From: Leptogranulimonas caecicola | GTDB lineage: Bacteria > Actinomycetota > Coriobacteriia > Coriobacteriales > Atopobiaceae | Direction: 5' to 3' | Assembly: GCF_023168405.1 (NCBI RefSeq) | Contig: NZ_AP025285.1 | Span: 124,001-188,000, forward strand | DNA: 64,000 bases | Shown: positions 1 through 64,000 of the stretch, piece after piece | How positions within the stretch are numbered: the first letter of the stretch is position 1 | Layout: each line of letters begins with the position of its first letter | Position numbers and translations under genes: made by a program | The notes under the pieces: model-generated | What the model was told of the DNA's origin: nothing | The model's input: the letters and a program-made list of their open reading frames with translations, nothing else | Databases searched by the model: none

Positions 1-867
1 GATCGCGAGTTGACTGGATTGCGCAGTGCGTATCCACAGGCACCATCGGCAGTTCAGGCTCTTGTGGGGCGCCGAGAACATCGTCATGAGGTGAAAGGCG
101 GATCCATGCGTCTCTGGTCTGCGGCACTTCCTGGTGGCACGATTTGTCGGGTGGAAGAGGGGCCCGGTGCCGGTCTGCATGTGGTTTCGCCTGAGCTTTA
201 CTTGCTCCTTCGAGCTGCAGAGCTATCCCGCTGGGAACTCGTGCTTCTTGCCATGGAGTTCTGGGGTCGTTTTGACTCGCGTGATGACCGAGAGAGCGGT
301 GTCGAGGCCAGGCCTTATCCCCTTGCCTCCCAGAACTCTGTCGAGAGAGTAATGTTAGCTATAGAGGGTCGCGTCCCCGGTATGGCGTTGATGCGCTTCG
401 CGCTTGCTCGAGGACTGCCGGGCTCTCGGTCTCCTCGAGAATCCGCCTTGGCGCTCTTTCTTTCACTTCCTCGCAAGCTCGGGGGACTGGGGCTCGATCC
501 ACCAGAACTGAACACCTCTGTGGGTCTTTCGGCTCGCGGGAAGCAGATCTTTGGAGCGCCACAGGCCATGCCGGACCTGCTCTTTCCTGCGACGTCGATC
601 GATGTTGAGTATGACTCTTCCGCTCATCATCTGGGTGCCGACGAAGTGCTTCATGACAAGTTGCGCCAGCTTGCATTGGAAGCCTCCGGGATCACGGTGA
701 TGCCGATCACCGGGCCGGTAGTAAGGGAATACGGTCAGCTAGTTGCGGCCGCCGATGCCATTGCAGCGGCGGTCAACGGTCGGGATCCTTCCCCGCTTTC
801 GGAACGGCTGGAGGAGCGGCGTCGCGAGCTGTATCGGCAGCTGTTTCGCCTGCGCAGCCTATGGTGA
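1..867 (+). CDS. Partial DUF559-like / AbiEi-like nuclease-fold protein
   Basis: The reading frame is open to the left edge, so the true start probably lies outside; an internal ATG at 106 with AAAGG upstream is an alternative. The C-terminal half has the signature of small PD-(D/E)XK proteins of the DUF559 type: a S-P-R-E-S segment near residue 141 (counting from position 10), then P-D-L near 188-190 and V-E-Y-D near 199-202, which would supply the acidic metal ligands. Actinobacterial proteins of this layout are often annotated as hypothetical, endonuclease-domain or AbiEi-like antitoxin proteins. No partner gene is visible here. An array of CTCACTGA words begins about 90 bp after the stop. 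Whether it cuts or binds DNA is inference from the motif. Confidence 0.6.
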   Translation, partial: DRELTGLRSAYPQAPSAVQALVGRREHRHEVKGGSMRLWSAALPGGTICRVEEGPGAGLHVVSPELYLLLRAAELSRWELVLLAMEFWGRFDSRDDRESGVEARPYPLASQNSVERVMLAIEGRVPGMALMRFALARGLPGSRSPRESALALFLSLPRKLGGLGLDPPELNTSVGLSARGKQIFGAPQAMPDLLFPATSIDVEYDSSAHHLGADEVLHDKLRQLALEASGITVMPITGPVVREYGQLVAAADAIAAAVNGRDPSPLSERLEERRRELYRQLFRLRSLW

Positions 868-913
868 GAGTTGGGCTGGCTTGGCGAACTGGCCCATTGG
901 GTCGCTGGTGGCT

Positions 914-1053
914 GGTCGCTGGCGGCTTCAGCCTGTTGGGTCGCTGGCGGCTTCAGTGAGTGCGCTCATGCCCCTCAGTGAGCGGAATTCTGCTCACTGA
1001 AGCTCAGTGAGCACCTAATACGCTCACTGAAGGCACTTTGGCTGCTCACTGAG
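914..1053. repeat. Intergenic word array A (CTCACTGA)
   Basis: The word CTCACTGA or its complement occurs six times: TCAGTGAG at 953-960, 975-982 and 1004-1011, CTCACTGA at 993-1000, 1023-1030 and 1045-1052. Neighbouring copies in opposite orientation can pair. An 18-bp direct repeat (914-931 and 939-956, GGTCGCTGGCGGCTTCAG) leads into it. The array lies between the convergent ends of the nuclease-like gene and metA. No promoter or gene is seen in it. Confidence 0.8.
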
Positions 1054-1100
1054 CAAGCTAATCATTGGAGTGCCGGTGGCCGAGGTAGGTTCCTTTGCAG

Positions 1101-2075
1101 CTAGAACTTGTTGGGGGTGCCGTCGGTGTCGGGGATTTGGGCGGCCAGCTGCGCTTTGACCTGCGGGATTTGTGCGGGGTCGTAGGGCGTCATCTGGTAG
1201 ACGTAGTTGAGCCAGTTGCGCCAGAGGAGGTTCGCGTGGGCGCGCCAGGTGAAGAGGGGCTGGCGCTCGGGGTCGTCGTCGGGGAAGTAATTTTCCGGCA
1301 GCTGGATGGGCAGGCCGGCTTTGAAGTCGCGCCAGTATTCGCCGGCCAGGGTGTCGCGACCGTACTCGAAGTGGCCCTGGACGTAGACCTCGAAGAAGTG
1401 ACGTGTGGCCACCAGTGCGGGGCCGGAGGTGAAGCCGCGGGAGAGGACCTGGAGCGACGGGTCGGCCTCGATGGCGTTGGGGTCGCTCGCGGCGTGGCGC
1501 GAGTGGGGCATGTTGTGCACCTCGTCGAAGCCGTTGGTTAAGAAGTTGTACTCATCGCAAAGACGCTGAGGGAAGACGCCAAAGAGCTTGGACCCTAGCA
1601 GGCGCTTGGGGATGTTGTGCAGGTGATAGAGGCCCGCCATGGCCCCCCAGCAGAGATACATGGTGGAAAAGACGTGGGTTTGTGCCCAGTCCATGATGTC
1701 GCAGAGTTCGTCCCAGTAGTCCACCTCTTCGAAGGGCATCTGCTCCACCGGGGCGCCGGTGATCACCAAGCCGTCGTAGTAGTGATCGCGAAAACTCTCG
1801 AACGGTTCGTAGAATTTCACCAGATGATCCTGGCTCACATGGGTGGACTCGTGGCTGGAGACGCGCATGAAGTCTACGTCCACCTGCAGCGGGCTCTTGG
1901 AGATGAGGCGCAGGATCTGAGTCTCGGTCTCGATCTTGGTGGGCATGAGGTTGAGAATGACCACCCTCAGCGGACGGATGTCCTGCTTTGCTGCAGCCTC
2001 CTCTTCGAGGGCGAAGATGCGTTCTTGATGCAGTATCTCTTTGGCCGGCAGGCCGTCGGCGACTTTGATGGGCAT
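1101..2075 (-). CDS. metA: Homoserine O-acetyltransferase, MetA family
   Basis: First step of methionine synthesis: activates the hydroxyl of L-homoserine in the cytoplasm. At 324 residues it has the length of full MetA proteins. The catalytic residues fall at canonical positions: Cys142 in Y-L-C-W-G, His235 and Glu237 in Q-G-H-F-E-Y. Residue 111 is Glu (G-A-P-V-E). In this family Glu111 is associated with acetyl-CoA use and Gly111 with succinyl-CoA, so I call an acetyltransferase despite the traditional succinyltransferase name. Its product would feed the O-acetylhomoserine sulfhydrylase at 28095-29366. The gene stands alone with no methionine or SAM riboswitch recognised upstream. Confidence 0.93.
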   Translation of the reverse strand: MPIKVADGLPAKEILHQERIFALEEEAAAKQDIRPLRVVILNLMPTKIETETQILRLISKSPLQVDVDFMRVSSHESTHVSQDHLVKFYEPFESFRDHYYDGLVITGAPVEQMPFEEVDYWDELCDIMDWAQTHVFSTMYLCWGAMAGLYHLHNIPKRLLGSKLFGVFPQRLCDEYNFLTNGFDEVHNMPHSRHAASDPNAIEADPSLQVLSRGFTSGPALVATRHFFEVYVQGHFEYGRDTLAGEYWRDFKAGLPIQLPENYFPDDDPERQPLFTWRAHANLLWRNWLNYVYQMTPYDPAQIPQVKAQLAAQIPDTDGTPNKF

Positions 2076-2494
2076 GGGGTGTCCTTGAGGGGTTTTTCGG
2101 TGAGTTTCAGACGAACTCCCATTCTAGCAGTGCGGACGAGGGGCGAGCTAGGGAGTGGGGAGAGGGCTGAGCTAAACTGCCGCATGGGTGGAGCGCTGCT
2201 GATTTGCCGTATCGGGGCGCGGAGGGTGGCAGTGCTGGTGCGCTGAGAAGCTAGGGGGCGTTGGGACGCTGCTGGCTGAACTGCAGGTTGAGGCTGAGAC
2301 TATGGAGCAGCAGTTCAATTATGAATAAATGCAGAGCATAAGTTTATAGACCAGTAAGGGCGAAAAACCTACCGCTGGAATGGAATGTTCCATAATAGAA
2401 ATAGCAATCAGCAATAATTTAATAGGGGATTATATGTGGAAAGCTATGAGCTTATAGTTGCTGGTACCGATGTGTAATGAGAGGAGCATTCCTT

Positions 2495-2962
2495 ATGAAA
2501 CCACAGAATTTCAAGCTCTCAAGACGCTATCTGGCATTTGTGGCATTGCTGCTCCTCTTTGTAGGTCTTGGAACAATTGCATGGGCAGCTCCTTCCTTTA
2601 TCCCGGTCACCAACTCGCCAGCCAACGAGTTCACCGGAGGCTTTGCCCAACACAAGGGCCGTGTAACCCAGGCGGGCTACGGGCGCATCGTGCTGGAGGA
2701 TCCTAATGTGCTTACCCGCCAGCAGCTTCCCGAGGGCGCCAAGGCATTCGAGGTCTTTCTGGTGGATGAGAACACCCAGATCACCGATGCGCGCGGAATC
2801 CCTGTTGCACTCGAAAGCCTTGAGCCTCTGAGTTGGGCATTAGTAGAGGTCGACTACTACGATGACCGCAACGATGAGCCCTATCCTGCAGCTACGCGCA
2901 TCTGCGCCATAGATCTTCAGACCCATCTGGATGCAATGGAGCCTCCTCAGTTTCTGGAGTAA
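2495..2962 (+). CDS. Secreted protein of unknown function
   Basis: The ATG at 2495 is chosen because GAGAGGAG lies just upstream; an earlier in-frame start at 2477 lacks this. The 155-residue product begins with a basic stretch, then a hydrophobic segment (about residues 13-32) ending in A-W-A-A, which looks like a signal peptide with cleavage near residue 33. The mature part is about 120 residues, acidic and cysteine-poor, with a segment (V-D-E-N-T-Q-I-T-D-A) that resembles small beta-barrel secreted proteins. I do not recognise a family. Its GC content is lower than its neighbours. It is probably transcribed alone. Confidence 0.65.
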   Translation: MKPQNFKLSRRYLAFVALLLLFVGLGTIAWAAPSFIPVTNSPANEFTGGFAQHKGRVTQAGYGRIVLEDPNVLTRQQLPEGAKAFEVFLVDENTQITDARGIPVALESLEPLSWALVEVDYYDDRNDEPYPAATRICAIDLQTHLDAMEPPQFLE

Positions 2963-3069
2963 TGGGCGTTTGGATGCTGATATTTTGTAGGGACAATGAT
3001 CTTTTGAATCGAATGCGGCGGGCATGAGGGTTCGCTAGGGTATGGAAAAGTGGATCGAGAAGCCACTAG

Positions 3070-3097
3070 GGGCATGGATTTGGGCGAATCCATGCCC
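3070..3097 (+). terminator. Hairpin downstream of the secreted-protein gene
   Basis: Perfect 11-bp stem (GGGCATGGATT, loop TGGGCG, complement) about 110 bp after the stop at 2962. It is followed by a weak T-rich stretch after a few bases, so it is a plausible but not classic terminator. Confidence 0.45.
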
Positions 3098-3140
3098 TAC
3101 GGCTTTTATCTGGCAGGATTTCCAGATCCTACCGACGCTT

Positions 3141-3346
3141 CGTGCCAAACGAACATGATTATCATTTAGTGTATCGGTTGGCACGAGAGCCTAATTTCCG
3201 ACAGATCCATTTTCCGTTGGCATGAGGGCTGCCTTTCCGGCAGCGTTTCTGACACAAGCGAGCAGAAACGAGCAGATCCAGTCCTAAATCTGCTCGTTCA
3301 GCACGTTTCGTTGCAGGATCTCTGCTCGCTAGCGGCCTCTCGTGCC
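3141..3346. repeat. Intergenic word array B (CGAGCAGA, GGCACGAGAG)
   Basis: CGAGCAGA is seen at 3259-3266 and 3269-3276, and its complement TCTGCTCG at 3289-3296 and 3321-3328. An outer pair, GGCACGAGAG at 3180-3189 and CTCTCGTGCC at 3337-3346, brackets the block, so the whole is an imperfect nested inverted repeat of about 170 bp. Related words (CGTGCCAAACG at 3141, TTGGCATGAGG at 3218) lie just outside. It fills the gap before the DEAD-box helicase gene; no coding potential is seen. Confidence 0.75.
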
Positions 3347-3554
3347 GAGGCTAAAACCATCGCTTAGTGAGTCTTTCTGCCAAACGTGTTCTGTCTTTCA
3401 AAGCCAGTGGCTAGTCGATTCGAGTGTCAAAGTACGCCACCTGAAGCCAAAACGCTCTGCACAACCTGTGCGCATCAGCCAACCAAGGCTCCCACTGTGC
3501 ATCGCGCCGCGTCATGGGGGATACTTGCACGTAGCCACAAAGAAAAGAGTTCCC

Positions 3555-5090
3555 ATGACAGACACCCCACGCCCTGCGGCACATTCTCACTCCGTCCCGG
3601 TCGCACCCGTCTCGACCGCCCAAGCGGCATCTTCCCGCGCCGCATCCGCCACACATGAAGCCGCGACTCGCGGCACCCAAGCGCCCCAGCCTCTAGACTC
3701 CCAGCCTGCCAACACCGCATCCTTCGACCAGCTGGGCCTCAGCCCTCAGCTGCTGGCTGCCGTCGACGCCCTGGGCTTCACGGCCCCCACGCCCGTCCAG
3801 GCCGACGCCATCCCCCAAGTCCTCGCCGGCCACGACGTGCTGGCCTCCGCCCAGACGGGCACCGGAAAGACCTGCGCTTTTGTGCTTCCTGTCCTCCAAC
3901 GCCTCCAGGAGCTAGGGCTTAAAGGCGATGCCGAGAAACCCCTCCGCCGCACTCGCACCCCCAAGGGTGGCAAGGGATATACGCGGGGCGGCAAGGGTTC
4001 CAGCAAAGCGGCGGCCGCTAAGGCAGCTGGCGCGACTCCGGGCTCTGGCACCATCAAGCCGCCGGCGCTCATCGTCACTCCCACTCGCGAGCTGGCTCAG
4101 CAGATCGAGAAGGTCACCAGCGCGGTGTGCGACCACACCGGTCAGCGCACCGTGGTGGTGATGGGCGGCGCGCGCTTTGACGCCCAGCTCAAAGCGCTCT
4201 CTCGCGGATGCGAGCTGCTGGTGGCCACCCCTGGGCGCCTGCTGGACCTCATGGAGCGCAAGCTGGTATCACTTTCGCAAGTGCGCATCCTGGTGTTGGA
4301 CGAAGCTGACCGCATGCTCGACATGGGCTTTTGGCCCTCGGTCAAGCGCATCTTGGCAGCCACGCCGTCCAACAAGCAGACGTTGCTTTTCTCGGCAACG
4401 ATTCCTCAATCCATGGAGTCCACCGTCGCGTCGCTGTTGCACGACCCGGCAGTGATCGAGATTGCGCGTGTAGGCGAAACGGCGAAGACCGTGGAAGAGG
4501 CCCTCATGCCGGTGGTGCAGGGGCAAAAGACAGAACTGTTGGAAGCCTTGGTAAAGCGCGATAACTATGAGCGGGTGCTGGTGTTTTGCCGCACCAAAGC
4601 CCGGGCCGACGCGGTGATGCAGTCACTGAAGGCTGCGGGCTTCTCGGTAGATGTGATGCATGCCGACCGGCCGCAAAAGGCCAGGCAACGGGCGCTGGAG
4701 AAGTTTCGGGCGGGAAAGATCCGGCTGCTGGTGGCCACCGACGTCATGAGCCGCGGCATCGATGTGTCGGGCATCGACGCGGTGATGAACTACGACGTGC
4801 CCGCCGATCCGGAAGATTACGTGCACCGCATTGGGCGCACGGGCCGCGCCGGAGCCGCAGGTCATGCCTACACTTTTGTGGCGCCGGACGAGATCAGCCC
4901 GCTGCGCGAGATCGAGTACTTTATGCATAAACTGGTGCCCGTGCAGGATCTTGAGGGATTCTCCTATGCCGCCGGTCGCATCGTGCCCAACGACCGCCGA
5001 AGCACCCAAAAGCCCAAGCGCACCATGTTCTCGGGATCTCGGGCGCGTGGCCGCGGCCCTGCCGGGGGGCGCTTTGGCCGCCACTCCTAG
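3555..5090 (+). CDS. DEAD-box RNA helicase, RhlE-like
   Basis: ATP-dependent RNA unwinding in the cytoplasm, in ribosome assembly or RNA decay. The two RecA-like domains carry the classic motifs: A-Q-T-G-T-G-K-T near residue 99, P-T-R-E-L-A-Q near 176, V-L-D-E-A-D near 248, S-A-T near 280 and H-R-I-G-R-T-G-R near 425. The 511-residue start at 3555 is preferred because the upstream in-frame extension is repeat-like DNA. Unusual: a Lys/Gly/Ala-rich insert of about 45 residues (roughly 126-170) between motifs I and Ia, which would form a basic loop. The short basic C-terminal tail (R-G-R-G-P-A-G-G-R) is common in this family. The substrate is unknown. Confidence 0.9.
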   Translation: MTDTPRPAAHSHSVPVAPVSTAQAASSRAASATHEAATRGTQAPQPLDSQPANTASFDQLGLSPQLLAAVDALGFTAPTPVQADAIPQVLAGHDVLASAQTGTGKTCAFVLPVLQRLQELGLKGDAEKPLRRTRTPKGGKGYTRGGKGSSKAAAAKAAGATPGSGTIKPPALIVTPTRELAQQIEKVTSAVCDHTGQRTVVVMGGARFDAQLKALSRGCELLVATPGRLLDLMERKLVSLSQVRILVLDEADRMLDMGFWPSVKRILAATPSNKQTLLFSATIPQSMESTVASLLHDPAVIEIARVGETAKTVEEALMPVVQGQKTELLEALVKRDNYERVLVFCRTKARADAVMQSLKAAGFSVDVMHADRPQKARQRALEKFRAGKIRLLVATDVMSRGIDVSGIDAVMNYDVPADPEDYVHRIGRTGRAGAAGHAYTFVAPDEISPLREIEYFMHKLVPVQDLEGFSYAAGRIVPNDRRSTQKPKRTMFSGSRARGRGPAGGRFGRHS

Positions 5091-5158
5091 GGCGAGCAGC
5101 GGAAGGCCTGCCAAGAGGACCAAAATCAAACTAGCAACTATATCAGGAGAGGCACCTC

Positions 5159-6457
5159 ATGAAGCAGCAGCGTCCCTATGCGCGCGCCATCGTCACCAAG
5201 AAAGCCGCCCGAGCGCTGGCTGCCGGCCACCCCTGGGTGTTTGCCGGCGAGGTGCTGGCCGTGGAGCCGGGACTGGACGGGTCGCCCGTGGAGAACGGAT
5301 GCCTGGTTGACGTCCTTGAGAAGAACGGCACCTACCAGGGAACGGGGCTCTTATCGGCAGAATCGAAGATCCGAGTGCGCCTGATCTCGCGCAACGCCAA
5401 CGACCGCTTCGACGGCGCCTTTTGGCACCGCAAGGCCGCCTGGGCCTGGGAGTACCGTAAGACGACCATGGGTCATCGCGCGCTTCCGGGCTGCGAGCCG
5501 GATACTGACTGCTGCCGAGTGGTCTTCTCGGAAGCCGACGGCTTTCCCGGCCTGGTGGTCGACCGCTACGAGGACGTGCTGGTGAGCCAGGTGGGCACCG
5601 TGGGCATGGAGCGGCTGCGTCCGCAGGTATACGGTGCGCTGTTGGATGTGCTCCGCGCTGACGGCGCCGACATCCGCGCCATCTTCGAGCGCAACGACGG
5701 CAAGACTCGCAGACTGGAGGGCCTGCCCAGCTACCAGGGCTTTTGGGGCGGCGGTGGCTGGGACGGCCAGGTGAGCGTGCCCGATTCGCCCCAGGTCGTC
5801 GCCCACGAGAACGGCATCGCCTACGCGCTGGATCTGGCCCATTCGCAAAAAACAGGCTTCTTCCTGGATCAAAAGTACAATCGCCGAGCCGTCCGCGACC
5901 TGGCCGCCGGCAAGCGCGTCCTGGACTGCTTCAGCCACGTGGGGCCCTTTGGCCTCAACGCCGCCGCAGGTGGCGCCGCCTTCACGAGGTGCGTCGACAT
6001 CTCCCAGACGGCCTGCGACCTGGCCGCTGCCAATGCGCGTCTCAACGGGCTCGACGGTTCCATGGCGTTTACCTGCGCCAATGTGTTCGAGTACTTGGAC
6101 GCCCTCCTTGCCGATAAGCGCTTCCTCAAAGAGCAGGGCGGCCCCTTTGACCTCATTGTGCTGGATCCGCCGGCCTTCACCAAGAGCCGGAGTACGCGGG
6201 GAAGCGCGGCCCGAGGCTATCGGGAGATCAACAATCAAGCCATGCGCCTGCTGCCTCGGGGTGGCTACTTGGCCACCTGCAGCTGCTCCCATTTCATGGA
6301 CGCTGAGCACCTCAAGTCCGCCATCGCCCAAGCCGCCCACGACGCCCATGTGCAGCTGCGGCAGGTGGAGGAGCGCCAGCAGGCCCCGGACCATCCCATT
6401 GTCTGGGGCATCCCCGAGACCCACTACCTGGACTTTTTCATCTTCCAGGTGGTGTAG
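5159..6457 (+). CDS. rlmI: 23S rRNA (cytosine-C5)-methyltransferase, RlmI-type
   Basis: Class I SAM-dependent methyltransferase of 432 residues. An N-terminal PUA-like segment (H-P-W-V-F-A-G-E near residues 23-30) is followed by a Rossmann domain: V-L-D-C-F-S-H-V-G-P-F-G near 240 binds SAM, D-P-P-A-F-T-K near 338 is the catalytic-loop signature, and C-S-C-S-H near 375 supplies the cysteines. Family knowledge suggests methylation of one cytosine in 23S rRNA. Start ATG at 5159 follows AGGAG. It lies 68 bp after the helicase gene on the same strand, so the two may form an RNA-maturation operon. Assignment to RlmI rather than a sister family is by motif only. Confidence 0.85.
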   Translation: MKQQRPYARAIVTKKAARALAAGHPWVFAGEVLAVEPGLDGSPVENGCLVDVLEKNGTYQGTGLLSAESKIRVRLISRNANDRFDGAFWHRKAAWAWEYRKTTMGHRALPGCEPDTDCCRVVFSEADGFPGLVVDRYEDVLVSQVGTVGMERLRPQVYGALLDVLRADGADIRAIFERNDGKTRRLEGLPSYQGFWGGGGWDGQVSVPDSPQVVAHENGIAYALDLAHSQKTGFFLDQKYNRRAVRDLAAGKRVLDCFSHVGPFGLNAAAGGAAFTRCVDISQTACDLAAANARLNGLDGSMAFTCANVFEYLDALLADKRFLKEQGGPFDLIVLDPPAFTKSRSTRGSAARGYREINNQAMRLLPRGGYLATCSCSHFMDAEHLKSAIAQAAHDAHVQLRQVEERQQAPDHPIVWGIPETHYLDFFIFQVV

Positions 6458-6573
6458 GGGTGCCGGCTTGTGGCGGTGTGCTGCGAGCGGCATGCGGATT
6501 GCGGTGCCGAGGGCGCGGGTTTCTCGGCAGCCGGGGCGTGCGCATTGAGTGACAACTTGATGCGTGGCAGAAG

Positions 6574-6788
6574 CGCCTGCCATCCTAGCGTGCCTGGCAG
6601 AAAGAACTGCCAAACTGGGGCTACTGGCAGGAATTTGGGGCTGCGAGTCTGCCAATCTACCTTCTTTGTTCTCGGAGTTTAGCTGCGCCCAGCGCCACAA
6701 AGCACAGGTTGGCAGGACTTTACCTCTGGCCGCCTGCCATCCTAGCGTGCCTGGCAGAAAGAACTGCCAAACTGGGGCTACTGGCAGG
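6574..6788. repeat. Intergenic array C: 58-bp direct repeat rich in TGGCAG/CTGCCA
   Basis: A perfect 58-bp direct repeat at 6574-6631 and 6731-6788 (period 157 bp). Each copy holds the word TGGCAG or CTGCCA four times in both orientations, with an ACTGGGGCT segment in the middle. Further copies of the word lie between (near 6650 and 6710). It sits between the methyltransferase gene and the riboswitch; no gene is seen. Confidence 0.85.
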
Positions 6789-6904
6789 GCTTCCATCTGA
6801 TCAGTGTAGTGGGCGGAATGAGTTGGCTTAGAATCTGCGACCAACACACACAGATGTAAGCACCCAAAATGAGGTACCCTTGTGCCAACTGCATATCATC
6901 GCAA

Positions 6905-7125
6905 CCCGAGGGCACGGTTCGAACAGCTGCTTGCTTAGTAGATTAATAAGGAACCCGGTTAGAGTCCGGGGCAGCCGCCACTACTGTGTTCGGGCAAAGG
7001 CGCGGGCGCATTCCCATTGGGCGCAAGCTCGAGAAGGGGCCCGCACTGGCGGTGCGTACCTGCGTAGGCCGCCACCCGTGAGTCAGGAGACTTGCCTGTC
7101 CTCGATAGGTTCGACCGTCCTGGGC
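6905..7125 (+). promoter_or_regulatory. Cobalamin (B12) riboswitch
   Basis: The conserved B12 box is clear at 7081-7096 (AGTCAGGAGACTTGCC). Upstream are the other hallmarks: AAGGAACCCGGTTAGAGTCC at about 6947-6966, followed by GGGGCAGCCGCC and CACTACTGTG. Boundaries are approximate. It precedes the two DUF4430 surface-protein genes at 7256 and 9404, so adenosylcobalamin or a related corrinoid should repress them. Whether control is by termination or by blocking the ribosome site cannot be told by eye. Confidence 0.92.
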
Positions 7126-7255
7126 GTGTGGGTCGTGGTGCCGGTGCTGTGATGCTTGGCTCCCGCTTTCCCGCCCGTTTTGTTGGCCCGATTCGGGGTC
7201 TCATCCTTGCCGCCCATCCGCCTGAGAAGGCGAAGGCACAGGCAAGGAGTTACCG

Positions 7256-9403
7256 ATGAAAACTACAACCAGTCCCCGTAGGCGCCCCGGTGCCAGCATG
7301 CGCATCGCGGCCTGGGCGCTTTCGGCGCTGTTGGTCTGGGGCCAGCTGCCCGTGGCGGCCGTCGCCCAAGCGGCCCAGCAGCCCGCCGCCAGCGTGCAGG
7401 AGGCGTCCGATGGGCAGACCGCCGACCCCGCCGCACAGGTGGCCCTCACCCTGCGGGTCATCGGCCCCGAGGGCGTGCTTTGGCTCCCGCGCACCCAGGC
7501 TCCCTTTGAGAGGGGCACCACGCTGGAAGAGGCCGTCAAGCAGATGCTGGACGGCGCAGGCATCGGCTACGACGCCTCGCTGCTCACCCTCACCCGCGAC
7601 GGCCAGAGCTATGGCTGGGACGGCAGCAACTATTGGCAGTTCTTTGTGGCAGACAAGTCCCTCGAGGTCATGCCCGGTGACTATGAGCTCACCGAGCCGG
7701 TCACCGATGCCGCTCTCTACTACTCGCCCTGGGGCGCCAGCCTGCCGGAAGCCCCGGTGGAGTGCGATCCATCCGCCCCGCACCCGGATGTGGAGGCTTT
7801 CTGGCCCGCCTGGCGGGGCCCTGCTTCTACGGGCGCCATCGCCAGGGACGCCACTCCTACCGGGGCCGGCACTTTAGCCTGGTCGCTTCGCCTGCGAGAG
7901 GCCGATGACTGGGCTACCAACGTCTCGGATCCGGTGTTTGTGGGCGGCTCGCTCTGGGTGGCCGCGGGTTCCCAGCTTCTGTGCATCGACCCTGCTTCCG
8001 GCACGGTTGACGCTCGCCTGCCCCTGGGCGCCCCCATCGATTCCATCTGCCGGATCACCTATGCCCAGGGCCTCCTTTTGGTACCGCTTTCCGGAGGTCG
8101 GCTCCAGGCGATCTCGGCTAGCGCCCACAAGACCCTCTGGGTCACTGACGCCCTGCCTGCCGACGGCACCGTTCCCCAGCAGTCGCTCTCCAGCCTCACG
8201 GTGGCAGAGGATGCGGTCTATTGGGCCACCTGCACTCCCGACGGCGTGGGCGGCTCCACAGGCGGCTACCTCTGCGCGGCCAACCTGGCCACCGGAGCCT
8301 TGCTCTCCGGCTACCCCCGGGCCAATCCCCGCGGCGCCGGCGTCTACTGGAGCGGCCCTGTGCAGGTGACTGGCCGCTCCGGCCTTATGGCCTGCGGTGA
8401 CGATGTCGGAACCCTGGAGATCTACGACGCTGCCACAGGTACTCCCAAAGGCTCCCTCAACTTGGGCGCCCCGGTACGCACGACCCCCGTGTCCCTGGGC
8501 GACGGCACCCTCGCAGTGGTTACCTCCAACGGCGTGGCCCATCGCATCTCCGTTGCGCAAGACGGCACCCCTACCCAGGCCGCCGCGTGCTCCTTTGCCA
8601 CATCTTCCACCAGCACGCCGGCTTTGGCGGGCGACACGCTGGTGGTGGGCGGTGCGGTCGCCGACGCCACCGGGTACCATGGACGCCTTGCGCTCATCGA
8701 CGTCGCGAGCTTCTCGGTAACCCGCACCGTGGACGCCACTGCTGCCGGGCCCCTTCCCGGAGCCGTCCAGGGCGCGCCGCTGGTCAGCGAGACTGCCAAC
8801 GGCACCTGGGCTTACTTCACCTGCAACGCGCTGCCCGGAGCGCTCTGCGGCTACAAGCTGGGCGACGAGCAGGCGGCCCAAATCTACCTGCCTGCCCCCG
8901 CTGACCAGCAGTATTGCCTGGCCAGCGTCATCCCTGGCCCCGACGGCGCGCTCTATTACTCCAACGACTCCGGGCTGCTCTTCAAGATCCTTGCCGATAA
9001 AACCGTCCCTCAGCAGCCGGACGGCTCCCAGGGTCCCGGCGCCTCCCAGAAGCCCGATGGTTCGCAGGGGGCTGGCGGCTCTGGGCAGCCTGGCGGAACG
9101 TCGCAGCCTGACAGCTCGGCGGCGCGTCCTGCTTCTGGCTCGACGGCAGCTGCGACGACTGCCAAGGGCGTCGGGGATGCGGGCGCTCGGAACAGCGCAA
9201 AGGCAGCTGGCGCTGACGCCGGTGCCGATGCTGATGCTGCGACTGCCGAGGTTGTCGATGCGGAAGCCCTCCTTGCCGACGGCGCTGCCGCTGCGAATGC
9301 CCCGCTGCCCTGGTGGCCCATCGCGACTATGGCGCTAGGCGCCGCGGCGCTGGTGGCGTTGGCGATGTGGAACCTGGTCGCTTCCAAGAGAAAGGCCTCT
9401 TAA
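7256..9403 (+). CDS. Surface protein: DUF4430 domain, PQQ-like propeller, C-terminal anchor
   Basis: 715 residues. A basic N-terminus and hydrophobic segment to about residue 41 form a signal peptide. Residues about 60-160 match DUF4430, the transcobalamin-like domain (G-T-T-L-E-E-A-V, Y-G-W-D-G-S-N-Y-W, P-G-D-Y-E-L). Residues about 180-590 look like a PQQ/WD-type beta-propeller (F-W-P-A-W-R-G near the start, repeated short strands). A Pro/Gly/Ser/Ala-rich linker follows, then a membrane segment near 685-705 and a basic tail (S-K-R-K-A-S), so it is held on the outer face of the membrane. RBS AAGGAG precedes the start. Control by the B12 riboswitch and the DUF4430 fold suggest a role in corrinoid capture (inference). 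Confidence 0.82.
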   Translation: MKTTTSPRRRPGASMRIAAWALSALLVWGQLPVAAVAQAAQQPAASVQEASDGQTADPAAQVALTLRVIGPEGVLWLPRTQAPFERGTTLEEAVKQMLDGAGIGYDASLLTLTRDGQSYGWDGSNYWQFFVADKSLEVMPGDYELTEPVTDAALYYSPWGASLPEAPVECDPSAPHPDVEAFWPAWRGPASTGAIARDATPTGAGTLAWSLRLREADDWATNVSDPVFVGGSLWVAAGSQLLCIDPASGTVDARLPLGAPIDSICRITYAQGLLLVPLSGGRLQAISASAHKTLWVTDALPADGTVPQQSLSSLTVAEDAVYWATCTPDGVGGSTGGYLCAANLATGALLSGYPRANPRGAGVYWSGPVQVTGRSGLMACGDDVGTLEIYDAATGTPKGSLNLGAPVRTTPVSLGDGTLAVVTSNGVAHRISVAQDGTPTQAAACSFATSSTSTPALAGDTLVVGGAVADATGYHGRLALIDVASFSVTRTVDATAAGPLPGAVQGAPLVSETANGTWAYFTCNALPGALCGYKLGDEQAAQIYLPAPADQQYCLASVIPGPDGALYYSNDSGLLFKILADKTVPQQPDGSQGPGASQKPDGSQGAGGSGQPGGTSQPDSSAARPASGSTAAATTAKGVGDAGARNSAKAAGADAGADADAATAEVVDAEALLADGAAAANAPLPWWPIATMALGAAALVALAMWNLVASKRKAS

Positions 9404-10375
9404 ATGAGTGAAAAGCCTAGGGGTGGCTCCCAAAGGGGTCATCTAAGTCATGGGTCTGCCAACATGTCCGCCAAAGCTAGCGAGGAATCCCAAGGTATGG
9501 AGGGTGCGGAGAAGCCCCAAACCGTCGATGCTGCCACGAGCGTCCGGCGCACCCGCGACAGCGCCGTGGCTCGCGCCAATACGGCTTCCGGCGCCGCGAC
9601 GCCAAAGGATCCCGCACCGGGCGCTCATGCTGCGACCCGCCGGCACCGTATTACTGCCTTCCTCGCGGTGCTCGCGATTGCGGCGGCGGGGTTCTCGGTC
9701 TGGTCGATGGGGGAGTATGTGGCAGGCCGCGACCCGCTGGCGATCTTTGCGGTCGCTCAGGAGACAGCGGCGCCTTCCTGGGATGATGCATCTTCTGATG
9801 TTGCTGGAGCTTCCGGCGACGGTGCGGCGACGGAGCCCGCCGATGTCTCGGGAGACGCTGCGGCTGCGGGATCTGACACGGCTGAAGCGCCGGCTGCCTC
9901 GGTGGAGGACGTCTCTGCCGGGCAGGCCGGCGGCTCTGGCGACTCAGAGCCGCCGGCTTCTGGGGGTACGTCCTCCTTGGCATCCGGCAGCGCCGGCGCG
10001 GGCGCGGCTGTCGGCGGGTCCTCTGGTGGATCCAGTGGTGCTGCGGGAAGTGCGGGCTCTGGCGGCAGCTCCGGCTCATCCCAGCCTGGCGACGCCTCCA
10101 CCATCGCGGTCACCCAGGTAGTGGATGGTGCGTCGCAGCGGGTCACGGTGGCGGCGGGATCCTCGGTCTACGACGTGCTGGCGGCTTCTGGCGTTCCCTT
10201 TAGCGCCAGCGGCGGGGCTTTTGGCGCCTACGTCACCGCCATCAACGGGCAGGCGGCAGGGCCCAATACGGGCTGGACCTACACGGTCAACGGGGCCCAG
10301 CCCAACGTGAGCTGCAGCTCCTATGAGGTCTCGATCGGCGACGCCATAGTGTGGGAGTTCGTGACGGTGGGCTAG
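9404..10375 (+). CDS. Membrane-anchored DUF4430 (transcobalamin-like) protein
   Basis: 323 residues, starting directly after the stop of the preceding gene, so very likely one riboswitch-controlled transcript. About 75 polar residues (cytoplasmic) precede a membrane segment near 78-98 (I-T-A-F-L-A-V-L-A-I-A-A). A long Ala/Gly/Ser/Asp-rich linker, about 110-235, spans the wall. The C-terminus (about 236-323) is a DUF4430 domain: G-S-S-V-Y-D-V-L, G-A-F-G-A-Y-V, N-T-G-W-T-Y-T-V-N-G, I-G-D-A-I-V-W-E. Together with its partner it may bind cobalamin outside the cell and pass it to a transporter that is not in this window (inference). Other DUF4430 ligands cannot be excluded. Confidence 0.82.
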   Translation: MSEKPRGGSQRGHLSHGSANMSAKASEESQGMEGAEKPQTVDAATSVRRTRDSAVARANTASGAATPKDPAPGAHAATRRHRITAFLAVLAIAAAGFSVWSMGEYVAGRDPLAIFAVAQETAAPSWDDASSDVAGASGDGAATEPADVSGDAAAAGSDTAEAPAASVEDVSAGQAGGSGDSEPPASGGTSSLASGSAGAGAAVGGSSGGSSGAAGSAGSGGSSGSSQPGDASTIAVTQVVDGASQRVTVAAGSSVYDVLAASGVPFSASGGAFGAYVTAINGQAAGPNTGWTYTVNGAQPNVSCSSYEVSIGDAIVWEFVTVG

Positions 10376-10418
10376 GGCGGCGAGGGTTGCCAGCTACATA
10401 GTTTGGCCGCCCCACCGC

Positions 10419-11105
10419 TTATCCGTGGGTGTGTGCTCCGGCGTCTCCGCCGCTCGCGCGCTTGGCGGCCTTGCGCTCCTGGCGGCGGCGTCGGAAAAAG
10501 TCGCGCAGGAGGCGGGCGCTTTTCTCGGCAAGGACGCCTGAGGTCACTGTGAACTCATGGTTGAGGCGCGGGTCGCAGCTCACGTCGTAGAGGGTGCCCA
10601 GTGCGCCGCCCTTGGGGTCGGGGGCGCCAAATACACAGCGATCGATGCGACTGTTGACCATGAGGCCGGCGCACATGAGGCAGGGCTCCAGGGTCACATA
10701 GACAGTGCAACCGCTGAGCCGCCAACGATCCAGCACGCGCGAGGCCTCTACCAGCGCGGAGAACTCGGCGTGGGCAGAAGGGTCGTGGTTGGTCTCGCGC
10801 TTATTGTGCGCCGCGGCCACCACCTGCCCGTCGCATACCACCACGGCGCCGATAGGCACCTCGCCCATCTGTGCCGCCGCCTGGGCGTGGGCGATGGCCA
10901 GCTCCATGAAGCGCTCGTCGTCGGCGCGCTGGGGATCCGCCATCGCGTACGAGCCGCCGGCGGGCTGAACGGGGAGTGGTGGGTCTGCGGCGGGCTGCAA
11001 GGCACCGGCGGGCTCCGAGCCGCCTGCGGGCTGCGATGCGCAGGCGCCCGGGGCGCTCAGAGAGCTTGAAATGTTTTCGGTGTCGGGGAGATGTGGTTGG
11101 GTCAC
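10419..11105 (-). CDS. tadA: tRNA-specific adenosine deaminase TadA with N-terminal extension
   Basis: Converts adenosine 34 to inosine in the tRNA-Arg wobble position. The deaminase core has H-A-E (zinc ligand His and catalytic Glu) and P-C-L-M-C (two zinc cysteines). I place the start at the GTG at 11105, because AAGGAG lies at ideal spacing there, while the internal ATG at 10943 has no ribosome site. This gives 228 residues, with a 54-residue extension rich in Pro/Ala/Gly (P-A-G-G-S repeats) before the core, which is longer than usual. The tail is basic. The gene lies divergent from tRNA-Ser at 11158. Confidence 0.9.
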   Translation of the reverse strand: MTQPHLPDTENISSSLSAPGACASQPAGGSEPAGALQPAADPPLPVQPAGGSYAMADPQRADDERFMELAIAHAQAAAQMGEVPIGAVVVCDGQVVAAAHNKRETNHDPSAHAEFSALVEASRVLDRWRLSGCTVYVTLEPCLMCAGLMVNSRIDRCVFGAPDPKGGALGTLYDVSCDPRLNHEFTVTSGVLAEKSARLLRDFFRRRRQERKAAKRASGGDAGAHTHG

Positions 11106-11157
11106 GGCGCTCCTTGATAAAAACGAGCCATGTTTTGGGGTAGGATAACAATCCTGA

Positions 11158-11247
11158 GGGGAGATGGCAGAGCGGCCGAATGCGGCGGTCTTGAAAACCG
11201 TTGGGCGCTTGCGCGTCCCGAGGGTTCGAATCCCTCTCTCCCCGCCA
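11158..11247 (+). tRNA. tRNA-Ser (anticodon UGA)
   Basis: Acceptor stem GGGGAGA pairs with TCTCCCC at 11237-11243; discriminator G and encoded CCA follow. The anticodon loop CTTGAAA (stem GCGGT/ACCGT) gives anticodon TGA. A long variable arm (GGGCGCTTGCGCGTCC region) and the T-loop GGTTCGAATCC fit a class II serine tRNA. Confidence 0.97.
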
Positions 11248-11405
11248 GTTGTGTCCTCGTCTGCTGCGGTGTCCCAAGGATGCCGCAGCAGCTTTATTGG
11301 CCGAGGCGTTTCTCGGCAAAGAGGGCGCGGATGCCTGGGCTTCATGCCTTGTGACCTCGCGTCTTCGTGCCGTGCGCCCAGGCCAGCCGCTCCCAAGGAG
11401 GGAAC

Positions 11406-11966
11406 ATGGGTCCGTTTGGTATCGCTTTGATCTTTATTGTAATCGCCGTGGTGGTTGTGGTGGCGTGCATCATGCTTTACAACGGCATCGTGCAAAAGCG
11501 CAACCGCGTGGATAACGCCTGGCAAAACATCGACGCCAACCTGCAGCGCCGCAACGACCTCATCCCCAACCTGGTGGAGACCGTCCAGGGTTACACCTCC
11601 CATGAGTCCAGCACGCTCCAGGCCGTCACCGAGGCCCGCGCCGCCGTCTCTGCAGCTCAAACCCCGCAGCAAACCATGGAAGCCTCCGATCAGCTCTCCG
11701 GCGCCCTCCGCCAGCTGTTTGCCGTGGCCGAGGCCTATCCCGATCTCAAGGCTTCCGCCAACTTCGAGGAGCTTCAGCAGCAGCTCGCCGACACCGAGAA
11801 CCGCATCGTCTACGCCCGCCAGTCCTACAACGACTGCGTCTATATCTACAACAACGCCATCCAGACCTTCCCCGGCAACCTGCTGGCCGGCATGGGCAAC
11901 TTTAGTGCCATGGACGGCTTCGAGGCTTCAAACGACGCTCGCACCGCTCCCAAGGTAAAGTTCTAG
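11406..11966 (+). CDS. lemA: LemA family protein
   Basis: 186 residues. A single N-terminal membrane segment (about residues 4-26, I-A-L-I-F-I-V-I-A-V-V-V) is followed by the LemA signature (Y-N-G-I-V-Q-K-R-N-R-V-D-N-A-W, then D-L-I-P-N-L-V-E-T-V) and a helical domain. The extracellular/cytoplasmic role of LemA proteins is not settled. Start ATG at 11406 follows AAGGAGG; upstream in-frame codons overlap the region after the tRNA. A strong terminator follows at 12069, so this is a single-gene unit. Confidence 0.92.
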   Translation: MGPFGIALIFIVIAVVVVVACIMLYNGIVQKRNRVDNAWQNIDANLQRRNDLIPNLVETVQGYTSHESSTLQAVTEARAAVSAAQTPQQTMEASDQLSGALRQLFAVAEAYPDLKASANFEELQQQLADTENRIVYARQSYNDCVYIYNNAIQTFPGNLLAGMGNFSAMDGFEASNDARTAPKVKF

Positions 11967-12068
11967 CTCACCTCGCCGCGCAGCCACCTCGCGCGTCCCG
12001 CCGCGTCTCACGATCTCGCTGCGCCTCGCAACTCTGCCACGCTCCACGGCACTCTTGCCGAGAAACCC

Positions 12069-12111
12069 GCCGGCCTCCCCGCGTCTTGCGACGCGGGGAG
12101 GCCGGCTTTTT
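12069..12111 (+). terminator. Rho-independent terminator after lemA
   Basis: Perfect 17-bp GC-rich stem (12069-12085 with 12090-12106, loop TTGC) followed by five T. A TGCCGAGAA copy (12056-12064) sits immediately upstream. Confidence 0.95.
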
Positions 12112-12176
12112 GGTGAGCTGGGGCATGAGGGGTGGCTCGCAGCTCTAGGGCGTTGGGCTTCTCGGCAGCCCCTTGG

Positions 12177-12230
12177 CCACACCCCTTGGCGCGAAGCCCG
12201 ATTCCACACCCCTTGGCGCGAAGCCCGATT
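12177..12230. repeat. 27-bp tandem repeat, two perfect copies
   Basis: Copies at 12177-12203 and 12204-12230 are identical and directly adjacent (begins CCACACCCCTTGGCGCG). It lies between the lemA terminator and word array D. No function is visible. Confidence 0.9.
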
Positions 12231-12284
12231 TCGCTTGAACTGTCTTGGCTCGCCATTTGGACGCAATGTCCGGAGCCATCCAGC

Positions 12285-12398
12285 TTCACTACGTGAATTC
12301 ACGTAGTGAACGGCTCCTGCAACCTGGGGTTTTATTATTTGCTACGTGAATTCACGGAGCAAACGGCCGATTTTGGCCCCAAAATCCACGTAGTGAAT
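12285..12398. repeat. Intergenic word array D (CTACGTGAA palindromes) with ACCTGGGGTTTTAT core
   Basis: A perfect 26-bp palindrome spans 12285-12310, centred on GAATTC, with CTACGTGAA and its complement as arms. A second near-perfect palindrome lies at 12341-12360 (one mismatched pair) and a half-site CACGTAGTGAA at 12388-12398. Between the first two is ACCTGGGGTTTTAT (12322-12335), found identically in array F1. ATTTTGGCCCCAAAAT (12370-12385), nearly palindromic, precedes the last half-site. Confidence 0.85.
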
Positions 12399-12450
12399 TT
12401 TGGGATGGGCGCTGCGGCTCGGGCGCCATGCCAACGGGCGTCGCGTCTCG

Positions 12451-12978
12451 CTACTCGCTCTCCTCCAGCAGCTCGAAGCGGAACTGACCGTCCTCGTAGA
12501 TGCCATAGGAGTGGGAGCCGTCCTTGGGGATGGAGACGCTGCCGGGGTTGAAGAGGGTGATGCCCTCGGGGGTCTCGGCCAGCTGCTTGACGTGGGTGTG
12601 GCCGTAGAGGAAGGCGGAGCCGGGGGCGAGAGGCGGAAGCAAGTCGGGGTTCCACAGGTGCCCGTGGGTGAGCCAGAGGGTGCGGCCGGACTCGTCGACG
12701 AGCTGGGAATAGTCGCCCATGCAGGGAAAATCCAGCACCATTTGGTCCACCTCGGCCTCGCAGTTGCCGCGCACGCAGGTGATGGAAGAAGCCAGCCCGT
12801 TGAGCATGGGGATGACCTGCTTGGGAGCATAGCCGCGAGGCAGGTCGTTGCGGGGGCCGTGGTAGAGGAGATCGCCCAGGAGGATGATCTTGTCGGGCTG
12901 TTGGGCGTCGACAGCCTCCATAAGGCGCTCGCACCAATAGGCAGATCCATGGATGTCGCTAGCAATGAGATACTTCAT
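12451..12978 (-). CDS. yfcE: YfcE-type metallophosphoesterase
   Basis: 175 residues, short calcineurin-like phosphoesterase. Metal-binding motifs are visible: S-D-I-H-G near residues 7-11, G-D-L-L-Y-H-G near 35, G-N-C-E near 73, T-H-G-H near 104 and G-H-T-H near 125. Family members hydrolyse phosphodiesters in the cytoplasm with Mn or Zn; the physiological substrate is unknown. The start at 12978 (M-K-Y-L-I-A-S-D) is chosen because the fold begins at once and AAGGGTGG lies upstream; longer frames would add a non-homologous leader. Single gene. Confidence 0.88.
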   Translation of the reverse strand: MKYLIASDIHGSAYWCERLMEAVDAQQPDKIILLGDLLYHGPRNDLPRGYAPKQVIPMLNGLASSITCVRGNCEAEVDQMVLDFPCMGDYSQLVDESGRTLWLTHGHLWNPDLLPPLAPGSAFLYGHTHVKQLAETPEGITLFNPGSVSIPKDGSHSYGIYEDGQFRFELLEESE

Positions 12979-13119
12979 AAGAAAAGCCACCCTTCCCGAG
13001 GACCTTTGGCCTGGCGGCAAGACCGCGCGTGTAGCGGCGAGTCTGCGCGCCAGGGCCTGTGCTTTTGAAAGGTAGCTTACTGGTTTTAGCGATGATATGC
13101 CGGGCGAATCGCCCGATGC

Positions 13120-13662
13120 TTACTCCTGGTAGTCGCTGGGATCCGAGATATCGGCCTCCTCCACCTTGGCTTCCTGGGCCTCTTTGGCAGCGGCCTCGTC
13201 GGCCTGATCGGCCATGTGCGCCATCTCTTGGTTAGGGGCGTCTTCTGTGGCGGCGGCCACTTTGTCCTCAGCGGCCTGATCTTCCAGCTTCTCCTGGAAC
13301 TTCACGTAGCGGCGCATGCGCAGCCAGCCGGCGAAAGAAAGGAGGCAAGGAACGATCAGGAAACCCCAGTAGCCAGGGAAGAACACGATGGCCAGCAAGT
13401 AGGCCACGCCGGCGACCAAATCCCAGCCAGCGCGCTTTTGAGCCAATGCCAGCGCCGAGAACACGATGCCCACAGCCAGTGCCAAGAAATGCGGGGTCAA
13501 AAGCCCCAGCGCCATGCCTACCAGGGCGTCGCCGGTGACAGCCAGCCCTCCCCAGTAGACGATGCAGTAGATGGCATAGACTGCGGCGCACGCCAGCGCG
13601 ATGATGGTAAGCAGCCAGCGATAGCACATATCATTGATGCGAGCGCGTTTTTGGTTGTCCAT
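13120..13662 (-). CDS. Membrane protein with acidic C-terminal tail
   Basis: 180 residues; start at 13662 follows GGAAGGGA. Hydrophobic segments lie near residues 16-36, 44-80 (probably two) and 86-112, giving about four membrane helices. A basic patch (R-M-R-R-Y) follows, and the last 60 residues are Ala/Glu/Asp-rich and probably a coiled, cytoplasmic tail. I do not recognise a family. A general resemblance to the 122-residue protein at 26614 (small four-helix protein with a tryptophan-rich last helix) is noted, but I cannot confirm homology by eye. Confidence 0.7.
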   Translation of the reverse strand: MDNQKRARINDMCYRWLLTIIALACAAVYAIYCIVYWGGLAVTGDALVGMALGLLTPHFLALAVGIVFSALALAQKRAGWDLVAGVAYLLAIVFFPGYWGFLIVPCLLSFAGWLRMRRYVKFQEKLEDQAAEDKVAAATEDAPNQEMAHMADQADEAAAKEAQEAKVEEADISDPSDYQE

Positions 13663-14419
13663 AGTGGGTCCCTTCCTCACGAAGCTGAGCAAAAGCCACA
13701 GGCGTTAGGTATCAGCTGGCATCTGTGCCCAATCCGGCTACCTACGGGCTTTGCCCATCGACGAGTTTTCCCATACCCAATTCTCATACCCATAAAGATC
13801 TTGGGGAGGAAGGGTGGCGTTTCTGGCCAGGGCTGTCATACGAGTGGCTTATTGCGGACTGTCACTCCCAGCGAGCGTGAAGGGAGATGACGCACCCCGG
13901 TACGCCCGGCGCCGTTATCATGGCGAGGCGCTCATGGGGGGAGTGCCGACAGCGCGACTGTGCTCGCTGAAAGCGACTCCCAGGTTGAGGGCTCAGTCCC
14001 TCAGGAAAGATGCTACATTAGTAACATTAAAACGCATCTAATAAAGCAAATGACTACTTACTCTGCAAAATAATGAAGCTAAAGTAGATAGTTTTCAGAG
14101 GGATAAATATCCTTCTCAGGGCAGCAAAACACCCTTTTCAGAGAGGCAAGCATCCTTCAATCTCCCGGCCAACCTCTTGATCTCTCGGATGCGTTGCCTT
14201 GGTAACTCCTCCATCGCCCGGGTGCCTCTAGTCTCCTGTCGTCCATCGCACCGGCATCCTTCATGCCGTGAACACCCGCACAACTCCGCAAGCGCCTACA
14301 ATAAACGCCGAGAAGCCCTTACCGCCGCTACCTGAATGCGTGTCTTGGGCGCCAGGCTCGTCCAGCTGCCCAGCAGGCGCACGCCTGGCATGCCCGCAAC
14401 CAGAAAGGTGTTCCTAGCC
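13663..14419. other. Long gene-free region before asnS
   Basis: About 750 bp without a supported gene. It holds a small hairpin (GAGGG-CTCAGT-CCCTC near 13987) and a low-GC stretch (14010-14160) with near-repeats: TTTTCAGAG twice (14092 and 14134) and ATCCTTC three times (near 14108, 14151 and 14258). TACAAT at 14297-14302 could be a -10 box for asnS, but I see no convincing -35. No T-box hallmark (the AGGGTGG-type motif) is present. Confidence 0.5.
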
Positions 14420-15823
<1,404 letters not shown>

Positions 15824-16010
15824 GCTCAAGGGGCATATTGCAACTTTTGCGTGCACGGAAGCCACTCGAAGCGCCCCTATTCGTCCTTGGCAGGATGGCC
15901 GGGCTTCTCGGCACCTTGGGCGCGTCAGCCGCCGACCCAACCATTAGGAGTCTCTGAATCGCTCGAGGCGGCACGGGAAGATACCTCGAAACCAACGAGA
16001 GGATCTTTTC

Positions 16011-16670
16011 GTGCTGCCTTTTTTGCTGCTGATCGCAGGCGTGCTCTATGTGATAGGCGAGTCCTTTGCCTTCAAGCCCATGTCTCGGCTTGCGCAGGTG
16101 GGCATCCCCACCTATTCCATGGTCATGGCGTTGGTGACGCTGGTACGCGATCCCTCGCAGCTGCCTTGGCTGGCCGTCGTGGCGCCGGTAGGGGTACTTA
16201 TCGGTTGGCTGCAGACCACCCATGTGCAGGTGCGGCTCACCGGAGTTGCCGACAAACACCGCCGTCGCACGGTGGAAGTGCGCCGCGGCTGGACCTACGC
16301 GCTGGGGTGGGCGCTGGTGTTTGCGGCGGGCATCGGCTTTCACGGGGTGCTGCAAGGTGCCATGCCCTGGGATGAGATCCTGGAAGATCTAGCTAAGGAT
16401 GTGGAGCGGGATCTGTTCACGATACTGCTGTTTACCTCGGGCTTGAACTGGTATGTCTACGCGCTCTCGGGAACTGCGGGCTACACCTACGCGCTTATCC
16501 TGCGGCTCACCAACATCCACGTGGCCGAGGCGCTCCATGAGGCGCCCCGCCGTGTGCACGGAACGCTGCGCGTCGCGTACAGCCCCGTGCAGCGTCTGGT
16601 GGATTGGAGCTGGCGGCGTAGGGGAGAGGCGCTGGACAGCGATGCCGAGACCCCTGCGGAAGAGCAGTGA
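16011..16670 (+). CDS. Predicted multi-pass membrane protein
   Basis: 219 residues from a GTG at 16011 preceded by GAGAGGA. Hydrophobic segments lie near residues 2-18, 30-45, 52-67, 95-115 and 130-165, so four to six helices. A basic, charged tail (W-R-R-R-G-E-A, then acidic) is probably cytoplasmic. I do not recognise a family. It follows asnS by 187 bp on the same strand and ends at a bidirectional terminator. Confidence 0.65.
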   Translation: MLPFLLLIAGVLYVIGESFAFKPMSRLAQVGIPTYSMVMALVTLVRDPSQLPWLAVVAPVGVLIGWLQTTHVQVRLTGVADKHRRRTVEVRRGWTYALGWALVFAAGIGFHGVLQGAMPWDEILEDLAKDVERDLFTILLFTSGLNWYVYALSGTAGYTYALILRLTNIHVAEALHEAPRRVHGTLRVAYSPVQRLVDWSWRRRGEALDSDAETPAEEQ

Positions 16671-16683
16671 GATGAGAAATGAA

Positions 16684-16717
16684 AAACAGGGATAGCTTAG
16701 GGGGGCTATCCCTGTTT
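16684..16717. terminator. Bidirectional terminator
   Basis: Perfect 13-bp stem AAACAGGGATAGC (16684-16696) with its complement (16705-16717), loop of eight. A and T runs on each side let it serve both the membrane-protein gene and the convergent surface-protein gene. Confidence 0.88.
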
Positions 16718-16762
16718 AAAACAATGAAATGCTAAAGCCTGGGCCTAGAGTGCGTTATAAGC

Positions 16763-18618
16763 CTACAGTCCCATTTTGTCTGCACCATAAGTAGCTTGCT
16801 CTGGAGTGAAACCCTCGTAGATCAACTGATCGATGAGGCCACCGCGAGAGAAGGACATGAAGCTAAGGTAGGACTTGGCTTGCTTCACAGCCTGCTCGTT
16901 CCAATCGGCGCCGCAGTTGTCCGCAGCATAAACCGCTTCCTCATGGCTGTACTTTTCATATTCGAGTTGCTTGATAAGTCCGGTGTAAGAGAACGGCATA
17001 GTCTTGAGATAGGAAAGTGCGGTACCCAACGCGTTCTTTTCTCCCTTGGTGGGAATGCGTTTGAATACAGGGTCTACAGTGAGGTTGGAAGTGACGTTCG
17101 CAGTAGATACACTCCAGCCCTCAAAGGTATAGCCATCTTTTGTGGGATTGCCTTTAACTGAGGCAGACTGCCCATTATCAACCTCAACAGTTGCAAAAAC
17201 GCCGCCGTTGCCATCAGTGAAGGTAACGGTCCATACAGGTTTATAAACAGGCTTGATGGTGAGATTGCTCTTTACGTTGGTAAGAGAAGTGTCCCATTTT
17301 ATGAACTTATAATGATCCATAGCAGGAGGCTCAGGTGCTGTTGCTGCGCCACCTTCCTTGACCCATTCCTTCTTGATCTCGTTGCCATTCCCATCAAGGA
17401 ATACAACTTCATAAGCAGTCGTGTACTTCGCGGTTATCTTGGTGTCACCTGTGATATTTGTGATGTAGTCACCGTCGACTTTTGCTGGTTTGACGGGTTC
17501 CCAACGGTCAAACGCCTTGCCTTCAACTTCGGGCGCTTCGGGCACTTTTACAGAGGCGCCCTGCCCAAGATCCCAAACTATCTTCTTCTCAACGGTTTTG
17601 CCTTCAGCCTCAAAAGTTGCCGTGTGGGTAGGTGCATCGATTGAAAGGGAGTCAACCATGTTTTGGATAGTTGCTTTAAGCCCTGGAGAAAGCGAGTCGG
17701 GTGTATAGAACACAATGGTTGAGAAAATATCCCCAAACACTGTTCCATAAGCCACGTAGGAACCCTGATCGGAGGATCCACTGGCAGTAACGCAGTCTTG
17801 GGATCCCAGTTTGACGCTAGCCCATTTTGTTGTATCAGACGCATTGATCTTCACGCCTGGAAGAAGGTAGGCGCCTTGAAGCTCTTCGACGCCTTCAGCA
17901 AATGCAGACTTGTAATCTGAGCTAGAAGTTAATGCAGGGGTGGCTCCCTCGTAGGGCACAGTTCCTGCGACAATCTTAATATTTTAAGAAGTAGTATCGA
18001 GGCGCATAGTGGAGAGCCCGCTACCACTGTTTCTAGTTGACCATGAGTCGGGATGCTCAACTTTGTAGCCAAACATGTTGCTTGAAGCATCCAAGCTCTT
18101 GGGAGCCACGCAGCTCACAACAGAAATAATAATGATTAAGGCAATGAGTATTGCTGCGCCAATGAGTATCGGTTTGCGATGTTTACCTAAGGGTTTAGTA
18201 AGTTTGGCAACATTTTTAGTCAGTATATCTTTGAGAGAGCTGGAGGCATAGCCGTTGCTAGTGCTGTGTCCCGCGGTAGAAGAGTCTTCTTGCTGGAGTG
18301 TTCGAACAGCCTGATCGTCATCGATAACCTGGATGTTTTTCTCGGCTTCCGAGCCTGTGCCATCTGGAGGAGTGGCCATCGCAGGCTCATTATTTGTAGG
18401 AGCTGAGGCTTCGTTAGTCTCTTGATTCTCATCAAAAACTTCTGAGACATGATTGTTTGCAGGTTCATATCCGATTTGAGTAGGGGTTTGCTCAGTTGCA
18501 ATGGGTGCAGGCTCGTCTTGCGTTGAAGAGCTTGCTGTATCTTCGTTGATAATTCCTAGGCTTGCTTCATTTGTCGGGGGGGGGGGGTCTCTTTAGGATC
18601 ATTGATGAGATCGCTCAT
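16763..18618 (-). pseudogene. Disrupted surface protein: TM, Listeria-Bacteroides-type repeats, two Ltp domains
   Basis: One long gene broken twice. It starts at ATG 18618 (GAAAGGA upstream). A run of 12 C on the coding strand, 11 codons in, shifts it to a stop; 10 or 13 C would restore the frame (E-A-S-L-G-I-I-N onwards). A second break is an in-frame TAA at 17984-17986, with the same frame open on both sides. Restored, it is about 618 residues: acidic N-terminus, a membrane segment (I-L-I-G-A-A-I-L-I-A-L-I-I-I near 165), an extracellular domain, InlB/Listeria-Bacteroides-like beta repeats (F-D-R-W, Y-K-F-I-K-W, T-F-E-G-W with V-T-F-T-D-G-N-G) and two C-terminal Ltp-type lipoprotein domains (F-S-x-x-G-L-I-x-Q-L). 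Ltp domains are known from phage superinfection-exclusion lipoproteins and many actinobacterial surface proteins. GC is clearly lower than in the neighbours, suggesting acquisition. Confidence 0.75.
18576..18587. repeat. Twelve-G homopolymer tract (candidate phase-variation switch)
   Basis: An uninterrupted run of 12 G on the + strand lies inside the 5' coding region of the surface-protein gene. With 12 the frame closes shortly after; with 10 or 13 it continues for over 200 codons. Such long tracts vary in length by slipped-strand mispairing. Assembly error at the run is possible. Confidence 0.85.
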
Positions 18619-18767
18619 GGAAATCCTTTCAAATTGCAGAGAACTGTAATTATCAAAAGATAATAGTTCAGAGTGATTAAAGCAATGAGAGTAGAGACTG
18701 AAAAATAGTCTGTTCGTCCTTTAATATGTAGTTCACTTTATGGGTCTTAAAGCCAAAAGGAGATCTC

Positions 18768-18971
18768 ATGCGCAAGTGTCTTAGGTGCGGCAGCGAGATG
18801 AAAGAGGGCTGCGCCATCAAGGTGGAAGGCGCAGGCTACGGCATCGTGCTTTCCGACGACGCCACGAAGCTTTTTAGCGGCCGCATAGGAAAGCCCAACG
18901 TGGCCATCTGCCCCAAGTGCGGAGAGGTGTCCATCTACCTGGAGGACGTGGACAAGCTCAAAGAGCCCTAG
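18768..18971 (+). CDS. Small zinc-ribbon protein
   Basis: 67 residues with two Cys pairs (C-L-R-C-G near residues 4-8 and C-P-K-C-G near 45-49), typical of a zinc ribbon. The ends fit the nucleic-acid-binding zinc-ribbon proteins found widely in Firmicutes and Actinobacteria, whose role is unknown. A strong RBS (AAAGGAGATCTC) precedes ATG 18768. It is divergent from the phase-variable surface-protein gene, with 149 bp of low-GC promoter region between them. Confidence 0.82.
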   Translation: MRKCLRCGSEMKEGCAIKVEGAGYGIVLSDDATKLFSGRIGKPNVAICPKCGEVSIYLEDVDKLKEP

Positions 18972-19037
18972 GCTCCGGTCATCGCGCCAGGCCAGAGGGC
19001 GCTCAGGCTCTCGCCGCAGGGCGTTTCACGGAGGCGA

Positions 19038-19208
19038 CTCGTTATAAGAAGGTCGCCGCGCCGCTGAGGGGCCATTCGTTATAAGAGGGTTCTCGGCACT
19101 GGGGTTTTGTAAAACCCCAGTGCAGTTACCCCCACTAATAACGAGAATCGGACTTAAAAGGCGCTCCAAGCCGCAAAAACCATGCAGTGAAGGCTCTTAT
19201 AACGAGAA
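19038..19208. repeat. Intergenic word array E (CTCGTTATAA) with CTGGGGTTTT hairpin
   Basis: CTCGTTATAAGA at 19038-19049, TTCGTTATAAGA at 19075-19086, and in the opposite sense AATAACGAGAA at 19137-19147 and TTATAACGAGAA at 19197-19208. In the centre is a perfect 13-bp hairpin (19096-19108 with 19111-19123) whose arm is GCACTGGGGTTTT, recalling the core of arrays D and F1. A TTCTCGGCA copy overlaps its left edge (19090-19098). Confidence 0.82.
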
Positions 19209-19559
19209 CCCCGCTGCACGCCCCCGCTGCACGCCCACGGTTGCCGAGAAAAGCTGCCGTCGGGGCCCGTCATATCGATCTCAGTGAACAGTTTTACTGG
19301 CTTTTACCTGGGCCATCGCAAACATATCTCAACCTATCGATATGGCACTATCCCTAAATACGCCTTATTCCTAAATATGCGCCCTACCCAGAATGTGTGC
19401 ACTCTCCTATAAATCCGTTCCTCGCCCCTTGCCTGTGCGTGCGCCTCGGATTCCAGCGCCCCACACCCGTACATCGCTATGGGTCGATGCAAAGTGGCGC
19501 CCGGGGACTCGCTGACAGAGTCGCTAGGTTATAATTGCGCGTAACTGAAATGTTAGTAA

Positions 19560-19790
19560 CTTCAGTAGCTGCCAGAGCGACAGGGGTCGGGAGAGCTTCT
19601 GTCCAGAGCACCTGAGGGCTTGCCGCGCTGGTGAGGGCCAGTCCCTGGCAGCACGAACCTGCGGGTTTGCCGCAGCGTTGCGGATGAGCGGCTCGGGGCA
19701 TGGGACAGCCTGTCAGAGTGCGGGCCACCCTGCACTGTGGCGAGCCCGCTGTGGCGAGCCAAGAGCGAGGAAGGAAGAGGAAGGAGAGGT
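19560..19790 (+). promoter_or_regulatory. Structured GC-rich leader of the hydrogenase operon
   Basis: About 230 bp upstream of ATG 19791 has successive hairpins: GCCAG-TCC-CTGGC (19637-19649), CTGCGG/CCGCAG (19659-19675), GACA-GCC-TGTC (19704-19714) and AGTGC/GCACT (19717-19736). TATAAT at 19530-19535 could be the -10 box, putting the start near 19542. I cannot match it to a known riboswitch class by eye. Confidence 0.4.
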
Positions 19791-21614
19791 ATGGCGCGTT
19801 TGCATGTGATGGAGCGAAGCGCTGCGCAAGCGGTCATGGACGGCTTGCATAAGGCGTTGGAAGGGCGCCTGTCGGTGAGCTCGCTGGCGCCTTGCCCAGT
19901 GGAGTTCACGGCAGCCTATATCGCCATGTGTGCCACCCAAAGCTGCGGCAAGTGCACCCCCTGCCGCGTGGGGCTCAATGCGCTCCACGATCTTTTTGAC
20001 GACGTGTTGGAGAACCGCGCAACCCCTGAGACCTTGGATCTCATCGAGAGGACAGCGCGAAACATCTACCTTTCGGCCGACTGCGCCATTGGCTACGAGG
20101 CCGGTTCCATGGCCCTCACGGCAGTGCAGGGCTTCAGGGACGATTTTGAGAGTCATATCCATAACCACGCCTGCGGCTTCAAGCAGTCCGAGCTGGTGCC
20201 CTGCGTCTCCGGCTGCCCAGCCGGCGTGGACATCCCCGGCTACATCAGCCTGGTGGAGGCCGGCCGCAACACCGACGCCGTACGCCTCATCCGCAAGGAC
20301 AACCCACTGCCGTTGGTCTGCGGCTACGTGTGCGAGCACCCCTGCGAGATGTTCTGCCGCCGCGGCATGGTGGACGATCCCATGAACATCCGCGGTCTCA
20401 AGCGCTTCGCGGTGGATCACATGGAGGAAGACTATCGCCCCCACATGGCCCCCTCCACGGGCAAGCGCGTGGCGGTGGTAGGTGGCGGGCCTGCGGGTTT
20501 GTCGGCAGCTTATTACCTGGCCCTCATGGGCCACGACGTCACCGTCTTCGAGGCCCGCAAGCACCTGGGCGGCATGCTGCGCTACGGCATCCCCAACTAT
20601 CGGCTGCCGCGCCGCCTGCTGGACCAGGAGATCCAGTGGATCCTAGACTGCGGCATCCACGTGGAGCTTGAGTGCCCCATCGAGGACCTGCGCCCGTTGC
20701 GCGACGGCTTCGATGCGGTCTACCTGGCCATCGGCGCCCACGGCGACAATCGGCTGGGACTTCCGGGCGAGGACTCGGCCGGCGTCATCAGCGCGGTGGA
20801 GATGCTGCGCGCGGTGGGCGACGGCGACGCCCCGGACTTCACCGGAAAGCGCGTGGCGGTCATCGGCGGCGGGAACGTGGCCATGGATGTGGCGCGTTCG
20901 GCGGTGAGGTGCGCAGCCGAGAAGGTCACCATCCTCTACCGGCGCCGTGTGGCCGACATGACGGCACAAGACGAGGAGATCGCCGGCGCCCAGGCAGAGG
21001 GCTGCGAGCTTCTGGAGCTCCATGCCCCGGTGCGCATCCAGGCAGACGAGCGTGGCCATGTGACCGGCGTGGTGGTGCAGCCGCAGATCATCGGCGGGCT
21101 CAAGCGGGGCCGTCCGGCTCCCCGAGCTGCCGACGCCGCCGAAGAGCTGGTGGAATGCGACGTGGTGGCCGTGGCTATTGGTCAGGCTATCGAGAGCGAC
21201 GTCTTCGAGAGGCAGGGCATCCCCTGCAAGTGGGGCCGCATTCAGGCGGCCGAGGACGGCTCCATCGCCGGCTTCGACGGGGTCTTCTCGGGCGGCGACT
21301 GCCAGAGCGGCCCGGCCACGGTGATCCGCGCGGTGAACGCCGGCAAGGTGGCCGCAGGCAACATTGACAACTACCTGGGCTTCAACCACGTCATCGGTGT
21401 GGACATCGACCTGCCGCCGGTGCAGTTCAAGGGTAAGACCAGCTGTGCCCGCTGCGAGATGACCGAGCGCGAGGCGGCCGACCGCATCTGTGACTTCGAC
21501 CTGGTAGAGCGCGGGCTCACTGCCGAGGAGGCCCATCAGGAGGCTTCCCGCTGCCTGCGCTGCGACCACTTTGGCTTTGGCGCGTTCCGCGGAGGGAGGA
21601 TCGACCAATGGTAG
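19791..21614 (+). CDS. FAD/NAD(P)-dependent oxidoreductase: NuoF-like Fe-S domain fused to GltD-type domain
   Basis: 607 residues; ATG 19791 follows GGAAGGAGAGG. Residues about 50-120 match the C-terminal Fe-S region of NuoF/HydB-type subunits (S-C-G-K-C-T-P-C-R-V-G then a downstream D-C). Next comes a GltD-like part: a ferredoxin-like region (C-V-S-G-C-P-A-G-V-D-I and C-E-H-P-C near 139-185), an FAD fold (V-A-V-V-G-G-G-P-A-G-L-S-A-A near 227) and a second Rossmann fold (V-A-V-I-G-G-G-N-V-A-M-D near 360). It most likely moves electrons between NAD(P)H and Fe-S partners. Its stop overlaps the start of the hydrogenase gene, so the two should be translated together and form one complex. Confidence 0.85.
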   Translation: MARLHVMERSAAQAVMDGLHKALEGRLSVSSLAPCPVEFTAAYIAMCATQSCGKCTPCRVGLNALHDLFDDVLENRATPETLDLIERTARNIYLSADCAIGYEAGSMALTAVQGFRDDFESHIHNHACGFKQSELVPCVSGCPAGVDIPGYISLVEAGRNTDAVRLIRKDNPLPLVCGYVCEHPCEMFCRRGMVDDPMNIRGLKRFAVDHMEEDYRPHMAPSTGKRVAVVGGGPAGLSAAYYLALMGHDVTVFEARKHLGGMLRYGIPNYRLPRRLLDQEIQWILDCGIHVELECPIEDLRPLRDGFDAVYLAIGAHGDNRLGLPGEDSAGVISAVEMLRAVGDGDAPDFTGKRVAVIGGGNVAMDVARSAVRCAAEKVTILYRRRVADMTAQDEEIAGAQAEGCELLELHAPVRIQADERGHVTGVVVQPQIIGGLKRGRPAPRAADAAEELVECDVVAVAIGQAIESDVFERQGIPCKWGRIQAAEDGSIAGFDGVFSGGDCQSGPATVIRAVNAGKVAAGNIDNYLGFNHVIGVDIDLPPVQFKGKTSCARCEMTEREAADRICDFDLVERGLTAEEAHQEASRCLRCDHFGFGAFRGGRIDQW

Positions 21615-23509
21615 AGATCATGCTTGAAGAGTTAATCCCCGAGCCCCTGGGCGACGGCGCCAGCGATCCTGCGGCATCCGCTAATCCCGCCGTGCCCGCG
21701 GCGCCCGCCGAGCCCCAGCTGGTCACCGTGACGGTGGACAACAAGACTGTGCAGGTACCCACCGGATCCACCATCTTAGATGCTTGTACCGCCGCCGGGG
21801 TGCGCGTCCCCACCCTGTGCTTCCTTAAAGACGTCAACGAGATCGGCGCCTGCCGAGTCTGCCTGGTCGAGGTAGAGGGCATCGAGCAGCTGGTGGCCTC
21901 CTGCAATAACGTGGTGCTGGACGGCATGGTGGTGCGCGCCAACAGCCCCCGAGTGCGCGAGGCCCGCAAAGCCAACCTGGAGTTCTTGCTCTCCCGTCAC
22001 AACTCCACCTGCACGAGCTGCGTGCGCTCGGGCAACTGCCAGCTCCAGGCGCTCTCCAACCAGTTTGGCATCTCGGAGCTGCCCTATTCCGTCGAGCTCA
22101 CCCATACCCCCTGGAACCAGGACTTTCCCCTTATCCGCGATGCCGATAAGTGCGTCCACTGCCTGCGCTGCATTCAAATCTGCGATCACGTGCAAAATAC
22201 CGGCGTCTGGGACCTGGCCAATCGCAGCAGCCATACCTGCGTAGGCGTGGCCGGGGGTGCTCCCATCGAGGCCACCGACTGCACCCTCTGCGGTCAGTGC
22301 GTCACCCATTGCCCCACCGGCGCCCTTACCGCCCGCGACGACACCGACAAGGTCTTCGACGCCATTGCCGACCCTGACACCACCGTGGTTGTCCAGGTAG
22401 CCCCTGCAGTACGCGCTGCCTGGGGCGAAAGCCTGGGCCTTTCCCACGAGGAGGCCACCATCCAGCGCATGGCCGCCGCCCTCAAGGCCCTGGGCGTCGA
22501 TTACGTCTTTGATACCAGCTGGTCCGCCGACCTCACCATCATGGAGGAGGGCAGCGAGCTTCTGGCCAAGCTGGCCGCAGCCGCTGCGGCGCCCGGCGAC
22601 CCAGCAGCTTCCGCTGACCTCGCGGCCCCCGGCGCCGGCGACGCCCCGCGCTTCCCCATGTTCACCAGCTGCTGCCCCGGGTGGGTGCGCTACGCCAAGG
22701 CCCATCATCCCGAGCTGGTAGACCAGCTCTCCTCCGCCAAATCCCCCGGTCAGATGTTTGGCGCCATCACCAAGAGCTGGTTCGCCCAGACCCAAGGCAT
22801 CGACCCCCACTCCGTCTTCTGCGTGGAGGTCATGCCCTGTCTGGCCAAGAAAGCCGAGGTAGCCTACGCCCCCATGAACGACGCCTGCGGCGACCCCGAC
22901 GTGGACGTCTCCCTCACCACCCGCGAGATGGACCGCATGTTCCGCGCGGCCTGCCTGGATGTGGCCTCTCTCGAGGAGCTCCCGCTGGACGATCCTTTGG
23001 GCACCTTCACCGGCGCCGGCGTCATCTTCGGCGCCACCGGCGGCGTCATGGAGGCCGCCCTGCGCACCGCCCATGCCATCGTCACCGGCGAGGACGCCCC
23101 CGCCGACGCCTTCTCCGCCGTCCGCGGCATGGATGGCTGGAAAGAGGCGACCTTCGACATGGGAGGGACGCCTTTATCGGTAGCCGTGGTCTCCGGCCTT
23201 TCCAATGCCGAGAAACTCATCCAATCCATCCAGTCAGGTGAGTTCAGCTATCACTTTGTGGAGGTCATGGCGTGCCCCGGAGGATGTGCGGGCGGCGGTG
23301 GTCAGCCCATTCATGACGGGTGTGAGCTGGCTGCCGAGCGCGGCGATGTGCTCTGGGAGCTGGACCGTCAGATGCCGCTGCGCAAGTCCCACGAGAACCC
23401 GGTGATCCAGCAGATCTACGCCGAGTACCTGGGCGAACCGCTGTCCCACAGGGCTCATGAGTTGCTGCACACCGATCACCACGCCTGGAAGATGCCCCAC
23501 GAGGCGTAG
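21608..23509 (+). CDS. [FeFe] hydrogenase with N-terminal Fe-S domains
   Basis: 633 residues. After a short Pro/Ala-rich start, a [2Fe-2S] plant-ferredoxin-like domain (C-F-L-K-D-V, C-R-V-C-L near 73-90), an H-x3-C-x2-C-x5-C segment (near 133-145), and two [4Fe-4S] motifs (C-V-H-C-L-R-C-I-Q-I-C near 182 and C-T-L-C-G-Q-C-V-T-H-C near 223). The H-domain has all three signatures: T-S-C-C-P-G-W near 349, M-P-C-L-A-K near 401 and M-A-C-P-G-G-C-A-G-G-G near 555. This is the full set of cluster cysteines, so an active H2-evolving or H2-oxidising enzyme is expected. An Ala/Pro-rich insert of about 25 residues (near 322-345) precedes the first signature. Maturation genes are not in this window. Confidence 0.93.
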   Translation: MVEIMLEELIPEPLGDGASDPAASANPAVPAAPAEPQLVTVTVDNKTVQVPTGSTILDACTAAGVRVPTLCFLKDVNEIGACRVCLVEVEGIEQLVASCNNVVLDGMVVRANSPRVREARKANLEFLLSRHNSTCTSCVRSGNCQLQALSNQFGISELPYSVELTHTPWNQDFPLIRDADKCVHCLRCIQICDHVQNTGVWDLANRSSHTCVGVAGGAPIEATDCTLCGQCVTHCPTGALTARDDTDKVFDAIADPDTTVVVQVAPAVRAAWGESLGLSHEEATIQRMAAALKALGVDYVFDTSWSADLTIMEEGSELLAKLAAAAAAPGDPAASADLAAPGAGDAPRFPMFTSCCPGWVRYAKAHHPELVDQLSSAKSPGQMFGAITKSWFAQTQGIDPHSVFCVEVMPCLAKKAEVAYAPMNDACGDPDVDVSLTTREMDRMFRAACLDVASLEELPLDDPLGTFTGAGVIFGATGGVMEAALRTAHAIVTGEDAPADAFSAVRGMDGWKEATFDMGGTPLSVAVVSGLSNAEKLIQSIQSGEFSYHFVEVMACPGGCAGGGGQPIHDGCELAAERGDVLWELDRQMPLRKSHENPVIQQIYAEYLGEPLSHRAHELLHTDHHAWKMPHEA

Positions 23510-23548
23510 TTGGTAGTGCCTACAGGGCTCGGGATGTGCACCGGAGTG

Positions 23549-24012
23549 CGGGCTGTGCATCAACGGAAGCATTCGAAGGGAGTCGTGCATCTGGCGATTC
23601 ACGACCCCCTTCTCAAAAGCTTCCTCAGGATGCACACCCGGCCCATGCGTCGCATTATCCAAGCTCGCAGTGTTGTCTGTCCTGCTGATGCGCGGTCTGA
23701 CGCGCTGGTCTGGTATTGCTGCTGGATGGCAGCTGCGCCGCTGATAGCCATGGCACGCTTGGCAGCTATAGCGCGTCCTGCCGCCATGGCGCGCCTGGCG
23801 GCCTCACTTTGCCCCCTTTAGCAGGCGGTCCTGCTGGCGTTTTGTCGGTGGGGCCGCTTTTTGGTGCCACGGGGGGTTATTGGTTAGATATCTGCACGGA
23901 TGCATATTTAATTTGTACTATTGGATCTTGAACCAACTCTGTGACCTTGGATGATGTGTTGTGAAAATAAAAAAAAGACGTAGTTTTGGGGCAAAATCGG
24001 CCCCAAAACTAC
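23549..24012. repeat. Intergenic repeats G: long inverted repeat, 20-bp direct repeat and GTAGTTTTGGGGC hairpin
   Basis: The 700-bp gap after the hydrogenase gene has no supported gene. It holds an imperfect 92-bp inverted repeat (23549-23640; paired blocks CGGG, TGTGCATC, GGAAGC, GAAGGG and GTCGTG). A 20-bp repeat follows (23747-23766 and 23783-23802, 17 of 20 identical, starting GCCATGGC). Last is a perfect 13-bp hairpin GTAGTTTTGGGGC (23980-23992 with 24000-24012) after an A-rich run, which read on the minus strand ends in T and could terminate that strand. Confidence 0.7.
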
Positions 24013-24216
24013 AAATAAAATATGTAACAGGATGAAAAACCCAGAGGATCGCTCCAAGAATAGTCTGGCTAGATGATTAGAAAATATATTATCCAAGGTA
24101 GTGAGCTTGTGTGTGTGAGCGGGGCGACAAATAGCGTGCAGAGGCATCGCGCGTGTTTGTCAATTAAGGCTTCTGAAATCTAGGGAAATAGGTTTGGCGC
24201 CCTAGCTTCCAGGCGA

Positions 24217-25473
24217 TTATCTCCTGATCTCAAACATTGCCTGGGTAATGCCCACCAGGGCTACGGCAATGAAGAATAGGGCTATGAGCAGGCTTATCCA
24301 GGTGAGGAGAGGATGCTTGACGGTGGCGAACTGCCGTTGGCGCAGCAGATACCAGCGAGTTATCAGGCCGGGAGCCAACCCAATGAACAATCCAACGCAG
24401 ATGGCTTGAAGCTTCCAAATGGCGGCAGGTACGGTGGCATCGGTAGGGGCGAGGAAAATCGCGGTACTCATGAGGGCGCAAAAGGCTGCTCCAGCTACTG
24501 TGGCGATGGTGGCGAGGCGCTCTCGCCAGACAGGAACGGCTTGCAGGGAGTGCGAAGAGTGCACGGCAGCCGAGGTGGATGCAGCCGGTGATGCGCTGCC
24601 TACCTGTGGCGCGGCTGGTGACGCACTGTCTACCTGCGGTGAGGCGGCGGGCTGAGATGTGGCGGTGGACTGCGGCGCGGCGGTAGGTTGCGGGGGAGCG
24701 GGCTTCTCGGCAGGCAGGGAATTGACGGCGCGTTGCAGCTCTTGGGCGAAGGAGAGAGCGCTGGCGGGGCGGTCGGTAGGGGAGAGGGAGCAGGCCTGCT
24801 CGATGAGCATACGCAGGGATGCGGGTACCACGGCGGGGTCGTCCAAGGCCTCCTCATAGACGGGAGAGGCGGGGGAGACGCCGGTGAGCAGATAGCCGGC
24901 GAGCTTGCCGAGGGCGTACACGTCGGTGCGGGGGCTGGTCTCGGCAAAGCCGTATTGCTCCGGGGCCGCAAAGCCCTGGGTGCCCAGCAGCACGGTGTCG
25001 TGGCGCTTGGGGTCGGGGGCCTGGAGGCGGGCGATTCCGGCATCAATAATGCATGCACCTGCGGGGCCAACGACGATGTTGGCGCAGGAAAGGTCTCGGT
25101 GAACGATGCCCTGCTCATGGAGGGCGGCGGCTCCCTGAGCGATCTGGGAGATGAGAGTGGCGGTGAGCTGCGGGGTCAGCGCGCCTTGGGATTCCACCAG
25201 CTGCTCCAGGGTGGGGCCAGAGATATAGTCCATGAGGATCGAAATGCCCCAGGGCTCGGAGGTCACCTGCCAGACTTTTACTAGCGCGGGGCTGGAGGTG
25301 TGTGACAGTGCCTGCCAGACCTCCAGGTTTGCTACCGGTGCGGGGATGAGTTTTTGTACGAAGATCCGGTTGGTGGAGTCGCTTACCAGCAGGGTGGCGT
25401 CGTGCTCGGAGCGGCGGACCAGCTCCTTGAGCGGGGTCAGTGGCGGTGTGGGACTCACAAGGGATGCGTTCAT
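24217..25473 (-). CDS. Membrane-anchored Ser/Thr protein kinase
   Basis: 418 residues. The kinase domain fills about residues 20-255: H-R-D-L-S-C-A-N-I near 123 is the catalytic loop, I-I-D-A-G near 140 takes the place of the usual D-F-G, and A-P-E-Q-Y-G near 168 is the P+1 region. The N-lobe is short; F-V-Q-K-L likely holds the ATP-binding lysine. A Pro/Ala/Ser/Gln linker follows, then about three hydrophobic segments in the last 110 residues, so it is membrane bound. It lacks PASTA repeats. The protein at 25550 is 76 bp upstream on the same strand and probably in the same transcript. Substrate unknown. Confidence 0.85.
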   Translation of the reverse strand: MNASLVSPTPPLTPLKELVRRSEHDATLLVSDSTNRIFVQKLIPAPVANLEVWQALSHTSSPALVKVWQVTSEPWGISILMDYISGPTLEQLVESQGALTPQLTATLISQIAQGAAALHEQGIVHRDLSCANIVVGPAGACIIDAGIARLQAPDPKRHDTVLLGTQGFAAPEQYGFAETSPRTDVYALGKLAGYLLTGVSPASPVYEEALDDPAVVPASLRMLIEQACSLSPTDRPASALSFAQELQRAVNSLPAEKPAPPQPTAAPQSTATSQPAASPQVDSASPAAPQVGSASPAASTSAAVHSSHSLQAVPVWRERLATIATVAGAAFCALMSTAIFLAPTDATVPAAIWKLQAICVGLFIGLAPGLITRWYLLRQRQFATVKHPLLTWISLLIALFFIAVALVGITQAMFEIRR

Positions 25474-25549
25474 GGGTGGCAGCTCTTATCGGCAGGGGGG
25501 ACGAGGAAGGCGTGCAGTCAGGCGCGGCGTACGGTGAGGGCGGCAGCTC

Positions 25550-25987
25550 TTATCGGCAGGGGGACAAGGTGGGGAGGCCGCGGGCGAAGAGTTCCTCGTC
25601 AGTGCGTTGGCAGGAAAAGTTGTGCTGAATGCACCAAATGACGATGGCGTCGCGGGGATTCTGCGGCGTCAGCCTACCTTGGTTGGCCAGCGCGAGCAGC
25701 CGTTGCGTTTGGGTGAGCGTGCAGCCGAGCGCACGGGCCAGCAGCAGCGCGTTATTGCGCGAGAGGCGGCGTGTACCCTGAAATACCTGGTAGCCAAAGG
25801 TGGCGTTGAGGCTGGCCTCGCGGATGACCTCAGGGCGGGTGAGGGGCTGGGCGGCCAGGAGGGTGTTGAGGTAGTCGGCCAGACTGGCGGGTGCTTGCTT
25901 TCCTGATGCCTCCAGCCGCGCCAGATAGCGGTCCAGCGAACAGGCTTCTTCCAGCTGAGCCATGAGATTCTCCGTGGTGTGCGCCAT
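25550..25987 (-). CDS. HTH-type DNA-binding protein upstream of the kinase
   Basis: 145 residues from ATG 25987, chosen because CGAGGAGG sits just upstream. Residues about 47-105 look like a Cro/XRE-type helix-turn-helix (R-P-E-V-I-R-E-A-S-L-N-A-T-F-G-Y-Q-V-F-Q-G, N-N-A-L-L-L-A-R-A-L). Proteins of this kind are found next to Ser/Thr kinases in several actinobacteria, and may be its target (inference). Its last codons fall in one of two direct repeats containing CTCTTATCGGCAGGGGG (25484 and 25548). Confidence 0.7.
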   Translation of the reverse strand: MAHTTENLMAQLEEACSLDRYLARLEASGKQAPASLADYLNTLLAAQPLTRPEVIREASLNATFGYQVFQGTRRLSRNNALLLARALGCTLTQTQRLLALANQGRLTPQNPRDAIVIWCIQHNFSCQRTDEELFARGLPTLSPCR

Positions 25988-26127
25988 GGGCCTCCTCGTA
26001 CCTACCTCCCTTAACCATTGAAATGCTATCACCTTACGGATGCGATTCACGTCGCGCGGGTGCCGTAGCCTTGTAAGGATGAGTGAGTTGCAAGTGGATT
26101 TAGGCTTCAAGACGCAGTTGCACTTCA

Positions 26128-26307
26128 CCTACTAAGTACATCCCGTCCCTGCCCACAGCCCAGACGCTCCGCGTAGTAGCAGTCGCATACCGCCTACTAA
26201 GTACATCTACTTAGTAGGCGCGAGAAACTACCTGGGGTTTTATCGCCTACTAAGTACTTTTGATTTCCCGAGGCGCCATTTTGAGCCAAAAAAGTACTTA
26301 GTAGGCG
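26128..26307. repeat. Intergenic word array F1 (CCTACTAAGTAC) with ACCTGGGGTTTTAT core
   Basis: CCTACTAAGTAC occurs at 26128-26139, 26193-26204 and 26246-26257, and its complement at 26208-26218 and 26294-26305. A perfect 13-bp hairpin lies at 26191-26220 (loop CATC). ACCTGGGGTTTTAT at 26230-26243 is identical to the core in array D. The last pair encloses GGCGCCATTTTG, comparable with the ATTTTGG segment of D. The array occupies the gap between the HTH gene and the membrane-protein gene at 26614. Confidence 0.9.
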
Positions 26308-26613
26308 AGCAGAAAGCAGAAAAAGACCAGCCAGTAGGCGAGCAGCAGAGCAGGAAACAGAGATCCTTTAGATAAGATCAGCTGGTCGGGTGATCGGCCA
26401 ATTTAAACCTCACAAAAAAGGGCGCTGACCTGCGTCAACACCCTAAAACAGAGCACACTTTTTGTCCTATAAGTCTGTTTGATTCAAGCTGGTACGCAGG
26501 CCACTGCGCCGCATAAGCAAAAGCAGCTCGTCGTGGGTCGCACCGGAAGTCCCGCACTCGCTTCGCGCAGCTATCGCGGGGCATCGTCCTGGACTCAGGC
26601 CGCGGATGCGCCA

Positions 26614-26982
26614 CTACGCCTGAGTTCCCGTACCCGCCGCGATCTCTTTGCCCATCTGCGCGAAGGCCACGAAGCACAGGATCATCTCCACCACCACGAA
26701 CATGAAGTACATGAACATCATCACGATGGCCACCGCGTAAAGAATGCCTGCGGTCAGCGCGGCCCAACGCTTGTTAAGCCCCCAGCCGATCCAGTTAAAA
26801 ACTACCGCCAGCCCCGTGAGCGCCGCGTGCGGCATGATCATCATCATTGCAATGGCCGTACCCGCGTCGGCCGCCGAATTCCCCGTGCTCACCGGCGCCG
26901 CCGCCATATAGCTCACCAGGTAGATCAGGTAGGCGCTGCCGAGAATTGCCGCCACCAAGAGCAGCACGTTTCGCTTCTTCAT
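26614..26982 (-). CDS. Small membrane protein
   Basis: 122 residues; ATG 26982 follows AAAGGAAGC. Hydrophobic segments near residues 5-27, 40-62, 70-92 and 90-110 give three or four helices, with a methionine-rich stretch (A-M-M-M-I-M). The general layout is like the 180-residue protein at 13120 but without its acidic tail. No family recognised. It is divergent from the lipoprotein gene at 27172. Confidence 0.65.
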   Translation of the reverse strand: MKKRNVLLLVAAILGSAYLIYLVSYMAAAPVSTGNSAADAGTAIAMMMIMPHAALTGLAVVFNWIGWGLNKRWAALTAGILYAVAIVMMFMYFMFVVVEMILCFVAFAQMGKEIAAGTGTQA

Positions 26983-27171
26983 GAGAGCTTCCTTTCCTTG
27001 GAACCTAGAAACTCTCGCACCCTACCATCTGCCATAAGGGTTTTCATTAGCACCCAGCTAATGCAGCCACCTGGACCCCTTCCTAGAATGCAAGAAGACT
27101 GAAATTTCCCTAAAAGTGATGGGGTGACCTCGTCAAACGCTGCGGATCGCCCCATCGGTAAGGAGCGCGCT

Positions 27172-27684
27172 ATGACTCTTGCAACAAAACTGGGTGCGGT
27201 GGCCTGTGCTTCTCTGCTCGTTCTCTCGCTGGGCGCCTGCGGAAGCAGCTCAAACTCTGATTCCAACAGCGCCGACACTAGCAGCGACGCCTCCCAAGAG
27301 CAGCAGGCCCAGCAGGCCGAACCCGCCCAAGACTCCCCCTACCAGGTGACCATCGACAACGCTCAGGTGGTCAAGGCCTACGACGACGCCAACGCCATCT
27401 GCCTCACCTTCACCTTCACCAACAACTCCGATGAGGCCCAGGCCTTCGGCACCGCCACCAGCGTCACCGTCTACCAAGACGGCGTCCAGCAGGACACCGC
27501 CATCCCCGCCGACAGCCCCGCCAACTACGGTAACGTCCTTAACAAAGTGAAGCCCGGAGCATCCATCACTGTCGATAGCGTTTACGCCCTGGCCAACACC
27601 ACGTCTCCCGTGGAAGTGGAGGTCACCGAGCTCTTCGATCTCGACCAAACCGTCCTTGCCGAGAAAACCTTCAACCTTTCCTAG
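27172..27684 (+). CDS. Lipoprotein, DUF5067-like
   Basis: 170 residues; ATG 27172 follows TAAGGAGCG. The signal peptide ends in a lipobox (L-S-L-G-A-C) with the lipidated cysteine near residue 24. A Ser/Asp/Gln-rich spacer follows, and the C-terminal domain (about 58-170) has the immunoglobulin-like pattern of DUF5067 proteins (Y-D-D-A-N-A-I-C-L-T-F-T-F-T-N-N-S, then V-K-P-G-A-S-I-T-V). Anchored to the outer face of the membrane; function unknown. The last codons contain a TGCCGAGAA copy, and a strong terminator follows. Confidence 0.82.
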   Translation: MTLATKLGAVACASLLVLSLGACGSSSNSDSNSADTSSDASQEQQAQQAEPAQDSPYQVTIDNAQVVKAYDDANAICLTFTFTNNSDEAQAFGTATSVTVYQDGVQQDTAIPADSPANYGNVLNKVKPGASITVDSVYALANTTSPVEVEVTELFDLDQTVLAEKTFNLS

Positions 27685-27720
27685 GAACCTCTCCCTCGTC
27701 CCTAGGATCCCATTAGCTTG

Positions 27721-27757
27721 CAGCCCCGCTGGTCCTCCCGCCAGCGGGGCTGTTTTT
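27721..27757 (+). terminator. Rho-independent terminator after the lipoprotein gene
   Basis: Perfect 12-bp stem CAGCCCCGCTGG (27721-27732) with 27741-27752, then five T. The T run leads directly into TTCTCGGCA (27756-27764). Confidence 0.95.
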
Positions 27758-27847
27758 CTCGGCAGCAGTGTTATGTGGGCGATAACGGTAAGAATGGACG
27801 TCCCCTATGGACGCGTGCCATCTGTGGATACCTGCCTATTGGCCTCT

Positions 27848-27963
27848 GCCTACTAAGTACTTTTTTGCGCGAAATATGGCAGTCTACCGACTATTTGTAC
27901 TTAGTAGACAGCAAAAGCCCAGGTCGTTAGATTCGCCTACTATGCACATCTACTTAGTAGGCG
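27848..27963. repeat. Intergenic word array F2 (same word as F1)
   Basis: GCCTACTAAGTAC at 27848-27860, GTACTTAGTAG at 27898-27908 and a near-perfect hairpin at 27934-27963 (CGCCTACTA, ATGCACATCT, TAGTAGGCG). It uses the word of F1 1.6 kb away, and the two arrays bracket the small membrane-protein and lipoprotein genes. It lies about 130 bp before metY. Confidence 0.88.
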
Positions 27964-28094
27964 ACGAAGCCGGAATCCAAGGCTGTTGTCGTTGGGTAAC
28001 CATGGGGTCCGGAGGAGCAATCTGCGTCCCTTGAGGTGGTAGGGTGAAAGTCTGCTGATAATCTCCCGCCGCCCTGCCCTAAAGGAGGCAACCC

Positions 28095-29366
28095 ATGGAC
28101 GTCCACACCCAGTGCATTCACGCGGGCTACCACGCATCCAACGGCCAGCCGCGCACGCTGCCCATCGCGCTGTCCACCACCTTCCCCTACGATTCCTGCG
28201 AGGAGGTGGCAGCGCTCTTCGACCTGTCGGAGAACGGCTTTTTCTACTCGCGCATCGGCAATCCCACCTGCGACGCCACCGAGCAAAAGATCGCTGCTCT
28301 CGAAGACGGAGTGGGCGCCATGCTCACCAGCTCCGGGCAGGCGGCCAACCTCATCGCGGTCCTCAATCTGGCCCAAGCCGGCGATTCCATCGTGGCCTCC
28401 AGCGCCATTTACGGCGGCACGGTGAATCTTTTCTCGGTCACGCTCAAGCGCTTTGGCATCGAGACCGTCTATGTGAGCCCTCGCGCCACCAAAGAGGAGA
28501 TCCTGGCCGCCATCCAGCCCAACACCAAGGCGGTCTTTGGCGAGACGGTGGCAAACCCGGCGTTAGACGTGTTAGACATCGAGACCTTCGCCGCCGCAGC
28601 CCACGAGGCAGGTGTGCCCCTCATCGTGGACAACACCTTCCCCACGCCGGTGCTCTGCCGCCCCTTCGAGTGGGGCGCCGACATCGTGACCCACTCCACC
28701 ACCAAATACATCGACGGCCATGCCATGACGGTGGGTGGCGTCATCGTGGACTCCGGAAAATTCAATTGGGCCGCATCTGGGCGCTTCCCCGAATTCTGCG
28801 AGCCCGACGAGTCCTACCACGGCGTCGTCTACACCCGCGACTTTGGCGATGCCGCCTACATCGTCAAGGCCCGCGTGCAGCTCATGCGCGACCTGGGCTG
28901 TTATCCGCCAGCCACCAACGCCTTCATCCTCAACGAGACCCTGGAGACCCTGCCCCTGCGCATGGCCCAGCATGGCAAGAACGCGCTGGCGGTGGCCCAG
29001 TGGCTCCAGGCTCGTCCTGAGGTGGCCTCGGTCAACTATCCCGGCCTTTCCTCCAGCCCCGATCGCGACCTTGCCGAGAAGTACCTTCCCAACGGCTGCT
29101 GCGGCGTCATTTCCTTTGTGATCAAAGGCGGTCGTGACCGTGCGGCGGCCTTCCTGGACGCTCTCAAGCTGGCCCGCATCGAGGTCCATGTGGCCGACTC
29201 CCAAACCTGCGTCCTGCATCCCGCCAGCTCCACCCATCGCCAGCTTACCGACGAGCAGCTGGCTGCCGCTGGGGTCGAGCCTGGTTTGGTGCGCCTTTCC
29301 TGCGGCCTCGAGTCTGCCGACGACATCATCGCCGACCTCGCCCAAGCCCTGGACTCCCTGGCCTAA
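28095..29366 (+). CDS. metY: O-acetylhomoserine sulfhydrylase (Cys/Met metabolism PLP enzyme)
   Basis: 423 residues of the cystathionine-gamma-synthase-like fold. PLP sites are visible: Y-S-R-I-G-N-P-T near 50, S-S-G-Q-A near 78, V-D-N-T-F near 175 and the Schiff-base lysine in T-H-S-T-T-K-Y near 203. The length and the C-terminal pattern (V-R-L-S-C-G-L-E) fit O-acetylhomoserine aminocarboxypropyltransferase, which makes homocysteine from O-acetylhomoserine and sulfide. The acetyl-type MetA at 1101 would give the substrate, so the pair suggests direct sulfhydrylation. A methionine gamma-lyase role is the main alternative. Start ATG 28095 has AAAGGAGG upstream. I could not recognise a SAM riboswitch in its leader. 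Confidence 0.88.
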   Translation: MDVHTQCIHAGYHASNGQPRTLPIALSTTFPYDSCEEVAALFDLSENGFFYSRIGNPTCDATEQKIAALEDGVGAMLTSSGQAANLIAVLNLAQAGDSIVASSAIYGGTVNLFSVTLKRFGIETVYVSPRATKEEILAAIQPNTKAVFGETVANPALDVLDIETFAAAAHEAGVPLIVDNTFPTPVLCRPFEWGADIVTHSTTKYIDGHAMTVGGVIVDSGKFNWAASGRFPEFCEPDESYHGVVYTRDFGDAAYIVKARVQLMRDLGCYPPATNAFILNETLETLPLRMAQHGKNALAVAQWLQARPEVASVNYPGLSSSPDRDLAEKYLPNGCCGVISFVIKGGRDRAAAFLDALKLARIEVHVADSQTCVLHPASSTHRQLTDEQLAAAGVEPGLVRLSCGLESADDIIADLAQALDSLA

Positions 29367-29477
29367 CCGCGCCCGGCTGCCTGGTCGCCCCCGCCTACAT
29401 TTCCTTGTCTGGTCGTGCCTCGTGGCAGCAAGCCACGCGCTTTATAGCGCCACCTCCAGCGTTGTGTGCGCAAAGAA

Positions 29478-29514
29478 AAGGCCTTCGGCGCCCAAGAGGG
29501 CGGCCGAAGGCCTT
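29478..29514 (-). terminator. Terminator between metY and ferredoxin genes
   Basis: Perfect 12-bp stem AAGGCCTTCGGC (29478-29489) with 29503-29514. The T-rich tract (TTTTCTTT) lies on the minus-strand side, so it best serves the ferredoxin gene, though it may block both directions. Confidence 0.85.
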
Positions 29515-29538
29515 GTGCGTGAGATGGAAGAAGAGGAA

Positions 29539-29727
29539 CTAGTCCTCGACGATCTCGGTGATGGCGCCGGTGGGGCAGTTGTCGAGGCACTGACCGCAAG
29601 CGATGCAGTTCTCCTCGTTAGCCACTACCGCGGACTCGTCGCCGAGCTCCAGGGTGTCAGTGGGGCATACGTCAACGCACACGCCGCAGCAGATGCACTC
29701 ATCGGCATCGATAACAGGATGGGCCAT
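29539..29727 (-). CDS. 2[4Fe-4S] ferredoxin
   Basis: 62 residues with two C-x2-C-x2-C-x3-C-P clusters (C-I-C-C-G-V-C-V-D-V-C-P near 11-22 and C-I-A-C-G-Q-C-L-D-N-C-P near 41-52). Note the extra cysteine in the first cluster (C-I-C-C). Small soluble electron carrier, a plausible partner for the [FeFe] hydrogenase at 21608, although not in its operon. Start ATG 29727 follows GGAGACATC; longer frames add unrelated leader. Acidic tail (E-I-V-E-D). Confidence 0.92.
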   Translation of the reverse strand: MAHPVIDADECICCGVCVDVCPTDTLELGDESAVVANEENCIACGQCLDNCPTGAITEIVED

Positions 29728-30444
29728 GATGTCTCCATTCGTAGAGGGACGCCCCGCGCGGGGGCGCGAAGCTTCGTTGTTTGTGAATATACCAATCCTC
29801 TCCAAGAATGCAAGAACAACTTCTGGACTTTTTTGCAATCCCCTTGAGGTCTCTAACGCAGCCCCACTAGCTGGGCAAACTGGCAAAATACCCCTAGTTT
29901 AATGGGGTTAACATTTTTGGTTTAACGCGTACGGGAACGGGCTTTGCACAATGTTGCAATCATAGGCTGGAATGCGGCATGACAGCGGCTGGTCGCGTCG
30001 CAGGCATGGGCTCCATGCGCAGCCGAGAGGGCGGTAGCAAGACCCCCTATTACACAATTCTCAAATCAACAGAGGCTCTCAGAGGAGTCGTGAAATTCAC
30101 CCAAAACGGGTGAATTCAAGGGGGTGGCGCGGGGGTTTCTGGACAAGGAGAGGTCTTTTAAAATACCCCATTTATCCTGGGGAGATAGGGATGGCGTGGA
30201 GGGTTTGCATCGGGCAGAGGCTATGTGTTTGCGCCAGGACACATCGGTGATAAGGAAACCGAGGCGTACGAGCTTCCCCGACGCTAAGTTGTGGAGGTTT
30301 AGGAAATCTATAGCGAACACACTTAGATAATGTGTAGTATGTTCACCAAAGGATATAAGCCTCACCGTGCGGAGGGCTCGCCACCATGGTTCGCCACCGC
30401 AGCAGTAACTCCGCCATGAGGCAGTTATGAAAGGAAGACCAGGT
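29728..30444. other. Gene-free region before dnaK
   Basis: About 700 bp without a supported gene. It contains the ferredoxin promoter side, GGGGTTAACATTTTTGGTTT near 29905 with an ACCCC/GGGGT inverted repeat (29891-29911), and an inverted repeat AATTCACCC/GGGTGAATT (near 30092-30115). A low-GC stretch 30290-30350 (including CACACTTAGATAATGTGTAG) probably holds the heat-shock promoter. A canonical HAIR (CTTGAG-N-CTCAAG) site for HspR is not seen. Confidence 0.45.
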
Positions 30445-32337
<1,893 letters not shown>

Positions 32338-32357
32338 TCTACGAGCGTGAACTCAAG

Positions 32358-32387
32358 GTGTCCGGAGCGCTCCAACGTTCCGGACAC
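32358..32387 (+). promoter_or_regulatory. Intercistronic hairpin dnaK-grpE
   Basis: Stem GTGTCCGGA with its complement (32358-32366 and 32379-32387). No T run follows, so it is more likely an mRNA-stabilising or attenuating structure than a full terminator. Confidence 0.6.
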
Positions 32388-32409
32388 GCCTTATGAAGGA
32401 GGCGAAATC

Positions 32410-33069
32410 ATGGACGATACCCAAGAAGAGCTCGATCCTCAGATGGTCGAGGCTGCCATTCGCGCCGGCGAGCAAGCCGCGCAAGAAGACTTCGCCCGTG
32501 ATGCCGAGCGCGCTCGTTCTGAACGCGACGAGCTGGCTGCTTCTTTGGCCAAGGCAGAAGAAGAAGCCGAGAAGGCCCGCACTGAGGCGGCGGATGCTGC
32601 CGCTCGCCTGGCTCGCCTGCAGGCCGATTGGGACAACTACCGCAAGCGCACGGCCCAAGAGCGTGTGGCCGAGCGCGAGCGTGCGACAGAGAAGCTGGTA
32701 GAGGCGCTGCTGCCCGCCATCGACGATCTGGAGCGCGCAGTGGAACATGCGCAAGGCATCGAGGACAGCCAGATTCAAGAGATGGCCGCCGGCGTCGCCA
32801 ACGTGCACACCAAGATCTTGGGTGTGCTGGAGCGCGAGGGCGTCGAGGTCATCGACCGCCCCGGTGAGGCGTTTGATCCTCTCCGCGAGCAAGCAGTAGG
32901 TCAGGTGCAAGACGCTGAGGCCTACAACGACTCGGTGGCACAGGTGCTGCGCCGTGGTTATACCATGGGCGGCAAGGTCATCCGCCCTGCCATGGTCTCT
33001 GTGACCGTGGGCGGTCCCAAGCGTCCGGCTCCTGAGGATGCGGATCAGGCACCTGAGGCTTCCAACTAG
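32410..33069 (+). CDS. grpE: Nucleotide-exchange factor GrpE
   Basis: 219 residues from ATG 32410 (AAGGAGG upstream). The long N-terminal helix (about 20-95, rich in Ala, Glu and Arg) forms the coiled-coil dimer. The conserved C-terminal beta-domain signature is V-L-R-R-G-Y-T-M-G-G-K-V-I-R-P-A near residue 182. It releases ADP from DnaK. The second gene of the operon, 72 bp after dnaK. The Pro/Ala/Asp tail is usual for actinobacterial GrpE. Confidence 0.95.
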   Translation: MDDTQEELDPQMVEAAIRAGEQAAQEDFARDAERARSERDELAASLAKAEEEAEKARTEAADAAARLARLQADWDNYRKRTAQERVAERERATEKLVEALLPAIDDLERAVEHAQGIEDSQIQEMAAGVANVHTKILGVLEREGVEVIDRPGEAFDPLREQAVGQVQDAEAYNDSVAQVLRRGYTMGGKVIRPAMVSVTVGGPKRPAPEDADQAPEASN

Positions 33070-33139
33070 GAACGCTTCGCCACGTTGGGCTTCTGCTCCT
33101 AGCGGGTATGAGCCTTCATGAACTGGCAGTGGGAAACCT

Positions 33140-33176
33140 GCGCGCCCTGGGCCTCATGTCACGGCCTGGGGCGCGC
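33140..33176 (+). promoter_or_regulatory. Intercistronic hairpin grpE-dnaJ
   Basis: Strong 14-bp GC-rich stem (33140-33153 with 33163-33176, one T-G wobble pair), followed by GTTTCTC. It may act as a partial terminator that lowers dnaJ output. Confidence 0.7.
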
Positions 33177-33219
33177 GTTTCTCTGTACAAATAACCCCAT
33201 GAAAGGGGGTGTGGCCGCG

Positions 33220-34179
33220 ATGCCTAAAAAGAACTTCTATGACGTCTTGGGCGTCTCTCGCGATGCGAGTCAAGACGAGATTAAGAAGAGCTTTCGCAAG
33301 CTGGCCCAAAAGTATCACCCCGACGCCGGCGGCGATGAGGACAAGTTCAAAGAGATCTCCGAGGCCTATGAGACCTTGTCGGATCCTGCCAAGCGCAAAG
33401 AGTACGACCAGGTGCTGATGTTTGGCGGCATCCCTGGCGCAGACTTTGGCGGCGACGGTGGTCGCGGAAGAGCCTACACCTATAGCTCGGCCGATGGCTT
33501 TGACTTCTCGGACATCTTCAGCGGCTTTGGCGGCGGTGCCGCCTCTGACGGCGCCGGCTTTGACTTCTCGTCCATCTTCGGCGGAGGCCAGCCGCGCTCT
33601 CAAAAGGGCGGCGACCTCACCATGTCCATCGATGTGACTTTCGATGAGGCGCTGGAGGGAGCTCAGCGCAAGGTGACCTACCGTGTGCCTTCCACTGGCG
33701 AGGAGCAAGCCCTCACCGTCAAGATTCCTGCAGGCGCTGTCAACGGCGGCAAGCTGCGCTACCGCAAGCGCGGCGAGTACGGCCGCAACGGCGGCGAGCG
33801 CGGCGATCTGGTAATCACCACCCGCGTCGAGGAGCATCCGCTCTTCAAGCGCGACGGGGCCGATGTGCGCATGGACGTCCCCATCTCCATTTACGAGGCG
33901 GCGCTCGGCGCCACCATCGAGATTCCCACGCCCGAGGGCAAAGTAGTGCGCCTCAAGGTGCCCAAGGGCACCCAAGACGGCAAGACCTTCCGCTTCAAGG
34001 ACCTGGGCGCCCCCAACGTCAAGAAGAAGGGCGCCAAGGGCGCGCTTTACGTCACCGTCAAGGTAGAAGTGCCCACGCGCCTTACCAAGGAAGAGCGTGC
34101 CGGCCTCGAGCAGGCTATGGAAAACGATCATCACGATTGGCGCCGCGACATCGAGCGCTTGGTTAAAAAGAACAGCTAA
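33220..34179 (+). CDS. dnaJ: DnaJ-family co-chaperone without zinc finger (CbpA-like)
   Basis: 319 residues from ATG 33220 (AAAGGGGGTG upstream). J-domain residues 1-66 with the H-P-D motif (K-Y-H-P-D near 32). A Gly/Phe-rich stretch follows ([12 protein letters not shown]). The two C-terminal beta-sandwich domains are present, but the four C-x-x-C-x-G-x-G zinc repeats of classical DnaJ are absent, so it is of the CbpA/DnaJ2 type. Many Actinobacteria carry such a protein at this position (family knowledge). It delivers substrates to DnaK and stimulates its ATPase. Confidence 0.93.
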
Positions 34180-34202
34180 CAGATAGCTGAGAGGAGGATG
34201 CC

Positions 34203-34637
34203 ATGGACAGTCCAGAGGTTGGACGTGCCAACCGCACTAAACCTCTCTACATGATCTCTGTGGCGGCAGAGCTCTGCGGCATGCATCCGCAGACCCTCCG
34301 CGTCTACGAGCAAAAAGGCCTGGTGAACCCCGGTCGCTCTCGGGGAAACACCCGTCTCTACAGCCAGGCAGACATCGAGCGGCTTCATCTTATCGGTCGC
34401 TTGACCGACGAGGGCATCAACCTCGCTGGCGTAGTGCGGATTTTGGACATGAGCGAGCGCGCAGAAGAGCGCGACGCAGAGATCGACGAGCTGCGCGCAA
34501 GGATACGTGAGCTGGAGAATCAGGTCCACGAATACCGCACCCGCGTGCGCATCACCGCTCTTGCCCCCTATGACGGCAAGAGTCCCGAAGCGGTGTTGCG
34601 CGGTTTTCTTCAAGGAAACACGACTGACCAACCATAA
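34203..34637 (+). CDS. hspR: Heat-shock repressor HspR (MerR family)
   Basis: 144 residues; GAGGAGG precedes the ATG. The N-terminal winged helix is typical of MerR/HspR: Y-M-I-S-V-A-A-E-L-C-G-M-H-P-Q-T-L-R near residues 15-32, then the second helix R-L-T-D-E-G-I-N-L-A-G-V. The C-terminal half is a coiled coil (E-R-A-E-E-R-D-A-E-I-D-E-L). Known HspR proteins repress the dnaK operon and clpB with DnaK as co-repressor. Its place between dnaJ and clpB fits autoregulation, although a clear HAIR operator was not found. Confidence 0.93.
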   Translation: MDSPEVGRANRTKPLYMISVAAELCGMHPQTLRVYEQKGLVNPGRSRGNTRLYSQADIERLHLIGRLTDEGINLAGVVRILDMSERAEERDAEIDELRARIRELENQVHEYRTRVRITALAPYDGKSPEAVLRGFLQGNTTDQP

Positions 34638-34701
34638 AACCCCGCATCGAGGGGCATAGACCTCTATCGATGCTGTCTCTTTGCAAGAATGGAGGTACTC
34701 C

Positions 34702-37365
34702 ATGAACGTTAACAAGCTTGCCGTTACGGCAGCCGAGGCCCTGCAAACCGCATTGGGCATTGCCACCGACGTAGATGCGAGCGCCTGTGAACCTGTCCAC
34801 TTACTCAAGGCCCTCTTGGCCTCGGGCGAGCGCAACCTGGACTCGATCATCGAGAAGGTGGGGGCCGACCCTCGCGCTGTGGAGCATCAGGCAGATGATG
34901 CCATCGCCAAGCAACCCAAGATCTCTGGCGACTCCCTGTCACAGATGGGCCTTTCTCGGGAGTTGGTCAAGGTCTTTGACGCTGCCGAGAAGCTCGCCAC
35001 CAAGATGGGTGACTCCTACGTCACTACCGAGCATCTGCTGATCGCCCTGTCGGAAGACAAGTCTGACGCCGGTTCGATCCTGCGCGGCGACGGCCTTACC
35101 GCCACGCGCATTCAGGAGGTCTACGAGAACCTGCGCGGCGACGAGCACGTGACCAGCGCCGACGCCAAGCCAGAGTTCGAGGCTCTGGAGCGCTACGGCC
35201 GCAACGTGTGCGAGCTGGCACGCATGGGCAAGCTGGACCCGGTCATCGGCCGCGTGGAGGAGATCCGCCGCACCATTCAGGTGCTCTCCCGTCGCACCAA
35301 GAACAACCCGGTGCTCATCGGCGAGCCTGGCGTAGGCAAGACCGCCATCGTGGAGGGCCTGGCCGAGCGCATCGTGGCCGGCGACGTGCCCTCGACTTTG
35401 AAGGACAAGGACATCGTCGAGCTGGACATGAGTGCCCTGGTAGCGGGCGCCAAGTACCGCGGCGAGTTCGAAGAGCGCTTGAAGAGCGTGGTCAAAGAGG
35501 TGCAAAAGTCCAACGGCCAGGTGATCCTCTTCATCGACGAGCTCCACACCATCGTGGGCGCCGGCGGCGGCGAGGGCTCCATGGACGCCGGCAACATCTT
35601 GAAGCCGGCGCTGGCCCGCGGCGAGTTGCGTGCCATCGGCGCCACCACGCTGGACGAGTACCGCAAGTACATCGAGAAGGACGCCGCTCTGGCCCGCCGC
35701 TTCCAAACCGTCATGGTGAGCGAGCCCACGGTGGAAGACACCATCTCCATCCTGCGCGGCCTCAAGGAGAAGTACGAGATGCACCACGGCGTGCGCATCA
35801 CCGACGCCGCCCTAGTCTCTGCTGCAGACCTCTCCAACCGCTACATCTCCGACCGCTTCCTGCCCGATAAGGCCATCGACCTGGTGGACGAGGCTGCCAG
35901 CCGCCTGCGCATGGAGCTGGACTCCATGCCCGCCGAGATCGACGCCATGGATCGCCAGATGACCCAGATGCAAATCGAGGAGCAGGCCCTCATGAAAGAG
36001 GAAGACGCCGCTTCCAAGGATCGCCTGGAGCAGCTGCGCCGCGAGATGGCTCTCATGCGCGAGAAGCTGGACGGCGTGAAGGCTTCCTGGCAAAACGAGA
36101 AGAGTGCCATCGACCGCGTCCAAGACCTCAAGCGCCAAATCGACGAGGCCAAGAACGAGGAGGAGCGCGCCACCCGTTCGGGCGATTTGGCCCGCGCCTC
36201 TGAGATTCGCTATGCCACCATCCCCGACCTCCAGCGCCAGTACGACGAGGCCGAGAAGCTCCTCATGGACAAAGAGGACGACGGCATGCTCAAGGAGGAG
36301 GTCACCACCGGTGAGATCGCCGACGTGGTCTCCAGCTGGACCGGCGTCCCTGTGACCAAAATGATGCAGGGCGAGATGGACAAACTCAAGAATCTGGAAG
36401 AGGAGCTTCACAAGCGCGTCATCGGCCAAGAGGACGCCGTGCGGGCCGTCGCCTCTGCCGTGCGCCGCAGCCGCGCGGGCCTCGCAGACCCCGACCGTCC
36501 TCTGGGCAGCTTCTTCTTCCTTGGCCCCACCGGCGTAGGCAAGACCGAGCTGGCCAAGGCCCTGGCAGAGTATCTGTTCGACGACGAGCGTGCCCTTATC
36601 CGCATCGACATGTCCGAGTACATGGAGAAGTTCTCCGTCCAGCGCCTCATCGGCGCCCCTCCAGGATATGTGGGCTATGACGAGGGCGGCCAGCTCACCG
36701 AGGCTGTGCGCCGCCATCCTTACAGCGTCATCTTGCTGGACGAGATGGAGAAGGCTCACCCGGACGTCTTCAACATCTTGCTCCAGGTGCTCGACGACGG
36801 CCGCCTCACCGACGGCCAGGGACGCATCGTGTCCTTCAAGAACACTATCATCATCATGACCTCCAACGTGGGTTCCCAGTTCATCGCCTCCGCCCAGGCC
36901 ATCGCAAACCCCGAGGAAGTCACCGAGCAGGTCAACGAGGCTCTGCGCGCTACCTTCAAGCCGGAGTTCTTGAACCGCATCGACGACGTGGTGGTCTTCC
37001 ACGCCCTCATGCTGGACGACATCGAGAAGATCGTGGACATCCAGCTCAAGGGAGTGCGCGAGCGCCTGCGCCGCCAGCGCCTGAAGCTGCAGCTCACCCC
37101 TGCCGCCGTGCAGGCTCTGGCTCTGGAAGGCCTGGATCCCGTCTACGGCGCCCGCCCCTTGAAGCGCCTCATCCAGCGCCAGGTGGTGGACAACGTGGCT
37201 TCCCTCATTCTGGACGGCCGCGTGCGCGAGGGCGACACCGTCGAGGTGGACGTGGACGACAAGCAGGGCTTCTATGCTCGCCTCGCCGTCGCCAGCCTTA
37301 AGGAGACCCAGGAAGACTACGAAGAGGTCGAGCCCATCGAGCCCGACGACGTCCAAGAGGACTAG
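34702..37365 (+). CDS. clpB: Disaggregase ClpB
   Basis: 887 residues from ATG 34702 (GGAGG upstream). The order is: N-domain (1-150), first AAA domain with Walker A G-E-P-G-V-G-K-T near 208 and Walker B I-L-F-I-D-E-L near 276, a coiled-coil middle domain (about 405-530), second AAA domain with G-P-T-G-V-G-K-T near 608 and V-I-L-L-D-E near 677, then a C-terminal domain with an acidic tail. It resolubilises protein aggregates with DnaK in an ATP-driven hexamer. The last gene of the operon, followed by a terminator. Confidence 0.97.
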
Positions 37366-37420
37366 CGCTTCCCGCCAGCCCTCCTCGCGATCAAAATCGC
37401 GCAGGAAAGGCGGCAAGGGC

Positions 37421-37498
37421 TTCTCGGCAGCTTAAAAATGCCGAGAAACACACCCATAGGCACCCTGTTCTCCTCACGGAGGACGGGGTGCTTTTTTT
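37421..37498 (+). terminator. Inverted TTCTCGGCA pair and terminator after clpB
   Basis: TTCTCGGCA (37421-37429) and TGCCGAGAA (37439-37447) form a perfect 9-bp hairpin with a 9-base loop. Directly after is a G/C-rich stem with wobble pairs (37460-37473 with 37478-37491) and seven T. The second is the classic terminator; the first looks like an inverted uptake-type motif. Confidence 0.88.
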
Positions 37499-37687
37499 GG
37501 GATGAGACTAACGATGATGAGTTGGTAGTTCGTGCGGTAGAGTGCGGGCATAGGCGCGAGGTCTATCGTTCGAAGTGCGAGGGATAGCCTCTCCATATCT
37601 CAAAAAGCCGTTGCGGGTAGAATTGCGTCGTAGATGTATCCGGGGTGTCGCTCAAGCGACGTGGCCCCTCCACTCCAAGGAGACTGC

Positions 37688-39562
37688 ATGCGCTGCGAAG
37701 GCTGCGGCACCGAGCTACCTGACAATGCAAAGTTTTGCCACCAGTGCGGACGTCCCGTGGCGGGCGCTTCCCTGCAGGATGCGACGTCAAACGTCGATAT
37801 GAATGACGCTCCCGATGTAGCGAATGTAGCAAATAATTCCAAGGGCACCCTAGACAATACCCCAGTCTCCGATGTTGCAAATGTAGTAATTAATTCCAAG
37901 GATGTCCCAGCTGACGCCCTTGGCGCTCCAGCTGGATCTTCAACTTCCGATGCTCAGAACTCCCCGGACGCTCCGGCGGAAGAGGCCGCAGAGGCTCCCC
38001 AAGGCGCCCAGCCGCAAGAAGACTTGGCAGCCACCTCGTCGCTCAAAGAGGTGGAGGCTACCCAGGTGCGTCCAGGGAGCCCCCAGGTAGAAGTAGGCGA
38101 CACGGTGCCTGTGCCCACGCCGGTTGACGCCACCAAAGAGGCCGTGCGCTTGGACCTCACCGACGAAGACCTTGTGGATTCCCTGGTCACCGACCCTTCC
38201 CGCCCCGGCTCTACCGGCCGCATGCGCGTCTATGCGGCGCCGGATCCCATCGCAGAAGAGCAGGCTGCCGAGAAAAACCACCGCCTGGGCCTCATCACCG
38301 CCGCCGTCCTGTTTGTGGCGGCGCTGGCGATGCTCGCGGCCTTTGTCACCTGGCGCATGGAGATCTGGGGCGGCAAGACGCTGCCCGACACCGTGGGCAT
38401 GGACCAGGCCGCGGCCACTTCCTTGCTGGAAGGGGAGGGCTTCTCGGTAGCCACCACAGAAGTGGTGAGCGACAACGCTGTGGGCAAAGTGGTGTCCCAG
38501 GAGCCGGCGGGCTCCAGGCGCGTGGATCCCGGCAGCGTGGTGGCGCTGGGCATCGGCGTGGAACGGTCGGTGCCCGAGGTGGAGGGCATGGCCCTGGAAG
38601 ACGCCAAGGAGGCGCTGCACGACCGCTCCATCGATCACGTGCGCGTGGAATATGAGAATTCTGACAATGAAAAAGGCACAGTCATCGCGGTGACGCCTTC
38701 GGCCGGGTCGGTAGTGGCGGCCGACGAGATGGTGACCCTGGTGGTGGCCCAGCCCTATACGGTGCCTGACGTGGTGGGCCTCAGCGAGGACGATGCCAAG
38801 GAGGCTGTCGAGCGCGCCGGCCTCACCTATGAGACGGTGATGGTGGCCAGCGACCAGGATCCGGGCACGGTGGTCTCGGCAGACCCTGCGGTCGGGTCTG
38901 AGCTCAAAGCCAACTCCAAGGTGACGCTCACGGTGTCGTCGCCCTATCCGGCCAGCCCCTACGCGGCGTTGGAGTACCTCCACTGCGCGCCCAAGGACCT
39001 CTCCACCTACCTGCGCCAACAGGGCTATAGCCTGCTCTACGGCGCAACCCGCGACGACGTGGTTGCCGCCACCTGGGCCGGCTCTGCCGCAAGCCCGCAG
39101 GTGGTCATTGGGCCCAATCCCTTTGCCGAGTACCGCGGCTTCCAGTTCTGGGCCACCGACGGCTTGGCCGCCGGCGCTCAAATCCAGGGCGTGCGCCTGA
39201 CCTTTGACCAAGACTCCGCTCCCGACGCCGCAGGCGCCCTCAAGGTGGACCAAGCCACGGTCAACACCCTCATGGAGGCCTGCGGGCTGAAGACCTCCTC
39301 GGGCACCACCACCACAGCTACGCCACAGACGCTGGCGCCCAAAGCCTCCCAGGCCCCAGAATTCATCGCCAAGGCCGGCACCCAGGGTTCCGACACCTGG
39401 GCCATTGTGGTCTGGCGCGCCAACGATCAAGTCCTGGCCGCCGTCTGCGTCGCACCCACCCAAACGCTGGAGACAAACCTCTCGGCTGCCGGCATCAGCC
39501 TGGACGCCTACGAGGGCTCCATGGCCAACCTGGCCGCCACCCAACTGCTCATAAAGGGGTAA
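37688..39562 (+). CDS. Zinc-ribbon, membrane, PASTA-domain protein
   Basis: 624 residues; the ATG at 37688 (AAGGAG upstream) begins a zinc ribbon (C-E-G-C-G ... C-H-Q-C-G, residues 3-20). A disordered acidic Pro/Ala region follows, with a short tandem duplication (near 40-70, D-V-A-N-V repeated). A membrane segment lies near 202-224 (L-G-L-I-T-A-A-V-L-F-V-A). Outside are three PASTA-like repeats (about 230-425: L-P-D-T-V-G-M, V-P-E-V-E-G-M, V-P-D-V-V-G-L) and a C-terminal domain of unknown fold. PASTA repeats bind muropeptides in PknB-type kinases, but here there is no kinase domain, so a wall-sensing or structural role is inferred. Confidence 0.8.
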   Translation: MRCEGCGTELPDNAKFCHQCGRPVAGASLQDATSNVDMNDAPDVANVANNSKGTLDNTPVSDVANVVINSKDVPADALGAPAGSSTSDAQNSPDAPAEEAAEAPQGAQPQEDLAATSSLKEVEATQVRPGSPQVEVGDTVPVPTPVDATKEAVRLDLTDEDLVDSLVTDPSRPGSTGRMRVYAAPDPIAEEQAAEKNHRLGLITAAVLFVAALAMLAAFVTWRMEIWGGKTLPDTVGMDQAAATSLLEGEGFSVATTEVVSDNAVGKVVSQEPAGSRRVDPGSVVALGIGVERSVPEVEGMALEDAKEALHDRSIDHVRVEYENSDNEKGTVIAVTPSAGSVVAADEMVTLVVAQPYTVPDVVGLSEDDAKEAVERAGLTYETVMVASDQDPGTVVSADPAVGSELKANSKVTLTVSSPYPASPYAALEYLHCAPKDLSTYLRQQGYSLLYGATRDDVVAATWAGSAASPQVVIGPNPFAEYRGFQFWATDGLAAGAQIQGVRLTFDQDSAPDAAGALKVDQATVNTLMEACGLKTSSGTTTTATPQTLAPKASQAPEFIAKAGTQGSDTWAIVVWRANDQVLAAVCVAPTQTLETNLSAAGISLDAYEGSMANLAATQLLIKG

Positions 39563-39567
39563 CCGTG

Positions 39568-39768
39568 ATGACTCCTCACGTTTCTGCTGCCGAGAAACCC
39601 GCGCCTTCCCCTAAGAAACCGGCTGCCAGCAGCGGCGCTTCTCGGCAAGAAAAAGTCTCTGCCAGCGAGTTTTGCCGGGCAGAGACAGAAGATGACGACG
39701 GCTACGATCCTTGGAGCGACCGCCCGCCTGCGCGCGAGTCTCTCTGGGAAGAGGATCCCTGGCGCTAG
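39568..39768 (+). CDS. Small acidic/Pro-rich protein
   Basis: 66 residues beginning at ATG 39568, directly after the PASTA gene (5 bp). It is Pro/Ser/Ala-rich at the start, acidic at the end (E-D-D-D-G-Y-D-P-W-S-D). No family recognised. It contains two inverted TTCTCGGCA copies (39588 and 39639), which may force part of its composition. It could be a real small gene or a by-product of that motif region. Confidence 0.4.
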   Translation: MTPHVSAAEKPAPSPKKPAASSGASRQEKVSASEFCRAETEDDDGYDPWSDRPPARESLWEEDPWR

Positions 39769-39832
39769 GAGCCTGCCGCTTCTTGGACGCGGCGCCGCGT
39801 AGGTGGGCCCGCAGGTGAGCGCAGCGCTGACA

Positions 39833-40474
39833 CTAACGAAGTACCAGCCAGAGGATGAGGGCCACTAAGAGCGTTGCGGCCACCAGCACGGCCAGGATGG
39901 CGGCCGTGCGGGCGCGCTGTTGCTTCTGGCTGGCGAAAAGGTCGCGTCGTCCTTTGGGAACCTCCAAGTATTGGCCGTATTTGAGCTCTTTTTTGAAGCG
40001 TTGCTCGTCTGCCCGGCTGCGGCGGTAGCCACTGTCTGAGAAGGCGGAGCCGCGGCGGGTGGTGTAGCCGCTCTCATGGGAGTAGTCGATGGAAGACTCA
40101 AAGTCGTCCTCGTCCATGCGGTTGATGGCGGCTTGGGTGCGATGGGGCACCGGCTCGCGCACATAGGCCCCTCGGGGGTTGGAAGGCTCCCGATAGCTGG
40201 AGCTGTACCCGCTATGGGGAGCGGCGTTTTGCGGGCGGGGTTGCCCGGTAGTGGGCGGGGCCGCAGGGGAGCGATGGTGGGCGTCCCCCTCAAAACTGGG
40301 GTCGTAAGCCGCAGGGTCGTTTTGAGGCAATGGGGCCGAGACGGTCTCTGGAGCACCCGCGAAGGGAGGCTCGGCCAGGCCTTCCACCAGATCGCGCCCT
40401 AGGTCTTCTGGCACGCGATGGGTGGGAACCGAATCATGCTGTAAAAGATCGTCGTCGCGCTCGTGCGCTGCCAT
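39833..40474 (-). CDS. Single-pass C-terminal membrane protein
   Basis: 213 residues; start ATG 40474 is supported by CTGGAGGCAGCC. The protein is hydrophilic and Pro/Ser/Arg/Glu-rich, probably disordered, up to about residue 185, then ends in one membrane helix (A-A-I-L-A-V-L-V-A-A-T-L-L-V-A-L-I-L-W). It is therefore tail-anchored with most of the protein in the cytoplasm. No family recognised. Convergent with the small gene at 39568. Confidence 0.65.
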   Translation of the reverse strand: MAAHERDDDLLQHDSVPTHRVPEDLGRDLVEGLAEPPFAGAPETVSAPLPQNDPAAYDPSFEGDAHHRSPAAPPTTGQPRPQNAAPHSGYSSSYREPSNPRGAYVREPVPHRTQAAINRMDEDDFESSIDYSHESGYTTRRGSAFSDSGYRRSRADEQRFKKELKYGQYLEVPKGRRDLFASQKQQRARTAAILAVLVAATLLVALILWLVLR

Positions 40475-40670
40475 GGCTGCCTCCAGAGATTGCACGCCTT
40501 TGCACAAAAGCCGCAAAGGTCGTCACCGATCTATTCTAGGAGATGCTTCCCCGCCTGCCGAGGTCAAGCCAGCTTCTGCGAGCGAAAGGCAATAAATGCC
40601 CAGAGATCTTGAGGGACTGTAAGCAGTAGGCGCTTTTGCTTCCGGGTTAAGGGCCGTGGCTCTAAAGCCT

Positions 40671-41396
40671 TCAGCGCATAAGCCCTTCGCCCAGTACTCT
40701 GGTGGTGATGTGGAAGGAGTTGCCTTCGCTCAAAAAGACGGCCTCAGAGTAGTCCAAGGCGACTCCCTGCTCGTCGTAGACCATGGTGGTCACCTTGAAG
40801 AGTGGCTCCTCGGGCTGTACGTCCAACAGGGCGCAGAGGTTGGTGGTGGCCCGCAGGATCTCGATGGTGCGGTCTGCTTCCAGGGCCGGGCGACCCATCT
40901 CGTCGAAGGTGGAGTAGAGCGAGTGGACGGTGAGATCCACCGAAGCAAGCTCTGGGAAATACTCGCAGGGAGTGCAGTTGGTGAGAAAGACGAAGGGCTT
41001 TCCGTCGGCATAGCGCAGGCGGACGGTGCGGTAGACCGGCGCACCGGGGGCGATGCCCAGGCGGCGGGCTTCCAGGTCGCTGGCGCCTACCGTGCAAAAC
41101 CTGATGATCTTGGTCTCCGGGAAGCTGGTGTTGGCGCCGCGCTCCTCATAATAGCTGCGCAGCGTGGTGGCGTAGCCCTGGGGCACGCGCCTGCGGGCCA
41201 CCACATAGCCGCCTGCCACGGCCTCCAAGAATCCCTCGCGGGCCAAAAGCTCCACGGCGCGCTTGACCGTGGGCGCGCTCACCCCATAGGTCTCCGCCAA
41301 ATCCGATTGGGAGGGAATGAGCTCCCCCACGGCATAGCCGCCGTTTTCGATAAGACCTCTAAGGTCGTCCTTGATCATGAGATAGGCAGAACCCAT
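40671..41396 (-). CDS. GntR-family regulator with UTRA domain (regulator 1)
   Basis: 241 residues. The N-terminal winged helix (about 5-70: G-E-L-I-P-S-Q-S-D-L-A-E-T-Y-G-V-S-A-P-T-V-K) is the HutC-type reader. The UTRA effector domain fills about 85-235 and should bind a sugar phosphate. It stands alone on its strand. Operator candidates are seen: a palindrome ATTGGG-GA-CCCAAT at 41412-41425, 16 bp upstream of the start, and CTTACAAG words at 41442 and 41475 which are also found near the PTS promoter at 47971. It is a paralogue of the regulator at 42373. Confidence 0.88.
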   Translation of the reverse strand: MGSAYLMIKDDLRGLIENGGYAVGELIPSQSDLAETYGVSAPTVKRAVELLAREGFLEAVAGGYVVARRRVPQGYATTLRSYYEERGANTSFPETKIIRFCTVGASDLEARRLGIAPGAPVYRTVRLRYADGKPFVFLTNCTPCEYFPELASVDLTVHSLYSTFDEMGRPALEADRTIEILRATTNLCALLDVQPEEPLFKVTTMVYDEQGVALDYSEAVFLSEGNSFHITTRVLGEGLMR

Positions 41397-41411
41397 AGTC
41401 GCTCTTTTCCA

Positions 41412-41617
41412 ATTGGGGACCCAATGCCAACGAGGGTCGAGCTTACAAGAACCAAACCGCCAATATAGACATAACTTACAAGAAGCTGCGTAGGCCTGCG
41501 AGGGTGCGAATAGGGAAAAAGGGATGCGTTATGGTAAATAACCTCGCGTGCCTCGACTATAGTAAGAGAGTCTACAGGTCGTCGAACCTCCCATGCCCTT
41601 CTTTTGCTAGGTGTAAC
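41412..41617. promoter_or_regulatory. Candidate operators between regulator 1 and the helical-repeat gene
   Basis: ATTGGGGACCCAAT (41412-41425) is an interrupted palindrome. CTTACAAG lies at 41442-41449 and 41475-41482, CTTACATAA at 41609-41617. The last two words recur in the 48-kb PTS/deoC promoter gap. No gene is seen in the 330-bp stretch. Confidence 0.5.
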
Positions 41618-41728
41618 ACTTACATAAACAGAACGTACGGATTAAAATCCTGACAAATGGAGAAGCCTCCTCGCCACCCTTCCCAGAGTAGCGCATCTGC
41701 CCGTTCTAGATAACGATTGAGAGCGTCC

Positions 41729-42328
41729 ATGAACCCCTTCATCTGGATCCTTCTGGCCTGCGTCGCAGGACTTCTTATAGCCCACCAGGTAGCCATGCGC
41801 GTCATTGCCGCACGGGCCCAGCGGCGCATGGATGCAGACGGGCCCGAGGCCTTGCTCGACTATCTAGACGGTCGGTGGCCCAACAGGCTGATGCCGGCCT
41901 ACAACCTCAACTACATGAGGTTCGCCGCCTATAGGCGGCTGGGCGACGCCCGCCATGCCGATAAGACCTTCAGCACGCTGCTCGCCCAGTCTTCTGCGGG
42001 TCGTCAACGCGTCGATCTCCTGGTGAAGGGCTTCGAGTATTACCTGGCTCGAAAAGACGAGACCCAAGTGCGCAGCCTGCTAGAGCGGATGGCAGAGACG
42101 GCAAACACCCAAGCCCTTGCCAAAGAGCTCCAAGCGGTGGCAGACATCGTGCTTGATGGCAGCACTGCCTATATCGACCAGATGAAGCGCCAGATGGAGG
42201 GCGCAGACCTCCCCACACGCCTGCGTCTGCTGCGCCTTCTGGCTCTCCAATACGACAGCCAAGGCGACGCGGAGGCGGCCAAAGCGGCTCGCGAGGAAGC
42301 TGCGCGCCTCTCTCGAGTCATGGCCTAG
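41729..42328 (+). CDS. Membrane-anchored helical protein (TPR-like)
   Basis: 199 residues from ATG 41729 (an earlier TTG at 41717 is possible; no strong ribosome site). One N-terminal membrane helix (I-L-L-A-C-V-A-G-L-L-I-A near 5-20), then a soluble all-helical domain with aromatic/alanine spacing like tetratricopeptide repeats (Y-L-D-G-R-W-P-N, Y-R-R-L-G-D-A-R-H-A, F-E-Y-Y-L-A-R-K-D). No family recognised. It lies between the two GntR genes but on the opposite strand. A TGCCGATAA copy lies inside (41956). Confidence 0.6.
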   Translation: MNPFIWILLACVAGLLIAHQVAMRVIAARAQRRMDADGPEALLDYLDGRWPNRLMPAYNLNYMRFAAYRRLGDARHADKTFSTLLAQSSAGRQRVDLLVKGFEYYLARKDETQVRSLLERMAETANTQALAKELQAVADIVLDGSTAYIDQMKRQMEGADLPTRLRLLRLLALQYDSQGDAEAAKAAREEAARLSRVMA

Positions 42329-42372
42329 GGCCAAGGGGCTGCAGCGACCTCTTAAGGCGCCTGGCGGCAGGG

Positions 42373-43179
42373 TTAGCTTTGCTCGGCAGCTGCAGGGTCT
42401 ATAGGGTCGATCATGTCTGAGGGCAGCACCAGGGCTGAGGGCTCCTCTGCGCCCACCGTGAACTCGAAGCTGTTGTTGCGGCCTCGGTATGTGGAAATAG
42501 AGTATTCCACCATGCGGTTGTCTTGGGCCCTGCCAAAGGTTTGGAAGTGGAAGAGCGGGTCGCCAATGGGCAGGTCGAGCAGCGTGGCCGAGGAAGCGTC
42601 GGCCTTCATGACCTCCAGGCGCCGGGTGATGGTGCGCACCGGCCGACCAAGGTCGCTCATGCGCTGGTAGAGGCCTACTTGGGAAAAATCGGCGTTCAAA
42701 AAACCAGGGTAGAGCTCGGAGGGCAGATAGTGCTCCATGAACACATGGGGTATCTCGTCCACATAGCGCAAGCGCACCAGCTTTATCACCGGATCGCCGG
42801 CAGCCAGCTCCAATGCGCGGGCGATGCCCTCGGAGGCCTCTTCGATCTTAGCCAGGATGGGCATGGTGCGCACGCTGTGGCCTGCCCGGCGCAACTCCTC
42901 CTCAAAGCTTTGCAACCCTGAATCTGCCTGGTAGCCACCCGGCTTTTTGGGGTCTGCGTCTGGACTGGTGGGTTTGGTGACGATGGTGCCCCGTCGACGC
43001 CGCCGTTCCAGGTAGCCTTCGTCCACCAAGATTTGCAACGCCTGGCGCATGGTGGGGCGGCTTACGCCGTATTGTTTGGCAAGGTCCGTCTCTGAGGGGA
43101 TAAGGTCGCCCTCAGAGTAGGTACCGTCGCTGATCTTGGCAAAAAGATCATCTTTGATGTTGCGGTAAAGCGTCCCCAT
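42373..43179 (-). CDS. GntR-family regulator with UTRA domain (regulator 2)
   Basis: 268 residues from ATG 43179. I prefer it over a GTG 12 bp earlier, because M-G-T-L-Y-R-N-I-K-D-D aligns with the start of regulator 1 (M-G-S-A-Y-L-M-I-K-D-D). Reader helix near 30-52 (P-S-E-T-D-L-A-K-Q-Y-G-V-S-R-P-T). A basic linker (R-R-R-R-G) leads into UTRA, about 90-250. The gap upstream, before rpe, holds GCCCTTAAGA and CTTAAG words, also found in the PTS leader. It probably controls the PTS-ManA-epimerase operon whose last gene lies 148 bp upstream. Confidence 0.88.
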   Translation of the reverse strand: MGTLYRNIKDDLFAKISDGTYSEGDLIPSETDLAKQYGVSRPTMRQALQILVDEGYLERRRRRGTIVTKPTSPDADPKKPGGYQADSGLQSFEEELRRAGHSVRTMPILAKIEEASEGIARALELAAGDPVIKLVRLRYVDEIPHVFMEHYLPSELYPGFLNADFSQVGLYQRMSDLGRPVRTITRRLEVMKADASSATLLDLPIGDPLFHFQTFGRAQDNRMVEYSISTYRGRNNSFEFTVGAEEPSALVLPSDMIDPIDPAAAEQS

Positions 43180-43251
43180 AGTGGTGTTCACAGCCGGCCT
43201 GCGATTCTAAGACGACTGCCCGCCTCCTTTTCATGCCTCTTGGGTATCGTG

Positions 43252-43296
43252 GCCCTTAAGAGGGATGTCTTAGGATGAAATATCCCTGCTCTTAAG
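43252..43296. promoter_or_regulatory. Candidate operator of regulator 2 (CTTAAG words)
   Basis: GCCCTTAAGA at 43252-43261 and CTTAAG at 43291-43296, with TCTTAG between. The ten-base form recurs, inverted, at 47863-47872 in the leader of EIIA. Confidence 0.5.
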
Positions 43297-43339
43297 AACT
43301 ATAGAGGATTGAAAGAAGTGACGGACAGTCGAGAGCGGA

Positions 43340-44005
43340 CTATGCCAGAGAAGGCTCACAGTCGAGCCTTCGTATGCGAGCCATCAGCTCGCGATAGGAC
43401 CCCGGTTTTCCAAAAAGGGCGCTGGTGCCAAGGACTGCGCCGTCGGCCCCTAAAGCGCAGACCTCTTGGATCGCAGCAGGAGAGCACGCGCCGTCGACGA
43501 TGATCTTGAAGCCGTAGTCGTCTTTGAGTTGGGCAAACTGCGCGATCTTGGGTTTGACGTAGTCAAGGAAGCTCTGGCCGGAAAACCCAGGGTTCACCGT
43601 CATGATGAGCACGTAGTCCACCAAAGGCAGACACCACTGCACCGTCTCCAAGGCCAGGCCGGGGTTCACGGCGATGCCTGGATGGGCCCCCAGCCGCGCG
43701 ATCTTGGCCAGGGTGGAGTTGATGGTCTTATCGGTCTCAGGATGCACGTAGACGATGGAGGCGCCGGCCTCGATGTAGTGCACGCATGCCTCGGCGGCGT
43801 TGGTGGCCATGAGGTGCACGTCGCAGGGCACGCTGGAGCGTGAGCATACGGCGCGGACGTCGCCTAGGCCCATGGAAGAGGTATCCACGTAGTGGCCGTC
43901 GATGACATCGAGATGCAGTAGGTCGGCGCCGGCGGCGCAGAGGGCGTCCACCTCGTCTGCCAGGTGCAAGAAGTCGGCGCACATGAGGGAGGGGCAAAGC
44001 AGCAT
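43340..44005 (-). CDS. Ribulose-phosphate 3-epimerase family enzyme
   Basis: 221 residues, TIM barrel. Family marks: P-S-L-M-C-A-D-F near residue 5, H-L-D-V-I-D-G-H-Y-V near 34 (metal ligands), H-L-M near 65, V-N-P-G-F-S-G-Q near 141 and I-V-D-G-A near 174. Generic Rpe has V-D-G-G-I at that last place, and here it is V-D-G-A-C, so a hexulose-phosphate epimerase such as an AlsE-like enzyme is possible. As the last gene of the PTS operon (14 bp after manA), a role in hexose or ketose catabolism is more likely than housekeeping. RBS GAGAGGAG. Confidence 0.8.
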   Translation of the reverse strand: MLLCPSLMCADFLHLADEVDALCAAGADLLHLDVIDGHYVDTSSMGLGDVRAVCSRSSVPCDVHLMATNAAEACVHYIEAGASIVYVHPETDKTINSTLAKIARLGAHPGIAVNPGLALETVQWCLPLVDYVLIMTVNPGFSGQSFLDYVKPKIAQFAQLKDDYGFKIIVDGACSPAAIQEVCALGADGAVLGTSALFGKPGSYRELMARIRRLDCEPSLA

Positions 44006-44019
44006 GGCGGGTCTCCTCT

Positions 44020-44949
44020 CTAAGCGGTGGTCATCATACAGGTGAGCTGGCCTGTGAAAGTCGCGGCGCAGCCTTTGGGAACCAAGAAGTGGTCGCCCAC
44101 CTTCACGGGCCTGCCGTTGACCTGGCCGGACCCGCGTACGACGCTCACGAGCTCATAGGCGTCTTCGCAAAGGGTGAAGGAGCCCTCGTCCACTGCCAGC
44201 TTCTCGATCTTGAAAGAGGGGCAGTCGATGTAGCAGGTGCGCTCCCAGCCATCCTTGGCCTCCACTGCGTCGGTGTGGCGGGAGGCGTTGAGATCCGGCC
44301 CGTACTCCACTGACTCCAGCGCCTCCTTCAGCTGAAGGGGGCGCCTGTTGCCTTGGGCATCGGTGCGGTCGTAGTCGTAGAAGCGATAGGTCACATTGGT
44401 GGCCTGCTGCACCTCGTAGACGATGACGTTTTTGCCGCAGGCGTGCAGGGTCCCTGCCGGCACGTAGACAAAGTCGTCCTTTCGCACGCAGAGGCGGCGC
44501 AAAAGCTCATCCCACTGGCCGCTCTCGATACGGTGCCGCATGTCGCGCTCGTCTGCGGCGTTGTGGCCAAAGACGATAGAGGACCCAGGCTGGGCTTCCA
44601 GGAAATACCAGGCCTCGTTTTTGCCATAGGGAAACCCCTTGGCGCGCGCGACGCTGTCTGTGGGGTGCACCTGGATGGAAAGGTCCTGCTCGGGGCAGAG
44701 CATGGAGACGATGAGAGGGAAGGGGCGATCGGTGTCCCCAAACCATTCCGGATGCTCTTTCCACAGCTCGCCTAAGGTGGCTCCCTGGTAAGGGCCATCT
44801 GAAACGGCCGTGGAGCCGTCAGGTTGGTCGGCGAAGGCCCAGGCTTGGCCCACCTGGTCGCTGGGCCATTCGTAGCCGTAGTAATCCTTGATGGTGGTGC
44901 CTCCCCAGACGGTGTCGTGGGGGATCGGGGTGAAAAAGAGGGGGTCCAT
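44020..44949 (-). CDS. manA: Mannose-6-phosphate isomerase, class I-like
   Basis: 309 residues from ATG 44949 (AGGAG upstream; the longer frame has no site). Zinc-dependent cupin isomerase of the short bacterial type: V-W-G-G-T near 15, I-Q-V-H-P-T near 92 and G-K-N-E-A-W-Y near 108 (metal ligands), Y-V-P-A-G-T-L-H near 166. It interconverts aldose and ketose 6-phosphates. Its place in the PTS operon suggests it handles the incoming sugar phosphate, together with the epimerase. A second, different isomerase of this family is at 49131. Confidence 0.86.
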   Translation of the reverse strand: MDPLFFTPIPHDTVWGGTTIKDYYGYEWPSDQVGQAWAFADQPDGSTAVSDGPYQGATLGELWKEHPEWFGDTDRPFPLIVSMLCPEQDLSIQVHPTDSVARAKGFPYGKNEAWYFLEAQPGSSIVFGHNAADERDMRHRIESGQWDELLRRLCVRKDDFVYVPAGTLHACGKNVIVYEVQQATNVTYRFYDYDRTDAQGNRRPLQLKEALESVEYGPDLNASRHTDAVEAKDGWERTCYIDCPSFKIEKLAVDEGSFTLCEDAYELVSVVRGSGQVNGRPVKVGDHFLVPKGCAATFTGQLTCMMTTA

Positions 44950-44981
44950 GGAAACTCCTAGGGGCGCAGGGAGACAAAAAG

Positions 44982-45014
44982 GCGCCGGCAGCATTGGAGG
45001 TTGGCTGCCGGCGC
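44982..45014 (-). terminator. Attenuator-like hairpin between EIID and manA
   Basis: Perfect 11-bp stem GCGCCGGCAGC (44982-44992) with 45004-45014. Read on the minus strand it ends in TTTTT, like a terminator, so expression of manA and the epimerase may be lower than that of the PTS genes. Confidence 0.8.
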
Positions 45015-45091
45015 AAAGGTTGGGGAGGGTCGTTCGGGGTACGGCCCTAAAGGTAGCTGGCCGGACGCTGCGCGATCAGTGCGCGCGGGGC

Positions 45092-45937
45092 TTAGAGGAA
45101 CCCGATGACGCAGCAGATGATGACAGCTACAACGAGGACCAGAAGGACCTTCATGGCGCTCCACTGCTTCTTGTTGAGCATCCACCAGGTCACCAGGGTG
45201 ACGATGAGGGCCAACAGGCAAGGGAAGACGCCGTCCAGGGTGTCCTGGAGGGGGCCCATCTCGGTGCCATAGGGGATCTGGACGATGGTGGAGACCGCCA
45301 CCATCGAGGCTGCCAGCGTGCCTACCACGATGATGCCCAGCACGTTGATGGCGTCCATGATGCGCATGGAGGTCTCGCCCACCAGGGTGTCGATGGAGCT
45401 CAAGCCCAGCTTGTAGCCATAGCGGAACAAGCCGTAGGAGATGGCCAGGCCGCAGATGAGCCAGGTGACGATGTAGAAGATCGGGCCGGCCACAGAGCCG
45501 TTGGCTGCCAGGCTCATGCCGATGGAGAGCAGGGTGGGGACGAAGATGCCCTGGATGATGGAGTCGCCGATGCCTGCCAGCGGTCCCATGAGGGCGGTCT
45601 TAACCGAGGTGGGCATCTCCTCGGGGATGGGATCGCCCAAAGCGATGCCCTCCTCCATGGACGCCACGATGCCGTTGATGATGGTGCCCACCTGAGGCTC
45701 GGTGTTGTAGAACTGGGAGTGGCGGAGCAGCAGGCGCTTCTTGCCCTCGGGATCGTCTTTGTAGAACTTGTCGGCGAAATCGCAGTAGGACCAGGCAAAG
45801 CCGTGGGACTCCAGTTTCTCGTAGGAGCTGGAGGAGAACCAACCTACCTGCCAGCGGTACCAAAGCATGTTGAGATCATGCTTGTTCATGCCGATCTTGC
45901 CATCTTCGCGCTTGATTACGGGTTCGTTATTAGACAT
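45092..45937 (-). CDS. PTS system, mannose-family EIID
   Basis: 281 residues. The cytoplasmic start (D-L-N-M-L-W-Y-R-W-Q-V-G-W, H-G-F-A-W-S-Y) is followed by the EIID signatures (N-T-E-P-Q-V-G-T-I-I-N-G, then M-G-P-L-A-G-I-G-D-S-I near 117) and about five hydrophobic segments towards the end. With EIIC it forms the sugar channel in the membrane. Good RBS (GAGAGGAGAG). The fourth PTS gene in the order A-B-C-D, 20 bp after EIIC. Confidence 0.92.
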   Translation of the reverse strand: MSNNEPVIKREDGKIGMNKHDLNMLWYRWQVGWFSSSSYEKLESHGFAWSYCDFADKFYKDDPEGKKRLLLRHSQFYNTEPQVGTIINGIVASMEEGIALGDPIPEEMPTSVKTALMGPLAGIGDSIIQGIFVPTLLSIGMSLAANGSVAGPIFYIVTWLICGLAISYGLFRYGYKLGLSSIDTLVGETSMRIMDAINVLGIIVVGTLAASMVAVSTIVQIPYGTEMGPLQDTLDGVFPCLLALIVTLVTWWMLNKKQWSAMKVLLVLVVAVIICCVIGFL

Positions 45938-45957
45938 TGTCTCTCTCCTCTCTCAGC

Positions 45958-46783
45958 TTAAAAAAGGTCGGGGTCTTCGTAGATCGCGTTCTCGCTGCTG
46001 GTGGCAGCAGGAGCGGCGGCAGCGGCCTTGCCGGTGGCTAGGAAGTAGATGTAGGCCACGGTGGCGGCGATGAAGACCACGGGGATGGTGCCCAGGCCTG
46101 CGAAGGCGAAGAGGGCGAAGCCAAGGAAGAAGAAGACCAGCTGGATCTTCTCTTTCACCACGATGTTCATGAGCATGCCGATGCCCAGTGCGGGAAGGAT
46201 GCCGCCCAGCACGCTAATGGTGTGGGTGACGATCTCAGGCGCGTTGTTGGCGATGTCGTTCACGACGCCCTCACCGGCGATGATGGCCACAAAGACGGGG
46301 ACGAAGCGCAGCAAGAAGGTGCAGATCTGGGGGATGACCAGGTGCCACAGAGTGACGCCCTTGGTGCTTCCGGCCTGTGCGGCCTCCAGGGCCTTGTTGT
46401 TGAAGACGGAGTAGCCGGCCATACGCAGGTTGTAGAAGACCAGGCCAAAGGTGTTGCCCACCAGCACCGCCAGGGTCACTGCCAGCGCGGGGGTCCTTGG
46501 TGGCGGCCATGGCCAAGCCAATGCCGCCATAGGAGGCATACGTGATCTCAGAGTTGGTGGCGCCACCGGTGGACAGGTTGGCGATGAAGACGGCCTGCAC
46601 CGCCACGCCGCAGAGGATGCCCTGGGTGACGTCGCCAAAGGCGAGGCCCACGATAAGGCCGGCTACCAAGGGGCGGCCAAGGCAGTAGAAGCTGCCGGTG
46701 GTGCCCAGAGGGTTGGCGCACTCGATGGCGCCCAGATAACAGAAGAGACCGCAGATAAACGCCGGGAAAATAAGTCCGCTCAT
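45958..46783 (-). pseudogene. PTS system, mannose-family EIIC, frameshifted
   Basis: Two overlapping frames carry one protein. The first, from ATG 46783 (GGAGGAG upstream), gives the start of an EIIC with membrane segments up to A-M-A-A-T-K-D-P near residue 97. The second continues with A-L-A-V-T-L-A-V-L-V-G-N-T and runs to 45958 as a normal EIIC end (about 270 residues in all). The switch falls in a run of five G at 46489-46493 on the + strand; removing one G joins the frames. All neighbours are intact, so this is either a sequencing error in a homopolymer or a recent inactivation. If real, the transporter would be non-functional. Confidence 0.8.
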
Positions 46784-46801
46784 AACAGTTCTCCTCCTCC
46801 T

Positions 46802-47296
46802 TTACAAAGACTCGTACTTGCTCTTCACCTGGGACCAGGTGTGCACAGAATCGTCGGGGATCATCTGGAATTGCAGGTCGATGCCTTGATTTGCCAGATA
46901 GTCGAAGCAGGCGACGTCTTCGTCGGTGATGCAGATGGCGTTGCCTAGGTTTTTGGTGCCCGGGCGTGTGCCAGAGAGGTTGCCTACGTTGAGCATGGGG
47001 CCAAAGTCGCCGCCTGCCTTCTTGAGGTTGGCAAACTCCTCCACCGAGTCGGAGATAATAAAGAAGTTTTTCTTGGAAGCTTTGGCCTTCTCGCAGGCCT
47101 CCACGCCCTGGTCGACGGTGTAAATGCCGATCTTCAGGTGCCCGGCTGCCGCCTTGAGCACCTTCTTGCGCAGGTCGTCAGCGGCAACTTTGTCGCTGAT
47201 CACCAGGATGGCGTCGCAGGACTTCTGGGTGGCCCAGCGGGTCATGGTCTGGCCATGGATCACACGATCGTCGATGCGTGCGAACGAAATGGTCAT
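46802..47296 (-). CDS. PTS system, mannose-family EIIB
   Basis: 164 residues. The phosphoryl-accepting histidine is His14 in R-I-D-D-R-V-I-H-G-Q. The rest fits the EIIB sorbose-type fold (D-A-I-L-V-I-S-D-K-V-A, L-K-A-A near 48, N-V-G-N-L-S-G near 121). It receives phosphate from EIIA and passes it to the sugar in the EIIC-EIID channel. RBS GGAGAGGTG. Second gene of the operon, 45 bp after EIIA. Confidence 0.93.
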   Translation of the reverse strand: MTISFARIDDRVIHGQTMTRWATQKSCDAILVISDKVAADDLRKKVLKAAAGHLKIGIYTVDQGVEACEKAKASKKNFFIISDSVEEFANLKKAGGDFGPMLNVGNLSGTRPGTKNLGNAICITDEDVACFDYLANQGIDLQFQMIPDDSVHTWSQVKSKYESL

Positions 47297-47341
47297 ACAC
47301 CTCTCCTCTCTTTTAGGGAAACTTGTGGCAAGACGACGCGG

Positions 47342-47770
47342 CTAGAAGAGATCCTCCTCTTCCTCTGGGCCGTCTTCCTGGGGCAGTTCCGCACCACAGA
47401 CGCCGCTCGCCCCCGCTGAGACGGCAGTCTGAACAACGGCATCGATGTCATCGGTGGCAGAGGCCATGACTCCTGCCTCGATGAGCATGGGAAGGTTGAG
47501 GCCGCACACCAGGCGCAGCCGGGAAGGGTCTTCAAGCAGGCGGGCGTAGACCTCGTTATAGGGGGTGCCGCCCAACAGATCGGCCATCACCAAGATGGGG
47601 CCCTGGCCGTCAAGGGCGGCCAGACGCTCATCCAAGCGCACCCGAAAATCCTCTACGCCATCGTTGGTGAGGCTGAGGGCGCTCACGTTCGGCGCGTCGG
47701 CAAAGAGCATCTTGTAGGCGTCGAGCACGCCCTCGCAGAGCTTTCCGTGGGACACGAGCAGGATGTTCAT
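47342..47770 (-). CDS. PTS system, mannose-family EIIA
   Basis: 142 residues from ATG 47770 (AGGAGCCCCT upstream, so preferred over the longer frame). His8 in L-V-S-H-G-K-L-C-E-G is the phosphoryl site; D-L-L-G-G-T-P-Y-N-E near 68 is the second signature. The last residues are strongly acidic (E-E-E-E-D-L-F). First gene of the operon. The leader contains an inverted GCCCTTAAGA word at 47863-47872. Confidence 0.92.
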   Translation of the reverse strand: MNILLVSHGKLCEGVLDAYKMLFADAPNVSALSLTNDGVEDFRVRLDERLAALDGQGPILVMADLLGGTPYNEVYARLLEDPSRLRLVCGLNLPMLIEAGVMASATDDIDAVVQTAVSAGASGVCGAELPQEDGPEEEEDLF

Positions 47771-48278
47771 AGGGGCTCCTTTAGGTGTAAGCAAAATTGA
47801 TCGAAGGGAGGCGCCCGAAGGCGCCGGATGCCAAGGGAGGGTGCGCTTTTGTGAAGCGCCGTTCTTAAGGGCCCAGAGCGCGCAAGGGAAGAGGGGCGAC
47901 GCTGGGCTTTCGAGGGATCCTGGCGGCCAGGTCTCGAAGGATAGGGAAATAAGTAAAGGCTGCTCAGAAACTTGTAAGTCAATATGTAAGCTTTAAGCCT
48001 TACATAACGCCTGTGCAATCCCAATAGTAGGGGGAGATATCCAAAGAATCAAGAGACATATCCACACAATATCCGTGAACGGTAGAAAATATGAGCTGAC
48101 AAAAAAGACAAATAGCCTAGACAAAAAGCTTGTTATACTCCTGCTACCGAGAAGGCCCGGCCCCCGGATGTTGTGGGCTTATCGGCACAAGGGCAATTCA
48201 GGTTGCCTTTAGAGTTGCAAGTTGTACAAGACGCACCCCTTAGTATTCTTCGAGTGTTTCTATTTAAGGAGCTTATCC
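47771..48278. promoter_or_regulatory. Shared promoter gap of the PTS operon and deoC
   Basis: 508 bp between divergent genes. On the minus strand TTGACT (near 47980) is a candidate -35 box for the PTS operon. CTTGTAAG (47971-47978), ATGTAAG (47984-47990) and CTTACATAAC (47999-48008) surround it, matching words near regulator 1. TCTTAAGGGC (47863-47872) matches the word near regulator 2. TATACT at 48134-48139 could be the -10 box for deoC. A TTATCGGCA copy is at 48179. No gene is seen. Confidence 0.5.
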
Positions 48279-48992
48279 ATGAGCAAGGCCTATACCTTGG
48301 ACGACCTCGCTCGTCTGGTGGACCACACCAACCTGCACGCCGACGCCACAGAGCAAGACATGAAGAAGCTCTGCGACGAGGCACGTGCCTACCACTTCAA
48401 GATGGTGGCGGTCAACCAGGTGCAGTCCAAGTTCTGTTCTGAGCAGCTGGCGGGTACCGACATCCATACAGGCGCCGCCATCGCCTTCCCGTTGGGGCAG
48501 ACTTCTATCGAGTCCAAGGTGGCCGAGACTGAAGACGCCATCGCCAACGGCGCCACCGAGATCGACTATGTGATCAACATCACCCAGGTGAAGGCTAAAA
48601 ACTGGGCCTATCTGGAAGACGAGATGGCACGCATCGTGGAGGTGTGCGACAAAGCCCAGGTGCCCTCCAAGGTGATCTTTGAGAATTGCCTGCTCACCGA
48701 TGAGGAAAAGCTTGCCCTCTGCGAGATCGCCAGCCGCGTGAAGCCCACCTTTGTGAAGACTTCCACCGGATTCTCCACCGGCGGCGCCACTGTGGCCGAC
48801 GTGGAGCTCATGGCCAGCCATGTGGGGCCGGACGTACAGGTAAAGGCTGCCGGTGGCATCCGCGACGCCGACACCTTCCTGGACATGGTGCGTGCCGGCG
48901 CCACCCGCATCGGCACCTCTTCGGGCATCTCCATCATCGAAGCCTTGAAGGCGCGTATGGCAGACGAGGGCGTCGAGAGCTACACCCTCTAA
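48279..48992 (+). CDS. deoC: Deoxyribose-phosphate aldolase family enzyme
   Basis: 237 residues from ATG 48279 (TAAGGAGC upstream). DeoC TIM barrel: D-H-T-N-L near 16, V-A-V-N-Q near 44, E-I-D-Y-V-I-N near 88, the Schiff-base lysine in V-K-T-S-T-G-F near 150 and the second lysine in V-K-A-A-G-G-I-R near 180. Cleaves 2-deoxyribose 5-phosphate to acetaldehyde and glyceraldehyde 3-phosphate. Being divergent from a PTS operon rather than beside nucleoside genes, it may act on another sugar phosphate (inference). Followed by isomerase and reductase genes on the same strand. Confidence 0.9.
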
Positions 48993-49130
48993 CAGGGCAG
49001 CTTCCTTAAGCGAGCGTTCTTGCACCTGCGCCCCTGCGGCATCCTATGACGAACGAGGACTGTCAAGAGAATGCCGCGGGGGCGCTTCTTTGGGTCGGAT
49101 GATCTTTTTTAAACGAAAGGAGCCTATACT

Positions 49131-50066
49131 ATGGGCCCCATTACCTTTGCTCCCCACGTCATATCGCCCATATGGGCCGGCACGCGCCTGGCCCAAATCC
49201 GCGGGCTTGAGCCTTCGGGCGACAAGAACTATGGCGAGTCCTTCGACATTTCGGCCCATGAAGGGGTGACCTCGCAGGTGGCCTCGGGTCCGGGCGAAGG
49301 CATGGCCTACGACGAGTTCTTGCGCGCCTATCACGATGAGGTGCTAGGCGATACCGAGGACACCGAGAGCCTCCAGGCCATCTTCATGGATGCCAAGGAG
49401 TTCTTGTCGGTGCAGGTGCATCCCGGAGAGGAGGATGCGGCACGCCTGGTGGGGGACCGCGGCAAGGTGGAATGCTGGTACATCTGCGAAGCGGAGCCCG
49501 GCGCCGAGCTCATTGGCGGATGCACCACCTGCGATCTGGAGGCGCTAAGGGAGGCTTCGGCCAACGACACCATCGGCGAGCGCTACGGGTTGCGGGTGCC
49601 GGTGCATCCTGGCGACTTCGTGCAGGTGCCCTCTGGGACCATGCATGCCATGGGCCCAGGCATCCTGAGTGTGGAGATCGGTTCCTTTGGCAATACTACC
49701 TTCAGGCTCTGCGACTGGGGCCGCGGCCGTGAGCTGCACGTGGATCAGGGATTCGAGGTGCTCAACCCCTCCAACTGCGTCACGGTGGCTCATGTGGGCG
49801 ACCCGGAGCGCGTGGACCACCCTGCCACTCATCGCGCTATCCACAACGAGGCCTTCACGTGCGACGTCATCGATGTGCGCGACAGCTGGCAGGTGCCTAC
49901 AGACGGCCAGTACTTCCTGCTCACCTGCGTCTGGGGAGAAGCCCACGTCTCCAGCCCTGAGGGCGACACAAACCTCGCCTATACCGAGAGCTGCGTGATC
50001 CCGGCATCTCTCGAAGGCGTCACCATCTCGGGCGACTGCCGCGTGGTGGTGAGCCGCCGCTGCTAA
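49131..50066 (+). CDS. Class I mannose-6-phosphate isomerase-like protein (second copy)
   Basis: 311 residues; RBS AAAGGAG before ATG 49131. Cupin isomerase: P-I-W-A-G-T-R-L near 13, V-Q-V-H-P-G-E near 94 (metal), E-C-W-Y-I near 113, V-P-S-G-T-M-H-A-M near 166. It is only distantly like the manA product at 44020, so the pair probably use different substrates. It has 138 bp upstream with no strong terminator and may be transcribed with deoC. Confidence 0.83.
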   Translation: MGPITFAPHVISPIWAGTRLAQIRGLEPSGDKNYGESFDISAHEGVTSQVASGPGEGMAYDEFLRAYHDEVLGDTEDTESLQAIFMDAKEFLSVQVHPGEEDAARLVGDRGKVECWYICEAEPGAELIGGCTTCDLEALREASANDTIGERYGLRVPVHPGDFVQVPSGTMHAMGPGILSVEIGSFGNTTFRLCDWGRGRELHVDQGFEVLNPSNCVTVAHVGDPERVDHPATHRAIHNEAFTCDVIDVRDSWQVPTDGQYFLLTCVWGEAHVSSPEGDTNLAYTESCVIPASLEGVTISGDCRVVVSRRC

Positions 50067-50127
50067 GGCCGCTGCCCGAACCTAGGAGCACTTCGAACCC
50101 AAGAACTACCAACCCAAGGAGCAATTC

Positions 50128-50994
50128 ATGAGGCAAAAGGTCTTAGTGACCGGATCGCGGGGCTATCTGGCAAGCTTGGTGTCCCTCTACAACCAGGACA
50201 CCTTCGAGTTCGTAGGCGTGTCGCGCAAAGACGTCGACTACTCGAACCCTGCGGAGGTGAAGGCGTTTTTCTCGGCACAGGAGTTCGACCTGCTCTTCCA
50301 CACCGCCGCCAACGCCACCACTGCCGACTGCGAGAACGACCCAGAAGGAACCGGGCTGGTGAACCGGGACTCGGCCATCGCCATTGCCCAGGTGTGCCAA
50401 GACAAGGGCAAGCGTCTGGTGTTCATCTCTACCGAGCAGCTGTTCAACGGCCGCACTGACGCTGCTCCCTTTGATGAAGAGACAGACCCTGTGCCGGTCA
50501 CCAACTATGGGCGCCAGAAGGCCGACGTGGATGCTTGGATGCGCGCCCATATGGACAACTATGTGATCTTGCGGCTCTCTTGGCAGTTTGGGCTTTCGAT
50601 GCCGCGAGTGAAGGCGTCTCCCAACATCTTGGGCAACACCCTCCGGGCCTTGCGTACCCACACTCCTACCAAGTTCACCGCCAACGAGCGTCGCTGCATG
50701 ACCTATGCCCAGCACCTGGCCAACGACTTCCCTCTGCTGGCTACGATCGACAGCGGCGTCTACAACTTCGCAAGCGCCAACATGCTCACCACCTATGAGG
50801 CAGCCCGTTATATCGCCGGGCGCCTCGGGGCGACGCCTGGCGAGATCGACGAGCTCATCCTCCCCGATACCGAGCGCTATGCCGAGCGTCCTCGCGACTT
50901 TCGCTTGGACGGCTCCAAAGCCAAGGCGGCGGGGTTTGGCCTGGCCACCTTCGAGGAGGACGTCCAGCGCTGCCTGAGCGACTTTGGCTATTAA
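50128..50994 (+). CDS. RfbD-like sugar-nucleotide reductase (extended SDR)
   Basis: 288 residues; AAGGAGC precedes the ATG. NAD(P)-binding start V-L-V-T-G-S-R-G-Y-L-A (residues 5-15), H-T-A-A-N-A-T-T near 58, and the active-site Y-G-R-Q-K (Tyr-x-x-x-Lys) near 131. This resembles dTDP-4-dehydrorhamnose reductase, but the rest of a rhamnose pathway is not here. Together with two isomerases and an aldolase it may act on a free or phosphorylated sugar. Last gene before a very strong terminator. Confidence 0.78.
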   Translation: MRQKVLVTGSRGYLASLVSLYNQDTFEFVGVSRKDVDYSNPAEVKAFFSAQEFDLLFHTAANATTADCENDPEGTGLVNRDSAIAIAQVCQDKGKRLVFISTEQLFNGRTDAAPFDEETDPVPVTNYGRQKADVDAWMRAHMDNYVILRLSWQFGLSMPRVKASPNILGNTLRALRTHTPTKFTANERRCMTYAQHLANDFPLLATIDSGVYNFASANMLTTYEAARYIAGRLGATPGEIDELILPDTERYAERPRDFRLDGSKAKAAGFGLATFEEDVQRCLSDFGY

Positions 50995-51054
50995 GGCGCG
51001 CGCCTAAGCCCAGGGGCTTGGGGAGGGCCATACACACGCGACAGTAAATCGATG

Positions 51055-51098
51055 CGGCAGCCTGCATGTTTCAAGGACATGCAGGCTGCCGTTTTTTT
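51055..51098 (+). terminator. Strong terminator after the RfbD-like gene
   Basis: Perfect 15-bp stem CGGCAGCCTGCATGT (51055-51069) with 51077-51091, then seven T. Confidence 0.96.
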
Positions 51099-51109
51099 GA
51101 AGGCGTGCG

Positions 51110-51916
51110 CTATCGTACGGTCATGGGGCGGGCTTGGCCGGCGGCCACGATGGCGAGCCGCCCGTTGGGGGTCGCGGCCTGAGTGCCCACGTCGTTGGCG
51201 ACCGTCGCACCCAAGGCTTCGGCCAGGGCCCCTACCGCCAGAGAAGGCCGGTTGTTTTCCTGGGATAGATGCATGGCCACCACAGCGCGGGTATGGCTCC
51301 CCACCAGTTGGGCTGCCGCCTGCGCGGCCTGGCTGTTGGACAGATGGCCCAGGGGGCCGGATACCCGCTGCTTGAGGTAGCCAGGGTAGGGGCCGCTGGC
51401 GAGCATGCGCTCGTCGTGATTGGATTCCAGGGCCAGGATGCCTAGGTCGCTCAGGGCTTCGAGGGCAGCGGGCGTCATATAGCCGGTGTCCGTGCAGATC
51501 CCTACGGAGTCGTCGCCGCAGCGAATGGAAAGCCCTACCGGATCGCAGACATCATGGCTGGTAGAGAAGGTGGCAACCTCCATGCACCCCAGCGTGAGCG
51601 TGCTGCCGGCATCAAAGGTGGCAAAGCCCAGCTGTTCCATGGAGGGGCGCGATGCGGCCGTGCCGCAGCTGGCATAGAGAGTGCCGTCAAAATGCTTGGC
51701 GAGCACGGGCAGCCCCTTGGTGTGATCGGAATGCTCGTGGGTCACCAGGCAGGCGGTGATGCGGGAGAGGTCCACCGAGAGCTCGGCCGCCCGCCGTTTG
51801 AGCTCGCGCAGCGAGAGGCCGTCATCGATGAGCAGCGAGTTTGCGGGGCCCTCCACCACGTAGGCGTTCCCTTTGGAACCCGAGGCCAACAGGTGCAAAT
51901 GCAAACAGGGGTCCAC
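51110..51916 (-). CDS. MBL-fold hydrolase, WalJ/YycJ-like
   Basis: About 268 residues. The metallo-beta-lactamase motif T-H-E-H-S-D-H lies near residue 60, with further ligands in S-T-S-H-D near 115 and T-D-T-G near 135. The opening L-H-L-H-L-L-A-S-G-S-K-G-N-A is the usual start of WalJ proteins, so I place the start at GTG 51916 or a nearby codon; no strong ribosome site separates them, and a longer frame reaches upstream. WalJ-type enzymes are exonuclease-like hydrolases linked to DNA repair or cell-wall control. The gene lies alone, divergent from tilS. Confidence 0.75.
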   Translation of the reverse strand: MDPCLHLHLLASGSKGNAYVVEGPANSLLIDDGLSLRELKRRAAELSVDLSRITACLVTHEHSDHTKGLPVLAKHFDGTLYASCGTAASRPSMEQLGFATFDAGSTLTLGCMEVATFSTSHDVCDPVGLSIRCGDDSVGICTDTGYMTPAALEALSDLGILALESNHDERMLASGPYPGYLKQRVSGPLGHLSNSQAAQAAAQLVGSHTRAVVAMHLSQENNRPSLAVGALAEALGATVANDVGTQAATPNGRLAIVAAGQARPMTVR

Positions 51917-52034
51917 GCAAGGCTCGCTTTCTTGAAGAGGTTGCACGTTCTTATCGGCACCCACAATAAGCCAAGCTCCCGTAGGGCAAAAGCCTACACT
52001 TGATAGTTCCAGCGACCTTAAAAAAGGAGGACCC

Positions 52035-53552
52035 ATGACCAGTGTGGCCAGGCGATATGGAGGAGCCTCAGCTCCCTTTGAGAGGCCTGCTACCGCCGAT
52101 GATCCCAGTTTGGGCGCGCCGGTGGTGCTCATGGTCTCCGGTGGGGCGGACTCCTGCGCGCTCCTGCTTTTGGCCGCCACCTCGCCGCTGGACTTGGAGG
52201 ACGGTCGAGGGCCGCAGCCCATCGCCCGAGAGCGGCTCCATGTGCTCCATATAAATCATGGGTTGAGGGGCCTGGATGCGGCAGAAGACGCCGAGTTTGT
52301 GCGCGACCTGGCTGCCCGCCAGGGGATCCCGGCTACGGTGGTAGATGCGGATGTGCCTGCCCTCACCCAAGAGACGCCTGGCGAGTCCTTCGAGAGCGTG
52401 GCCCGCCAGGTGCGCTATGAGGCAGCCAATCAGCTGGCCAACGAGCTCTCAGCCCAGTGGGGCACCCCGCGCAGCGCCGCCCGCATCCTCACTGCCCATA
52501 CGGCCAACGACCGCTGCGAGACCTTCTTCATGAACGCCATCCGAGGTTCCGGGGTCGCCGGGCTCTCATCCATCCCTCGGCGCCGCAACCGCATCGTGCG
52601 GCCGCTTTTGGACCGCACCCATCAGGATCTCTGCGACTACCTGCGCATGCACGGGGTGGTCTGGCGTGAAGACGCCACCAACTCCGACACCCGCTACCTG
52701 AGAAACTACGTGCGCCACGAGCTCATTCCTGTTGCCGAGAAGAAAAACCCCCGCTTGGCCCAGACGGTTTCGGGCGCCTGCGATATCTTGTCAGACGAAG
52801 ACGCCTACCTCACCTCCATCGCGGCTCGGGTTCTGCGCGAGGTGACGCGCCGGAGCGATCCAGGCGCCCTGTCGCTGGACGCCAATCGGCTCGCGGCGAT
52901 GGAGGTGGCCGTCGCCCGCCGGGTGGTGCGCGCCGCATTGTTGCAGGTAGCGCCCGAGGCGCGGCTGGAGGGCCGCCATATCGAGCGCGTCTTGGGCCTG
53001 GTGGCGCAAGGCTCCGGCTCCATGACGGCGCCTTTGGGGGTGGATGTATCGGTGCAGTACGGGTTGCTGCGCCTGGCGTCGCGCACCAGCGCGGAGGCGC
53101 TGGTAGGGGCCTGGCTGGAAGCGCCGGGAACGCTGGAGCTCCCAGGGGGCAAGATTTTGTCGGCATCGCTAGTGCCCGTAGCGCGAGGGGACGACCCGGT
53201 GGCACTGGCCCAGACCTATGCGGCTGAGCGCGGGCCGGTGTCGGTGATGCTGGACGCTGAGGCTGCAGGCGTGCCTCCCGAGGGGGGACGGCTGTGGGTG
53301 GCGGGTTCAGAGGCCGGGGAGGTGCTGTGCCCGTTGGGGATGCATGGGCAGTCCAAACGGCTCTCGGACCTTCTGGCTGCCGCCCATATCCCTGCGCGTG
53401 AGCGAGGCCAGGTGCCGGTGGTTCACGCGGGCCCCGTAGGCCCGATCTTGTGGGTGGCAGGAGTTCGTGCAGACGAGCGCTGCCGGGTCACGAGCGCCAC
53501 TAAGACACTGTTAGTATTGAATTTCCACCAGCGGGAGCAGGCGGTCCTTTAG
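52035..53552 (+). CDS. tilS: tRNA(Ile)-lysidine synthetase
   Basis: 505 residues from ATG 52035 (AAAAAGGAGG upstream). The ATP pyrophosphatase P-loop M-V-S-G-G-A-D-S is near residue 33; H-I-N-H-G-L-R near 72 and T-A-H-T-A-N-D near 153 are family marks, and R-G-S-G-V-A-G-L near 170 follows. It modifies C34 of tRNA-Ile(CAU) to lysidine so that AUA is read as isoleucine; an essential cytoplasmic enzyme. C-terminal TilS substrate-binding domain about 380-500. First gene of tilS-hpt-ftsH, a common gene order in Gram-positives. Confidence 0.94.
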   Translation: MTSVARRYGGASAPFERPATADDPSLGAPVVLMVSGGADSCALLLLAATSPLDLEDGRGPQPIARERLHVLHINHGLRGLDAAEDAEFVRDLAARQGIPATVVDADVPALTQETPGESFESVARQVRYEAANQLANELSAQWGTPRSAARILTAHTANDRCETFFMNAIRGSGVAGLSSIPRRRNRIVRPLLDRTHQDLCDYLRMHGVVWREDATNSDTRYLRNYVRHELIPVAEKKNPRLAQTVSGACDILSDEDAYLTSIAARVLREVTRRSDPGALSLDANRLAAMEVAVARRVVRAALLQVAPEARLEGRHIERVLGLVAQGSGSMTAPLGVDVSVQYGLLRLASRTSAEALVGAWLEAPGTLELPGGKILSASLVPVARGDDPVALAQTYAAERGPVSVMLDAEAAGVPPEGGRLWVAGSEAGEVLCPLGMHGQSKRLSDLLAAAHIPARERGQVPVVHAGPVGPILWVAGVRADERCRVTSATKTLLVLNFHQREQAVL

Positions 53553-53585
53553 GGAAGGCCGTCGCGAGGAGAAAAGGGGACGTCA

Positions 53586-54149
53586 ATGAGTGACAAGGCT
53601 GGCTGCGAACTGCATAGCGATATCGAGCGCGTGGTGTTCGCCCAGGAAGAAATCGCCGCTATCGTGCAAACCATGGGAGCGCAGATCACCGAGGATTACA
53701 AAGATCGAAACCCATTGCTCATCTGTGTGCTCAAGGGCGCTGTGGTGGTCATGGCCGATCTCATGCGCGCCATCGACACCCCCATTTCCATCGACTTCAT
53801 GGCGGTGTCCAGCTACGGCGACGGCGCCACGAGCTCCGGCGTGGTGCGCATCGTCAAAGACCTGGATACCCGTATCGAAGGGCGCGACGTGATCATCGTG
53901 GAGGACATCTTGGACTCCGGCCTCACGCTCTCCTACCTCATCGACATGCTCAAATCCCGCAGCCCCCGCTCTATCGAAGTGGCCGCTTTTTTGGTGAAAG
54001 ACCTGCCCGACCGCGATTGTCCTGTAATCCCTAAATATGTTGGTAGTCACGTGCCAAACGAGTTCATCGTGGGGTATGGACTGGACTATGCAGAGCGTTA
54101 TCGCAACCTGCCCTACATCGGCATCCTCAAGCCGGAGTGCTACTCTTAA
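53586..54149 (+). CDS. hpt: Hypoxanthine-guanine phosphoribosyltransferase
   Basis: 187 residues. PRPP-binding motif V-I-I-V-E-D-I-L-D-S-G-L-T-L near residue 100 and the flexible-loop region V-S-S-Y-G-D-G-A near 76 mark the family; V-C-V-L-K-G-A near 46 fits. Salvages hypoxanthine and guanine to nucleotides in the cytoplasm. It starts 33 bp after tilS, with GGGGA as ribosome site, and ftsH follows 48 bp later. Confidence 0.95.
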   Translation: MSDKAGCELHSDIERVVFAQEEIAAIVQTMGAQITEDYKDRNPLLICVLKGAVVVMADLMRAIDTPISIDFMAVSSYGDGATSSGVVRIVKDLDTRIEGRDVIIVEDILDSGLTLSYLIDMLKSRSPRSIEVAAFLVKDLPDRDCPVIPKYVGSHVPNEFIVGYGLDYAERYRNLPYIGILKPECYS

Positions 54150-54197
54150 CGGCCCAAGGACGGAGGCATAGGGCGCCCATAGCAACAAGGGAGATCC

Positions 54198-56294
<2,097 letters not shown>

Positions 56295-56342
56295 TCATTG
56301 ACAGGTCGGGGTTTTATCGGCTTGTATTTTAAAAACATATGA

Positions 56343-56385
56343 AGCAGGTGCGGCTGGAAGGGATCCGGCTGCACCTGCTATTTTT
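56343..56385 (+). terminator. Terminator after ftsH
   Basis: AGCAGGTGC/GCACCTGCT stem (56343-56351 with 56371-56379) with an inner GC-rich loop, then ATTTTTA. Also near the end of the convergent HAD gene. Confidence 0.85.
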
Positions 56386-56411
56386 ATGGCATTCGGGGGG
56401 GCGGCGCCATC

Positions 56412-57086
56412 TTAGAGGGAGAGTTGGTCGATCACGAGGGGGATCTCGTCGAGGGTATCCACCATGTGGTGCGCTCCTTTTTGAGAAAAGCAAAAGCGCG
56501 TCTCGCGCCGGGCAATCACATAATAACGAGCGCATCTTGCAGCTTCGATCCCGGTATTGGAGTCTTCCACAGCTACGCAACGCTGCGGGTTTACACCCAA
56601 GAGCCGCGCGGCTTTGAGGTACACATCAGGAGCAGGTTTGGAGTGAGCCACTTCGCTGCCGCTCACCACGGCCGCAAACTGGTCACGTACGCCGCAGCTA
56701 CAAAGAGCAACCTCTATCTCTGCCGGTGAGGAGCACGAAGCCACGGCACAGGGAATGCCTCGGTCGTGCAAGCCCTCAAGACAGCGGTGCAGTCCGGCCA
56801 TGGCTAGCTCGCCGAGCCTTCCATCAAGGGCGGCGAAAGCCGGCTCTACTGCCTCCTCAACGCCCAGGTCTGCCCAAGAGGGGTCGGGCTGGGGTACTTG
56901 TGCAAACCATCGCTCCAGGTGCTCGCGATATACCGGGGCAGAACATCCAACGATGTCGCTCACCTCGTCCCAGCTCAGAGAGACACCGTGTTGCCCAAAG
57001 AAATCCACGAGGATGCGGCAGTAGGCCGCCTCGGTGTCGACGATAACCCCATCCATGTCGAACACGACCGCCTCTACGGTGCCCAT
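56412..57086 (-). CDS. HAD-superfamily phosphatase (beta-phosphoglucomutase-like)
   Basis: 224 residues from ATG 57086 (AGGAGG upstream). The start M-G-T-V-E-A-V-V-F-D-M-D-G-V-I-V-D is the HAD motif I with two catalytic Asp. V-A-S-C-S-S near 118 is motif II, K-P-A-P-D near 152 gives the lysine, V-E-D-S-N-T-G near 176 is the acidic motif. Likely removes phosphate from, or isomerises, a sugar phosphate. Divergent from the operon at 57175, and the gap between them contains a word shared with the SIS/PTS promoter, so it is probably in the same regulon. Confidence 0.86.
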   Translation of the reverse strand: MGTVEAVVFDMDGVIVDTEAAYCRILVDFFGQHGVSLSWDEVSDIVGCSAPVYREHLERWFAQVPQPDPSWADLGVEEAVEPAFAALDGRLGELAMAGLHRCLEGLHDRGIPCAVASCSSPAEIEVALCSCGVRDQFAAVVSGSEVAHSKPAPDVYLKAARLLGVNPQRCVAVEDSNTGIEAARCARYYVIARRETRFCFSQKGAHHMVDTLDEIPLVIDQLSL

Positions 57087-57104
57087 AATTCCTCCTGTTT
57101 GGAA

Positions 57105-57139
57105 AATTGGTATCAAGAAGTACGTATATTGTATACAAT
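57105..57139. promoter_or_regulatory. Operator candidates between HAD and GntR operons
   Basis: AATTGGTATCAA at 57105-57116 is repeated exactly at 59263-59274. ATTGTATACAAT at 57128-57139 is a perfect 12-bp palindrome, the size expected for a GntR/HutC dimer site. Confidence 0.65.
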
Positions 57140-57174
57140 TACAGAAAGAAGGGACACAATCAAGGGAGATCTCC

Positions 57175-57687
57175 ATGGGGCTGTTTGGGCACAAGGATCC
57201 GCAAAAGGTCTTCAACGGGCCTGAATTCACGGTGACGTCGGTCTTGTTTGAGCCGCCGCGCCTCTCGATGCTCCCTTGGGTGGTAGAGGATGCTTCCCGG
57301 GGGCTCTGGGCTGTGCGTTTTCCTGGCTGTGAGCCGGCGGTGTTTTGTGATGCGGATCTTCTGGCCTGCCAAATCGTCGAGCGCGCGCCTGAGCCTGAAG
57401 GCAACAATCGCGACCTAGCTGCTCGCATCATGGCCAATCCTGCCGCAGTGTCTCGAGGTAATGCTGCAGAGAAGGGGTGCTGCCTAGGGCTCTCTGTGGC
57501 GCTGGCGGTGCGCTCTGGCGCAGAGGGCGTTGCCCGCTTGGAGATTCCCGTTATAACAAGGGAGGTCTCCAGAGACTCCCTAGCGTTCAAGAGTCTAAGT
57601 GGTTATGCTGAAGAATTAAAGGGTTCCATGGACGCAGTGATTGCAAGAGGGGCCGCGAAGTCCGGGGGAGCGGAGCGCAAGGAATGA
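57175..57687 (+). CDS. Unknown protein in GntR operon
   Basis: 170 residues from ATG 57175 (GGGAG upstream; the longer frame extends over the operator). It begins M-G-L-F-G-H-K-D-P, then a soluble beta-rich domain (W-V-V-E-D-A-S-R-G-L-W-A-V-R-F), without membrane segments. I do not recognise a family. Its stop overlaps the start of the next gene by 4 bp (ATGA), so translation is coupled to the first GntR. Confidence 0.65.
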   Translation: MGLFGHKDPQKVFNGPEFTVTSVLFEPPRLSMLPWVVEDASRGLWAVRFPGCEPAVFCDADLLACQIVERAPEPEGNNRDLAARIMANPAAVSRGNAAEKGCCLGLSVALAVRSGAEGVARLEIPVITREVSRDSLAFKSLSGYAEELKGSMDAVIARGAAKSGGAERKE

Positions 57688-58451
57688 GCACAGGGTTAAC
57701 CGTACCCGCCAAGGATCGTGCCTCTGAGGGCATTCGTTGGCTCATCGCCTCGCGTGGGCTTGGCCCAGGCGATCGCCTCCCGCCCGAGCGTGAACTCTGC
57801 GAGCTCGTGGGAGTATCGCGCACAGCTCTTAGGGGCGCCATTGCCGATCTTGTGGCTGGCAATGTGCTTGAGAGCCGCCATGGGTCGGGCACCTATGTGG
57901 CAGATCCACGGGTGCTTATGGTTTTTCAAGAAACCTACAACTATGGCGCTGCAGCGCGCGACGTGGGCATGAGGCCGGGCAGCGTGTTGGTGGTCTCTGG
58001 GGTGGAGGAAGCTCCCTCTGATGTGGCTCATCGCCTCGCGATACACCCTGGTGACCCGGTGTTTTTTTTCAAGCGGCTGAGGACGGCAGATGGCAGGCCC
58101 TGTTCCATAGAGACTGGCTGGATAGATCGGGAGCGCTTCTCGGGTATTGAGAATCACGATTACGCCCAGGAAAGTCTCTACGAGGTACTTGAGCGCGACT
58201 ACGGCGTTCGTATCTCCCATGGCGAAGAGCGTATCTCGGTGACGCGGGTTCGCGAAGACGAGGCCCCTCTTTTAGGGCTTGCTCCTGGCGCCGCCGCCCT
58301 TTTCTTTCTTGCCGTCGAGAAGGACGACGCGGGCCTTCCCGTGGAGTTCAGCCGGCATATCATCCGCGCCGATCGCTATCATTTTGCGAGCAACGACCTG
58401 CCTGAGCATCTCAAGAGAAAGGTGGGTAAAAAGCCGTGGCTTTTCTCGTAA
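57684..58451 (+). CDS. GntR-family regulator with UTRA domain (regulator 3)
   Basis: 255 residues. Winged-helix reader near 15-75 (P-P-E-R-E-L-C-E-L-V-G-V-S-R-T-A-L-R), linker, then UTRA about 88-245 (F-F-F-K-R-L-R, D-A-G-L-P-V-E-F-S). It starts inside the stop of the preceding gene and its own stop lies 16 bp into the next GntR gene, so all three are translated together. Likely senses a sugar phosphate from the SIS/PTS operon downstream. Confidence 0.87.
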   Translation: MSTGLTVPAKDRASEGIRWLIASRGLGPGDRLPPERELCELVGVSRTALRGAIADLVAGNVLESRHGSGTYVADPRVLMVFQETYNYGAAARDVGMRPGSVLVVSGVEEAPSDVAHRLAIHPGDPVFFFKRLRTADGRPCSIETGWIDRERFSGIENHDYAQESLYEVLERDYGVRISHGEERISVTRVREDEAPLLGLAPGAAALFFLAVEKDDAGLPVEFSRHIIRADRYHFASNDLPEHLKRKVGKKPWLFS

Positions 58452-59167
58452 CCCCGGGGGCTCTATCCCGAGAAGAACCCTTCTACCTTAGCATTCGTCG
58501 AATCATTGCCGAACGTATCGAGCGCGGCGACTATCCAGCCGGCGTCGCCTTGCCCTCTGAGAATGAGTTGGCAGATGAGTTTGGCTGCACGCGGCTCACG
58601 GTGCGAAACGCCGTGGGAGAGCTTGTGGATCGCGGCTTTGTGCGCCGCGTCCAAGGCAAAGGAGCCTTTGTGGTGAGCCTTTGGGATGGAGCCGAGGCTA
58701 CCGGCATGGGGTTCCGAGAAATGGTTAGAGTGCACGATGCGGAGCCCTCGGTGCGCATTCTCTCGCGCTCACGACGCCTTGCAGGTCCCCTTTTTGCAGA
58801 CCTTTTTGGGGTAGATCCCGAGGACGAGGTGTATGGCGTGCGCCGGCTCAACAGCGTTAACGGCGTTCCGGTTTCTATTGAGAGCGCCCTTATTCCGCTT
58901 GAGCTCTTTCCTGCTATCGAAGTTGTGGATGTGGCTGTCTTTAGCCTTTACGAGACCTATGCGATGTACGGGCATGAAGTGGTAGGCACCCAAGAGGTCC
59001 TTGGTTTGACCGAGCTTTCAGCACGGGATGCGGGGCTTCTCCGCGTGCGAGCAGGGGATCCCGCCATGACCCTAGACTGTGTGAGCTATGACAGCGATGG
59101 TCGATCCGTCGAGTATGTGAGAGCCCTTAACCTCGGTGATCGTGGGGGTTACGTCTACACCTATTGA
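58436..59167 (+). CDS. GntR-family regulator with UTRA domain (regulator 4)
   Basis: 243 residues from GTG 58436 (AAAGGTGGG upstream), overlapping the previous gene by 16 bp. Reader helix near 35-65 (L-P-S-E-N-E-L-A-D-E-F-G-C-T-R-L-T-V-R), UTRA about 85-240 (V-Y-G-V-R-R-L-N-S-V-N-G-V-P-V-S-I-E-S). It is only weakly like regulator 3, so the two may read different sites or form an activator/repressor pair. Followed by about 200 bp with the AATTGGTATCAA word. Confidence 0.87.
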   Translation: MAFLVTPGALSREEPFYLSIRRIIAERIERGDYPAGVALPSENELADEFGCTRLTVRNAVGELVDRGFVRRVQGKGAFVVSLWDGAEATGMGFREMVRVHDAEPSVRILSRSRRLAGPLFADLFGVDPEDEVYGVRRLNSVNGVPVSIESALIPLELFPAIEVVDVAVFSLYETYAMYGHEVVGTQEVLGLTELSARDAGLLRVRAGDPAMTLDCVSYDSDGRSVEYVRALNLGDRGGYVYTY

Positions 59168-59262
59168 TCGTGTTCGCGACCATGCATTGAGGATGGGACA
59201 CGGCAATGCTACCGTTTGTCCCTTAATAAACTACCGTTCGCCGGTATCCCCTGGTTATCATG

Positions 59263-59274
59263 AATTGGTATCAA
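59263..59274 (+). promoter_or_regulatory. Operator candidate of the SIS/PTS operon
   Basis: AATTGGTATCAA, identical to 57105-57116. Related GGTTATCA and GGTATCC lie just upstream (59242-59260). It precedes a low-GC stretch with TATAAA (59305-59310), a possible -10 box. Confidence 0.6.
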
Positions 59275-59365
59275 AAGAGTGTTAGCTTGTTTATAGCAAA
59301 TGGTTATAAAAAGTCCCCACTTGTACTCTTCCCATCGTCAAACATCGATCGTAAGGAAGGCTGCG

Positions 59366-60502
59366 GTGAAGTCGAAGATCCCCACGATGCTCGATTACGC
59401 CCGTGCGGCACAAGATCGTATGGTCGAGAACCTCGATCGCTCGGCAGAGCTCACCTGTTGGTTGGTAGATTCCTATGCAGCGACGCTCAGGCGTCCCGGA
59501 GGACCGGCGATTCGCATCATCGCCTCTGGGTCCTCTCGCCACGCAGCTGATTGCGCCCGCGATTTCATGGCGCAAACCCTTCAAGAACAAGTATCTGTGG
59601 TGACCCCGGAGCGCTTCATGGCCTTCGAGCACGATTACCCGGCCAACGCATTCAACGTGGTCATTTCTCAAAGTGGCTACTCCACCAACGTGATAGCGGC
59701 TCTCGACTTTTTGCGCGATCGCGGCAAGCCTTCTGTTGTGCTTACGGCAAACCCCCAATCGCCCGCTGCAGAGCATGCCGATGTGGCCGTGGACTACGGT
59801 TGCGGGCTCGAGGCGGTGGACTTTGTCACACAGGGCATGCTCACTTTGGTCGAATTCCTCATGTTCTTCGCGCTCTACGGAGCAGAGGAGGCGGGAACCC
59901 TCGGGCAGCAAGGCCTTGTGGAGGGGCTTGCTGCCGTCGAGGACGCCGTGGCTGCCCATCGTGCCTGCTTGCCCGTGGCCGACGCCTTTGTCGAGCGGCA
60001 CATAGGCGAGCTTTCTCGCCGCTCTCCCGCTCTCATCGTGGGCAACGGCCCTGCCTGGGGCGTTGCCGAGGAGGCCTCCCTCAAGTTCCAAGAGACGCTC
60101 AAGATAAGCGCCGCCCCCTTCGAGGGCGAGGAGTTCCTGCATGGCCCCGAGATGCAAGTGGCCCCCGGCCACCTCGTGTTTATCCAAGACGACCCCGTTG
60201 GCTCACCTCGCCTTGCCCGCTGCGCTCAGGTCATGGCTCAGGTAACGCCCTCGGCATGGCTGCTTACAGCGCATCCCCAGGGCAAGGACTTTGAGGTGCC
60301 CTTGCCTTCCTGCGCAAACCCCCTCTGCACTGCCATTCCCAATCTCGCATTTTTCCAGGTGGTGGCAGCGACGGTGGCCGAGGCGACAAAGTCCTGGGAC
60401 GTCCATCCGTTTTTAGCTGCCCATGAGGGCGAGCTTGGTAGCAAGGCCGCCGGCTACGACGAAGCCCAAGCCAAGCTGGAGCAGCGCGCATCCACTTTGT
60501 AG
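59366..60502 (+). CDS. SIS-domain sugar isomerase/deglycase (first copy, GfrE-like?)
   Basis: 378 residues from GTG 59366, chosen for AAGGAAGG upstream and because earlier codons fall in promoter DNA. Two SIS domains: I-I-A-S-G-S-S-R-H-A-A near 52-62 and V-I-S-Q-S-G-Y-S near 100; second half with I-V-G-N-G-P-A-W-G near 220 and E-E-F-L-H-G-P-E near 252 (the GlmS-isomerase-like E-x-x-H-G signature). Proteins of this group include AgaS, GlmS isomerase, FrlB and GfrE. Next to a second SIS gene and a mannose PTS, this fits a deglycase of an Amadori compound. Exact substrate is inference. Confidence 0.78.
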   Translation: MKSKIPTMLDYARAAQDRMVENLDRSAELTCWLVDSYAATLRRPGGPAIRIIASGSSRHAADCARDFMAQTLQEQVSVVTPERFMAFEHDYPANAFNVVISQSGYSTNVIAALDFLRDRGKPSVVLTANPQSPAAEHADVAVDYGCGLEAVDFVTQGMLTLVEFLMFFALYGAEEAGTLGQQGLVEGLAAVEDAVAAHRACLPVADAFVERHIGELSRRSPALIVGNGPAWGVAEEASLKFQETLKISAAPFEGEEFLHGPEMQVAPGHLVFIQDDPVGSPRLARCAQVMAQVTPSAWLLTAHPQGKDFEVPLPSCANPLCTAIPNLAFFQVVAATVAEATKSWDVHPFLAAHEGELGSKAAGYDEAQAKLEQRASTL

Positions 60503-60592
60503 ACACGGCGCGTACCTTAAAGCGCCTGTGCCAAGGGTGGCCGCCGGTACCCGACCGCCCCATACCATTCGAGAGAGAGTGAGAGGAATATC

Positions 60593-61654
60593 GTGAAAGA
60601 GACTGAGAAGGTTGAGATCATGCACTTCGACCAGGAGGGCTACCTCGCCGATGGAGAGGCCCTTCATGAGACCGGCAAGCTCATGGCTGCTATGGCAGAT
60701 TCCGTGGCCGACGAGGGCTACGACGCTATCTTCCTCATGGGCGTAGGCGGTACATGGGATGAACTCATGCAGCTCGAATACATGATGAACAAGTACGGCG
60801 ACAAGGATCTCGAGGTCTATCTCATCCATGCCGCCGAATGGCTCGTGGCAGGGCACAAGCGCATGACCGAGCGCTCTGTGGTGCTCACTGCTTCTGAGAG
60901 TGGCACTACGCCCGAGATCCTCGAGGCCGTGGCGAAGCTCAAGGAGATGGGCGTGCGCGTGGTGGCCATGACCAAGCCCGACGGCCCCATTGGCAAGGCG
61001 GTGGGTGCGAAAAACTGCGTGGCCATGGCGTCCAACCACGGTGCTGGCGGGTGCGAGGGCGGTTATTATCTCGCTGATTGTTTTGGTCTTAAGCTCCTTG
61101 AGCGCCGCGGGTGCTTCCCGGAGTACGAGCGCTTCATCGAGCAGTGTCGCGGGATCTGGGCCGATCTCATCGATATTCGCAAGTCGTTCGAGCCCGTTGC
61201 CGAGAAGATCGCGCGCTCCTATGCCCTTGCCCCTTACACCATGTTCGTGGGTTCTGGCGCCCTATGGGGGGAGACCATTCTGTTCGCCATGTGCATTCTC
61301 GAGGAGATGCAGTGGAAGCGCACGCGCTATGTGAGCTCTGCAGACTTCTTCCATGGCACTCTCGAGCTTGTGGAAGAGGGCGTCCCCGTGGTGCTCTTCA
61401 AGGGCGTCGACGAGTATCGCAAGCTCGATGAGCGCGTGGAGGCGTTCCTTAAGAGTGGCCGCACGGGCGACAACGACATCGTTGTCATCGATATCGACGA
61501 GTTTGCGACGCCCTCCATTGACAAGGAGTTCCGCACCATCGTAAGCCCGTGGATTCTCTCATCCCTTGTGACCGATCGCGTGGCTGCCTACTACGAGACC
61601 GTCACCAAGCATAACCTCAACTATCGCCGTTACTACCACCAGTTCGAGTACTAA
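60593..61654 (+). CDS. SIS-domain deglycase, FrlB/GfrF-like
   Basis: 353 residues from GTG 60593. Two SIS domains: F-L-M-G-V-G-G-T near 45 and T-A-S-E-S-G-T-T-P near 100; second half with M-F-V-G-S-G-A-L-W-G near 220 and S-A-D-F-F-H-G-T-L-E near 248 (family F-x-H-G-x-x-E). The closest known layout is fructoselysine-6-phosphate deglycase (FrlB/GfrF), which splits the phosphate into glucose 6-phosphate and lysine. The gene is followed by EIIA, B, C and D. I infer that the pair handle two related glycated amino-acid phosphates. Confidence 0.78.
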   Translation: MKETEKVEIMHFDQEGYLADGEALHETGKLMAAMADSVADEGYDAIFLMGVGGTWDELMQLEYMMNKYGDKDLEVYLIHAAEWLVAGHKRMTERSVVLTASESGTTPEILEAVAKLKEMGVRVVAMTKPDGPIGKAVGAKNCVAMASNHGAGGCEGGYYLADCFGLKLLERRGCFPEYERFIEQCRGIWADLIDIRKSFEPVAEKIARSYALAPYTMFVGSGALWGETILFAMCILEEMQWKRTRYVSSADFFHGTLELVEEGVPVVLFKGVDEYRKLDERVEAFLKSGRTGDNDIVVIDIDEFATPSIDKEFRTIVSPWILSSLVTDRVAAYYETVTKHNLNYRRYYHQFEY

Positions 61655-61706
61655 CACGTAGCCGTGGCCCGCAGGGTGTTGGCCACGGCACAGGGGAGGG
61701 AGACTC

Positions 61707-62123
61707 ATGAGAAGGTTCGTCATCGCATCCCACGCCCACTTCGCCCAGGGGATCGCCGAGGCTTTAGCGTTTCTTGTGGGGGAGCGCGAGGACCTCGCGA
61801 CGGTATGTTTGTTCGTCGATGGCAACGACGACGTAGCAGCTGCGGCGACAGAGGCCGTAGGCGCAGGGGATGACGAGGTCGTGGTGTGCTGCGACATTCT
61901 TGGAGGGTCGGTGTGCAATGAGTTCACCAAGCTCCTTGCAAAAACCCCCAACCTTCATGTGGTGGCCAACATGAGCCTCCCTCTCTTGATCTCCCTGCTC
62001 TTCTCCGATCCCGCCGAACCCATTGAGGAGGTGGTGCGCCAAGCCGTGGCTTCGCCGGATGTGGCGCCTAAATATGTGAACGATCTCGTGGCATCTGAGG
62101 ATGTCGAGGAAGAGGAGTTTTGA
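61707..62123 (+). CDS. PTS system, mannose-family EIIA (glycated amino acid type?)
   Basis: 138 residues. The site A-S-H-A-H-F-A-Q-G holds His7 at the place of the usual S-H-G; the Ala after His is a slight deviation, and a second His lies two places on. C-D-I-L-G-G-S-V-C-N-E near 68 is the second signature. The acidic end (D-V-E-E-E-E-F) resembles the other EIIA at 47342. It starts 52 bp after the second SIS gene and takes phosphate from HPr. Confidence 0.85.
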   Translation: MRRFVIASHAHFAQGIAEALAFLVGEREDLATVCLFVDGNDDVAAAATEAVGAGDDEVVVCCDILGGSVCNEFTKLLAKTPNLHVVANMSLPLLISLLFSDPAEPIEEVVRQAVASPDVAPKYVNDLVASEDVEEEEF

Positions 62124-62188
62124 GACCGGCTTTGAGGTTTGGGCTTGCACATCCATCCGTTCGTCTCTAATTCCTGGGGGTATTAAAA

Positions 62189-62659
62189 ATGATTCTATTG
62201 TTGAGGGTCGATCATCGATTGCTCCATGGGCAAGTCGCTGTTTCGTGGTGCCAGGGACTGGGTGCCAACTGCGTCTTTTGCGTTGGCGACCACGTCGCCA
62301 ACGATCCTGTATGGAAGACTACGCTCAAGTTGGGCAAGCCCGCTGGCTGCAAGTTGGTCATCAAGGATATGGACCATGCCGTCGAAGCCATCAATTCTGG
62401 CGTTACCGATAAGTACCGCATGATCGTCAGCGTGCAAACCATCGCCGAGGCTAAAGAGCTTGCCGATCGCTGCCCTGCAGTGACTAGCATCAACCTGGGC
62501 AACACCAAGGCGAGTCCCACAACCCGGGAGGTCTCTCGCCAGATCTTCCTCGAGCCAGAGGAGGAGGTCATGATCCGCGAACTTCTCGACCGGGGCGTCG
62601 AGGTGGAGATCAGGCCTTTGGCCGATGACCCTAAGGTTGACGCTGCCTCCGTGCTCTAG
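62189..62659 (+). CDS. PTS system, mannose-family EIIB
   Basis: 156 residues. His12 in R-V-D-H-R-L-L-H-G-Q is the phosphoryl site. Sequence fits the EIIB sorbose fold (F-C-V-G-D-H-V-A-N-D, L-K-L-G-K-P-A-G, N-L-G-N-T-K near 110). Paralogue of the EIIB at 46802. No strong ribosome site (GGGGG), so start by homology. Confidence 0.92.
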   Translation: MILLLRVDHRLLHGQVAVSWCQGLGANCVFCVGDHVANDPVWKTTLKLGKPAGCKLVIKDMDHAVEAINSGVTDKYRMIVSVQTIAEAKELADRCPAVTSINLGNTKASPTTREVSRQIFLEPEEEVMIRELLDRGVEVEIRPLADDPKVDAASVL

Positions 62660-62698
62660 GGCTATCCCTTCGAATCCACTCCACAGATTGGCAAAATC

Positions 62699-63469
62699 AT
62701 GATTGTACAAGCTGTACTCGTCGGCCTTATTGGTGCCCTCGGGTGTCTCGATTACCAGCTGGGCACACTTTATATGTTCAGACCCATCGTCATGTGCCCT
62801 CTAGTGGGCCTGGCTCTGGGTGATCTTCAGACCGGCCTCGCCGTGGGCGCCAGCCTCGAGCTGCTCTTCATGGGATCCATCTCCATCGGCGCCTACGTGC
62901 CACCCAACGAGACCATTGGCGGCGTGCTCGCGTGCGCGTTTGCCATCTCGCTTGGCGAGGGCACGGAGGCAGCCATCGCCTTGGCCATGCCTATTGCAGT
63001 GCTCTCGCTGGCCATTGGCAACTTGCTTCAGCCCATTTGGCCCTTCTTTGTCGACAAAGCTGATTCTTTTGCTAAGAAAGGCAATCTTAAAGGCATCTAT
63101 GCTGTGCACTGGGGCATTGGCCTTTGGGGGTGCTTTGAATACTTCTTGCTCTGTGGTGGCGCATTCCTTCTTGGCGTAGACGCTGTTCAGGGCATCCTCG
63201 ACTGGATTCCCAGCTTTATCCTGGACGGCTTTGGCGTCGCGGCAAACCTGCTTCCTGCCATGGGCTTTGCTATGCTCGGCCGTCTTGTGATTACCAAGAA
63301 GCTCGTTCCCTTCTACTTCTTGGGCTTCTTGCTCTGCAGCTACATGGGGGTGCCGGTGCTGGGTGTGGCCATCCTTGCCATCATCATTGGCATTGAGAAG
63401 TTCGATCTTATCAACATGGACATGGGAGCTCAGGTAGCCCTCGAGGGAGATGACGACGATGACTTCTGA
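62699..63469 (+). CDS. PTS system, mannose-family EIIC
   Basis: 256 residues with about eight hydrophobic segments and the family pattern Q-T-G-L-A-V-G-A-S-L-E-L-L-F-M-G near 41-57 and G-A-Y-V-P-P-N-E near 61. The end is acidic (E-G-D-D-D-D-D-F). Unlike its paralogue at 45958 it has an intact frame. It overlaps the EIID start by 11 bp, so the two membrane subunits should be translationally coupled. Confidence 0.93.
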   Translation: MIVQAVLVGLIGALGCLDYQLGTLYMFRPIVMCPLVGLALGDLQTGLAVGASLELLFMGSISIGAYVPPNETIGGVLACAFAISLGEGTEAAIALAMPIAVLSLAIGNLLQPIWPFFVDKADSFAKKGNLKGIYAVHWGIGLWGCFEYFLLCGGAFLLGVDAVQGILDWIPSFILDGFGVAANLLPAMGFAMLGRLVITKKLVPFYFLGFLLCSYMGVPVLGVAILAIIIGIEKFDLINMDMGAQVALEGDDDDDF

Positions 63470-64000
63470 TGTGATGAACCTCAATGTCACCAATCTGGGC
63501 GACCAGGTCGAAGATGAGGATATGATTACCCATAAGGACCTGGTTAAATCGGCCTTGGGTGTGGGGTCTTTGGGCATGGAGTTCTCCTGGACCTACTACA
63601 AGCAGATGAACATTGCCTTTTGCCTCATGCTTGCAAACATGCTCAAGAAGATCTATAGGAACGACCCCGAGGGCTATAAGGCTGCTCTCGAGCGACATCT
63701 AGCCTTCTTTAACATCACTGTGCAGTTCGCTCCCTTCGTGGGTGGTGTGGCCATCTCCATGGAGGAGCGTGTGGCCAGGGGCGAGATCGAGCCAGAGTCG
63801 GTGAACGACGTCAAGGCGGCGCTCATGGGCCCGCTCTCAGGCATCGGTGATTCTATATTCCTTGCCACTATTCGTGTTATCGCTGCCGCTGTGGGTATCG
63901 CTCTTTGCCAAGCGGGCAACCCCTTTGGCCCCATCGCCTTTTTGCTCATCTTTAACATCCCCGGCTTTTGGCTGAGGATCTGGGGTGTCCAGAAAGGTTA
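63459..64000 (+). CDS. PTS system, mannose-family EIID, partial at window end
   Basis: Starts at ATG 63459 inside the EIIC gene and runs off the right edge after 180 residues. The EIID marks are present: M-E-F-S-W-T-Y-Y-K-Q-M-N near 42, F-N-I-T-V-Q-F-A-P-F near 84, and M-G-P-L-S-G-I-G-D-S-I near 123, then a first membrane segment. About one third is missing. Completes an EIIA-B-C-D set for the SIS-domain operon. Confidence 0.9.
   Translation, partial: MTSDVMNLNVTNLGDQVEDEDMITHKDLVKSALGVGSLGMEFSWTYYKQMNIAFCLMLANMLKKIYRNDPEGYKAALERHLAFFNITVQFAPFVGGVAISMEERVARGEIEPESVNDVKAALMGPLSGIGDSIFLATIRVIAAAVGIALCQAGNPFGPIAFLLIFNIPGFWLRIWGVQKG

What the first reader, a model, noticed from the sequence alone, without database searches (positions are those of the whole stretch)
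16763..18618. Phase-variable surface protein with a 12-G switch and a second in-frame stop
The ATG at 18618 has a good ribosome site, and 11 codons later a run of 12 C (coding strand) decides the frame: 12 gives an early stop, 10 or 13 opens more than 200 codons. This is the classic form of slipped-strand phase variation. Further on, TAA at 17984-17986 interrupts a frame that is open on both sides, so even in the ON phase this allele would give a truncated, TM-anchored product. The protein has beta repeats and Ltp domains, known from superinfection exclusion. A variable exclusion or adhesion protein would be new for this group. Low GC hints at transfer.
Basis: partly seen in the sequence, partly recalled or inferred. 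Interest (0 to 1): 0.75.

Follow-up and report, generated by a model that had tools for sequence, protein, structure and literature searches.

The report
Poly-C on/off switch in Ltp gene
A gut-type actinobacterium carries a gene for a surface protein with phage-blocking-type Ltp domains, whose reading frame is set by a slippery run of 12 Cs just after the start codon; similar runs sit at the start of Ltp genes in four other species of its class, but this copy is also cut by a stop codon and looks switched off for good.

Summary
A run of 12 C (18576-18587, minus strand) lies in codon 11 of a gene starting at 18618. At 12 the frame closes after 20 codons; at 10 or 13 it opens for 210-211 codons to TAA 17984-17986. 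The same frame then stays open for 406 codons, with InlB-type repeats and two Ltp domains, and ends before its own terminator. It is the longest G/C homopolymer in the 2.0 Mb genome.

New evidence supports a slipped-strand switch. Of 65 other Coriobacteriia Ltp frames, four, in four genera, have G/C runs of 9-12 near their start (expected 0.09). Two repeat the arrangement here (12 C at codon 10, 10 G at codon 8) and are also out of frame. No MutS was found in this genome, 20 relatives or the four others, and no NucS above cut-off in this genome or the 20 relatives, so slippage should go unrepaired.

Limits: no strain or read data show length variation. The second stop makes this allele null in any phase. 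A sister species lacks the gene (2.13 kb against 128 bp). Phage exclusion is inferred from the Ltp domains only.

The parts
16763..18618 (-). Gene of the surface protein, from ATG 18618 to the final stop at 16763-16765; interrupted by the tract frame and by a TAA
18624..18629 (-). Shine-Dalgarno-like AAAGGA, five bases before the ATG
   Evidence: sequence
18576..18587 (-). 12-C homopolymer in codon 11, the proposed slippage switch; out of frame at 12
   Evidence: longest G/C run of the genome
18107..18169 (-). Single transmembrane segment (residues 151-171 of the ON frame), after an acidic 150-residue N-terminal stretch
   Evidence: hydropathy
17984..17986 (-). In-frame TAA that ends even the ON frame at codon 211-212
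16766..17983 (-). Open frame after the TAA (406 codons, P0001): extracellular part with InlB-type repeats and Ltp domains
17105..17230 (-). Best-scoring Flg_new / InlB-type repeat (residues 252-293 of P0001; three stretches in all)
16916..17041 (-). Ltp domain 1 (PF07553)
   Evidence: place G000:C1:140916-141041
16775..16906 (-). Ltp domain 2 (PF07553)
   Evidence: place G000:C1:140775-140906
16684..16717 (-). Terminator-like hairpin (13 pairs) with T-rich tail just after the gene
   Evidence: a consensus match; about as many sites as in shuffles, but a long stem at the expected place
16635..18765 (.). Segment present here where the sister species G001 has 128 bp of other sequence between the same neighbours

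Best explanation
This is an accessory, single-gene cassette for a membrane-anchored surface protein with InlB-type repeats and a C-terminal pair of Ltp (superinfection-exclusion type) domains. Translation starts at 18618 and meets a 12-C run at codon 11. Polymerase slippage at the run moves the downstream frame in and out, giving reversible ON/OFF expression, and no MutS or NucS was found that could damp it. The sequenced allele is OFF by tract length and also carries a later nonsense codon, probably acquired while the gene was unexpressed and unselected, so no phase of this allele gives the full protein. Shown: tract, frames, stop, domains, accessory status, lack of detectable MutS and NucS, and recurrent tracts at other Ltp genes. 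Inferred: actual length variation, expression, the order of the two lesions, and phage exclusion as the function.
For: Tract and frame logic exact. SD-bearing ATG ten codons before the tract. The downstream frame is intact apart from one stop, with full Ltp and Flg_new domains, so it decayed recently if at all. Four of 65 other Coriobacteriia Ltp frames have a G/C run of 9-12 near the start against 0.094 expected: G022 12 C in codon 10, out of frame; G343 10 G in codon 8 of the closest architectural relative, out of frame; Collinsella provencensis 10 G 41 nt before the ATG and G058 9 G about 75 nt before the ATG. In G022 it is the only G/C run of 9 or more in the genome. Different bases (C or G) on the coding strand point to independent origins. 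MutS not detected in this genome, 20 relatives and all four tract genomes; NucS not above cut-off in this genome and 20 relatives. Accessory in the genus.
Against: No length polymorphism was observed: no second allele could be found. The TAA means the ON phase of this allele yields no Ltp protein. Poly-C runs of 10 or more in the family are in general not enriched at starts of secreted-protein genes (2 of 68, p 0.35), so a single run could be chance. The 300-nt zone was chosen after the first cases were seen. Tract length and TAA could be assembly errors.
Confidence: 0.7

Rival explanations
1. An ordinary decaying pseudogene. A transferred surface-protein gene picked up a frameshift at a chance poly-C run and a nonsense mutation; the tract was never a switch.
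For: Two inactivating lesions in one gene. Low GC and absence from the sister species fit a transient acquired gene. Most long poly-C runs of the family are not at gene starts.
Against: The frame is otherwise intact over more than 600 codons with conserved domains. The run sits at codon 11, as in other Ltp genes with independent tracts, and such tracts are about 40 times over expectation at Ltp genes.
Confidence: 0.2
2. Sequencing or assembly error: the true run has another length and/or the TAA is miscalled, and the gene is simply intact and constitutively in frame.
For: Homopolymer runs of this length are hard to read; in B. breve the deposited G11 was a minority of the population (PMC9187656).
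Against: A miscounted run would still be a hypermutable tract in coding sequence, so the switch reading would survive; two unrelated errors in one gene of a finished genome are unlikely. Two other Ltp genes are out of frame at the same kind of tract.
Confidence: 0.07
3. Translation starts downstream of the tract (ATG at 18379, in the open frame), so the tract lies in the 5' untranslated region and only the TAA matters.
For: That ATG is in the open frame and keeps the transmembrane segment (ORF 17984-18379).
Against: No clear Shine-Dalgarno before it, while 18618 has AAAGGA and an AT-rich upstream region (33% GC). The frame is open and without stops all the way from the tract. The closest architectural relative also has its tract between an SD-bearing ATG and the body of the protein.
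Confidence: 0.03

Closest known systems
G-tract slippage switch of sortase-dependent pili in Bifidobacterium breve UCC2003 (PMC9187656)
   Same: Intragenic G/C homopolymer near the 5' end of a surface-protein gene of a gut actinobacterium; tract length decides whether translation reaches the body of the protein
   Different: There length variation and its effect were measured; here they are inferred. Target is an Ltp/InlB-repeat protein, not a pilin, and this allele has an extra nonsense codon
CwpV of Clostridioides difficile (PMC4737114)
   Same: Host-encoded, phase-variable cell-surface protein with exclusion-like phage protection; a functional model for what a switched Ltp protein would do
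   Different: Switched by RecV-dependent DNA inversion, not slippage; no homology was tested or claimed; its phage resistance was measured, this one's was not
Ltp of Streptococcus thermophilus phage TP-J34, Pfam PF07553 (PMC3952083; relative 4eqq in the PDB)
   Same: Paired Ltp repeat domains at the C-terminus of a surface-exposed, membrane-anchored protein
   Different: Larger chromosomal protein with a transmembrane segment instead of a lipid anchor and InlB-type repeats as spacer; no prophage evident around it; exclusion not tested
InlB-repeat plus Ltp proteins of other Coriobacteriia (L006 Raoultibacter timonensis, L185 of G008, L258 of G343)
   Same: Membrane-anchored InlB-repeat plus Ltp-pair layout; L258 also has a homopolymer near its start (10 G, codon 8)
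   Different: L006 starts with a zinc ribbon and has no tract; L258 has a lipobox-like signal after the tract; none is interrupted by a stop in the body

Membership tests
Homopolymer (simple-sequence-repeat) phase-variable genes | Long homopolymer in the 5' coding end or promoter, whose length sets frame or expression | tested here: met
   12 C in codon 11; 10 or 13 opens the frame, 9, 11, 12, 14, 15 close it
Homopolymer (simple-sequence-repeat) phase-variable genes | Tract length varies within or between isolates | not testable with these tools
   No reads and no second allele available
Homopolymer (simple-sequence-repeat) phase-variable genes | One tract state gives a functional full-length protein | tested here: not met
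   For this allele the TAA at 17984-17986 ends every ON state at codon 210-211; intact relatives exist in other genera
Homopolymer (simple-sequence-repeat) phase-variable genes | Recurrent tracts at related genes | tested here: met
   4 of 65 Coriobacteriia Ltp frames against 0.094 expected
Ltp family (PF07553) | Sequence match to the Ltp domain, paired repeats | tested here: met
   2.2e-31, two stretches; solved relative 4eqq 4.9e-12
Ltp superinfection-exclusion lipoproteins (TP-J34 type) | Lipoprotein anchor and prophage location | tested here: not met
   Single transmembrane segment at residues 151-171; no prophage genes evident among neighbouring frames
Ltp superinfection-exclusion lipoproteins (TP-J34 type) | Blocks phage DNA entry; acidic repeat surface acting on the tape measure protein | not testable with these tools
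   Ltp pair has 12 acidic and 10 basic residues, weak at best; Gordonia phage relatives are annotated superinfection exclusion, which is annotation, not a test

The most novel reading that the evidence does not exclude
Coriobacteriia, which appear to lack both MutSL and NucS mismatch repair, repeatedly place G/C homopolymers at the start of chromosomal Ltp genes, so that clonal populations keep a switching minority expressing a phage-exclusion surface protein: a slippage-driven counterpart of CwpV, evolved several times.
Probability: 0.35. Interest if true: 0.75.

Novelty: new variant of a known kind. Interest (0 to 1): 0.55.

Why it matters
Homopolymer switching is well known in mucosal proteobacteria and in bifidobacterial pili, and I found no held paper describing it in Coriobacteriia. 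A convergent link between slippage tracts and Ltp genes in genomes with no detectable MutS or NucS would suggest that phage exclusion (or another Ltp surface role) is costly enough to be hedged. It also gives a short list of loci (G022, G343, Collinsella provencensis, G058) where tract length and phage sensitivity can be measured directly. For this window alone the gene is a broken example.

Tried and rejected
Same-species alleles: none in viral contigs, no plasmid copy, and the one scan of genome contigs gave only distant relatives. Family-wide poly-C survey: first with overlapping matches, then one match per run; these tracts are not enriched at SD-start plus long-frame sites or at secreted-protein starts (2 of 68), so a run alone proves little. 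Several long runs lie at contig ends or next to N stretches and mean nothing. N-terminal half as a known family: none. Prophage setting: none evident among the open frames around the gene. Ancestral state of the 2.13-kb/128-bp difference: left open, because both sides differ. Structure prediction was not run because the sequence matches settle the Ltp domain. A promoter-spacer reading of the tracts in L033 and L116 is only suggestive (one near-consensus -35, TTGACC, in L116).

Full report
Setting. The window is bases 124001-188000 of a 2.0 Mb single-contig genome. Its family includes contigs titled Atopobiaceae, so it is an actinobacterium of class Coriobacteriia. Only one other species of the genus is held (G001).

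Observation. Everything described is in the sequence. The coding strand reads AAAGGA, five bases, ATG (18618-18616), ten codons in all and an A, then 12 C (18587-18576). With 12 C the frame ends after 20 codons. With 13 (or 10) it opens for 211 (210) codons to TAA 17984-17986. The same frame is then open for 406 codons to the stop at 16763. The ON frame has no other stop, while the other two frames have 5 and 16 stops before the TAA and 10 and 28 after it. A hairpin with a T-rich tail follows the gene (16684-16717).

Is the tract more than chance? The genome has only 8 G/C runs of 9 or more; this is the longest (12) and the next is 11. The gene is 48% GC in a 61% GC window. However, a family survey shows that long poly-C runs in general are not concentrated at starts of secreted-protein genes (2 of 68, p 0.35), so the tract alone is weak evidence.

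What the protein is. The part after the TAA (P0001) matches Pfam Lipoprotein_Ltp (2.2e-31, two stretches) and Flg_new/InlB-type repeats (6.6e-18, three stretches), and the solved putative host cell surface-exposed lipoprotein 4eqq (4.9e-12). Before the TAA lie a 150-residue acidic stretch and one transmembrane segment. The best relatives are proteins of the same layout in other Coriobacteriia: Raoultibacter timonensis (L006), G008 (L185) and G343 (L258), the last 43% identical over 309 residues. The gene is accessory: G001 has the same neighbours at 92-94% DNA identity but only 128 bp of other sequence where the window has 2.13 kb. Which state is older is open.

Convergent tracts at Ltp genes. 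I collected 65 Ltp frames from 64 loci of the class. Four have a G or C run of 9 or more within 150 nt of the frame start; 0.094 are expected from the 615 kb of flanking sequence (Poisson 3e-6). They are: G022, 12 C in codon 10 of a short Ltp protein, out of frame; G343, 10 G in codon 8 of a protein with the same repeat-Ltp architecture as here, out of frame; Collinsella provencensis, 10 G 41 nt before the ATG; and G058, 9 G about 75 nt before the ATG. In G022 the run is the only one of 9 or more in the genome, and in Collinsella provencensis one of three. C and G on the coding strand in otherwise similar genes point to independent origin. The same scan of 115 Ltp frames from the genome contigs and viral contigs collections, mostly from other phyla, found no run of 8 or more except the Collinsella one (Fisher p 0.016 for 4 of 65 against 0 of 114). 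Caveats: the zone was chosen after the first three cases, the window gene itself is left out of the count, and many genomes are draft or metagenome assemblies.

Mechanism. MutS (PF01624) was not detected in this genome, in 20 relatives across the order, or in the four genomes with tracts. NucS (PF01939) was not above its cut-off in this genome or the 20 relatives (two weak partial matches elsewhere). Both searches found their families in the control genomes. NucS, where present, does not repair one- or two-base indels (PMC11551767). Slippage at a 12-C run should therefore go uncorrected, as for the B. breve pilus G-tract, where cultures held about 37% G11 and 60% G12 (PMC9187656). The most likely reading is a slipped-strand ON/OFF switch. 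The TAA was probably gained during an OFF period, when downstream mutations are invisible to selection (inference). With the TAA, the ON product would keep only about 40 residues beyond the membrane segment, so this allele cannot make the repeats or Ltp domains.

Function. Ltp of phage TP-J34 blocks injection of other phages through its repeat domain, probably by contact with the tape measure protein (PMC3952083). Relatives in Gordonia phages are annotated as lipoprotein or superinfection exclusion, and 36 viral contigs encode relatives. CwpV of C. difficile shows that a host-encoded, phase-variable, exclusion-like surface protein exists (PMC4737114). By analogy, phage exclusion is the favoured role, with adhesion or another surface role as the alternative. 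Nothing here tests either, and the Ltp pair is only slightly acidic.

Verdict. Observation confirmed. Interpretation partly supported: probably a real phase-variable gene by descent, present here as a null allele. The wider pattern, homopolymer tracts at Ltp genes in a class with no detectable MutS or NucS, is the more interesting result and is directly testable.

Noticed in passing
G343 (same order, another family): loci L279, L291, L296, L300, L303, L384, L390, L394: 43 G/C runs of 9 or more in 2.7 Mb; 8 of 39 examined lie at the 5' end of secreted or lipoprotein genes against 1% of control positions (p 7e-9): a candidate set of phase-variable surface proteins.
   Followed up: partly
own genome G000, G001 and relatives across the order: MutS not detected in 25 genomes and NucS not above cut-off in 21, with positive controls ringing: no known bacterial mismatch repair system was found.
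   Followed up: partly
L349 (G087) and L360 (G088), same family: Runs of 14 G and 10 G in the first 45 codons of large secreted-protein genes; in L360 at codon 7 just before the signal peptide, out of frame.
   Followed up: partly
L159 / L184 (G035:C1:1274348-1274358): An 11-C run shortly upstream of the ATG of a surface-protein-like gene of more than 450 codons, in a single-contig genome.
   Followed up: no
G114:C10:74471-75012: An Ltp gene whose Ltp domains are split over two open frames, another apparently broken Ltp gene.
   Followed up: no
window 6897-7113 (+): Cobalamin riboswitch (Rfam RF00174, 79 bits).
   Followed up: no

Follow-up and report, generated by a model that had tools for sequence, protein, structure and literature searches.

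An operon at the end of the 64,000-nucleotide stretch of Leptogranulimonas caecicola DNA analysed here (the window) probably serves the catabolism of glycated lysine, by PTS uptake followed by deglycation, as judged from homology and gene context. Four mannose-family EII proteins would import fructoselysine and phosphorylate it at C6, and would probably also take a second sugar-amine, for example a Heyns product such as glucoselysine. Deglycation of the imported phosphates would release hexose 6-phosphate and lysine. Two SIS proteins are candidates for this step: SIS2 is predicted to act as a fructoselysine-6-phosphate deglycase, and SIS1 would cleave a 2-amino-2-deoxyaldose 6-phosphate, most likely glucoselysine 6-phosphate, to fructose 6-phosphate and lysine. 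Two GntR/UTRA regulators, which probably sense the phosphorylated substrate, would bind TTGGTAT operators located 5′ of SIS1 and 5′ of the operon that encodes the regulators themselves. The system is of a known kind, the gfr type of Salmonella, where the gfrABCD, gfrE and gfrF products function as a glucoselysine/fructoselysine PTS and deglycases (PMC12675984; see also PMC12735817), and closely related loci are already present in Collinsella. A literature search found no growth or enzyme test for L. caecicola.

Organization and predicted regulation of the locus

The plus strand of the last 7.6 kb of the window encodes, in this order, a 170-amino acid PH-like protein, two GntR regulators, SIS1, SIS2, EIIA, EIIB, EIIC and EIID. 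The original prediction had given the order SIS, SIS, EIIA, EIIB, EIIC, EIID; all these genes were found and their coordinates are correct. A gene for a HAD phosphatase is divergent from the operon strand, and a terminator hairpin between ftsH and this gene (56343..56379) separates the block from ftsH. At the other end EIID (63450..64000, plus strand) is truncated by the window edge (183 of 291 amino acids). It is whole in the genome (one contig of 2.0 Mb), where it encodes 291 amino acids, extends to genome base 188325 and is followed, 11 bases 3′ of the stop and just outside the window, by a 14-pair GC-rich terminator hairpin. The three genes on the regulator side (PH-like, GntR, GntR) overlap by 4 and 16 bases. 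Intergenic gaps from SIS1 to EIID are 90, 52, 65, 39 and −20 bases, the single larger gap being the 198 bases 5′ of SIS1. The gene block is kept across Atopobiaceae and Collinsella, and conservation of its order in many species places the locus far beyond chance. Its DNA is 99.7% identical to that of Olsenella sp. KGMB02461 over 10 kb, which bears out the proposed origin from a gut actinobacterium.

Both regulators belong to the GntR/HutC (UTRA) family. The first (57684..58451, plus strand; Pfam GntR and UTRA, 2.7e-37) is 25% identical to E. coli FrlR and the second (58436..59167, plus strand; Pfam GntR and UTRA, 3e-26) is 26% identical to it (E 9e-27). Their putative operator word, TTGGTATCAA, is found on the plus strand at 57107..57116, in the interval separating the divergent HAD gene from the PH-like gene and on the 5′ side of the latter, and at 59265..59274, in the 198-base gap 5′ of SIS1. 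In the whole 2.0 Mb genome there are exactly two copies of the sequence TTGGTATCAANA, and this locus holds both. In 6 kb of upstream DNA from 15 relatives, a set that includes the near-identical KGMB02461, TGGTATYA was counted 18 times against 0.4 +/- 0.6 expected by Markov simulations; with 0.13 occurrences per kb in the same loci, it is about 23-fold enriched upstream of the relatives' operons. Twelve of the 15 relatives have a candidate operator 5′ of their first SIS gene, and five have one 5′ of the companion (PH-like) gene. In Atopobium fossor a match at −66 overlaps another at −60, and the two jointly form the palindrome TTGGTATGAAATACCAA. A perfect 12-bp palindrome at 57128..57139, ATTGTATACAAT, is a possible second regulator site. 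The GntR pair would exert a repression that is lifted by the phosphorylated substrate.

A shared operator word had been proposed to tie four additional genes to the operon. This holds for the companion gene and the GntR pair together with the SIS-PTS genes, given the two sites and their recurrence in relatives, but not for the HAD gene, whose link to the operon is its position and the recurrence of such genes near gfr-type loci. Its 224-amino acid product (56412..57086, minus strand) is a HAD-IA sugar phosphatase of the beta-phosphoglucomutase/HxpB-like kind (Pfam Hydrolase/HAD_2, 1e-26; NCBIfam HxpB, under cut-off) whose role may be the removal of sugar phosphates. Such genes are repeatedly seen near gfr-type loci in Bacillota, but are common generally. 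The companion protein (57175..57687, plus strand) had no Pfam or NCBIfam match in profile searches. A PH-like fold is predicted from its AF2 model (pLDDT 88.7), whose top match is the bacterial PH domain 3hsa, at a Z score on the border of background (Z 8.2, rmsd 3.2, 101 residues aligned); a Foldseek search with the model returned nothing under E 0.001. Orthologues of this protein hold the matching position in Atopobiaceae and Collinsella, and it heads the cluster in most coriobacterial loci.

PTS subunits and SIS2

The claim of a gfr-like locus is upheld by the PTS, nearest to GfrABCD, and by SIS2. Each of the four EII subunits shares more identity with its counterpart among GfrABCD of Citrobacter and E. 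faecium (29–50%) than with Aga or Man proteins (23–34%). EIIA (61707..62123, plus strand; Pfam 4.2e-16) is 29–30% identical to GfrA and 23% to ManX, and its His9 corresponds to ManX His10. EIIB (62189..62659, plus strand; Pfam 2.6e-40) carries its phospho-His in the motif VDHRLLHGQV and shares 50% identity with GfrB compared to 26–27% with AgaV, AgaB and ManX; the histidines for phosphorylation are present in both EIIA and EIIB. EIIC (62699..63469, plus strand; Pfam 1e-64) is 41–42% identical to GfrC, 31% to AgaC and 27% to ManY, and EIID (Pfam 2.8e-52) is 42–44% identical to GfrD. For EIIB, EIIC and EIID taken together the identities are 41–50% to the Gfr subunits versus 26–34% to Aga and Man. 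AgaC falls outside the gfr-type set in the EIIC tree rooted on ManY. The genome has one HPr gene.

SIS2 (60593..61654, plus strand) is a full-length protein that homology plainly assigns to the FrlB/GfrF type. It is 41% identical to Salmonella STM4540.S (PDB 2a3n, E 1.1e-72) and matches equally well 8glr (E 1.9e-72), the PDB title of which is FrlB deglycase for 6-phosphofructose lysine. The equivalents of the GlmS residues Glu488 (general base) and His504 are retained. SIS2 ends in the RRYY tail seen in FrlB and GfrF and lacks, like FrlB, the tail lysine of GlmS. FrlB is also its top NCBIfam model, with a score far under the cut-off; Citrobacter GfrF likewise falls under it, which indicates a strict cut-off and no conflict with the assignment. 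The fructoselysine half of the predicted pathway is thus well supported by homology and context.

An operon that imports an amino sugar of the glucosamine or galactosamine type, with SIS1 as a GlcN-6-P-type deaminase and SIS2 as an accessory isomerase, would account for the NCBIfam searches, in which EIIA and EIIC score highest against Aga models (all under cut-off). The proximity of the PTS subunits to Gfr and the type of SIS2 speak against it, as does the lack in the operon of an aldolase, a deacetylase and an AgaI-like gene. We consider this explanation highly improbable, also in view of SIS1 and of the related clusters discussed below.

SIS1, a GfrE-like enzyme in a clade of its own

SIS1 lies at 59366..60502 on the plus strand, in an ORF open from 59300; translation most likely begins not there but at the GTG codon at 59366, which AAGGAAG precedes. 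The protein, 378–400 amino acids long, matches the isomerase part of GlmS alone. Absence of the N-terminal glutaminase domain discards it as a GlmS, and the genome encodes its own GlmS elsewhere (614–620 amino acids). SIS1 is a single SIS-pair enzyme that matches PDB 2aml (1.7e-29), as does its AF2 model (pLDDT 92.4; Z 45.1, rmsd 2.2, 360 residues aligned). All nine GlmS catalytic positions checked are retained: Ser303, Ser347, Gln348, Ser349, Thr352 (as Ser), Lys485, Glu488, His504 and Lys603. In the established mechanism of GlmS, Lys603 is used on the ketose side. This tail lysine is present in SIS1 and in GfrE of E. faecium and Citrobacter but missing from FrlB and GfrF, which suggests for SIS1 an aldosamine 6-phosphate as substrate and fructose 6-phosphate as product, in keeping with its prediction as a 2-amino-2-deoxyaldose 6-phosphate deglycase.

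SIS1 is about 26–33% identical to enterococcal and enterobacterial GfrE, and trees place it in a separate clade, apart from the GfrE of E. faecium and enterobacteria, whose clade includes 2aml. Constraining the close kin of SIS1 to group with GfrE was rejected by the AU test (p-AU 3.05e-07), so that this part of the gfr-like reading, SIS1 as a plain GfrE, was abandoned. Grouping of the SIS1 clade with 3knz/3g68 or with GfrE was not separated by the same test (p-AU 0.22). We regard SIS1 as GfrE-like by residues and setting, not GfrE by descent; because it stands outside the GfrE clade, glucoselysine is its inferred substrate and the glucoselysine half of the pathway is plausible.

The alternative of uptake of an amino sugar handled by AgaS-like enzymes, raised with the original prediction, is disfavoured by tree and NCBIfam results. 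SIS1 is not near AgaS: E. coli AgaS falls outside the SIS1/GfrE set on a branch of length 8.5, long enough to leave its exact position unsure, and SIS1 has no NCBIfam agaS match. What SIS1 does offer to the amino-sugar explanation is its GlmS/NagB-II fold with the catalytic residues. One protein of the GfrE clade, from Listeria, is encoded next to genes for a ROK protein and for a GH9 enzyme, a neighbourhood that suggests that this fold class also serves amino sugars.

It is likewise very unlikely that SIS1 works in the cell as a synthase-like or detoxifying enzyme, joining fructose 6-phosphate and an amine in the reverse direction, and that SIS2 and the PTS alone are catabolic. E. faecium GfrE does run in both directions (PMC12735817), and many related clusters carry SIS2 and the PTS without SIS1; yet the SIS1 gene is positioned behind the operator and directly 5′ of SIS2, and proteins at about 45% identity to it or more are found only in such a gfr-type setting. 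We attach somewhat greater, though still low, probability to SIS1 representing a new deglycase clade (Coriobacteriia, Erysipelotrichaceae, Lachnospiraceae, lactobacilli) that acts on something different from glucoselysine 6-phosphate, the PH-like protein being a new partner that senses for or controls the GntR pair.

Related systems and possible lysine supply

The gfrABCDEF operons of Salmonella enterica and E. faecium have in common with this locus the mannose-family EIIABCD, one GlmS-like SIS and one FrlB-like SIS, and the same two SIS types with the same PTS characterize enterobacterial and enterococcal gfr operons. The L. caecicola locus differs by SIS genes located 5′ of the PTS genes, by the additional PH-like and HAD genes and by the position of SIS1 outside the GfrE clade; it has a GntR pair in place of the sigma-54 activator of E. 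faecium gfr. An operon without gfrE is found in F. prausnitzii (PMC12136445), hence a GfrE-clade SIS is not required of every gfr-type operon. The E. coli frlABCDR system shares the FrlB-family deglycase and the GntR/UTRA regulator, but uses a permease and a kinase (FrlA, FrlD) where a PTS is found here, and its FrlC has counterparts only in sister clusters. The E. coli aga locus (AgaS, AgaBCD) also combines a mannose-family PTS with a SIS protein; both are distant from those described here, and its aldolase and deacetylase have no equivalent in the operon.

Coriobacterial clusters vary in composition: some lineages have SIS1, others an FrlC-like epimerase, some have the two together, and a few lack both. 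The predicted fructoselysine 3-epimerase adjoins SIS2 in orthologous clusters and is 30% identical to E. coli FrlC (E 7e-35; NCBIfam top match FrlC, under cut-off); no FrlC was found anywhere in the L. caecicola genome, a point against the proposed pathway. C. aerofaciens TSDC17.2-1.1 has the arrangement found here (PH-like, GntR, GntR, SIS1, SIS2, EIIABCD), followed by an MFS gene, with SIS2 79% and SIS1 52% identical to the L. caecicola proteins. It adds a second SIS2 and an FrlC-like epimerase, both absent here. C. intestinalis DSM 13280 has two adjoining SIS2 loci, and the operator word is shared by the Collinsella loci. Fructoselysine loci have reportedly been described in C. intestinalis and C. 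aerofaciens TSDC17.2-1.1; they would be the same genes as these Collinsella clusters.

The FrlC-like genes of sister clusters count against the amino-sugar explanation, and they fit fructoselysine better than a substrate whose amine is not lysine. An operon for another Amadori or Heyns compound (e.g., fructose-asparagine or a glycated peptide or amine), in which SIS2 takes the ketosamine and SIS1 the aldosamine form, is compatible with the separate clade of SIS1 and with a fold common to FraB-type deglycases. However, SIS2 matches the lysine deglycases far better (E 1e-72) than FraB (E 1e-15 to 1e-16), and Collinsella intestinalis, from a genus with the same locus, responds to fructoselysine according to a passage of PMC8195334 that cites Wolf 2019. 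We give such an operon only a slight chance. Degradation of dietary glycation products has been treated elsewhere (PMC10255453).

If glycated lysine is indeed the substrate, the cell may obtain not only sugar phosphate but also lysine through the locus. A search of the genome for lysA, with a control that was positive in 13 of 14 genomes, gave no hit, and deglycation may for this reason also feed the lysine pool. lysA is missing in 6 of 19 carriers of the locus versus 6 of 82 non-carriers (Fisher p 0.009, kinship ignored), with several lineages keeping both; the association is only a lead. Lysine 5,6-aminomutase, of the fermentation of lysine to butyrate, had no match in the genome in a search whose control was also silent.

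Heated food and infant formula contain much fructoselysine, and from a dietary point of view it is of interest to learn which gut bacteria eliminate it. Beyond Collinsella, a complete system with its own local regulation that probably serves this purpose is now placed in Atopobiaceae, and the locus points to a separate candidate enzyme clade, that of SIS1, and to a companion protein, as yet uncharacterised, that accompanies the cluster.

Genes at either end of the operon

In the Atopobiaceae and Collinsella loci, the first gene of the cluster is usually the one coding for the 170-aa protein (57175-57687 in the window). No Pfam model was found for this protein family, for which structural modelling predicts a PH-like fold. 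Beyond the terminator that ends the operon lies a gene for an MFS transporter (9449-10675 of L008, the source-genome stretch that extends past the window end), and several members of Atopobiaceae and Collinsella have this conserved gene, at 56-90% identity, following EIID. The window also carries a second mannose-family PTS (EIIA, EIIB, EIIC and EIID; 45092-47794, minus strand), adjoined by a putative ManA-like gene (44020-44994); the neighbour names are readings of the sequence.

Related loci in Enterococcus and Listeria

A conjugative plasmid of chicken E. faecium encodes EIIABCD, a GfrF-type SIS protein, a SIS1-clade SIS protein and a HAD phosphatase (L148, 4412-9705). This locus is a second gfr-like type in E. 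faecium, alongside the canonical one found on L149. A Listeria protein of the GfrE clade (locus L153, 5995-7080) is almost identical to PDB structure 2aml. Because its gene lies next to those for GH9, a ROK protein and a PTS IIC, an amino-sugar role is suggested within the GfrE clade.

Lysine synthesis

Diaminopimelate decarboxylase (lysA) had no match in the whole source genome, while the same search was positive in 13 of 14 control genomes; the dapA family gave two matches, both under the cut-off. From its genome sequence, the organism is predicted to be a lysine auxotroph.
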